DNA of 27,656 nt from a virus: the IMG/VR virus record IMGVR_UViG_3300020438_000218, positions 1 to 27,656 of that record; one strand, 5' to 3'. Of the stretch, positions 1 to 27,656 are shown piece after piece. Each line of letters begins with the position of its first letter. Positions within the stretch are counted from its first letter, which is position 1. The position numbers and the translations under genes are program-made. The notes beneath the pieces were generated by a model. That model did no database searches. It worked only from the letters and a program-made list of their open reading frames with translations, and had not been told where the DNA came from.

Positions 1-51
1 ACCGGCCAGACGCTAACGATCCCATCAGGATCAAATCTAGTAATCGTTTAA
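1..51 (+). CDS. 3' end of a structural (tail/virion) gene, truncated by window edge
   Basis: The first frame is open from base 1 to a TAA at 49-51 and reads TGQTLTIPSGSNLVIV. A short Thr/Ser/Gly-rich, beta-strand-like ending of this kind is common at the C-terminus of phage fibre proteins. It lies 18 bases before the next tail-fibre gene on the same strand. Only 16 residues are visible, so the call rests on context and composition. Confidence 0.45.
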   Translation, partial: TGQTLTIPSGSNLVIV

Positions 52-69
52 TTCTGAGGTTATCTAATT

Positions 70-1422
70 ATGTCTGTAGTAATTAACGGCGACACTGGTA
101 TCTCAGGCGTCAACGGTTCAGCGGGTAATCCCGCTATTAAAGGTAGTGACGCTGATACTGGTATTCATTTTGGGACTGACACTGCTGCTATCACAACTGG
201 TGGCACTGACAGGGTGTCTATTGATTCCACTGGAGCAGCTACTTTTTCCGGCACTGTAAAAACATCCAAGGTCGAAAACGCCAATACCAGTAACGGCGGT
301 GTAGAGATCGACACTGCTGGCCATGTCCAGTTGGATGGCTTGCAGATGCCGACTGATGGGTCATTAAGCCATAGGAACATCATCATCAATGGCGGAATGC
401 GAGTCAGCCAACGGCCTAACATCAATACTGGTCAAACCGCAAGTGCATATAGAGCTTGCGACCGCTTTAGATTACTGATCAGCAATGCAGGCACCTGGAC
501 AATTCTCCAAGATTTTGGTGAAGTTCCGCAAGGCTTTAGTAGTAGTTTCAGAATTGACTGCACGTCAGGTGGTATGACCAGTGCAAGCTCAGTTCTGATT
601 ATTAGGTATGTCATCGAAGCGAGAGATCTGCAGGTTTTAGATTATGGAACCGCAAATGCTCAGCCAGCTACCTTGTCTTTTTGGGTTAAGTCAAACAAAA
701 CAGGTGGTGCCACTATTCAGCTAAATTCACAAGATGGAAGCAATCGCTCCTTTATTACTACCTATACCATCAATACAGCTAATACATGGGAGTATAAAAC
801 AATCTCTATTCCTGCCGACACTGGTGGAACAATAAATGATGACAACGGTTCAGGATTAGAGATGGATATGTGGCTGAACTCTGGCACCTTCTACCAAGGC
901 TCAACGCCTGCTTCAGGCTGGGCTCCTGAGGTTACTGGTGCCCGAAACAATACAAACCTAGGAGTTGGCAACGCTACAGGTGATAATTTTTATCTTACAG
1001 GCGTTCAACTTGAGGTAGGAGAAAAAGCCACTCCCTTTGAACATAGGTCGTTTGCTGAAGAGCTTGCTAGATGTAAGCGTTATTTTCAAAAAACTACGAA
1101 CGAATCCCAAAATAATGCGCGAACTTTCGCTATTGGAGCATTTAACGCCAACAGAGGATTCGGGGGCTTTCCATTAAATGAGACTATGAGGACCGCACCT
1201 GCCGTTAGCTATGACCATTTATTTTATGAAGAATATAGCTTGGCTAATAGCCATGCAATATCAGATATTACTAATTACGGTGACGTGAAAGATGGCCTGG
1301 TCAGTTTGGATCTCAGGACCGCCACTAATGTTTTAACCTCTGATAAAGTTTACCTGTTGACGTTTGGAGGCAGCACTAATGCTGCACTCCGTGGTTTCAT
1401 TGAATTTGACGCTGAATTCTGA
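70..1422 (+). CDS. tail-fibre-like virion protein, 450 aa
   Basis: This is a probable receptor-binding or fibre protein on the virion tail. The N-terminal 100 residues are low in complexity and rich in Gly, Thr and Asp, with short GDTG/GVNG-type turns. The motif HRNIIINGGMRVSQR (about residues 101-115) resembles the RNLIINGAMQVAQR motif that opens a beta-rich domain in many phage fibres. The stretch LTGVQLEVGEKATPFEHRSF (about 309-328) followed by ELARCKRYFQKT is the usual end of that jelly-roll-like domain, and about 110 further residues follow. A GAGGT ribosome-binding site lies about 10 bases before the ATG. It is the first complete gene of the tail cluster. Fibre-like identity is well supported; the exact position in the virion is not. 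Confidence 0.8.
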   Translation: MSVVINGDTGISGVNGSAGNPAIKGSDADTGIHFGTDTAAITTGGTDRVSIDSTGAATFSGTVKTSKVENANTSNGGVEIDTAGHVQLDGLQMPTDGSLSHRNIIINGGMRVSQRPNINTGQTASAYRACDRFRLLISNAGTWTILQDFGEVPQGFSSSFRIDCTSGGMTSASSVLIIRYVIEARDLQVLDYGTANAQPATLSFWVKSNKTGGATIQLNSQDGSNRSFITTYTINTANTWEYKTISIPADTGGTINDDNGSGLEMDMWLNSGTFYQGSTPASGWAPEVTGARNNTNLGVGNATGDNFYLTGVQLEVGEKATPFEHRSFAEELARCKRYFQKTTNESQNNARTFAIGAFNANRGFGGFPLNETMRTAPAVSYDHLFYEEYSLANSHAISDITNYGDVKDGLVSLDLRTATNVLTSDKVYLLTFGGSTNAALRGFIEFDAEF

Positions 1423-1425
1423 ATT

Positions 1426-1593
1426 ATGACTACTTACCGCATCTTGAAGGCATACGAATCAAAGGTTGAGTTCATCAAAAAAATTGAAGAAGACGGCACT
1501 GTTTGGACATTTCGGTCTGATGGAGAAACCTATCATTCCATTGAATACCGAAAGTGGCTAGAAGAAGGCAACGAACCACTTCCTGCTGATTGA
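1426..1593 (+). CDS. small conserved phage protein in tail cluster, 55 aa
   Basis: The ATG lies three bases after the preceding stop and the frame ends in TGA at 1591-1593. The product begins MTTYRILKAYESKVEF and ends EYRKWLEEGNEPLPAD. The YxxWL.EGN.P.PAD ending is a common short motif in phage proteins encoded beside tail fibres, some of which act as assembly factors. No membrane segment is visible. Tight spacing to the upstream fibre gene and a hairpin directly after the stop support a real gene. Function unknown. Confidence 0.65.
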   Translation: MTTYRILKAYESKVEFIKKIEEDGTVWTFRSDGETYHSIEYRKWLEEGNEPLPAD

Positions 1594-1597
1594 TTTC

Positions 1598-1617
1598 TTT
1601 CTCGTTACTACGAGAAA
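1598..1617 (+). terminator. probable rho-independent terminator or mRNA hairpin
   Basis: A perfect 8-bp stem, TTTCTCGT / ACGAGAAA, with the 4-base loop TACT begins five bases after the stop codon at 1593. It is followed by ATTTTAAG, a short T run. The stem is AT-rich, so it may be a weak terminator or an mRNA-stabilising hairpin. Confidence 0.5.
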
Positions 1618-1661
1618 TTTTAAGCTTTAATTTAAGCGTTCTACTTATTTAATTTTTTATC

Positions 1662-2708
1662 ATGACTCTTCGTCTTAATGGTGACAGCTCGGGCTTTACC
1701 GAGATCAAAGCGCCCAATGCTGCGGGCGGCAATTCAATCACGCTGCCTGACAGTAATGGCGGTGCTAATCAACTGCTGCAGAACGGCGGCACTGCGGGTG
1801 AGCTGCAATACACAAGTGCTGGTGGTGGGCTGCATTACGATTCAAGTGGTCATCTTCTAGTAGGCACAGCTACTCCACGAACCAATATCAATAATGGCGG
1901 CACAGGTTGGACGCCTTACGGTCAGTTTGAGTTTGCGAATAATGGATGGGAAGGTGTCAGTATTATCAACAACAATGGTTCCGGTTTTGGAGCAAAGCTG
2001 ACAATCGGAACCTCTTATGGTGGCTCGGTTGGAAGCAACACCATAGGGTCTAACAATTCTCAAAATGCAAGACTTTCCTTCCAGGCTAACGATGGGAGTA
2101 AATTTTTAGAGAATGCCGTAATCTCTGCTCATATTGACGGCAGTCCGGGTACTAATGTCATGCCTGGCAAGCTTGTTTTTGCTACTAACGCTGGCGGTGT
2201 TGCTCCCACTAACCGGATAGAAATCGACCACAACGGTACATTGAGGCTGCTGGCTGGTTGCCCCGGCATTGATTTCAGCGCGATTCAGACAAATAACGCT
2301 GGCATGACTAGCGAAACCCTGGATAGTTATGAAGAGGGTATATGGAGTTTAACTCCTACAGGAGGTACATGGAGTGTAAACAGGGCTGCATATATTAAAG
2401 TTGGAAGAAAAGTGACCATCTTTTTCTCTGGGGCTATTACTTCCCCGAGTAGCAGTGACGTTTCATTCCCTCTTCCTTTTGCCTCAGACACGTCGCTTAA
2501 TACAGGAAGCAGTGGGGTTGAAGGTCACGGCGCTGTCATGTTCCATACTGCTAATCCGCCATCGAATACATTTAATGCAAACGTTTACGTTTGGGATACG
2601 ACGGCCAATATCTATTTCTCCCCGGTAAACAGCTCTTGGGTTCAAGCAAATGGAACACAGGTCGGTGGTGTAGTTCAATTTACAGCAACATATTTCGCTG
2701 CTGCCTAG
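1662..2708 (+). CDS. tail-fibre-like virion protein, 348 aa
   Basis: The N-terminus (MTLRLNGDSSGFTEIKAPNA...NSITLPDSNG) matches the opening of many cyanophage fibres, with a short attachment strand followed by Gly/Asn-rich beta repeats. At about residues 220-250 the motif ETLDSYEEGIWSLTPTGGT, then AAYIKVGRKVTIFF, resembles the 'LDDYEEGTWTPTL...YTKIGRxVTV' module that recurs in cyanophage structural proteins. The ending FTATYFAAA is compact and strand-like. It is likely a receptor-binding fibre or an accessory fibre. It lies 68 bases after the previous small gene and its hairpin. The family-level call is good; the receptor and virion location are unknown. Confidence 0.78.
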   Translation: MTLRLNGDSSGFTEIKAPNAAGGNSITLPDSNGGANQLLQNGGTAGELQYTSAGGGLHYDSSGHLLVGTATPRTNINNGGTGWTPYGQFEFANNGWEGVSIINNNGSGFGAKLTIGTSYGGSVGSNTIGSNNSQNARLSFQANDGSKFLENAVISAHIDGSPGTNVMPGKLVFATNAGGVAPTNRIEIDHNGTLRLLAGCPGIDFSAIQTNNAGMTSETLDSYEEGIWSLTPTGGTWSVNRAAYIKVGRKVTIFFSGAITSPSSSDVSFPLPFASDTSLNTGSSGVEGHGAVMFHTANPPSNTFNANVYVWDTTANIYFSPVNSSWVQANGTQVGGVVQFTATYFAAA

Positions 2709-2777
2709 CAGTAAGCCCGCAACTGGCTTAAAACTAAAAATCATTAAATCTGTCTCTACCAGTCGGTAGTTCCTAAT

Positions 2778-3032
2778 ATGGCTTTTACAGAACGCCAAGA
2801 ATACAAGCTCGAAATCATCCCTCCTTACAGCATCATCCAATGCCGCCGTGCTGACATTGTCGAGAAAGACGGTGTGGAAGTTGGTCGCACTTACCATCGC
2901 CACCTTCGTGCCCCCGGCGAGGATGTTTCCCAGGATTGTGCAGAATTGCAGGCCGTCGCTGGTTCGCTCTGGACCCAAGAAGTGATCGACGCATATGCCG
3001 CCAACCAAGCTGCTAATCAACTCGAAGCTTGA
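2778..3032 (+). CDS. conserved small phage protein beside tail fibres, 84 aa
   Basis: The product starts MAFTERQEYKLEIIPPY and contains VEKDGVEVGRTYHRH and a C-terminal LWTQEVIDAY. I recognise this pattern as a small protein often encoded among tail-fibre genes of cyanophages and other marine phages, without a firmly assigned role. No membrane span or signal peptide is present; composition is mixed alpha/beta and charged. A strong terminator follows immediately. It may be an assembly or decoration factor, inferred from position only. Confidence 0.75.
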   Translation: MAFTERQEYKLEIIPPYSIIQCRRADIVEKDGVEVGRTYHRHLRAPGEDVSQDCAELQAVAGSLWTQEVIDAYAANQAANQLEA

Positions 3033-3041
3033 TCTACATTG

Positions 3042-3065
3042 ACCCCGCCCGCTGGTGGGGTTTTC
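3042..3065 (+). terminator. rho-independent terminator
   Basis: ACCCC-G-CC, loop CGCT, GG-T-GGGGT forms a GC-rich stem with one G.T wobble, directly followed by a T run (TTTT). It starts nine bases after the stop of the 84-aa gene, so it would end or attenuate the upstream tail transcript. Confidence 0.8.
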
Positions 3066-3094
3066 GCTCTTAATTCTTTTATTGGCTTTTAATA

Positions 3095-3769
3095 ATGAGC
3101 ACTCTACAAACTACGAACCTCAAGCACCCAGATTCTTCTGCTAGTCAAATTACGTTTACCAGCGGTGGTGATATTGACCTTGACAGTGCCGCAGTCTTCA
3201 TTGACAGCTCACATAATCTAATTGGATTTGGAACGTCGTCTCCTACCTCTCCCATACACGTAGTTGGTAGCAGTAGTGGCGGTTTTCTTGGTGGAGGTAT
3301 CCGCATAAATGACACAGCCAATTCATCTGATTGGTTTATGGGCGGTGCTGTAGGCGGCAGCTTTCAAATAGCAGAAGCTGCCGGTTCGACACGGATGATT
3401 TTTGACACGTCAGGTAATGTCGGAATTGCAGCTATTCCAGTTGCAAAGCTAGATGTAAATGGCACTCAAGTGTCTAATGTTGTTGCAATGGCAGGTTTAG
3501 ATGTTGACTGCAGTCTCGGCAATTACTTTACAAAGACCATCAATGGAAACAGTACATTCACCTTTAGCAACGTCCCTGCAAGCAGAGCATTTTCTTTTGT
3601 TCTCGAACTAACGCATACAAGCGGCACTGTCACTTGGCCTAGTTCTGTCAAGTTCCCCGCTGATACGGCACCAACATTGACCACTGGCAAGACACATCTT
3701 TTTGTCTTTATTTCTGATAGTGGTTCTACAAGATTCCGTGCCGCTACTGTTGTTGACTACGTCAACTAA
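3095..3769 (+). CDS. tail-fibre-like virion protein, 224 aa
   Basis: The opening MSTLQTTNLKHPDSSASQI is a very common N-terminus of cyanophage fibre proteins (M-T-LQTTxLKHPDS). It is followed by Gly/Ser-rich repeats such as SSHNLIGFGTSSPTSPIHV and DTSGNVGIAAIPVAKLDV, the 'G.VGIGT..P...L.V' fibre repeat. The last 90 residues (YFTKTINGNSTFTFSNVP... WPSSVKFP) form a beta-rich head-like domain that also recurs in cyanophage fibres. The stop overlaps the Shine-Dalgarno sequence of the next gene, so the two are probably co-expressed. Confidence 0.78.
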   Translation: MSTLQTTNLKHPDSSASQITFTSGGDIDLDSAAVFIDSSHNLIGFGTSSPTSPIHVVGSSSGGFLGGGIRINDTANSSDWFMGGAVGGSFQIAEAAGSTRMIFDTSGNVGIAAIPVAKLDVNGTQVSNVVAMAGLDVDCSLGNYFTKTINGNSTFTFSNVPASRAFSFVLELTHTSGTVTWPSSVKFPADTAPTLTTGKTHLFVFISDSGSTRFRAATVVDYVN

Positions 3770-3781
3770 GGAGAACACAAA

Positions 3782-5695
3782 ATGAATAATGCTTCTACGC
3801 AAACACTTATTGCAGCAGCAGCAGCACAAGCTGAAAGTCTTGCTTACGTTGACGATGTTTTTAGTACGTTTTTGTATACGGGCAACTCCGGCACAACGAC
3901 AATCACAAATGGATTAGATTTAGCTGGAGAAGGTGGCCTGGTTTGGACCAAAGGCAGTAATTACAATTACGACCATCATTTGTTTGACACGGAACGAGGA
4001 GCCACTAAATATTTACAGTCTTCGCAAACGACTTCTGAAGCTACTCAAAGTACAAGCTTAACGAGTTTTAATTCTAATGGTTTTACTTTAGGTTCTGATA
4101 GCGATGTAAATGATAGCAATATCAAGTACGTCTCCTGGACATTCCGCAAAGCGCCTGGTTGGTTCGATATAGTCCAATTTTCAGGTACAGGTAACGTACA
4201 AAACATCGCTCATTCGCTCGGTAGTACACCGGGAATGATACTGATACATTGTCTAACTGGCGTCCATGACTGGGAGGTTTACCACCGCTCAACTGGTGCC
4301 ACCCAAAGCTTGCATATTAATAAAAATGACGCCGCTGCTTCTGATAGTACGGTTTGGAATGATACAGCCCCCACCTCAACTCAATTCACAGTAGGAACAA
4401 ACAATAATGTCAACCAAAACGGTCATACTTATATAGCTTATATTTTTGCTCATGACGAAGCACAGTTTGGCACTGATGGTGATGAAAGCATTATTAAATG
4501 TGGAAGTTATTTGGGAGTAGGAGGTGGCAACTCAACAACAGTAGACGTGGGTTTTGAACCACAGTTCTTAATTACTAAAAAAGCTACTAACACTCCTGGC
4601 GAATGGAGAATTAATGACACAATGCGCGGCATTGTTTCCGATGGAGCAGACGCACAATTAAATGCAGACAGTTCCGCCGCAGAACTCACAGGTAACGCAA
4701 CTTGTAATCTTACCCCTACAGGGTTTATTTCTAATGGTAGTCAAAATGATAGTGCCACCTACATCTACATGGCAATCCGGCGTCCGCATAAGCCGCCGGA
4801 AGTAGGAACGGATGTATTTTCTGTTGACAGTCGCGGATCAACAGGCGACGGGCTTACACCTGCTTACAGAAGTAATTTCCCTGTTGATTGGTACATGCAA
4901 AAAGGTGTATCTAGTTCTTCAGGCGCTCTTGAGGCAGCATTTAGGCTGCTTGGACCTGTGAGTCTTGACTTTGCAACAAACGACCAAGCATCTGTAGCTT
5001 CAGAAAAAACTTTTGATTACAACAACGGAGTTGAAGACGTTACTAGTTCAAACCAAAATTCAGTGGCGTGGATGTTTAAACGTGCTCCAGGTTTTTGCGA
5101 TGTAGTCGCATATGCTGGAAACGGTTCCAATAGACAAATTTCGCACAACTTAACGGTAATACCAGAACTTATGATTTGCAAAAGGCGTAGTGGTGATGAA
5201 AACTGGCATCTTTATCATTCAAGCCAGGGTCCAACTAAATATGCCACCCCGGACACTAACAATGTTTTTAATACACTAAGTAATGTCTGGAATAACACAG
5301 CTCCTACAGAAAATGTGTTCTCTGTTGGAACAAATCACGGGGTAAATCGAAACAATGACACTTATATTGCAATACTCTTTGCATCCCTTCCAGGTATATC
5401 AAAGGTTGGCAGCTACACTGGAACTGGATCGGATCAAGACATTGACTGTGGATTCACTGGAGGTGCAAGGTTTGTATTGGTAAAGCGGGTCTTAACCGGT
5501 ATTTGGCTTTTTTGGGACACATTCAGAGGAATAAATAGTAGTGGCAATGATCCCTACTTGCGGCTTGACCACAATAGCGCTCAAGTAACAAATAAAGATT
5601 GGATCGACCCATTAAATGCCGGTTTCACAATTAAAACTAACGTAAGCTCTGTGAATAAAAGTGGTGACGAATACATCTTCTTAGCCATCGCCTAA
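3782..5695 (+). CDS. large tail/virion protein with an internally duplicated domain, 637 aa
   Basis: A strong AGGAGA (3769-3774), overlapping the upstream stop, sets the start. After an Ala-rich N-terminus, the stretch FLYTGNSGTTTITNGLDLAGEGGLVW (about 30-55) and FDTERGATKYL resemble a module common in cyanophage and pelagiphage structural proteins. The core module occurs twice: YVSWTFRKAPGWFDIV (about 116-131) matches VAWMFKRAPGFCDVV (428-442), WEVYHRS matches WHLYHSS, and VWNDTAPTSTQFTVGTNNNV matches VWNNTAPTENVFSVGTNHGV. The copies lie about 310 residues apart. It is probably a fibre or other adhesive virion protein, and the duplication could give two binding surfaces. No enzyme motif is visible. 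Confidence 0.78.
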   Translation: MNNASTQTLIAAAAAQAESLAYVDDVFSTFLYTGNSGTTTITNGLDLAGEGGLVWTKGSNYNYDHHLFDTERGATKYLQSSQTTSEATQSTSLTSFNSNGFTLGSDSDVNDSNIKYVSWTFRKAPGWFDIVQFSGTGNVQNIAHSLGSTPGMILIHCLTGVHDWEVYHRSTGATQSLHINKNDAAASDSTVWNDTAPTSTQFTVGTNNNVNQNGHTYIAYIFAHDEAQFGTDGDESIIKCGSYLGVGGGNSTTVDVGFEPQFLITKKATNTPGEWRINDTMRGIVSDGADAQLNADSSAAELTGNATCNLTPTGFISNGSQNDSATYIYMAIRRPHKPPEVGTDVFSVDSRGSTGDGLTPAYRSNFPVDWYMQKGVSSSSGALEAAFRLLGPVSLDFATNDQASVASEKTFDYNNGVEDVTSSNQNSVAWMFKRAPGFCDVVAYAGNGSNRQISHNLTVIPELMICKRRSGDENWHLYHSSQGPTKYATPDTNNVFNTLSNVWNNTAPTENVFSVGTNHGVNRNNDTYIAILFASLPGISKVGSYTGTGSDQDIDCGFTGGARFVLVKRVLTGIWLFWDTFRGINSSGNDPYLRLDHNSAQVTNKDWIDPLNAGFTIKTNVSSVNKSGDEYIFLAIA

Positions 5696-5717
5696 TCAAT
5701 TTTCTCATTCTCTAATC

Positions 5718-6224
5718 ATGGAAATCCGCAATCGCATCACAGGTGAATTGACAACTGTAAGTCAGTTCAAAGCCTCTAATCCAAACACATCGTTTCCCAA
5801 GCAGATTACTGTCGAGATTCTTGACTCTTATGGCTATGACCCAGTGCTTCAGGGGCCACAAGCTACTGTCATTGCACCTTACGAGATAAGCGTTCGTGAC
5901 GGCGTCGAAGAAGTTAATGGTCAATGGTTCACTAAGAATGTTGTAGGGCCAATCTTTGTCGAGACTACTGACGACGAAGGCTATGTGACATCGGCTGCCG
6001 AAAATAAAGCCGCCTACAGAGTTCAAGTTGATGCTAAGGCAGCAAAAAATGTTCGAGATGTTCGCAATCGACGCTTGGCAGCATCTGACTGGACACAGCT
6101 AGTTGACCAACCTTTATCTGACAGCGCACAAGTTGAATGGACATCTTATAGACAAGCATTGCGTAATTTACCTCAATCCGCTGGCTTCCCTCATGATGCA
6201 GTCTGGCCGGACGAGCCAAGTTAA
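5718..6224 (+). CDS. putative tail assembly chaperone-like protein, 168 aa
   Basis: The C-terminal third holds RNRRLAASDWTQL (about 114-126), then a WTSYRQALRNLP stretch and FPHDAVWPDEPS. This pattern matches the phage tail assembly chaperone family (Phage_tail_APC-like: R..LL..SDWT..P, W..YRQ.LR.LP, ..WP..P). Members help fold or attach tail fibres, often the fibre encoded beside them. The N-terminal half (about 1-100) is a mixed alpha/beta region with no motif I know. Its place after the large 637-aa fibre-like gene fits that role. The family assignment comes from pattern recognition. Confidence 0.7.
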   Translation: MEIRNRITGELTTVSQFKASNPNTSFPKQITVEILDSYGYDPVLQGPQATVIAPYEISVRDGVEEVNGQWFTKNVVGPIFVETTDDEGYVTSAAENKAAYRVQVDAKAAKNVRDVRNRRLAASDWTQLVDQPLSDSAQVEWTSYRQALRNLPQSAGFPHDAVWPDEPS

Positions 6225-6265
6225 TACTTCACTAAGATAGACAGTGAAAGCCGACAAGTTCTATC

Positions 6266-6604
6266 GTGATTGAGCCCGGAAGATACGACATTACCATCTA
6301 TCAAGGCGGCACTTTTAAGCTGGATTTGCAATACAAAGACTCAAGCAGTAATCCAGTGAACATGACGGGTTATGTGGTCACGGCTAAATTATTTAGCCGA
6401 AAAGGTGACACCTTGCTGGCCACATTCACAAACACTTTTACCGCCCAGTCTGACGGCAAGTTTCAATTGTCATTAACACCGGCTCAAACCTCTGCAATTA
6501 CAGAGCAAGGGCAATATGACGTGCTAATTCAAGAACCTGGTGGGGACAGGTTTTTCCTTTTACAAGGCAATGCGTTCCTTGACATTGGACTCTCTAGCCA
6601 GTAA
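6266..6604 (+). CDS. BppU-like/baseplate or fibre domain protein, 112 aa (GTG start)
   Basis: The start is GTG; an upstream GTG at 6244 runs into a stop after nine codons, and no in-frame ATG lies near the 5' end. The product (IEPGRYDITIYQGGTFKLDLQYKD, then VNMTGYVVTAKL, later GQYDVLIQEPGGDRFFLLQGNAFLDIG) matches a small beta-sandwich domain widespread in phage baseplate and fibre proteins ('Y.i.i..G.tf...l...d..g.pvdLtGyta...ir'). No good ribosome-binding site is visible, so coupling to the upstream gene is likely. Structural role inferred from fold pattern and position. Confidence 0.68.
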   Translation: MIEPGRYDITIYQGGTFKLDLQYKDSSSNPVNMTGYVVTAKLFSRKGDTLLATFTNTFTAQSDGKFQLSLTPAQTSAITEQGQYDVLIQEPGGDRFFLLQGNAFLDIGLSSQ

Positions 6605-6614
6605 GTAGATAACA

Positions 6615-6622
6615 TATAAATA
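6615..6622 (+). promoter_or_regulatory. TATAAATA box, possible late-type promoter element
   Basis: An exact TATAAATA, the core of T4-type late promoters also reported in T4-like cyanophages, lies 18 bases before the ATG at 6640. The rest of the window is not clearly T4-like, so it may be chance or an ordinary -10 element. Confidence 0.25.
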
Positions 6623-6639
6623 CTGATAACAGGAAGCTG

Positions 6640-7035
6640 ATGACTACTGTCGCTTTAACTGGCCCAGTACGATCAGTGGTGGGCGTTACTGAAATAGCAA
6701 ATCGTATTTCGGTTTCAGAAGCGAAAACTTTTGTAAGCATTGCGGAAACAAGCACTGCTCTTGTTATCACTCAACCCGCTGCCAGCAGCATTGTTGAGTT
6801 AACAGAAACAGGTCCATCAGTTGTAATTAATGAGCCTTCTGAACCTAGAATTGTTCAGATATCTTCTGCAGGCCCTTCTGGGCCTGCTTTTTCTGGAGTG
6901 CATTATTTTGACTTGGACCAGTTAAATGGACTAGGTGAAAGCGATGCAGGCAAAGTTCTTAACTGGAACGGAAACATTTTCGTCCCAACAGACGATTTAT
7001 CCGCCAATCTGACACTTAATGGAGGAGCCTTTTAA
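6640..7035 (+). CDS. virion structural protein, 131 aa
   Basis: An AGGAAG ribosome-binding site lies four bases before the ATG. The protein is a run of short Val/Ile/Thr-rich strands (about 1-80), then a Pro/Gly-rich hinge (GPSGPAFSG), then DLDQLNGLGESDAGKVLNWNGNIFVPTDD and the ending LTLNGGAF. The 'GKVL.WNG..f.p.d' stretch and the GG(A/T)F ending are typical of cyanophage structural proteins. The next gene ends in the same way (VIDGGTF), which suggests the two products interact or share an assembly motif. The stop TAA overlaps the next ATG (TAATG), giving translational coupling. Confidence 0.68.
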   Translation: MTTVALTGPVRSVVGVTEIANRISVSEAKTFVSIAETSTALVITQPAASSIVELTETGPSVVINEPSEPRIVQISSAGPSGPAFSGVHYFDLDQLNGLGESDAGKVLNWNGNIFVPTDDLSANLTLNGGAF

Positions 7036-7841
7036 TGTCAGCCGTCACAATCAAGATCAAACGTAGAGCCTCTACAGGTGCCAGTGGAGCGCCAACTTCG
7101 CTGAAATCAGGCGAGTTGGCATTTAATGAAAATGCCAGTGACAAGCAGCTTTACTATGGCTACGGCGATGATGGCAGCGGGAATGCGACAAGTGTTGAGA
7201 CAATAGCAGGAAGTGTTTTTGTTAGAGGGCAGGTCTCTGCTGACTCCAGCTCTGGCGTTTCTTATGCCAGCGGAACTGGTGAATTTAGCCTTGCCAGCAT
7301 TCCAAATAGCAGCTTGGCAAATAGTGCTATCACGCTGAACGGAAGTTCTGTTTCATTGGGAGGCACTGCCACCATTGATTCATCTTTAAACGTAAGTGAC
7401 GGCAGCGCATCTTCCACTGTGGCTGGTGGCGGCACTCTTACTATTCAAGGCACCAGTAATGAAGTTACTGTTGACAACAGCAGTAACACACTGACTGTTG
7501 GCCTTCCTGATGATGTAACCATTGCAGGGAATTTGATTGTCAGTGGAACAGCGACGATCAATGGAGCTGTCACGACTGTCAACAGTACCACTTTGACAGT
7601 AGATGACAAAAACATTGAACTTGGTTCTGTCGCCACTCCTACTGACACCACTGCCGATGGTGGAGGCTTAACTCTTCTCGGCGCCACTAACAAAACAATT
7701 AAATGGCTGAATGCCACTGATTGCTGGACCTTTAATCAACCAATCAACATTACAAGTGGTGGGCTAAAAATTGGTGGCACTGAAGTTATCAATTCATCGC
7801 GTTCATTGATCAACATGGTGATAGACGGGGGGACGTTTTGA
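7035..7841 (+). CDS. tail-fibre-like virion protein, 268 aa
   Basis: The start overlaps the previous stop. The N-terminus (VTIKIKRRASTGASGAPTSL, then KSGELAFNENASDKQLYYGYG) resembles the opening domain of many phage fibres, with a basic strand followed by 'L..GELA.N..d..LY.G'. The middle (about 70-190) is built of Ser/Thr/Gly-rich beta repeats like those of trimeric fibres, including VTIAGNLIVSGTATINGAVT. The VDDKNIELG stretch followed by TDTTADGGGLTLLG is a module often seen near the end of cyanophage fibres. The protein closes with INMVIDGGTF. Fibre identity is well supported; the receptor is unknown. Confidence 0.78.
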   Translation: MSAVTIKIKRRASTGASGAPTSLKSGELAFNENASDKQLYYGYGDDGSGNATSVETIAGSVFVRGQVSADSSSGVSYASGTGEFSLASIPNSSLANSAITLNGSSVSLGGTATIDSSLNVSDGSASSTVAGGGTLTIQGTSNEVTVDNSSNTLTVGLPDDVTIAGNLIVSGTATINGAVTTVNSTTLTVDDKNIELGSVATPTDTTADGGGLTLLGATNKTIKWLNATDCWTFNQPINITSGGLKIGGTEVINSSRSLINMVIDGGTF

Positions 7842-7859
7842 GCGATTGAATTAAATGGT

Positions 7860-7887
7860 TTGTTTGGCAATGTATTTTTTGTATAAT
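7860..7887 (+). promoter_or_regulatory. sigma70-type promoter candidate
   Basis: TTGTTT (7860-7865), a 16-base spacer and a perfect TATAAT (7882-7887) lie in the 73-base gap before the gene at 7915. The predicted transcript would begin about 20 bases before the GTG start. Confidence 0.5.
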
Positions 7888-7914
7888 TAACGAAGACTGC
7901 GGAAAGTTCTTTTT

Positions 7915-8205
7915 GTGGAGCCTGTATTACCAGTAAGCATTGTTCTGGGTGTAGCTGGCGGAGCGCTTTCTGTCATTGTCACCTTGGGCCGCAAGTTTGA
8001 GACCATTGATCAAAGACAGCAGGCCCATGTCCATTTAATGGAGAAGCGTATGGACACCATTGAACTGCGCTTGGCTCAAGACTACGTTGACAAGACCGAC
8101 TTGCAGAACATCCTTGAGCGGCTTGATGCGCGAATTGACAGGATGGATTATAAGCTCGATCAAATCTTGATCGGTTACAACAAGATGCCACCCCCTTCTG
8201 TTTGA
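7915..8205 (+). CDS. small membrane-anchored coiled-coil protein, 96 aa (GTG start)
   Basis: The start is GTG with GGAAAG about ten bases upstream. Residues 7-25 (VSIVLGVAGGALSVIVTLG) form one membrane segment. From about 29 to 85 the chain is a charged amphipathic helix with heptad spacing (MEKRMDTIEL, LERLDARIDRMDYKLDQIL), followed by a short Pro-rich tail. One anchor plus a coiled coil is seen in accessory holins and in some spanin-like or tail-associated proteins. The lysis cassette lies 190 bases away on the opposite strand. A promoter-like sequence precedes the gene. Membrane anchoring and the coiled coil are seen directly; a lysis role is inferred. Confidence 0.65.
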   Translation: MEPVLPVSIVLGVAGGALSVIVTLGRKFETIDQRQQAHVHLMEKRMDTIELRLAQDYVDKTDLQNILERLDARIDRMDYKLDQILIGYNKMPPPSV

Positions 8206-8250
8206 CAAGACTATAATTCGGCTTGATGTTTTGCAAAACTTTTAAAGTTT

Positions 8251-8391
8251 ATGGCGACCAAAACAAAGATTGGGATCAACGGTCAAAAACTGATCGAAGT
8301 TCAAAGCAACAAGAAGACCAGGCAGGGTCAAGGTCGTAATAGTCGTCCTTCGCATGGGCGCAAGATGAGCCGGGGGCAGGGAAAGAGGTGA
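8251..8391 (+). CDS. small very basic conserved phage protein, 46 aa
   Basis: The ATG at 8251 opens a 46-codon frame ending in TGA at 8389-8391. The product is highly basic: MATKTKIGINGQKLIEVQS, then a Lys/Arg/Gln/Gly-rich tail with SRPSHGRK and a final RGQGKR. I recognise this short pattern from cyanophage genomes, where it has no assigned function. The charge suggests contact with nucleic acid or assembly with acidic partners. It is convergent with the gene ending at 8393, with only one base between them. Confidence 0.7.
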   Translation: MATKTKIGINGQKLIEVQSNKKTRQGQGRNSRPSHGRKMSRGQGKR

Positions 8392-8392
8392 A

Positions 8393-8779
8393 TCAGTCTT
8401 TCTGAATTTGACCGTCAACTCTCCAAGTTATCCGCATGGGGCCTCCCAAGAGGGAGTCCCCCTCTTCTTCGATGATCACTGAAGGCACAATGGCATCAGG
8501 CACTGGAGTGACCTTTGCTTTGGGGTACATTTCTTTCGCCTTCTTAGCAAGTTTGTTCGCCATGGCATTGCGATGATCTTCCACCCATTCGTGCATGAGC
8601 TGCTTGCCTTGGCTGTCAACTGATTTCATGACATGAACTGTTTTCCACTCTGCCCAATCGGCACGGCAATAGTTCATCATGCGACAGAACAAGGCATTGC
8701 CTTTGAGTGAGGCGTTCTTGCCTAGCAAGAAAAGCCCCACTTGATAACAAAGCGCTCTGAATAATGCTTGAGAGGTCAT
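8393..8779 (-). CDS. unknown protein coupled to endolysin, 128 aa
   Basis: The frame is open upstream to 8839, but the ATG at 8779 forms an ATGA overlap with the endolysin stop, which fixes the likely start. The N-terminus has a moderately hydrophobic helix (LFRALCYQVGLFLLG, about residues 6-20), then a Cys/Trp-containing region (FCRMMNYCRADWAEWKTVHVMKS) and a Lys-rich helix (NKLAKKAKEMYPKAKV). The C-terminus is acidic and beta-like. I do not recognise a family. Its location as the last gene of the lysis transcript suggests a lysis accessory or late function. Confidence 0.65.
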   Translation of the reverse strand: MTSQALFRALCYQVGLFLLGKNASLKGNALFCRMMNYCRADWAEWKTVHVMKSVDSQGKQLMHEWVEDHRNAMANKLAKKAKEMYPKAKVTPVPDAIVPSVIIEEEGDSLLGGPMRITWRVDGQIQKD

Positions 8780-9867
8780 GAAGAAACGAAGACTGCCCAG
8801 CCGCCAGTGCCAATAACGCGCCACCTGGGAACCCAGCAACGCTTGCTATAGCGAACGAATTGTCCGCCAGATGCGTTCAAATAAGAACCTCGGACCACAT
8901 CGGCTTCGCCGTAAGGATCGTGGTGGATGTAATCCTCTTCGGTGTATCCAACAATGACCGACCAATGCCCTCCACCAACTGGTTCGTCGTATGGCCCCAT
9001 ATGCAGCCATCCCACAGCAACAGGGCGACCTTGATCAATTTCATCTGTAATCATCTTTTCGGTCACTTCAGTGCTAAAGCGAGCGTTGAGATTTAATGAT
9101 GACAATGCCTTGAGTTGAGAGTTGCTGTCTGTAGTGTCCCCAAAACGCTCTCTAATGGCATTGTATTCGTCGTCAGATGACACGGCCCCATGAAAGGCGG
9201 CAAGCATCGCACAGGAGCTGCTGAAGCACTCTCTGTGGCCGCGACCTGACTTGTTATCTCGCTGGCTGAAATATTTTACTTGCAGTGGGTTTTTGTAATA
9301 AGCAAAGACAGGTTTTGTTGGGCCTGCCCTGTAAAGCAAAGCAAACTCACTCAGCTCCTCTTGCGTGAGTCGGTCCTCCAAGTAGTTCCAAGCTGCCACT
9401 TGATGGCTATCTTCGTTGTAATACTTGGCAGCGTTAGTAAGGCGAATTGGATTTCGCACAGATGAATACTCCGTCATTAGTCGAATAAGTTTTTGAGGAT
9501 AATCGGGATCGGTTGCGTAACCCTCTGTTTGCAGCGCATAAGCCGCATCCTCTACCGTAAAACAATTGTTTACCCCCTTATAAATCCTGTAGTCTTTGTA
9601 CCAAAGCTTTACCAGATACTCGATGCAGGCTTCTGGCGAGGGGAAGTCAATAAATCCATCTTTCAATGTCAGCCATTGACCGTTAATGAACTCTTTGGTG
9701 ACGCAGTTCGTTCCCGCGCCTTTCAGTCCAAAATAATTAAATTTTCCTGAAACGTGCTTGCCATAAGCACTTTCCAGCGCCCACTGAGCGGCCACTAGCT
9801 CGCCAAATTTAGCGCCCACGCTTTCGGCGTAGGCGCTAATTCCTTCCCATGTGTTCGCAACCATCAT
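8776..9867 (-). CDS. two-domain endolysin: glucosaminidase plus C39-like peptidase, 363 aa
   Basis: This enzyme is expected to cut host peptidoglycan at lysis. Residues 7-135 match the FlgJ/LytD-type glucosaminidase domain: AQWALESAYGKH carries the expected catalytic Glu32, and KFNYFGLKG (42-50) is the usual 'N.FGIKg' motif. Residues 197-363 match a peptidase C39-like fold: CFSSSCAML holds a candidate nucleophile Cys219, GGHWSVIVGY the His301, and HHDPYG the Asp317. Together they could cleave both glycan and peptide bonds. No signal peptide is present, so a holin should release it. A second ATG lies one codon downstream. The next gene overlaps by ATGA, and a small membrane gene precedes it on the same strand. 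Confidence 0.85.
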   Translation of the reverse strand: MMVANTWEGISAYAESVGAKFGELVAAQWALESAYGKHVSGKFNYFGLKGAGTNCVTKEFINGQWLTLKDGFIDFPSPEACIEYLVKLWYKDYRIYKGVNNCFTVEDAAYALQTEGYATDPDYPQKLIRLMTEYSSVRNPIRLTNAAKYYNEDSHQVAAWNYLEDRLTQEELSEFALLYRAGPTKPVFAYYKNPLQVKYFSQRDNKSGRGHRECFSSSCAMLAAFHGAVSSDDEYNAIRERFGDTTDSNSQLKALSSLNLNARFSTEVTEKMITDEIDQGRPVAVGWLHMGPYDEPVGGGHWSVIVGYTEEDYIHHDPYGEADVVRGSYLNASGGQFVRYSKRCWVPRWRVIGTGGWAVFVSS

Positions 9868-9898
9868 TCAAGCGCATCTGTTGAATGACAATAATAGT

Positions 9899-10045
9899 TC
9901 AGCGTTTTTGAGCTGGGAAAACACGCTTAAGGATTGACAGCAGCAGTTGAACTGTGGAGTTTTCTTTAATTGGAGTGACGGCGATGATGTGCTCCAGAGC
10001 ACCCACCAACACAGCGCCAACAACAAACCATTCGGCAGCAGTCAT
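9899..10045 (-). CDS. small one-span membrane protein, holin candidate, 48 aa
   Basis: The frame is open upstream to 10171, but the ATG at 10045 gives a compact product, MTAAEWFVVGAVLVGALEHI, ending IAVTPIKENSTVQLLLSILKRVFPAQKR. Residues 6-24 form one membrane helix and the C-terminus is basic. I have seen this type of short protein (WfVvgAVLVGALE.IIA.TPIKENSTVQL) in marine phages without an assigned role. Its position 31 bases before the endolysin and its one-span topology fit a small holin or lysis regulator. The membrane span is seen; the holin role is inferred. Confidence 0.6.
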   Translation of the reverse strand: MTAAEWFVVGAVLVGALEHIIAVTPIKENSTVQLLLSILKRVFPAQKR

Positions 10046-10185
10046 GGTAAAAACAAAAAAATGTTGACTATACGCTAGCCATGATTCCCTGGTAGTCACA
10101 CAACTTGCAAATTTCAACCCTGTAAGCCGATTCCCATCTGCGCGAAAAACTAAATAGATTAGATGCAACAACTGAAGAGAACTTC

Positions 10186-10701
10186 ATGTTTGTTGCTTAT
10201 GAGCCTGAAGATTACCTCAACAGCCTCATCGAAGTACGAAAAGCGGATGCCAAAAGATTATTCAGGAAGGCGATATACAATGACTATCCACTAAGGGGGC
10301 CAAACGGTCAACCAGCTTGTGCGTATTGCGGGGAATGGCATGGCAATTTAACCATTGACCACATCATCCCCAAGAGCAAAGGAGGCCCTCACTTTGCCAG
10401 GTGGAACATGGCACCGGCATGTGAAAGCTGCAATCTGTCAAAAACAAATGCTCCAGTGTTTGAATGGTGGCGTCCAATGGAGTTTTGGACTCCAGAGAAA
10501 GAAGAGATATTGACTTCATGGATCTATTGCAACAGCTTCCTTGACGCACGCATGCATCAAGCAGAATACTGGCAATTCCTTGCATCAAAGCGAGTCGTGC
10601 AGCAAGCAATTCGATATAAACCAAGGATGAAAAAAGAGCCGCGTTACGGCTCTTTTTCTTTATCAGATTTGGATCAATTAGAACTTGTTATGCATCATTG
10701 A
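10186..10701 (+). CDS. HNH endonuclease, 171 aa
   Basis: A complete HNH nuclease core is visible: CAYC (Cys45, Cys48), then LTIDHIIPKSKGG with the catalytic pair Asp58-His59, Asn74 in RWNMAP, and CESC (Cys79, Cys82). The four cysteines would hold a structural zinc and His59 a catalytic metal. The rest is helical and aromatic-rich (FEWWRPMEFWTPEKEE). Stand-alone HNH genes in phages are often homing endonucleases; others help packaging. Its solitary plus-strand position between two minus-strand operons fits a mobile homing gene. The last part of the frame contains a terminator-like hairpin, and its stop overlaps the convergent gene by 14 bases. Confidence 0.85.
   Translation: MFVAYEPEDYLNSLIEVRKADAKRLFRKAIYNDYPLRGPNGQPACAYCGEWHGNLTIDHIIPKSKGGPHFARWNMAPACESCNLSKTNAPVFEWWRPMEFWTPEKEEILTSWIYCNSFLDARMHQAEYWQFLASKRVVQQAIRYKPRMKKEPRYGSFSLSDLDQLELVMHH
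10631..10657. terminator. bidirectional rho-independent terminator inside the HNH reading frame
   Basis: AAAAAGAGCCG / CGGCTCTTTTT forms an 11-bp stem with the loop CGTTA; the A and T runs make it work in both directions. On the minus strand it lies 31 bases after the stop of the DUF3310 gene, a normal position. On the plus strand it lies before the HNH stop at 10701. Confidence 0.75.
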
Positions 10702-11035
10702 TTGGACTAAAAAAATCATTGTCACTAGGAAAATCTTGCCAGGCTTCATGTGGTCCATGTCGTACATTTGGCATGGGACAAAAACCATCTTGACATTTGT
10801 TTGCGGCTTCTTCTTGCTTATTAAATGCAAGCAGTGTTTTTAAGTACCACTCAGCTTTTTCTAAACTTTGAACACCTCCTTTCTTTTTCTCGCGCCACAA
10901 ATATTTTGCGACATTGCCCTTTAGAAAGCCTTTGTATTCCTCTGGCGTCAGTTGAGCCTTGATAGCTTCAATGCATTCGATAGTTCCAGAGACATAGTGT
11001 TCGGGAGCGTTTACGGGATCAAAAGGCTTTTCCAT
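10688..11035 (-). CDS. DUF3310 family protein (phage nucleotide kinase-related family), 115 aa
   Basis: The N-terminal 70 residues fit DUF3310: NAPEHYVSGTIECIEAI, EEYKGFLKGNVAKYLWR, then a KKKGG.QSLEKAEWYLKTLL helix. Members include T7 gp1.7-like proteins linked to nucleotide phosphorylation, so a role in the dNTP pool is plausible. The frame is open from a TTG at 11053; the ATG at 11035 removes most of the overlap with thyX and is preferred. The C-terminal 40 residues (CQDGFCPMPNVRHGPHEAW) are an extra tail with Cys and His. It is the last gene after thyX, overlapping it by 17 bases. Confidence 0.8.
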   Translation of the reverse strand: MEKPFDPVNAPEHYVSGTIECIEAIKAQLTPEEYKGFLKGNVAKYLWREKKKGGVQSLEKAEWYLKTLLAFNKQEEAANKCQDGFCPMPNVRHGPHEAWQDFPSDNDFFSPINDA

Positions 11036-11732
11036 TGGCGTAAAAAGCGTCAAATGCTTCGGGAACTATAGACTCTCCAATCTCTGACATCAAGTCGGCG
11101 TAAGCACGAATTTCCCATTGAGCATCTTTTGGCATGCGCAAACTTAAGAAGTGAAGCAATGCTTGAAGGCTGCACGTCCAGACGAATGAGGTGTAATGAC
11201 AAGTTGGCAAGATTCCACGAGCCTGTTCTTTGCACACTCCTGCAGCGATAAGCGTCTTGTAAGCGTCCTTGCAGGCTTCCAGGGCATCAGCGTAAACAGC
11301 CTCGGCAATAGCGGCCCTACGGCCCCCTACGGGGCCTGTTGACGCCTGCTTATTGCTCTTGCTTTGTTCTCTAAATTCACTGGGCACATAAAACTCTTCT
11401 TCATCGGCAACGCAATAACGAAAGCTTTTTTCGTTCCAACCCAACTGGTCGTTTGCATAGGTGCCTCCGATGACATGCTTCCACCATTGCCTTGCCACAA
11501 ATAGTGGAGCTTTGACTTGCCATTTAAAAACCACCCCTCGGAACGGGCTGGTGTGCTTATGAGCCACCAAGTAGTTCAGAAGTTTCTGGTCCTTTGGGGT
11601 GAACTCAGGGCTTTCAGCGTCAAAACTTTGACGCGCATCGTTGACGATATCAATTGAACTACCCATGTAGTCCAAAAGTCTTAGCGAGCTAATGCCATCA
11701 CCAAGAGGATCGTGAATCGCGAAATCAGTCAC
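11019..11732 (-). CDS. thyX: flavin-dependent thymidylate synthase ThyX, 237 aa (GTG start)
   Basis: ThyX methylates dUMP to dTMP with FAD, NADPH and methylene-tetrahydrofolate, supplying thymidine for phage DNA. Visible family features are HKHTSPFR (58-65), the 'H.SPF.H' region; RQWWKHVIGG...WNEKSFRY (81-106), the extended ThyX signature; and ARGILP (171-176) with the Arg that normally contacts dUMP. The classic RHR triad reads K85-H86-V87 here, and the signature is longer than in bacterial ThyX, a variation I associate with cyanophage enzymes. Length is normal for the family. The GTG start overlaps the upstream stop (GTGA), so translation is coupled. Confidence 0.9.
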   Translation of the reverse strand: MTDFAIHDPLGDGISSLRLLDYMGSSIDIVNDARQSFDAESPEFTPKDQKLLNYLVAHKHTSPFRGVVFKWQVKAPLFVARQWWKHVIGGTYANDQLGWNEKSFRYCVADEEEFYVPSEFREQSKSNKQASTGPVGGRRAAIAEAVYADALEACKDAYKTLIAAGVCKEQARGILPTCHYTSFVWTCSLQALLHFLSLRMPKDAQWEIRAYADLMSEIGESIVPEAFDAFYANGKAF

Positions 11733-11935
11733 GGCAGGTAGTCACCAAGAGTTGTGCAATCGTCAATCACTTTTTTGTGATAAGTACAAATGTCAAGGGA
11801 GATTTTTTTAAGATCTCGCAAGAGATAGTCAATGCCCATCTCCGGGCCGTCACCACCCAGATATTCATCAATGCTTTCCATTAATCGCTCATAACGGAGG
11901 GTTTCATAATTCTTGTCAGGAGAAGAAAAAGTCAT
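11729..11935 (-). CDS. small conserved phage protein upstream of thyX, 68 aa
   Basis: The ATG at 11935 overlaps the upstream stop (ATGA) and the stop overlaps the thyX GTG (GTGA), so both ends are fixed by coupling. The product is acidic and helical: MTFSSPDKNYETLRYERLM, EYLGGDGPEMGIDYLLRDLKK, CTYHKKVIDDCTTLGDYLP. It has no membrane segment or enzyme motif that I recognise. Similar short helical proteins occur in cyanophages. Linkage to thyX suggests nucleotide metabolism, but this is only context. Confidence 0.72.
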   Translation of the reverse strand: MTFSSPDKNYETLRYERLMESIDEYLGGDGPEMGIDYLLRDLKKISLDICTYHKKVIDDCTTLGDYLP

Positions 11936-12255
11936 TCGGGGCGAAGCCTTGAAAGTGCATGAATACCGATGTGAGCGGGATGCGATGCGCCTTTGTCCCA
12001 AGCAACTTGTGCTTTTGGACAGCAGCGTCCACGACGATCCTTAGCTGATGATAGTGACAGAATCTCGCCTCGGAAACCAGAATATATCCAACCATCGGCT
12101 GTCAATGAAAGCAATACTACTCGCTGGCCGACCGCATATTGATGATTCTTAGGCTTGCGAAAAGAACGATGAAATCTTGAGAACGGGAGAACCGTAGGTG
12201 TTTGTTCGGAGTTCTCACCAGGTGTCACGAGAGCAGTAAATACCTTGTTTGACAA
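11932..12255 (-). CDS. unknown protein, possible SH3-like barrel, 107 aa (TTG start)
   Basis: No ATG is available; the frame opens with TTG at 12255 (a GTG at codon 10 is the alternative). It is the first gene of the minus-strand thyX operon. Residues 1-40 are basic and Pro-containing. From about 40 the pattern QYAVGQRVVLLSL, WIYSGFRGEILSLSS, KAQVAWDKG and HIGIHALSRLRP looks like a small five-strand barrel (SH3/Tudor/KOW-like), often a protein- or nucleic-acid-binding fold. That fold call is an inference from strand spacing. The stop overlaps the next ATG. Confidence 0.62.
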   Translation of the reverse strand: MSNKVFTALVTPGENSEQTPTVLPFSRFHRSFRKPKNHQYAVGQRVVLLSLTADGWIYSGFRGEILSLSSAKDRRGRCCPKAQVAWDKGASHPAHIGIHALSRLRPE

Positions 12256-12288
12256 AAGTTGTTTACGCTATAGCAAAGGTTAAAAATT

Positions 12289-12657
12289 ATGGAGTACAGC
12301 ATTCCCGTAATAGTTAACTACGATGGAGAGAAATACTCCTTTGACATGGGGCCATTTGAAAGAAGCTTGGAGCGAGAGTTTGCTCTCTCGATTCAGCAGA
12401 AAGCAATTAAGGATTGCACCAGCACCGAACAACTTCGAGAGGTTTCTCTGAACTTGTTGATTGGATGGAGCAACATGCAAGAGGCTCTACAAAAGCTTGT
12501 CATGGAGAACATTCAGTTGCGACAAGCTATGTCATTGCGAGACAGTGAACTGCAGATTGCTGAAGAGCTGATGACAGAGGCGGCTAAGACGATTGAGACA
12601 CAACAAAAGCAGCAATCATCTCAATCCAAGAACGGTCCTTGGCCGTGGTCGAAGTAA
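12289..12657 (+). CDS. unknown helical phage protein, 122 aa
   Basis: The gene is divergent from the thyX operon across a 33-base gap. The N-terminus is strand-like (YSIPVIVNYDGEKYSFDMG). From about residue 25 to 105 it is a continuous charged helix with coiled-coil character: CTSTEQLREVSLNLLIGWSNMQEALQ, LRQAMSLRDSELQIAEELM. The tail is Gln/Ser-rich, ending PWPWSK. Similar 'CTS.EQL...A..LL.GW..MQ..L..L..EN..LRQ' proteins occur in cyanophages with no known function. Its last 74 bases overlap the convergent nuclease gene. Confidence 0.7.
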   Translation: MEYSIPVIVNYDGEKYSFDMGPFERSLEREFALSIQQKAIKDCTSTEQLREVSLNLLIGWSNMQEALQKLVMENIQLRQAMSLRDSELQIAEELMTEAAKTIETQQKQQSSQSKNGPWPWSK

Positions 12658-12952
12658 GCAAGAAAACTCTCCAGCCACTCATCATGGCCAGATTGAATTT
12701 CCTCGCATCACGCTCGTAGCCGGATCCACTGACATGCCTGCCGCGCATATAAGTGCCGCCTTGAATTTCGATGATGCATTTGCTTGCCGGATGCGCGAAG
12801 TCAGCTCTGTAACGCTTTGAGCGCTTACTTTTTGCATATCGTTTTTGAAAATCAAGTTCCCATTCTTCGACATCACTAAACTCTCGTTCTAGTTGAATGG
12901 AGGGAAATTGAGCTTGCCATAGTCCTAGGAACTGATCTTCAAGAGCGCTCAC
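12584..12952 (-). CDS. PD-(D/E)XK nuclease, Vsr/DUF559-like, 122 aa
   Basis: The core motif is visible: RADFAHPASKCIIEIQGGTY gives Asp51 and Glu62-x-Gln64, the usual metal-binding set. GRHVSGSGYERDARKFNLAM and GWRVFLLT follow, as in the phage family where 'VEi.GG.w..GRH..g.Gy..D..K.N.a...GW.vlr.t' is typical. Small enzymes of this group act on branched or mismatched DNA; Holliday-junction or recombination cleavage is a reasonable inference because the gene ends the recombination operon. It lies 25 bases after mazG on the same strand. The 3' end overlaps the convergent gene by 74 bases. Confidence 0.78.
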   Translation of the reverse strand: MSALEDQFLGLWQAQFPSIQLEREFSDVEEWELDFQKRYAKSKRSKRYRADFAHPASKCIIEIQGGTYMRGRHVSGSGYERDARKFNLAMMSGWRVFLLTSTTAKDRSWIEMIAAFVVSQSS

Positions 12953-12977
12953 ATTGATGACGCAAAGTTTTTACACT

Positions 12978-13325
12978 TTAGCGGTCATCGCCATTGCCTT
13001 TAATCTTGCCGCGCTGCGCTCGATCTGCCAGTTTTTCAAGGTTTTGTTGAGCAACATTGGAAAGATCAACATTGAGTTCAGAAGCGATTTGCGCGACATA
13101 CCAGAGCACATCTCCTAGTTCTTTGGAGATAGCGGCACGAGTGTCATCATCAAACACTCCGCCCTTATCTCGAATGACTTTTTTAACTTTCTCTGCAACT
13201 TCACCGGCTTCGCCAGCAAGTCCCAGGGTCGGATAAGTCATGTTAGAACCAACAGAGGGGTAGATGGCAGTTCTACGAGCCTGGTGCTGGTATTCGTTGA
13301 TGTCCAGAGAGGAGCAATGAGCCAT
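12978..13325 (-). CDS. mazG: MazG-like nucleotide pyrophosphohydrolase, 115 aa
   Basis: MazG-type enzymes hydrolyse nucleoside triphosphates to monophosphates and pyrophosphate with Mg2+. The expected metal-binding pattern is present: GLAGEAGEVAEKVKK supplies Glu39, Glu42 and Glu45, and KELGDVLWYVAQIA supplies Glu69 and Asp72 (the EXXE...EXXD signature). It is a single-domain, all-alpha protein of normal length. MazG is frequent in cyanophages, where it is thought to shift nucleotide pools or host physiology. The gene lies between the SSB-like and nuclease genes of the minus-strand recombination operon. Confidence 0.9.
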   Translation of the reverse strand: MAHCSSLDINEYQHQARRTAIYPSVGSNMTYPTLGLAGEAGEVAEKVKKVIRDKGGVFDDDTRAAISKELGDVLWYVAQIASELNVDLSNVAQQNLEKLADRAQRGKIKGNGDDR

Positions 13326-13373
13326 GAGAAATAATTTGAAAATAAAGGGGCACCTTGTGGTGCCCCAGGTAGA

Positions 13374-13673
13374 TCAGAACAAACCACCTGCCGGGTCATC
13401 AGCAGCAGCAGTTGCAGTTGCTGGTACTGCCGCTGGCTGGCCGTTCTCGACGTTCAACCAGCACTTGCCGTAACTCTTCTCTCCGTTGTCTTCTCCAGGA
13501 ATGGAGACCGGACCAGAGAGGTGAGGAGCACGATCATTTGCCCGCTTGTCGTCGTACCACATTGCAACGTCAACGTCGTACTTGCCTCGCTCGTTCTTTC
13601 CCTTTTTTGCCAAGGCATTGAGGAATTCAGGAGTGAGATTGAGGGTGCCTTTGATTACTGGACGTGAAGACAT
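13374..13673 (-). CDS. SSB-like small protein with acidic C-terminal tip, 99 aa
   Basis: The ATG at 13673 is preferred over one at 13688. Residues 1-75 look like a compact beta-rich domain (SSRPVIKGTLNLTPEFLNAL, KYDVDVAMWYDDKRANDRAPHLSGPVSIPG, KSYGKCWLNVENG). A 20-residue Ala/Pro/Thr linker follows, ending DDPAGGLF. A disordered linker plus an acidic tip closing in a hydrophobic aromatic residue is the hallmark of bacterial and phage single-stranded-DNA-binding proteins. The gene lies directly downstream of the exonuclease, in the same operon as the annealing protein. ssDNA binding is therefore a good hypothesis, but no clear OB-fold signature is visible. Similar proteins in cyanophages are unannotated. 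Confidence 0.6.
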   Translation of the reverse strand: MSSRPVIKGTLNLTPEFLNALAKKGKNERGKYDVDVAMWYDDKRANDRAPHLSGPVSIPGEDNGEKSYGKCWLNVENGQPAAVPATATAAADDPAGGLF

Positions 13674-13710
13674 TAGAGAAAAAAACAAGTGAACAAAGAG
13701 ATGGAAAGGG

Positions 13711-14472
13711 CTATGCGCCCTTGTCCATCGCGATGGAGAATGGCAACTTTCCTGGATAATGTTCTGAAAAGAACCTTTCAGTTTTAGATGCCATTACACC
13801 ACCCTGAGCGATAAGCTCGCCTCCATCAAGACTCACAATTTGAGCCTCTTGACCCCTCTTGGTATCAGGGTCATAGATGGAGATTGCACAATGCGCCTGA
13901 TCGACTTCGATGTTATACATCTGTTCGATGGCTTGTGCATAGGCTCCCAACTGCATTCGATAGTCAGCAAGTTGGTTGTCAGGTTTTTCCTTATAACTGG
14001 TTTTCCAATCCAAGAGGGCATAACTGCCATCTTTCATGGTCGCCAGCATGTCAAAGGTTCCGGCATAGCCGATTTCCCTTGACGGACAAAACCAGCAGAT
14101 CGCGCTTTCGACGAGCTGGGGCTCGTCAATGCGCTCAAGAAAGCTCAGGATACTCTCGTAATACGGAATGTATTGCGGGAATTGATCAAGGTGACATTGA
14201 ATATCTTCACCATTGAATTGATCTTCCAGAACTCCGTGAAGCCAGTTTCCTCGCTCCACAGCATTTCTTGTGCGGCGATTTGCCTCAGCATCGCCAACTC
14301 GTTTGCGCCAGTTAATAAGCGCCATGGTCTTTCCTAAAGGAGCAGTAGCAGAAGCCACTGTTGTCACAGAAGGCAAGACGAGCCCAGGCGCAACGTTTGG
14401 CATCTCACCAGCAACGTAATAACGTTTCTTGTTGATCTGCAATCGATTGGGATCGTAGCGCTTAAATTTCAT
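13711..14472 (-). CDS. Cas4/RecB-like PD-(D/E)XK exonuclease, 253 aa
   Basis: Counting from a TTG at 14505, the visible motifs are ERGNWLHGVLE (His90), YAGTFDML (Asp152), LLDWKTS (Asp166 and Lys168, the D-x-K core) and a YRMQLGAYAQAIE helix (Gln185, Tyr189) as in RecB motif III. The ATG at 14472, 11 codons in, begins the natural sequence MKFKRYDPNRLQ and lies eight bases after the stop of the upstream small gene, so it is chosen. Such exonucleases resect DNA ends to create single strands for an annealing protein, and that partner is encoded just upstream. No iron-sulfur cysteine cluster typical of Cas4 proper is evident. Confidence 0.82.
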   Translation of the reverse strand: MKFKRYDPNRLQINKKRYYVAGEMPNVAPGLVLPSVTTVASATAPLGKTMALINWRKRVGDAEANRRTRNAVERGNWLHGVLEDQFNGEDIQCHLDQFPQYIPYYESILSFLERIDEPQLVESAICWFCPSREIGYAGTFDMLATMKDGSYALLDWKTSYKEKPDNQLADYRMQLGAYAQAIEQMYNIEVDQAHCAISIYDPDTKRGQEAQIVSLDGGELIAQGGVMASKTERFFSEHYPGKLPFSIAMDKGA

Positions 14473-14479
14473 GAGACGT

Positions 14480-14629
14480 TCAAGTTGAATGTCGAAGCAA
14501 GCCAAGGATTACTTTCCACAAGTTGTATCCAAAGACCCAGCCAGTAAATCCACCTGCGCTAACGACCAGAAATAAACCAAGAGGATCATCGGAGTAACTA
14601 TCAAGTAGAGCTAGTAAGGGGTCCATCAT
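14480..14629 (-). CDS. small membrane protein, 49 aa
   Basis: The frame begins at a double ATG (14629 and 14626) and ends in TGA at 14480, between the annealing-protein and exonuclease genes. The product is MMDPLLALLDSYSDDPLG, then a hydrophobic stretch LFLVVSAGGFTGWVFGYN (about 19-36) and a short amphipathic tail (LWKVILGLLRHST). One membrane span is clear. The frame fills a gap in a tight operon, and the exonuclease ATG follows after eight bases, which supports it being real. Function unknown. Confidence 0.55.
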   Translation of the reverse strand: MMDPLLALLDSYSDDPLGLFLVVSAGGFTGWVFGYNLWKVILGLLRHST

Positions 14630-14665
14630 GAGGATCAAAACAAATGGTGCCAGCGAAAGCCCGCG

Positions 14666-15589
14666 CTAAGCAGGCTGCGGCAACATCGACTTTTTTGACA
14701 AGTAAAAGGCAGCAACAGCATTGTTGATGCCGTCAACGCCTTCAGGACTTGCATCGCGAATGCTTGCAAGATCTTTAGTCATTGCAGCTTTCGTGATCTT
14801 GATCCCAGTTGATTTGACCCAGGTGCTGACCAATGTAGTGATCACATTTGCGTAATCACCTTCATTTTTGATGTCGCCACCACGGGCCAATCCAAGATTA
14901 TCCAGTGCTGATTTGACGGCATGTTGACAGGTTTTTGCATCAACAAAATGCAATGGATTGGCACTGCAGAATTTCAGCAGAGCGTCCTTGCCGTCAAACG
15001 ATTCAGGGGACTGGGCTGGAGTGGTATTAGCTGGAGCCGGAGCTGGAGTTGTTGACTTAAGGCCAGCTTGTGACTTCGGAGCCGAACTGCCTTCTTCCTT
15101 GGGAATGTCTTCGCCAGCGTAAAGGCGAAGGCCCAATCCAGTGAAGGTGGCAATGCATTTTACGGCTGCACGTTGACAGTTGTCGCTAATGAAACGAGCG
15201 TCAAGCTCTTTACATGCATTGTGCTTTCTGTCCATCAAAGGAAAGACAAGGGCAACACTGCGCCGGCAACCATCAGTTAAATAAGGTCGAACGTAGTAAG
15301 CACCAGGGCCACCAAAGACAACCTCACCAACGCTTTTTTCTTCAAAAGCTACGAAAAAAGTTGGAAAATGCTGCTTGAGATACCTGTAAGCAAAGGGCCA
15401 CGAAAGATACGACAAGCCCTTGTAGTCCTTCTCGATGTGAGGACCGATGTCAGGCGTGTCATAGGCAGACGTGAATTGCTCTGCGGTGATTTCAAGGGGG
15501 TTGAACAGACCAGCAAAGCGGTCTGTCAGTGTCTGTTGCGCGATTTCAGAGGTCATTGAGATGTTTTCAAAAACGATTGTCTTTGTCAT
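14666..15589 (-). CDS. Sak/DUF1071-type single-strand annealing protein, 307 aa
   Basis: This is a recombinase that anneals complementary single strands, as in Red-like phage recombination. The N-terminal domain fits the DUF1071/SSAP_Sak pattern: KGLSYLSWPFAYRYLK (about 57-72), a YYVRPYLTDG strand pair, VALVFPLMDRKHN, and the conserved DNCQRAAVKCIATFTGLGLRLYAGED (136-161). A disordered Ala/Pro/Thr linker (about 165-200) leads to a helical C-terminal domain of about 100 residues. The ATG at 15589 overlaps the upstream stop; a second ATG at 15556, ten bases after that stop, is an alternative start. The exonuclease, SSB-like and nuclease genes downstream complete a recombination module. Confidence 0.85.
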   Translation of the reverse strand: MTKTIVFENISMTSEIAQQTLTDRFAGLFNPLEITAEQFTSAYDTPDIGPHIEKDYKGLSYLSWPFAYRYLKQHFPTFFVAFEEKSVGEVVFGGPGAYYVRPYLTDGCRRSVALVFPLMDRKHNACKELDARFISDNCQRAAVKCIATFTGLGLRLYAGEDIPKEEGSSAPKSQAGLKSTTPAPAPANTTPAQSPESFDGKDALLKFCSANPLHFVDAKTCQHAVKSALDNLGLARGGDIKNEGDYANVITTLVSTWVKSTGIKITKAAMTKDLASIRDASPEGVDGINNAVAAFYLSKKSMLPQPA

Positions 15590-15854
15590 GCCAGACGGAC
15601 TTGTTGCGAGAAGAGTGTGGAATTGTCTCCTGGTCGTAAAAGATCACGAGGTGTTTTCCAGTGGTTTCGGCAGTGATCACGCTTTCCCCTGGCAAGGGCC
15701 AGTCATTCACATGCCTAATGTCCGTGACATCTTCGTAGTCGTTTGCATCAAAAACATCGTCATAGACAACGCTTTCGCTGTACAACTTGACATCACAGTC
15801 AGGATTCTTTTGAAGGTAACTCCTGAGATGAAGAGCTAATTCAGAGACTTTCAT
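15567..15854 (-). CDS. unknown phage protein, 95 aa
   Basis: The frame is open to 15935, but the ATG at 15854 gives MKVSELALHLRSYLQKNPDCDVKLY, which resembles the opening of a common small phage protein ('MKVxELi..L....Pd.eV'), and overlaps the upstream gene by only 14 bases. The middle is acidic (YDDVFDANDYEDVTDI), followed by a strand-rich end (KHLVIFYDQETIPHSS) and a basic tail. No enzyme motif is visible. Position between the RHH-like gene and the annealing protein suggests an early gene. Confidence 0.65.
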   Translation of the reverse strand: MKVSELALHLRSYLQKNPDCDVKLYSESVVYDDVFDANDYEDVTDIRHVNDWPLPGESVITAETTGKHLVIFYDQETIPHSSRNKSVWHDKDNRF

Positions 15855-16092
15855 CTGAAAGTTGGGTGTCAGTAGGAACTGTGGACTGAGAATGATCCAT
15901 GCATTCTTCCCAAGCACTGTTGGATAGAGATGCACTTCCTTCCCAAATTGGCGTGGATCGAATTAGCCGTTCAAGCACTTCACTGCATGAGAGTCGTGCT
16001 TCGTGAGCAATTTCTCCCAGGTGCATAAAAGCAGTATCGGTGAGAGTGATGTGCCGACGTTTTTTGGGTTCGCCGTGAAGGTTTTTTCTCAT
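15841..16092 (-). CDS. ribbon-helix-helix-like DNA-binding protein, 83 aa
   Basis: The ATG at 16092 yields MRKNLHGEPKKRRHITLTD, then TAFMHLGEIAHEARLSCSEVLERLIRSTPIWE. One basic beta strand (KRRHITL) followed by two short helices with the pattern 'a...L..iA.e..lS.SevlErLIR' is typical of ribbon-helix-helix proteins, which bind DNA as dimers through the strand. The C-terminus is a Ser/Thr/acidic tail. A longer version from 16146 would add a Cys-rich leader (MMCMLCRD). As first gene of the recombination operon, divergent from the primase-helicase, it may control both. DNA binding is inferred from pattern. Confidence 0.65.
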   Translation of the reverse strand: MRKNLHGEPKKRRHITLTDTAFMHLGEIAHEARLSCSEVLERLIRSTPIWEGSASLSNSAWEECMDHSQSTVPTDTQLSDESL

Positions 16093-16243
16093 GGAAGTGT
16101 TCTTGGGCTCATTGAACTTCGCGTCTCGGCACAACATACACATCATGTGCCGGTCCGCTAGTAGGCAATAGCGGAGAAATGCTGAAGCCAGTTACACCCT
16201 TGTGAAGGGGACATTAATATTCGGCCTGAATCTTGCGTGATTG

Positions 16244-16261
16244 AGTTCGACTGCTAGAACT
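16244..16261. promoter_or_regulatory. inverted repeat in divergent control region
   Basis: AGTTC (16244-16248) and GAACT (16257-16261) form an inverted repeat with an 8-base spacer, in the gap between the RHH-like operon (-) and the primase-helicase gene (+). It could be an operator for a dimeric repressor. No convincing -10/-35 pair was found for either direction. Confidence 0.25.
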
Positions 16262-16281
16262 GCCAGGCATGACCACCAGAT

Positions 16282-18255
16282 ATGGCGTTCGACATTCGAG
16301 ATCACGTTGCGAAGCTTGAAGCATCCGACAAGCGCGGAAAGTTTCTTTGTCCAGCGTGTGGTGGCAATGACTTCACCTTCAATGAAGCTGACGGCAGCTA
16401 CAACTGCTGGAATGATGCAAGTCATAAGCACCGCGCTGAGATTAGAAACGCCCTGTCACCTATGAAGAGATGGGAGCGTCCACCAAGGATCGCTAGTTCG
16501 TATAAATTCCCTTATAAGAACCGGGACGGCCAGGAGGTTCTGGTTGTTTCTCGGGACGACACCAGCGGCAAAAAGATCATCCGCCAGGAGTATCCAACTG
16601 TCTCCCCAGACGCACCTCAAAGGAAGGCACAGATTGGGGAGCTAAGAGCAACCGTCATGCCTTACAGGTATGAAGAAGCTTTGGCTGCAGTTGCAGTAAA
16701 GAAGTCGCCTTTGTTTCTTGTAGAAGGTGAGCTCAGTTGCGACAAGATGTGGTCGGTTGGGCTGCCTGCAGTCACTTTCCTCGGCGGCAGCGGTCAATAT
16801 CGATCCAACGGTGACTACACCACTTTGTTCAAAGGACACAGGATTGTTTTGTGTCCTGATCGTGACGAGCCAGGTGTGGCGTTAATGAAGGAGGTGGCAT
16901 CCGACAACCCCGGAGCACAGTTCCTTTATGCAGATCCCGACTCGTTTGAGTGGGAGAACCTTCCACAACTTGGCGGTTATGACGTTGGTGATTGGATTGA
17001 TGAGGGTGCCAATGAAGAATTAATCCTTGCCAGCATCGTTTCAAAAGATCGGCATGAGGGTAAAGACGGCAAGCCTTCCTATGAAGAGATCATGACCACT
17101 CTTGAAAGGATGGTTGGCTTGTATGGCAACGACAACGCTGCTCGCATTGCATATGAAACGCAAGAGTGGTTGAGCTCCCACGGCATCAAAATGCCCACCA
17201 GTGTCATCGACAAAATCCTTGCTGAAGCCCGAACCAGGGTTGTTGGCAAGGAGGAGATGGAAGTGCTGGATGCCAAACGCATTGCCTTGTCAGGTGACAC
17301 TCGAAAGTGGACCATCGCTGGAATCCTTCCAGAAAGCAGCGTCATGCTGCTAGCAGCAGCACCAGGAACCGGCAAGTCAACGATGCTTTACAACTGGGCG
17401 TTGAGTGTTGCCACTGGTCGCACCTGGAGCAAGCGTCGTTGCAAGAAGGGCAAAGTTCTCATCATTCAATGCGATGAGCCTGTTGTCGATGCAGCGGAAA
17501 AACTTGACATCATTGGCTTTGGAGAAGACGGCCTGGAATATGACGACGTTGGTTTTGTTGAGGTGTGGCGTTTTGATCAAGTGCCCCAACTGTTAGAACG
17601 CATCAAAAAAGATCGCCCTCAGTTGATTGTCATTGACAGTCTCACGTCCTGCCTCGCCGGAATGGATGTTGATCTGATTCGTTCAGATGCCGGTAATTGC
17701 ATTTATGAACTGCGGGACATTGCTAATCAATATGGCTGCAGCATTGTGATCCTCCACCACTTGAATAAAAGTGGCGGCATTCGTGATAGCAGCAGTTTTG
17801 AAGCGAATGTTTCAGAAGTGGTCAAGCTTTACAAACCCGACAACAATCCAGACCCACATCAGTTCATGCTGGAATGGATCAAGAGTCGATCAGGATTGGC
17901 TGGTAAGCACTACTTGCAGCGTGATGACGCCAGTTATGGCTGGACATATATGGGTCCAGTCAATGGTGATCGAGATGACTTGGAACGACTTGTCAATGCA
18001 TTGGACAATCGTCCTTACAATCGTTTTTCACGCAGTCAGGCTGCGACTGCTGTCGGCAGTTATGACAACACAACGACGGGTCGCCTGCTTGAGCAGGCTC
18101 GCCGTCAAGGTTTAATCTCTAGTTCTTGGGATGTATCAGAAGATCGAAGAACTCGTTTGTATCACTCTTGGGATTACAAAGAAGCTGATATTACTAACGC
18201 CTTTGAAGAACAGCCGGTTCTAGAAAAGAAACAAGAGGATTTCGGACTGTTTTAA
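16282..18255 (+). CDS. primase-helicase (zinc ribbon, TOPRIM, RepA/DnaB-like ATPase), 657 aa
   Basis: This is probably a two-function replication protein. Residues 20-52 form a zinc ribbon (Cys23, Cys26, Cys42, then Cys/His ligands around 48-50) for template recognition. A TOPRIM primase domain follows: FLVEGELSCDKMW with Glu148, then VLCPDRDEPG with Asp193 and Asp195, and GGYDVGDWID (Asp234/Asp237 region). The C-terminal RecA-like ATPase has Walker A APGTGKST (about 360-367), Walker B QLIVIDSLTS (about 447-456), and HHLNKSGGIRDSS (492-504), as in RepA-type helicases. The last 90 residues look like a winged-helix tail. No DNA polymerase gene is in the window. Two hairpins follow the stop. Confidence 0.9.
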   Translation: MAFDIRDHVAKLEASDKRGKFLCPACGGNDFTFNEADGSYNCWNDASHKHRAEIRNALSPMKRWERPPRIASSYKFPYKNRDGQEVLVVSRDDTSGKKIIRQEYPTVSPDAPQRKAQIGELRATVMPYRYEEALAAVAVKKSPLFLVEGELSCDKMWSVGLPAVTFLGGSGQYRSNGDYTTLFKGHRIVLCPDRDEPGVALMKEVASDNPGAQFLYADPDSFEWENLPQLGGYDVGDWIDEGANEELILASIVSKDRHEGKDGKPSYEEIMTTLERMVGLYGNDNAARIAYETQEWLSSHGIKMPTSVIDKILAEARTRVVGKEEMEVLDAKRIALSGDTRKWTIAGILPESSVMLLAAAPGTGKSTMLYNWALSVATGRTWSKRRCKKGKVLIIQCDEPVVDAAEKLDIIGFGEDGLEYDDVGFVEVWRFDQVPQLLERIKKDRPQLIVIDSLTSCLAGMDVDLIRSDAGNCIYELRDIANQYGCSIVILHHLNKSGGIRDSSSFEANVSEVVKLYKPDNNPDPHQFMLEWIKSRSGLAGKHYLQRDDASYGWTYMGPVNGDRDDLERLVNALDNRPYNRFSRSQAATAVGSYDNTTTGRLLEQARRQGLISSSWDVSEDRRTRLYHSWDYKEADITNAFEEQPVLEKKQEDFGLF

Positions 18256-18260
18256 ATTCC

Positions 18261-18318
18261 AGGGGGACATTAAGCACCCATCCCCCTGCCCACCCCTTCG
18301 CTGCTCGGTGGGTTTTTT
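18261..18318 (+). terminator. tandem hairpins / rho-independent terminator after primase-helicase
   Basis: AGGGGGA (18261-18267) pairs with TCCCCCT (18281-18287). Directly after it, CCCACC (18289-18294) pairs with GGTGGG (18307-18312), followed by a run of six T. The second hairpin is a classic terminator, and the first may protect the transcript end. Confidence 0.75.
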
Positions 18319-18368
18319 AATTGTAATCTGAATTCAACTAAAATGACAGCACATGAAGATGGCTTGTC

Positions 18369-18557
18369 ATGGCGTTTGAACATCATCCTGGTTTGCATGC
18401 TTTGTGGCTAGCAACCCAGGAGCAGAATGCAAGAAATTCCGTGCGAACGACGGAAGAGGATGAGCCTGTCGAGACGGAAGAAGATGAGCCTGTGCAGGCG
18501 AAGCCAAAGCGCAGGGCGCGAAGGCGAAAGCCTGCTTCCAATTGGATGGACAATTAA
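18369..18557 (+). CDS. small protein with acidic repeat and basic tail, 62 aa
   Basis: The product starts MAFEHHPGLHALWLATQEQ, then has two tandem copies of an eight-residue acidic unit (TEEDEPVE, TEEDEPVQ), then a strongly basic segment (KPKRRARRRKP) and a final NWMDN. The opposite-charge halves suggest a disordered nucleic-acid- or protein-binding peptide. It does not match a family I know. It is the first gene after the primase-helicase terminator. Confidence 0.55.
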   Translation: MAFEHHPGLHALWLATQEQNARNSVRTTEEDEPVETEEDEPVQAKPKRRARRRKPASNWMDN

Positions 18558-18728
18558 ACAGTTGTCACATTGAAATTTGACAAGGGGGATTAGACTCACG
18601 AACGAGTGAGCAACCCTCACTAGAGAAAAGCAATATATATCGCAGCGCGGGAGCCGCCCCAAGCGGCGACCAAGCGTATGCCGGCAAAGAAATCGTCTGT
18701 CATTATGTAACGAGAATAAATAACCGGC
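18558..18728. other. non-coding gap with two small hairpins
   Basis: No credible gene was found. It contains CTCAC-GAACGA-GTGAG (18595-18610), an AT run (ATATATAT, about 18633-18640) and GCCGC-CCCAA-GCGGC (18653-18667). These could be leader structures for the gene at 18729. No -10/-35 pair with good spacing was seen. Confidence 0.35.
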
Positions 18729-18962
18729 ATGATTAAAGCACCTAGAGCAGTAGATTCACTGCCTTCATTAAGCCATGAAGGAGTTGAAATTATCTGCCGG
18801 ATACATTATGGATTCTCAACTCCAACACGAGGTCCATTGCCTGCAGCTCGCCATCTCTATGGAGCCGTGAGCCCCCAAGGCGAACGGCATTGGCGGAATA
18901 ATCTTCAAGCCATTAAAGACTTGATAGACAATCGCTTTAACGTCAAAAAACAAAAGCAATAA
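18729..18962 (+). CDS. unknown small protein, 77 aa
   Basis: The product begins MIKAPRAVDSLPSLSHEG and contains a Pro/Gly segment (FSTPTRGPLPAARHLYGAVS) and a helical basic end (RHWRNNLQAIKDLIDNRFNVKKQKQ). It has no membrane span and no motif I recognise. It ends four bases before the helix-turn-helix gene, so the two are probably co-transcribed. Confidence 0.6.
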   Translation: MIKAPRAVDSLPSLSHEGVEIICRIHYGFSTPTRGPLPAARHLYGAVSPQGERHWRNNLQAIKDLIDNRFNVKKQKQ

Positions 18963-18965
18963 GTA

Positions 18966-19727
18966 ATGGCTCGCCCCGACATTGAATTTGAAAATTCAGA
19001 AAAAGAATTAGCCTATGGAACGAAAGTCCTGCTTGAGGCAGGACTTTCTCCAGAGGACATTGCCAAGATTCGCGAGAAGCAAAAGCCTGGTTTGATGCTG
19101 GGTAAAGACATGGTTGGCATGCGTCGATATATGGTGCAAGAGCTTCTTGCTGCCAGATTGAGTAATCGACAAATTGCAAACATCCTGCAGCTTTCAAAAG
19201 AAACTGTTCATGCAGACAGAAGTCACAATCGAGCTCTCTATACAGAAAAACTCCTTGCCTCCGCAGACGTGCATAGGGCACGTCTGCTTAAAGAGCAAAT
19301 GGAATTAAAAGATCAAGCCTTACAAGGTTTTGATGACAGCAAACGCAGGAAAACGACAACCATTCTTGATGGTGACGAAGGCAAGTCAAGCACTTCGATT
19401 CGCATTGAAGAAAGTGCTGGTGATCATGGATTTTTAAACGTCGCCAAGAACGCCCTGGTGGAGCAGGCCAAGTTGCTTGGATTGCATGAGTTGAAACGTG
19501 AAGAAAACCAGGATAAAAGTTACCGACAATTCTTGCAAGACTTATCTAAGACGATTGATAAAGAGAAGGAGACTAAGCAAGTCAACGAATTTAAAGACGG
19601 TGCTGTACCAGTCGAAGCCAAGGATGTTGAAGAGAATGACAACGGCATTAGTTTTCAACAAGACGAAGAGCCAGAAAAGGGTCCAGGCGGAAAAGCTTTA
19701 TCTGATCTTCCAAAGAACGACTATTGA
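18966..19727 (+). CDS. helix-turn-helix protein, small terminase subunit candidate, 253 aa
   Basis: Residues 60-88 (LLAARLSNRQIANILQLS, then KETVHADRSHNRALY) are a clear helix-turn-helix. A charged helical region follows (RARLLKEQMELKDQALQGF), then FLNVAKNALVEQAKLLGLHEL (156-176). HTH, an oligomerising helical core and a '...A...EqaKLLGL' helix before an acidic disordered tail is the usual plan of phage small terminase subunits, which bind the packaging site. The tail (180-253) is rich in Glu/Lys/Asp. No large terminase is nearby, so a transcription regulator is the main alternative. Confidence 0.6.
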   Translation: MARPDIEFENSEKELAYGTKVLLEAGLSPEDIAKIREKQKPGLMLGKDMVGMRRYMVQELLAARLSNRQIANILQLSKETVHADRSHNRALYTEKLLASADVHRARLLKEQMELKDQALQGFDDSKRRKTTTILDGDEGKSSTSIRIEESAGDHGFLNVAKNALVEQAKLLGLHELKREENQDKSYRQFLQDLSKTIDKEKETKQVNEFKDGAVPVEAKDVEENDNGISFQQDEEPEKGPGGKALSDLPKNDY

Positions 19728-19772
19728 CGAATTTCATTAAGGTCGGCAACATATGCGTGTTGCACCAATCTT

Positions 19773-20213
19773 TTGTCTTCTCAATTCAGCAGTGTTGAAG
19801 ACTTCCTTCGCAAAGCGAGAGAAGCCAAAACCTCCCAACGTCGTGAAGTAGAAGAGATGCTCGCTGGTCATTTTGATGACCCTCATCTCATTTCAGTTCC
19901 GCCAAAATTTGGTCAAACCCTTCAGTCTTTGACTGAAAATTTCGGCGATGAAGCGCTCAGGCAGATCGCATTGTTTGCGCTTGGTAAGTGGTTTTCAATC
20001 CACACAACCGTTGTAGAAGACCTTGTGAAGCAAGGGGAAACTCATGCTGCATTGTCAACCACAATGGATGCCACTCGCATTAGTCAGTGCATTTCTATTC
20101 TTGAATGTGTTGGCAGCTTCAGTGGTAGCGATGAATGGCGTGAAATGGTTCGCATTTTTGCCGTTGAAGCTGTTGCAGATGCTTATGAAGGCGATACAGG
20201 GGATGAAGATTGA
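19773..20213 (+). CDS. unknown helical acidic protein, 146 aa (TTG start)
   Basis: It is in the same frame as the preceding gene but separated by a TGA. The first usable start is TTG at 19773; no in-frame ATG lies between. The protein is mostly alpha-helical (VEDFLRKAREAKTSQRREVEE, LRQIALFALGKWFSIHTTVV) with an acidic C-terminus (DAYEGDTGDED). No membrane segment or motif is recognised. Two CCGGCT-type repeats follow immediately after its stop. Confidence 0.62.
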   Translation: MSSQFSSVEDFLRKAREAKTSQRREVEEMLAGHFDDPHLISVPPKFGQTLQSLTENFGDEALRQIALFALGKWFSIHTTVVEDLVKQGETHAALSTTMDATRISQCISILECVGSFSGSDEWREMVRIFAVEAVADAYEGDTGDED

Positions 20214-20219
20214 CGGGAT

Positions 20220-20261
20220 CCGGCTGGCTTTGTATTGAATCCGGCTGGCTTTGTATGAGAC
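20220..20261 (+). repeat. two-copy CCGGCT...GTAT direct repeat (21-bp period)
   Basis: CCGGCTGGCTTTGTAT occurs at 20220 and again at 20241, each preceded by AT. The core CCGGCT(A/G)G...GTAT also makes up the five-copy 23-bp array at 27401-27515. It lies in the gap before the gene at 20308, a plausible site for a binding protein or phage-specific control element. Confidence 0.8.
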
Positions 20262-20307
20262 CAATTTCACTTCCTTGCCAGGCAAGCCCTTTCACCCTGA
20301 CCGAGCA

Positions 20308-20730
20308 ATGACTGAGACAGACGAGCAAGCTTCAATCGAGATCTGCATCCCCCCGGTGCTGGCCCAGGAGGCCGAGCGCATGGCGTCGGAAGACCTCCAT
20401 CCGGTCTGGACCAAATGTTACAAAAGGGGGCAACATTTTTTTGTCACTACGAACAGTCTCGACGACCTGTCAGAAATCGCAGATTTTGCTCGCGTCGAGC
20501 TTGAAGAGCCCGAATGCCCATTATCAAAGCAAAAGAGGGCCGCTTGTCAAGCCCTTCTTAGCAGAACGCATCGTTACGCTGTGTTGGAGCCCCTGGGCGA
20601 CATTCATTGCATTGCTGTCAAATGGCGTGACGAACCGTTACGAGCTATGAAGCATGCCTCCCGCCTGGTGAAGCAATTGCGAGACCAGGCAAGTTTTCTT
20701 AATGTCACAATTTTGCGCCGTCATTATTGA
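20308..20730 (+). CDS. unknown protein, 140 aa
   Basis: The frame opens at a TTG inside the repeat (20251), but the ATG at 20308 is preferred. The product starts MTETDEQASIEICIPPVLAQ and has alternating strands and helices (HFFVTTNSLDDLSEIADFARVELEE, HRYAVLEPLGDIHCIAVKW), ending LNVTILRRHY. It resembles a compact alpha/beta domain of unknown function. It carries three Cys without zinc-finger spacing. It is the last plus-strand gene before a short minus-strand block. Confidence 0.6.
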   Translation: MTETDEQASIEICIPPVLAQEAERMASEDLHPVWTKCYKRGQHFFVTTNSLDDLSEIADFARVELEEPECPLSKQKRAACQALLSRTHRYAVLEPLGDIHCIAVKWRDEPLRAMKHASRLVKQLRDQASFLNVTILRRHY

Positions 20731-20738
20731 CTCGGCAG

Positions 20739-20918
20739 CTATTCAGTAGTTTCGTTGTCATTTTCCTTGCATTGCTGTTGTTGACAACGCTTCCGAATTT
20801 TTTTAGCACGTTCTTCTGCTTTCTTGATCAACTTTCGAGCCTTATTGGTGTCAACAAGGTTGTCGGCTTCTGTCATTAACTGCGCCAGCTTTCTGACATG
20901 ATGTTGCAAACTCTTCAT
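20739..20918 (-). CDS. small charged coiled-coil protein, 59 aa
   Basis: The ATG at 20918 opens a frame to a TAG at 20739, ending eight bases from the convergent gene. The product is helical and basic: MKSLQHHVRKLAQLMTEADN, NKARKLIKKAEERAKKIRKRC, then a Gln-rich and acidic tail. It follows the 201-aa gene on the same strand after a 50-base gap. The frame fills a gap and has sensible composition, but no family is recognised. Confidence 0.5.
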   Translation of the reverse strand: MKSLQHHVRKLAQLMTEADNLVDTNKARKLIKKAEERAKKIRKRCQQQQCKENDNETTE

Positions 20919-20968
20919 GTTTAATGTTGCGTTGCAAGTCTCAACAAAAAGGACTTTTGTTTGGTTAG

Positions 20969-21574
20969 TTAAGCAAGAATTTGCACTCCTAAATCTTCAC
21001 TGTAAAGCAGTTCATCGTCATCGTTTCTGATGGACAGACTAAAGTTATCGTATTCAGTAGCAAGTTCACCTATACGAGTGCTTCCAAAGAAAGATGTGAT
21101 CGTCCCGTCTTCATTTTCGACAGGCGTCACGTTAAATCTCGTCCAACTTGAACTCGTGCCACCCTTATTGTTTTTTCTGGACCCCCCAGCGGCAATAGTT
21201 AGCTTGTCGCCCAATTCAAACGTGTCATCGTAAAGAGAATCCTCGACACTAAGCTCAAGGCGGGTAAATGCTTTGCCATTTCTAAGCCGGGAGGTTTCTA
21301 AAGAGAATCCATAACTATCACGCGGCAACTCTTCGACATCTGCATAAGAAACCAATTCGTCGTTGACAAAATTGAGTTCTTCCTGGGCTACATCGAGCTT
21401 TGCTTGGATGCGGTCAATTTGGCGCTGCTTCCAGGGGCGTATCTTGCATCCCCGAGAATAACGTTCAATTCGATTTTCATACCAATCAATCGTCGCATTT
21501 AAAGCGTCCGAACGTCTCTCTAGAGTTACCTTTTCTTGGAATTCAAGAATGAAAGTACTTAGCACACTATTCAT
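20969..21574 (-). CDS. unknown protein, coiled coil plus beta domain, 201 aa
   Basis: Residues 1-85 form a long charged helix (FQEKVTLERRSDALNATIDW, RIQAKLDVAQEELNFVNDELV). The rest is strand-rich and acidic (GKAFTRLELSVEDSLYDDTF, GGTSSSWTRFNVTPVENEDG). No catalytic motif, signal peptide or membrane segment is visible. A TATAAT-like box lies 26 bases before the ATG, and a terminator hairpin lies further upstream. It stands as the lead gene of a two-gene minus-strand unit inside a long plus-strand region, which suggests a separately regulated insert. Confidence 0.65.
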   Translation of the reverse strand: MNSVLSTFILEFQEKVTLERRSDALNATIDWYENRIERYSRGCKIRPWKQRQIDRIQAKLDVAQEELNFVNDELVSYADVEELPRDSYGFSLETSRLRNGKAFTRLELSVEDSLYDDTFELGDKLTIAAGGSRKNNKGGTSSSWTRFNVTPVENEDGTITSFFGSTRIGELATEYDNFSLSIRNDDDELLYSEDLGVQILA

Positions 21575-21599
21575 GGTTTTCTCGGCTTAAGTTAAGGAA

Positions 21600-21605
21600 A
21601 TTATA
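21600..21605 (-). promoter_or_regulatory. -10 box for the minus-strand 201-aa gene
   Basis: Read on the minus strand, TATAAT occupies 21605-21600, 25 bases before the ATG at 21574. The -35 position falls in the terminator hairpin and is not TTGACA-like, so an activator or a phage factor may be needed. Confidence 0.4.
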
Positions 21606-21610
21606 CATAA

Positions 21611-21638
21611 AAAAAAGAGCCCTGATAGGCTCTTTTTT
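21611..21638. terminator. bidirectional rho-independent terminator
   Basis: AAAAAAGAGCC / GGCTCTTTTTT forms an 11-bp stem with the loop CTGATA. Its AAAAAGAGCC arm matches that of the terminator at 10631. It insulates the minus-strand gene at 21574 from the plus-strand block that starts near 21860. Confidence 0.75.
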
Positions 21639-21859
21639 GATTGTTTGTGAGCCTCCGATGAACCCTTTTGTCCATCAATAACAACGATGGGAAGAGGAGC
21701 CTCTCGCGATCCATGACGACCGCTGTTGTTCCTCGCGTTGCTCAAGGAGCTGCTTGAGAACAACCCCCTCTTCAGGCCCGCTCATCCTCGCGGCATTGTT
21801 GCATGAACAACGGGCATTTGATAATGTGCCAGAGCCGACTCACCACAGGAGCATACACC
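21639..21859. other. gap with no confident gene
   Basis: A 14-codon frame from an ATG at 21713 and a TTG-started frame at 21754-21966 overlap the next gene, but neither has convincing start signals. GAGCCTCC and AGAGGAGCCTCT motifs occur here. Nothing further can be supported. Confidence 0.35.
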
Positions 21860-22054
21860 ATGATCACGTCACCGACAGTCTTCCTGGTGGGAAGCCTGTC
21901 TGCCATCGCAACTGTCGTGGCACTGTTGATCCCTTCCAAGGTGATTCCAGACCAGGATGGCTATGAGCATTGCATTCAGTTGCATCCAGACAGGTATTGC
22001 AGGATTGCAAACGGTTTCCATGTTGAGCCGTTACAAAAGCCGCTTGACAGGTAG
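21860..22054 (+). CDS. small membrane or exported protein, 64 aa
   Basis: AGGAG (21847-21851) lies eight bases before the ATG at 21860, which decides the start over an earlier ATG at 21803. The product has an N-terminal hydrophobic segment (TVFLVGSLSAIATVVALLI, about 6-24), then a short polar domain with two Cys (YEHCIQLHPDRYCRIANGFH). It may be a one-span membrane protein facing the periplasm with a disulfide, or have a signal anchor. Function unknown. It opens the accessory block. Confidence 0.6.
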   Translation: MITSPTVFLVGSLSAIATVVALLIPSKVIPDQDGYEHCIQLHPDRYCRIANGFHVEPLQKPLDR

Positions 22055-22072
22055 CCGCTGATCCGCAACAAT
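22044..22072 (+). promoter_or_regulatory. weak promoter candidate before SWIM gene
   Basis: TTGACA (22044-22049), a 17-base spacer and AACAAT (22067-22072). The -35 is perfect; the -10 matches at four of six positions. Transcription would begin near 22079, which favours the ATG at 22119 as start. Confidence 0.3.
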
Positions 22073-22118
22073 TGACGGCATGTCAGAGATGGCATGCAGT
22101 TCACCTTTCTTCAAAACC

Positions 22119-22520
22119 ATGGCCAACGCTCATTTTTACGTCACTCGACGAGCTGCTGATGCGCTTGGTGTGACTGTCATCACCACATTGCAGCATTGCG
22201 TGTTGGTCAGAACTGATCGCGGACCTCGCTTCATGGGTCGCAGTAAGTTTGACCAGTGGGAAGTAGCGCAGCGCTTGAATCGCGCTCGGCATTGCTCCGT
22301 CAGGATAGTCAGGACAAATGCCTGGGAAGTTGAAGATCCCAGCACCAAGAGTGGGCTGCACACTGTCACATGCACTGGAGCGCATTCGGCTGGCATTGAT
22401 GGCAGATGGCAATGCACCTGCACTGATGCACACTTCATGATCGAACGAGGCCAGACGCCATGTTGCAAGCATGTGCTGGCTGCTCAAGAAGCTTGTTCAA
22501 CAGTTTGTGCAACAAGATGA
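22119..22520 (+). CDS. SWIM zinc-finger protein, 133 aa
   Basis: The C-terminal part contains RWQCTCTDAHFMIERGQ followed by TPCCKHVLAAQ, which gives the SWIM pattern C-x-C ... C-x-H (zinc ligands in WQCTC and in CKH). SWIM fingers bind DNA or proteins. The N-terminal region (HFYVTRRAADALGVTVIT, LQHCVLVRTDRG) is alpha/beta and unassigned. The start may be 22080 (146 aa) or 22119; the second gives a natural MANAHFYVTRRAADALG opening. In bacterial genomes SWIM proteins occur beside MoxR ATPases and VWA proteins (for example the E. coli yeh genes), and a MoxR-like gene lies 0.5 kb downstream here. It overlaps the next gene by ATGA. Confidence 0.75.
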   Translation: MANAHFYVTRRAADALGVTVITTLQHCVLVRTDRGPRFMGRSKFDQWEVAQRLNRARHCSVRIVRTNAWEVEDPSTKSGLHTVTCTGAHSAGIDGRWQCTCTDAHFMIERGQTPCCKHVLAAQEACSTVCATR

Positions 22521-22822
22521 AAAGGAAAACCCCTCGGCGTAGAGCAGGTGCGTTTGATCGCTTCCTGTCGTTTCAAGTGGACAGTGAAGGCAGTCGAGTG
22601 CTTTCTCGCGATCCCATTTCAGTGCATGACGAAATTGAATATATACGTGAACAAAACGAACGAGCCAATCGGGCTCGCGTTGTCCGCATGGAACGTGAGC
22701 TGGTGCGTCAAAAGTTGCGTGAGCAGCAAGTGCTTGCAAAGGCTGCGCTAGATGCTGAATACAGACGCATGATTACAGAAGCCATGCAACAAGGATTCTT
22801 GGCTAACGAAGAACCCTCCTAG
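22517..22822 (+). CDS. basic coiled-coil protein, 101 aa
   Basis: The ATG at 22517 overlaps the SWIM gene stop (ATGA). The N-terminus is strongly basic (MKRKTPRRRAGAFDRFL). From about residue 38 it is a long helix with many Arg and Glu (HDEIEYIREQNERANRARVV, ERELVRQKLREQQVLAKAAL), ending EAMQQGFLANEEPS. It may bind nucleic acid or act as an adaptor between the SWIM and ATPase proteins, but no family is recognised. Confidence 0.62.
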   Translation: MKRKTPRRRAGAFDRFLSFQVDSEGSRVLSRDPISVHDEIEYIREQNERANRARVVRMERELVRQKLREQQVLAKAALDAEYRRMITEAMQQGFLANEEPS

Positions 22823-22826
22823 CCCT

Positions 22827-22862
22827 CCGCAGCGTCCGCAGCGTCCGCAGCGTCCGCAGCGT
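22827..22862 (+). repeat. four tandem copies of the 9-bp unit CCGCAGCGT
   Basis: Four perfect back-to-back copies follow the stop at 22822 and precede the MoxR promoter region. It is a GC-rich microsatellite in non-coding DNA. Confidence 0.9.
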
Positions 22863-22936
22863 CGAACGAAATTAAAGCCTGCCAGGTGGTGAAAGCAGCC
22901 GCCTAAACAACTGTCACAACCTTGTCAAAAAAAACC

Positions 22937-22966
22937 TTGACAGGGCTTTCTGGCCTCCTGTACCTT
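22937..22966 (+). promoter_or_regulatory. promoter candidate upstream of MoxR gene (TTGACAGGGC element)
   Basis: TTGACA (22937-22942) with TACCTT (22961-22966) 18 bases later; the -10 keeps the key T, A and final T. CTTGACAGGGC recurs at 24306 and 25510. Confidence 0.35.
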
Positions 22967-23020
22967 TCATGGTGTCGAGGTCAGCGATGGCCGCGACGGG
23001 TACAAATCTCCAGCAATCTC

Positions 23021-24277
23021 ATGACAGTCTCCCACTTCCCCCTCATCCAAAACCTCCTGACAGAGGCCCTGCACAGCCGCAACGACAACGGCGACATGCC
23101 TGATGGTGCCGGTGCTGTCAGCAGCATGAGCGGTGAACTTCGCACTGCAGCTCGCAGACTCGCCAAGGAACTGGGCTTTGATAGCGCCACTGTCGGCAGC
23201 AGCGTCCTCAAGAGCATCCTCGCCTGTGGCGCTCAGCACGGCCCCTCCATGATGGTTGAGCGCTACGCACAAGGCTTCAGCGGCGTCGAAGAAGCTGTCG
23301 AAGAGGCTCCTCAAAGACATCTTGCTGTGCTGCCAGAGCGTGAAGCTGAGCAGCCTTCTGTTCAAGCTGCTGTTTCTGCAGGCAAGCAAGCCGTCATTCA
23401 GCAGATGCAAGAGCTGATGGCTCAAGCCCTGGCTCCTGACAACACTGCCTCCGGCATCACTGAGAAGGAGGTCATAGCCCTGATCGAAACCTACGCTCAC
23501 AAGCCTGCTGAGAAGCACATCATTGTTTCCTTGCCTGGTGGTAAGCGTGACATGGGCGAGAAGCTGGTCCATGAGCAGTTTGATTCAGTACTCAAGGCAG
23601 TAGCTGCTGACGTGGCTGTCATGCTCGTTGGCCCTGCCGGTTCCGGCAAGACCACCTTGTGTGAGCAGGTGGCTGAAGCTCTCGACCTTCGCTTCTACTT
23701 CACAGGTGCTGTCGCCTCTGAATACAAGCTGAGTGGCTTTGTCGATGCTCAAGGCCGTGTGGTCAGCACTGCTTTCAGGGATGCCTACACCAACGGTGGC
23801 TTGTTCTTGTTCGACGAGGTGGACGCTTCCATGCCCCAGGCGATCATGGCCTTCAACGCTGCCCTGGCAAACGGCCACTGCGACTTCCCTGGTGACACTG
23901 AGCCCACCAAGCGCCACCCTGACTTCAGAGTGATCGCTGCTGCCAACACCTTCGGTCGTGGCGCTGATCGTCAGTACGTTGGGCGCAACCAGCTCGATGC
24001 CGCTTCCCTGGACCGTTTCATCGTTGTCAACATGGACTACGACAACGTCCTGGAGCGAGCCCTGGCTGGCAACCGCGACTGGACCAAGCGTGTGCAGCGC
24101 ATCCGTCGCGAGATCCAGAAGCAGCAGGTTCGCCACATCGTCAGCCCTCGCGCCTCCATCCAAGGTGCCAAGCTGCTGGCTGCTGGCTTCTCTGTTGATG
24201 AGGTGCTTGAGGCAACTGTCTGGAAGGGTCTGGATGTAGACACCAAGAGCCGCATCACTGCCGCCATCAGCGGCTGA
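23021..24277 (+). CDS. MoxR/CobS-like AAA+ ATPase, 418 aa
   Basis: The AAA+ module is complete. Counted from the ATG at 23021 they are: Walker A GPAGSGKTT (204-212), Walker B LFLFDEVD (261-268), sensor-1 AAANTFG (Asn309) and an Arg finger in LDRF (Arg332). The motifs AYTNGGLFLFDEVD and RHPDFRVIAAANTFGRGAD resemble the MoxR/CobS branch, remodelling ATPases that usually work with a VWA-domain partner. The first 170 residues are a helical, Ala/Glu-rich extension with no known domain. The frame is open from a TTG at 22922, but that extension overlaps the promoter region. GC content is clearly higher than in the tail genes. The next gene may encode the partner. Confidence 0.85.
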   Translation: MTVSHFPLIQNLLTEALHSRNDNGDMPDGAGAVSSMSGELRTAARRLAKELGFDSATVGSSVLKSILACGAQHGPSMMVERYAQGFSGVEEAVEEAPQRHLAVLPEREAEQPSVQAAVSAGKQAVIQQMQELMAQALAPDNTASGITEKEVIALIETYAHKPAEKHIIVSLPGGKRDMGEKLVHEQFDSVLKAVAADVAVMLVGPAGSGKTTLCEQVAEALDLRFYFTGAVASEYKLSGFVDAQGRVVSTAFRDAYTNGGLFLFDEVDASMPQAIMAFNAALANGHCDFPGDTEPTKRHPDFRVIAAANTFGRGADRQYVGRNQLDAASLDRFIVVNMDYDNVLERALAGNRDWTKRVQRIRREIQKQQVRHIVSPRASIQGAKLLAAGFSVDEVLEATVWKGLDVDTKSRITAAISG

Positions 24278-24287
24278 CAAGCCGAAG

Positions 24288-24299
24288 TATATATATATA
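24288..24299. repeat. TATATATATATA run after MoxR gene
   Basis: Six TA units lie 11 bases after the stop at 24277. With CTGACA (24274-24279) upstream it could act as a -10 region for the next gene, but spacing is poor. Similar AT runs occur at about 18633 and 25532. Confidence 0.5.
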
Positions 24300-24312
24300 C
24301 CGATTCTTGACA

Positions 24313-24341
24313 GGGCCTTGCCAAACCAGCAAGGCCCGTTT
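24313..24341 (+). terminator. hairpin after MoxR gene, probable terminator
   Basis: GGGCCTTG (24313-24320) and CAAGGCCC (24330-24337) form a perfect 8-bp GC-rich stem with a 9-base loop, followed by GTTT. It starts directly after a TTGACA. It may attenuate transcription between the MoxR and VWA-like genes. Confidence 0.6.
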
Positions 24342-24397
24342 ACCTTTGCATTGTTCCTGGAGACAGGGGCAAATGCTTCTCTTCTTTGGTTTCAACC

Positions 24398-25324
24398 ATG
24401 ACAACCACGTATTCAGAACCAGTTCATCAGCGCATCGAGCAGTCTCGCGGCAGCGGTCGCAGTCGTTCCATAACCCATCGCTACTGGTTCGATGGCTTAA
24501 TGCAGGTCACTGCCTGGGCTGGCGACTTGGACGCCAAGCGTTGGTCCATGCAATCCAGCCACACTGAAGGCACCGAGCGAAAGCGTTTCGCTGGCACTAA
24601 GTCCTTCCCTGAAGCTGCCAAGCTTGTCAACAAAGGCTGGAAAAAGGGTCGCTCCCAGTTGGTTTCTCAAGTCGAGACTCTTGCTCTTAAAAAAGATCTA
24701 GTGTCGGCTCCATCTTTTCTCTACGACGTTGCAGGTGCTCGCCCTGAAGTGCCTCTGGCCGTAGCTGGTGATCCTTGCTGTATGTGGGATGTCAATCCTG
24801 TCATGGAGAGCAAGGCTCCCACTTATCGCTTGTTTATCAATATATCTGCCGCTGCAAAATGGGAGGCAAATCAACTAATGAACTGGGGCGCCTGCATCCT
24901 GAGCGTTGTAGACAGCCTGGAGGCTCAAGGGGATTGCAGCATTGAAATCAATATTTGTCAGGCCAATACTGACGGCAAAGGACTTAACAGTGAGTTCATC
25001 ATTCGCCTCAAAGATGCCGGTCAGCACTTGGATTTTGATGTAATGGCTTTCGCCATTGCTCACCCTTCAATGCTCAGACGAGTGATGTTCGGCTGCATGG
25101 AACGGGTGGTGGCTGACGATGCAGAAGATCGCATGGGTTACGGGTATGGCCGGCCTGCTGAGCTGGATCTTGACGTACTGGGCGGGGATCTCTACATCCC
25201 AGGCATTGGCAATTGCGGCATTCCTCAACGTGCTTTCAATGGATCCATTGAAGATCTGTTCCCCAGAGTGATGGATGGCTTCAAGCGCCTGATGGATGGT
25301 CGTTCGTTTTCAGGAGACTCATGA
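24398..25324 (+). CDS. MoxR partner candidate with possible degenerate VWA-like domain, 308 aa
   Basis: The ATG at 24398 is four codons after a TTG (24386) and is the likely start. Residues 1-105 are polar and Ser/Arg-rich. The segment DVAGARPEVPLAVAGDPCCMW leads into YRLFINISAAAKWEANQLMN, a strand followed by a helix, then CSIEINI, FIIRLKDAGQHLDFDVMAFA and HPSMLRRVMFG. This alternation looks like a Rossmann-type VWA fold in which the metal site DxSxS is replaced by NISAA, so metal binding may be lost. Phage proteins of this pattern are unassigned. Its location after a MoxR ATPase supports a partner role. The fold is an inference. The stop overlaps the next ATG (ATGA). Confidence 0.65.
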   Translation: MTTTYSEPVHQRIEQSRGSGRSRSITHRYWFDGLMQVTAWAGDLDAKRWSMQSSHTEGTERKRFAGTKSFPEAAKLVNKGWKKGRSQLVSQVETLALKKDLVSAPSFLYDVAGARPEVPLAVAGDPCCMWDVNPVMESKAPTYRLFINISAAAKWEANQLMNWGACILSVVDSLEAQGDCSIEINICQANTDGKGLNSEFIIRLKDAGQHLDFDVMAFAIAHPSMLRRVMFGCMERVVADDAEDRMGYGYGRPAELDLDVLGGDLYIPGIGNCGIPQRAFNGSIEDLFPRVMDGFKRLMDGRSFSGDS

Positions 25325-25524
25325 GCAAACGAAACCTGCATTCAAGAGCCAGAGCCGCCGTTGAGGTGGCTCAGCGCTATGGCTTCTGCCTGGTCAGATG
25401 CAAGCGGCACCTGGTGTTCAGACATCCTTCTGGTGTCCAGTCCGTCACCTCACTCACAACCAGCGACAGGAGGTCTCTCATGAACTTTGAACACGATCTC
25501 CGTCGCAAGCTTGACAGGGCCTGA
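25321..25524 (+). CDS. HicA-like small basic protein, 67 aa
   Basis: The product (MSKRNLHSRARAAVEVAQRY, then GFCLVRCKRHLVFRHPSGVQ, then LTTSDRRSLMNFEHDLRRKL) resembles the YcfA/HicA fold: a first helix, a 'GF..vR.k.H.vfrhp.G' hairpin and a C-terminal helix. HicA toxins cut mRNA and use a His in the GSH position; here His30 occupies it as KRH. No HicB-like antitoxin is seen next to it. It might be a free-standing RNA-binding protein. It overlaps the VWA-like gene by ATGA. Confidence 0.6.
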   Translation: MSKRNLHSRARAAVEVAQRYGFCLVRCKRHLVFRHPSGVQSVTSLTTSDRRSLMNFEHDLRRKLDRA

Positions 25525-25538
25525 CATTTGCATATATA
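25511..25538 (+). promoter_or_regulatory. strong sigma70-type promoter
   Basis: A perfect TTGACA (25511-25516), a 16-base spacer and TATATA (25533-25538). The -35 lies within the end of the HicA-like gene. It would drive the run of small genes starting at 25587. Confidence 0.6.
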
Positions 25539-25586
25539 TTGCTTTTCGTGGGCCGCGATGTCCCACATCCCTCCTAGTTTTAACCC

Positions 25587-25766
25587 ATGACAAGCTCAAC
25601 TTTTCGTCCATATCAAGTCATCCGTCTTCAGGACGATGGCGAAGGCTTCGATGTGCTGGCTTCTTACAGCACTTATGAAGCTGCTGATGACCGCCTGGAG
25701 CATTGGTGGACTCGTTTTCCACATGCTTGGATCGAAATCAAGCACGGCAACCTTCGTTACGCATGA
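25587..25766 (+). CDS. unknown small protein, 59 aa
   Basis: The ATG at 25587 opens a frame to a TGA at 25766, 48 bases after the predicted -10. The product is MTSSTFRPYQVIRLQDDGEG, then FDVLASYSTYEAADDRLEHW and a strand ending IEIKHGNLRYA. The 'Y.V......g.vlasy.tyeeAd...e.w....p.awieI' pattern is typical of a small alpha/beta phage domain with no known role. The next gene begins inside its stop (ATGA). Confidence 0.62.
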   Translation: MTSSTFRPYQVIRLQDDGEGFDVLASYSTYEAADDRLEHWWTRFPHAWIEIKHGNLRYA

Positions 25767-26044
25767 AAGGCTTCAAGTTTCCCGCCACCTACGCAGATCT
25801 TGATGCTGCGCCCTGGTGCCTGGGCTACACCCGCCTCACTCGTGATTCCGATTCAGGCTGGAGCATGGGCACTTTCATTTATGTGAAATCCAAATGGCTT
25901 CCGCATAATCCAGTTGGCCGAATCGCCGAAATTCGCGGTGACACTCTTTCCGAAGCTTTGCTCAATCTTCGCGAACTTTGGGACAACCGCATGGTTCCAC
26001 CTGCAACAACAGACAATGACCGAAGTCCGTCAAGTATTGATTGA
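25763..26044 (+). CDS. unknown protein, 93 aa
   Basis: The ATG at 25763 overlaps the previous stop, which decides the start over an earlier in-frame codon at 25703. The product starts MKGFKFPATYADLDAAPWCL, contains aromatic strands (SGWSMGTFIYVKSKWLP) and a helix (LSEALLNLRELWDNRMV). No motif is recognised. It belongs to a coupled row of small genes that also includes those at 26016 and 26201. Confidence 0.65.
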   Translation: MKGFKFPATYADLDAAPWCLGYTRLTRDSDSGWSMGTFIYVKSKWLPHNPVGRIAEIRGDTLSEALLNLRELWDNRMVPPATTDNDRSPSSID

Positions 26045-26204
26045 AGCAGTGTCAAAAAAAGGCACTGCTCGCATTGGCCTTGATCCTGTTATCGCCATCA
26101 TCGAGCAAGATAAAGGCCAGCGCTGTTTTGTTGTTTTTCCAGGGCGAAATCAATGCCGCTGGATCTTCAAAGAAAATGACCCCAATTTCCGCATTATCAA
26201 ATGA
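26016..26204 (+). CDS. unknown small protein, 62 aa
   Basis: The ATG at 26016 overlaps the upstream gene by 29 bases. The product is MTEVRQVLIEAVSKKGTARI, then GLDPVIAIIEQDKGQRCFVV and a C-terminal strand (CRWIFKENDPNFRIIK). It looks like a compact alpha/beta domain. The frame is open from 25914, but that longer form would sit almost wholly inside the previous gene. Function unknown. Confidence 0.6.
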   Translation: MTEVRQVLIEAVSKKGTARIGLDPVIAIIEQDKGQRCFVVFPGRNQCRWIFKENDPNFRIIK

Positions 26205-26326
26205 GCTTTAACGACAACTTCATGATTGAGCTGACCCTTCGTCAGCTAATGGCCAAGCATCGCATTTCTCGCTCTGACGCTGTCTTGCTCTATCTCAAAC
26301 AACTCAAAGAAGCTCCTTTACTTTAA
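26201..26326 (+). CDS. unknown helical mini-protein, 41 aa
   Basis: The ATG at 26201 overlaps the previous stop (ATGA). The product is MSFNDNFMIELTLRQLMAKH, then RISRSDAVLLYLKQLKEAPLL, two likely amphipathic helices. It could be a small DNA-binding or regulatory peptide, but no motif proves it. It ends five bases before the next gene. Confidence 0.55.
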   Translation: MSFNDNFMIELTLRQLMAKHRISRSDAVLLYLKQLKEAPLL

Positions 26327-26331
26327 TCATC

Positions 26332-26634
26332 ATGCGCTACGTCACTCACTATCAAGACAACGGACCTTACTTTTCTCCAACGACAGATAAGTGGGAAATT
26401 CATTGCTTGCGTGACCTGCTGTTCCACGTTCGTCGATGCATGGAAGATCACGATGATTACATTGCTGTCTACGATGACGACAGATGCTCAGGCATCTGGA
26501 GTCGTGAGTCTGACATCCAAAGCGATGGTGAAGGCGGCATGGAGCCTGCTGGCGAGTGGTACGAGATGCACCGACCAAATAGCGTCAGCCCTGGCCTCTG
26601 GAACATAATGGAGAAAAGGTGTCGTGCAATGTGA
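26332..26634 (+). CDS. unknown acidic protein, 100 aa
   Basis: The product starts MRYVTHYQDNGPYFSPTTDK and contains HCLRDLLFHVRRCMEDHDDY, IAVYDDDRCSGIWSRESD and a Gly/Glu-rich stretch (DGEGGMEPAGEWYEMHR). It has four Cys without a finger spacing. No family is recognised. It overlaps the next gene. Confidence 0.6.
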   Translation: MRYVTHYQDNGPYFSPTTDKWEIHCLRDLLFHVRRCMEDHDDYIAVYDDDRCSGIWSRESDIQSDGEGGMEPAGEWYEMHRPNSVSPGLWNIMEKRCRAM

Positions 26635-27167
26635 ACTTTTACAGACTTGGAAAAGTTGAAGAGATGCCAGGGTTCAGCCCTGGCTCTTTTATTACGAGCT
26701 ACGGAGAGACAATCGACAATGAGTTCAAAGGCATTAAGTACTGCAACGCTTTTGTTTCATTTTCAAATACATACAGTGATTTCGTGTCTTTGGATGCATT
26801 TAAAAATGCACGAAAAACAGTGATGACGATCAACAGGGAAATACCCCCGCACACGGATAGTGGCGTCCAATGTGTGATCAACATCTACACGCGAACCAGC
26901 AATTGTCTCACGCAGTTTTATGACATTGTGGGCGAGCCTGATGGGTTTCAAATAGAGAATCAGACTGACGGACAGATTTTTGATCTCGACGCCCTGGTGC
27001 CTGCCGACAGTTTTGTGGCTGAAGTTGGCGATGTGATCCTGCTGAATGTCAAAGCGCCACATTCTGTCAAACCTCTGACAAGTGCCCCGGTGGATCGTGA
27101 GGCACTTTGTTTCCAGAGCAGGGCGCTGTCCTTCCATCAAGTGCTTGCATTGCTTCAAAAGGGATAG
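26619..27167 (+). CDS. 2OG-Fe(II) oxygenase-like protein, 182 aa (GTG start)
   Basis: The double-stranded beta-helix iron motif is visible: PPHTDSG gives His78 and Asp80, and KAPHSVKPL gives His148, the third iron ligand. Arg160 in VDREALCFQ could bind 2-oxoglutarate. Such dioxygenases hydroxylate proteins, nucleobases or small molecules and are common in cyanophages with substrate unknown. GGAGA (26610-26614) precedes the GTG at 26619; a second GTG at 26631 overlaps the upstream stop and could be used instead. A strong hairpin follows the stop. Iron-binding residues are seen; the activity is inferred. Confidence 0.75.
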   Translation: MSCNVNFYRLGKVEEMPGFSPGSFITSYGETIDNEFKGIKYCNAFVSFSNTYSDFVSLDAFKNARKTVMTINREIPPHTDSGVQCVINIYTRTSNCLTQFYDIVGEPDGFQIENQTDGQIFDLDALVPADSFVAEVGDVILLNVKAPHSVKPLTSAPVDREALCFQSRALSFHQVLALLQKG

Positions 27168-27173
27168 CTGAAA

Positions 27174-27204
27174 GGCCGCTCCGCCCCCAAAGGCGGAGCA
27201 GGCC
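27174..27204 (+). terminator. strong GC-rich hairpin after the oxygenase gene
   Basis: GGCCGCTCCGCC pairs with GGCGGAGC-A-GGCC around the loop CCCAAA, a 12-bp stem with one bulged A. No T run follows, so it may protect the mRNA end rather than terminate. Confidence 0.6.
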
Positions 27205-27218
27205 AATTCACTGTCTTC

Positions 27219-27227
27219 TGTTAAAAT
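27219..27227 (+). promoter_or_regulatory. extended -10 promoter before hli
   Basis: TGT-TAAAAT fits an extended -10 (TGnTAtaaT) with TAAAAT at 27222-27227, 26 bases before the hli ATG. No -35 match is evident; the position lies next to the hairpin at 27174-27204. Confidence 0.4.
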
Positions 27228-27253
27228 CTTTAAACTGCTTGCATGTTGTTCAA

Positions 27254-27394
27254 ATGTCTGACTCTCCTAAATTCGGTTTTGTTGCTTTCGCTGAAGCTTG
27301 GAACGGTCGCCTTGCGATGATGGGCTTCGTCATCGGAATTGGCACTGAGCTGCTCACTGGGCAGGGTATCCTGGCTCAGCTTGGCATTGGCTGA
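27254..27394 (+). CDS. hli: high-light-inducible protein (Hli), 46 aa
   Basis: The product MSDSPKFGFVAFAEAWNGRL, then AMMGFVIGIGTELLTGQG and ILAQLGIG, carries the chlorophyll-binding ELIP/Hlip motif AE.WNGR.AMmGF within one membrane helix. Hli proteins sit in the thylakoid membrane, bind chlorophyll and carotenoid, and help keep photosystem II working under stress. Cyanophages carry them to sustain energy supply during infection. The upstream open frame from 27107 overlaps the oxygenase gene and is not part of the protein. It has its own promoter-like sequence and is the last gene before the terminal repeats. Confidence 0.9.
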   Translation: MSDSPKFGFVAFAEAWNGRLAMMGFVIGIGTELLTGQGILAQLGIG

Positions 27395-27400
27395 TCAGAC

Positions 27401-27515
27401 CCGGCTGGAGGCGTATTTTGGAACCGGCTGGAGGCGTATCTAAGATCCGGCTGGGGTTGTATTTTGGATCCGGCTAGGGTCGTATTAAGGGTCCGGCTAG
27501 GGTCGTATTAATCAT
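27401..27515 (+). repeat. five 23-bp direct repeats (CCGGCT...GTATT type)
   Basis: CCGGCT starts at 27401, 27424, 27447, 27470 and 27493, an exact 23-bp period. Units read roughly CCGGCT(A/G)GGGTCGTATTAAGG with variation in the middle. A related pair lies at 20220 and 20241 (21-bp period). The array follows hli and precedes the palindrome array. Confidence 0.9.
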
Positions 27516-27526
27516 TTTTTACAAAA

Positions 27527-27548
27527 TTGTGTGACATAAAGCACACAA
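27527..27548. repeat. diverged palindrome in register with the 22-bp array
   Basis: TTGTGTG (27527-27533) and CACACAA (27542-27548) are perfect inverted arms around ACATAAAG. The centre (27537.5) is exactly 22 bp before the centre of the first GTATCATTTGATAC, and the central 16 bases match that repeat at 9 of 16 positions. Confidence 0.7.
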
Positions 27549-27551
27549 GCT

Positions 27552-27656
27552 TGTATCATTTGATACACGAGAATGTATCATTTGATACCTGACCTTGTAT
27601 CATTTGATACCTGACTTTGTATCATTTGATACACGAGAATGATGTATCATTTTTTA
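27552..27656. repeat. 22-bp-spaced array of palindromes GTATCA-TT-TGATAC, running off window edge
   Basis: Full copies lie at 27553-27566, 27575-27588, 27597-27610 and 27619-27632, each 22 bp apart; a fifth partial copy starts at 27644. Arms GTATCA and TGATAC are perfect, with spacers ACGAGAAT or CTGACYTT. A dimeric DNA-binding protein is the natural partner. Confidence 0.9.

Follow-up and report, generated by a model that had tools for sequence, protein, structure and literature searches.

Several described systems join a MoxR-type AAA+ ATPase to a partner with a VWA domain. In the NorQ-NorD system, such a pair, encoded by separate neighbouring genes, serves the maturation of nitric oxide reductase, and its mechanism has been reported (PMC13036017). 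RavA-ViaA and the MoxR-vWA ternary conflict systems (PMC7159879) likewise combine a MoxR AAA+ protein with a vWA co-chaperone, while in Rea1/midasin the AAA+ ring and the MIDAS (VWA) domain belong to a single giant eukaryotic protein. Among viruses, precedents include the p618/p892 pair of Acidianus two-tailed virus and the MoxR-vWA pair of group 2.2 jumbo phages (PMC7824862, PMC7911831), as well as the viral cobST clusters, whose CobST products were proposed to use the CobN of the host (PMC8651126). Phage MoxR-VWA pairs are already known; what is new here is a branch in which the partner is a DUF7192 protein.

The locus lies in IMG/VR virus record IMGVR_UViG_3300020438_000218, of which positions 1 to 27,656 were analysed (hereafter, the window). 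Five open reading frames were confirmed, all on the + strand like every feature given below. They encode a SWIM-finger protein (22119..22520), a basic, coiled-coil-like protein (22517..22822), a MoxR-clade AAA+ ATPase resembling NorQ, CbbQ and CobS (23021..24277), a DUF7192 protein (24398..25324) and a small HicA-like protein (25321..25524) whose start overlaps the end of the DUF7192 gene. The AAA+ protein belongs to phrog_249, catalogued under "porphyrin biosynthesis", and its DUF7192 neighbour to phrog_1909, catalogued as "unknown function". A megablast search with positions 1-25000 of the window returned no near-identical record from the phage collection.

An earlier note on this DNA had recognized a MoxR-type ATPase in the gene at 23021, and both the sequence and the predicted structure bear this out. 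The protein matches Pfam AAA_5 (E 3e-12; AAA_5 and AAA both score above cut-off) and phrog_249 (E 1e-57). Its catalytic residues are invariant in 71 sequences: G204, G209 and K210 of the Walker A motif GPAGSGKT (residues 204-211; 23630..23653), D265 and E266 of Walker B (23813..23818), N309 (23945..23947), R332 (24014..24016) and R377 (24149..24151). Judging from their positions, the last three would be the sensor-1 Asn, probably the arginine finger, and probably the sensor-2 Arg, respectively. The AlphaFold model (pLDDT 89.3) has the overall fold of the NorQ/CbbQ type of the MoxR clade, and short strands at about residues 240-241 and 247-248 are compatible with the helix-2 beta-hairpin insert of that clade, whose other hallmark is a pre-sensor-2 insert. 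NorQ and CbbQ head both structure searches, with Z values of 18 to 21 versus 16 for the next group; the top Foldseek match is NorQ (E 8e-14), and VIA gives Z 21.0 for CbbQ2 and 20.5 for NorQ. By sequence, the nearest solved relative is CobS (E 4e-20). Midasin was considered as a closer one and rejected, its score being the sum of several AAA domains, single ones giving up to about 51 bits whereas CobS gives 76; the likeness to midasin extends to matches with both models.

The neighbouring protein belongs to DUF7192 (PF23822; 118.4 bits against a cut-off of 27, E 4.7e-34) and to phrog_1909 (E 6e-35). It has no significant relative among PDB sequences, so that its link to VWA domains is by fold comparison only. 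The PDB structures that best match its AlphaFold model (pLDDT 91.6, pTM 0.86) are the VWA domains of NorD within NorQ-NorD complexes, with a Foldseek E of 2e-4 (prob 0.99) and VIA Z scores of 8.7 and 8.2, the higher of which lies slightly above the 7 to 8 usual for models without a clear match. Below NorD, the identifiable matches are other VWA folds, namely Rea1-MIDAS, VWF A1, Ku and Sec23/24; TM-scores are low (0.27 to 0.29). We accept a VWA-like fold because many VWA matches agree and because of the nature of the partner gene. Modest as the structure scores are, they support a VWA-like fold for the DUF7192 protein, and alignment shows its metal site to be degenerate, much as the earlier note had read the NISAA strand.

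Where a usual VWA domain carries DxSxS, complemented by a further Thr and Asp, the window protein has N148-x-S150-x-A152 (24839..24853). The loss is a family trait: in an alignment of 81 DUF7192 relatives (A5), position 148 is N in 30, D in 14, S in 10 and A in 8, and the combination DxS/TxS/T is kept in just two. Other parts of the protein are held far more tightly. R227, in the family motif HPSMLRR (residues 222-228; 25061..25081), is invariant in all 81 sequences, and a segment immediately before strand 1 (approximately residues 107-131; 24716..24791) contains the near-invariant G113, G124, P126 and M129. The finger of NorD comprises residues 403-448 (PMC13036017); given its near-invariant residues and, from the aligned ranges, its position relative to that finger, the DUF7192 segment may be regarded as a candidate for an element that enters the AAA+ pore.

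The two genes travel together. Counting a partner as adjoining when it lies within 4 kb on the same strand, we found it beside 65 of the 69 viral loci identified through DUF7192, beside 65 of 69 identified through the AAA+ protein (a set overlapping the former), and at 54/55 loci in bacterial genomes, these found via the AAA+ protein alone. Nearly all loci without a partner are truncated contigs, the gap falling at the contig end. Unpaired DUF7192 genes do occur in mycobacteriophages: CicholasNage lacks an AAA+ protein of the pair's type altogether, and Faith1 carries a second copy without a partner. Across 67 loci, distances between AAA+ proteins correlate with those between DUF7192 proteins (r 0.69; none of 2000 permutations was as high), a correlation for which shared inheritance partly accounts. 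AAA+ and DUF7192 form a genuine two-gene module, and the linkage that the earlier note had surmised is far firmer than the window itself could show. The pair is found in very different phages, whose hosts include S. aureus, mycobacteria and cyanobacteria. Some bacterial chromosomes carry it too, Mycoplasma-type genomes included, with dnaN, recA, plsY and a tRNA synthetase gene among its neighbours; phage and chromosomal copies interleave in the tree. In Rhizobium phage P106B the pair sits among tail and head genes, and at one Tenacibaculum locus a TIR-domain gene is nearby. Looking for a third gene conserved beside the pair, we found lineage-specific neighbours only. In the lineage of the window phage the pair is accessory: it occupies a variable slot and is absent from backbone relatives of the same gene order.

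Compared with known structures, each of the two models points on its own to a different partner of the NorQ-NorD complex. Very probably, the AAA+ protein and the DUF7192 protein together make up a remodelling machine of the MoxR/VWA type, each contributing one half. The AAA+ protein would form a hexameric ring, in which the DUF7192 protein would sit as an adaptor that selects the target; ATP hydrolysis would turn or pull this adaptor and thereby remodel the target. Unlike NorD, DUF7192 has a degenerate MIDAS and no N-terminal domain of NorD size, and genes for nitric oxide reductase are not nearby. Nearly all members of the family have lost the MIDAS Asp, and contact with the target is therefore probably made by another surface rather than through a metal bridge at the MIDAS. 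The machine differs likewise from Rea1/midasin, whose MIDAS is intact, in consisting of two small genes.

What the machine acts upon is a matter of judgement, and so is our ranking of roles: a host protein complex first, then virion assembly, defence and, last, insertion of a metal cofactor. The earlier note had suggested counter-defence or host remodelling, and either is a possible role for the pair. Tentatively, and at a little below an even chance, we prefer for the window phage a machine that is accessory, expressed early and directed at a protein complex of the host. A chaperone pair for virion assembly, after the model of p618/p892 and of the group 2.2 jumbo phage pair, is appreciably less probable, although still the strongest competitor. 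The jumbo phage pair resembles ours in that a MoxR AAA+ gene adjoins that of a vWA partner; its vWA domain is fused to a metallopeptidase (PMC7824862), whereas DUF7192 is short and lacks the metal site. The location of the pair in P106B would suit a role in virion assembly. Against it, collinear relatives of the window phage dispense with the pair, chromosomal copies reside where no virion gets built, and no third gene is conserved alongside.

One could also envision a module for defence or superinfection exclusion that is shared by phages and bacteria. The variable slot and the interleaving of phage and chromosomal copies speak for such a role, as do the existence of MoxR-vWA ternary conflict systems and the Tenacibaculum TIR gene. 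However, a single TIR neighbour makes no pattern, and the third component that marks ternary conflict systems has no conserved counterpart beside the pair. DUF7192 is not ViaA, and PADLOC gives zero matches to it and only weak, generic ones (IetA and others) to the AAA+ protein. We consider this reading unlikely, slightly more so than virion assembly.

Metal-cofactor insertion is an improbable role in the window phage, and its most specific form, a CobS/CobT pair of the cobaltochelatase type that raises cobalamin supply by means of the host's CobN, along the lines suggested for viral cobST clusters, is more improbable still. CobS is indeed the nearest solved sequence, and the AAA+ protein shares phrog_249 with the CobS of cyanomyovirus S-PM2. 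Yet it scores 33.5 bits with the NCBIfam CobS model (TIGR01650), far below the cut-off of 558.55, and its partner is neither CobT nor the S-PM2 partner, a much larger protein of phrog_459 with which profile comparison (based on the single S-PM2 sequence) found no significant match to DUF7192. CobN (PF02514) was found in the control cyanobacterium Synechococcus elongatus. Of 22 bacterial genomes with the pair, including Mycoplasma-type ones and several drafts, 20 gave no sign of it; cobalt chelation is therefore unlikely as a general role, although it would still be conceivable in cyanobacteria, where CobN occurs.

The earlier note had tentatively placed the flanking genes in the same system and proposed to test whether their order is kept in other cyanophages. 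Adjacency of the AAA+ and DUF7192 genes is widely kept; linkage to the other three is not. The SWIM finger itself is well founded: its CTC...CCKH ligands, of the CxC...CxH type, are invariant in 18 aligned homologues, although scores with the Pfam SWIM model, 10.6 to 18.9 bits for the window protein and relatives, stay below the cut-off of 19.6. The gene is, however, part of the backbone of S-CBS4-like cyanophages, collinear in phages without the pair and unaccompanied by it at 17 of 20 loci. We judge it to be outside the module, and the parallel that the earlier note drew with the yeh genes of E. coli consequently fails here. Neither Pfam nor PHROG offers a meaningful match to the basic protein; outside the window its gene recurs only at locus L008 (65% match), and in L009 and L010 no copy separates SWIM from AAA+. 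The identification of a HicA-like gene holds (PADLOC E 2.7e-8; phrog_2053 E 3e-8; no Pfam HicA match), but it accompanies the pair only in four cyanophage-type copies, the close relatives L008-L010 and L014.

The window contains four copies of the sequence CTTGACAGG, where 0.28 would be expected. Located at 22043, 22936, 24306 and 25510, they precede the SWIM, AAA+ and DUF7192 genes and a gene at 25587 beside the HicA-like one, which has no family match in Pfam or PHROG that would mark it as HicB, the antitoxin partner in HicAB systems; these copies are promoter-like in the sense of a consensus match only. The copy before the AAA+ gene (CTTGACA...TACCTT; 22936..22966) has an equivalent upstream of AAA+ in L008, and that before DUF7192 (24306..24346) overlaps a GC-rich inverted repeat. 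Despite these shared elements and the adjoining genes on one strand, the distribution of the SWIM, basic and HicA-like genes makes joint action of all five proteins the least probable reading of all.

Phage cobS or "porphyrin biosynthesis" genes are often counted as auxiliary metabolic genes for vitamin B12. With a VWA-like adaptor as partner and CobN undetected in most pair-carrying bacterial genomes, this label is doubtful for the DUF7192-paired branch, and our findings speak for a molecular machine so far unstudied, not for a B12 gene. Because the machine is small, has only two genes and counts a solved structure among its close relatives, the question lies within reach of experiment. That phages of S. 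aureus, mycobacteria and cyanobacteria possess the pair, as bacterial chromosomes do, suggests a common target. It is tempting to go further, at a probability well below even, and speculate that DUF7192 is an unrecognised, metal-independent co-chaperone of the VWA type; that some of the phage genes filed under "porphyrin biosynthesis" would belong to the AAA+/DUF7192 machine; and that this widespread machine, moving between phages and chromosomes, minimal genomes of the Mycoplasma type among them, may remodel a conserved cellular complex in the conflict between phage and host.

We found that the AAA+ gene at 23021-24277 (+ strand; Pfam AAA_5, E 3e-12; phrog_249, 'porphyrin biosynthesis', E 1e-57) and the gene at 24398 (+ strand; Pfam DUF7192, E 5e-34; phrog_1909, E 6e-35; neither family with an assigned function) travel together. 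Loci were gathered from viral contigs via DUF7192, from viral contigs via AAA+, and from bacterial and archaeal genomes via AAA+ alone; they were counted after duplicate removal, and a partner was taken as linked if it lay on the same strand and no more than 4 kb away. The partner was present at 65 of 69 and 65 of 69 loci in the two viral sets, which overlap, and at 54 of 55 bacterial or archaeal loci. At all nine partnerless loci the contig runs out, or nearly so, on the side expected to hold the partner; for L150 this is the case only if the rarer reversed order is assumed. Annotated phages with the pair include Rhizobium P106B, Tunturi_4, Staphylococcus qdsa002, Sinorhizobium phiM5, Mycobacterium Faith1 and, in reversed order, Enterococcus CECAV_04. 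Faith1 (cluster L) has an extra, unpaired DUF7192 copy; the cluster L mycobacteriophage CicholasNage carries DUF7192, and an AAA+ gene of the paired type was not found in its record. Protein distances of the two partners correlate (r 0.69, 67 loci), and bacterial and viral copies are interleaved in the AAA+ tree. At P106B-type loci (L002, 6198-7376, and similar) DUF7192 is fused to an N-terminal extension whose match to DUF5710 is weak and below the cut-off.

DUF7192 was not mentioned in the literature searched. An AlphaFold model built from 81 aligned sequences (pLDDT 91.6, pTM 0.86) first matched, in a Foldseek search of the PDB, the NorD VWA domain of NorQ-NorD complexes (E 2e-4 and 2e-3, prob 0.99), with no significant match besides NorD. 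VIA-align likewise placed NorD first (Z 8.7 and 8.2), ahead of Rea1-MIDAS (7.4), VWF A1, Ku, Sec23/24 and other VWA-type folds; these values are modest against a stated background of Z 7 to 8, and the VWA reading is drawn from the agreement of the matches on one fold rather than from their height. A viral structure library returned DUF7192 proteins first and, after them, CobT-like and VWFA proteins of phages. In the window protein NISAA occupies the MIDAS position; across the alignment, residue 148 is N in 30 of 81 sequences and D in 14, and DxS/TxS/T is retained in only two. The position is similarly degenerate in bacterial copies, and R227, in the motif HPSMLRR, is invariant. Model matches and alignment thus bear out the earlier note's proposal of a VWA fold with a lost metal site.

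Viral cobST clusters have been described and interpreted as cobaltochelatase parts (PMC8651126), and a review considered that cyanophage cobS is possibly not a true cobS homologue (PMC5083919). By sequence, CobS is the nearest solved protein to the AAA+ product (E 4e-20, 76 bits); CbbQ/NorQ rank lower, as do individual AAA domains of midasin, at 41 to 51 bits. The product falls far short of the NCBIfam CobS cut-off. CobS of S-PM2 also belongs to phrog_249, but it adjoins phrog_459 ('peptidase') where the window has DUF7192, so that one label spans AAA+ genes with differing partners. CobN (PF02514) was not found in 20 of 22 bacterial genomes with the pair, although some absences may be gaps, several of these genomes being draft or metagenome-assembled.

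Some copies in bacterial genomes, for which prophage genes were checked at some loci only, have housekeeping genes around them: dnaN and recA on a Saprospiraceae contig, and adenylosuccinate synthetase, plsY and class II tRNA synthetase genes in Malacoplasma. At L246 an adenylosuccinate-synthetase family gene (Pfam E 2e-89) adjoins the pair, with similar genes at four related loci (L249-L252; Malacoplasma and Mycoplasma in this group). In Tenacibaculum a TIR-domain gene (L212, 2528-3310) lies close to the pair, a single case.

The window is a 27.7-kb virus record of the S-CBS4-like cyanophage type: its gene order matches that of S-CBS4 and related contigs across the primase/helicase, a gene labelled RNase E and several small ones. 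A high-light-inducible protein at 27254-27391 (phrog_178, E 2e-10) is consistent with a cyanophage. Nearby, the 26619-27167 protein has an HTDSG motif recalling 2-oxoglutarate oxygenases, with no significant match in Pfam and PHROG searches. Close to the window end, 27397-27641 holds two imperfect tandem arrays, with a repeat period of about 23/46 bases in one and about 22 in the other. The earlier note had tentatively joined five genes into one system: SWIM (22119-22520), basic (22517-22822), AAA+, DUF7192 (24398-25324) and HicA-like (25321-25524). All are open, on the + strand and where it placed them, but the wider system did not hold. Both AAA+ and DUF7192 are absent from 17 of 20 SWIM loci. 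In phages lacking the pair, SWIM keeps its place in the collinear backbone; in the window and L008-L010 the pair occupies the interval from SWIM to the gene matching 26332. Outside the window, the basic gene occurs only in L008 and the HicA-like gene only in L008-L010 and L014. Given these distributions, we regard the module as two genes and the rest as neighbours. Between the basic and AAA+ genes, at 22826-22863, the 9-base unit TCCGCAGCG is repeated in tandem without mismatch (4.2 copies). The window holds four copies of the element CTTGACAGG (0.28 expected by chance), on the + strand at 22043, 22936, 24306 and 25510, upstream of SWIM, AAA+, DUF7192 and 25587, respectively; relatives have similar elements. 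By consensus alone, it looks like the start of a sigma-70-like, host-type promoter.

MoxR-vWA pairs are known from jumbo phages, haloviruses and ATV (PMC7824862, PMC7911831). In our alignment of 71 AAA+ sequences, 14 positions are invariant, among them the Lys of Walker A, the Asp-Glu of Walker B, the sensor Asn and two Arg. The predicted structure of the AAA+ product (pLDDT 89.3) best matches NorQ and CbbQ. Models from separate alignments therefore point to both chains of one solved complex. In NorQ-NorD, a finger of the VWA protein enters the AAA+ pore and its C-terminus contacts the ring (PMC13036017); a conserved DUF7192 segment just ahead of strand 1 (about residues 107-131) would lie roughly at the position of the NorD finger, judging by aligned ranges rather than superposition. 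We file the AAA+/DUF7192 pair as a putative MoxR/VWA-type machine, with an adaptor whose metal site is degenerate.
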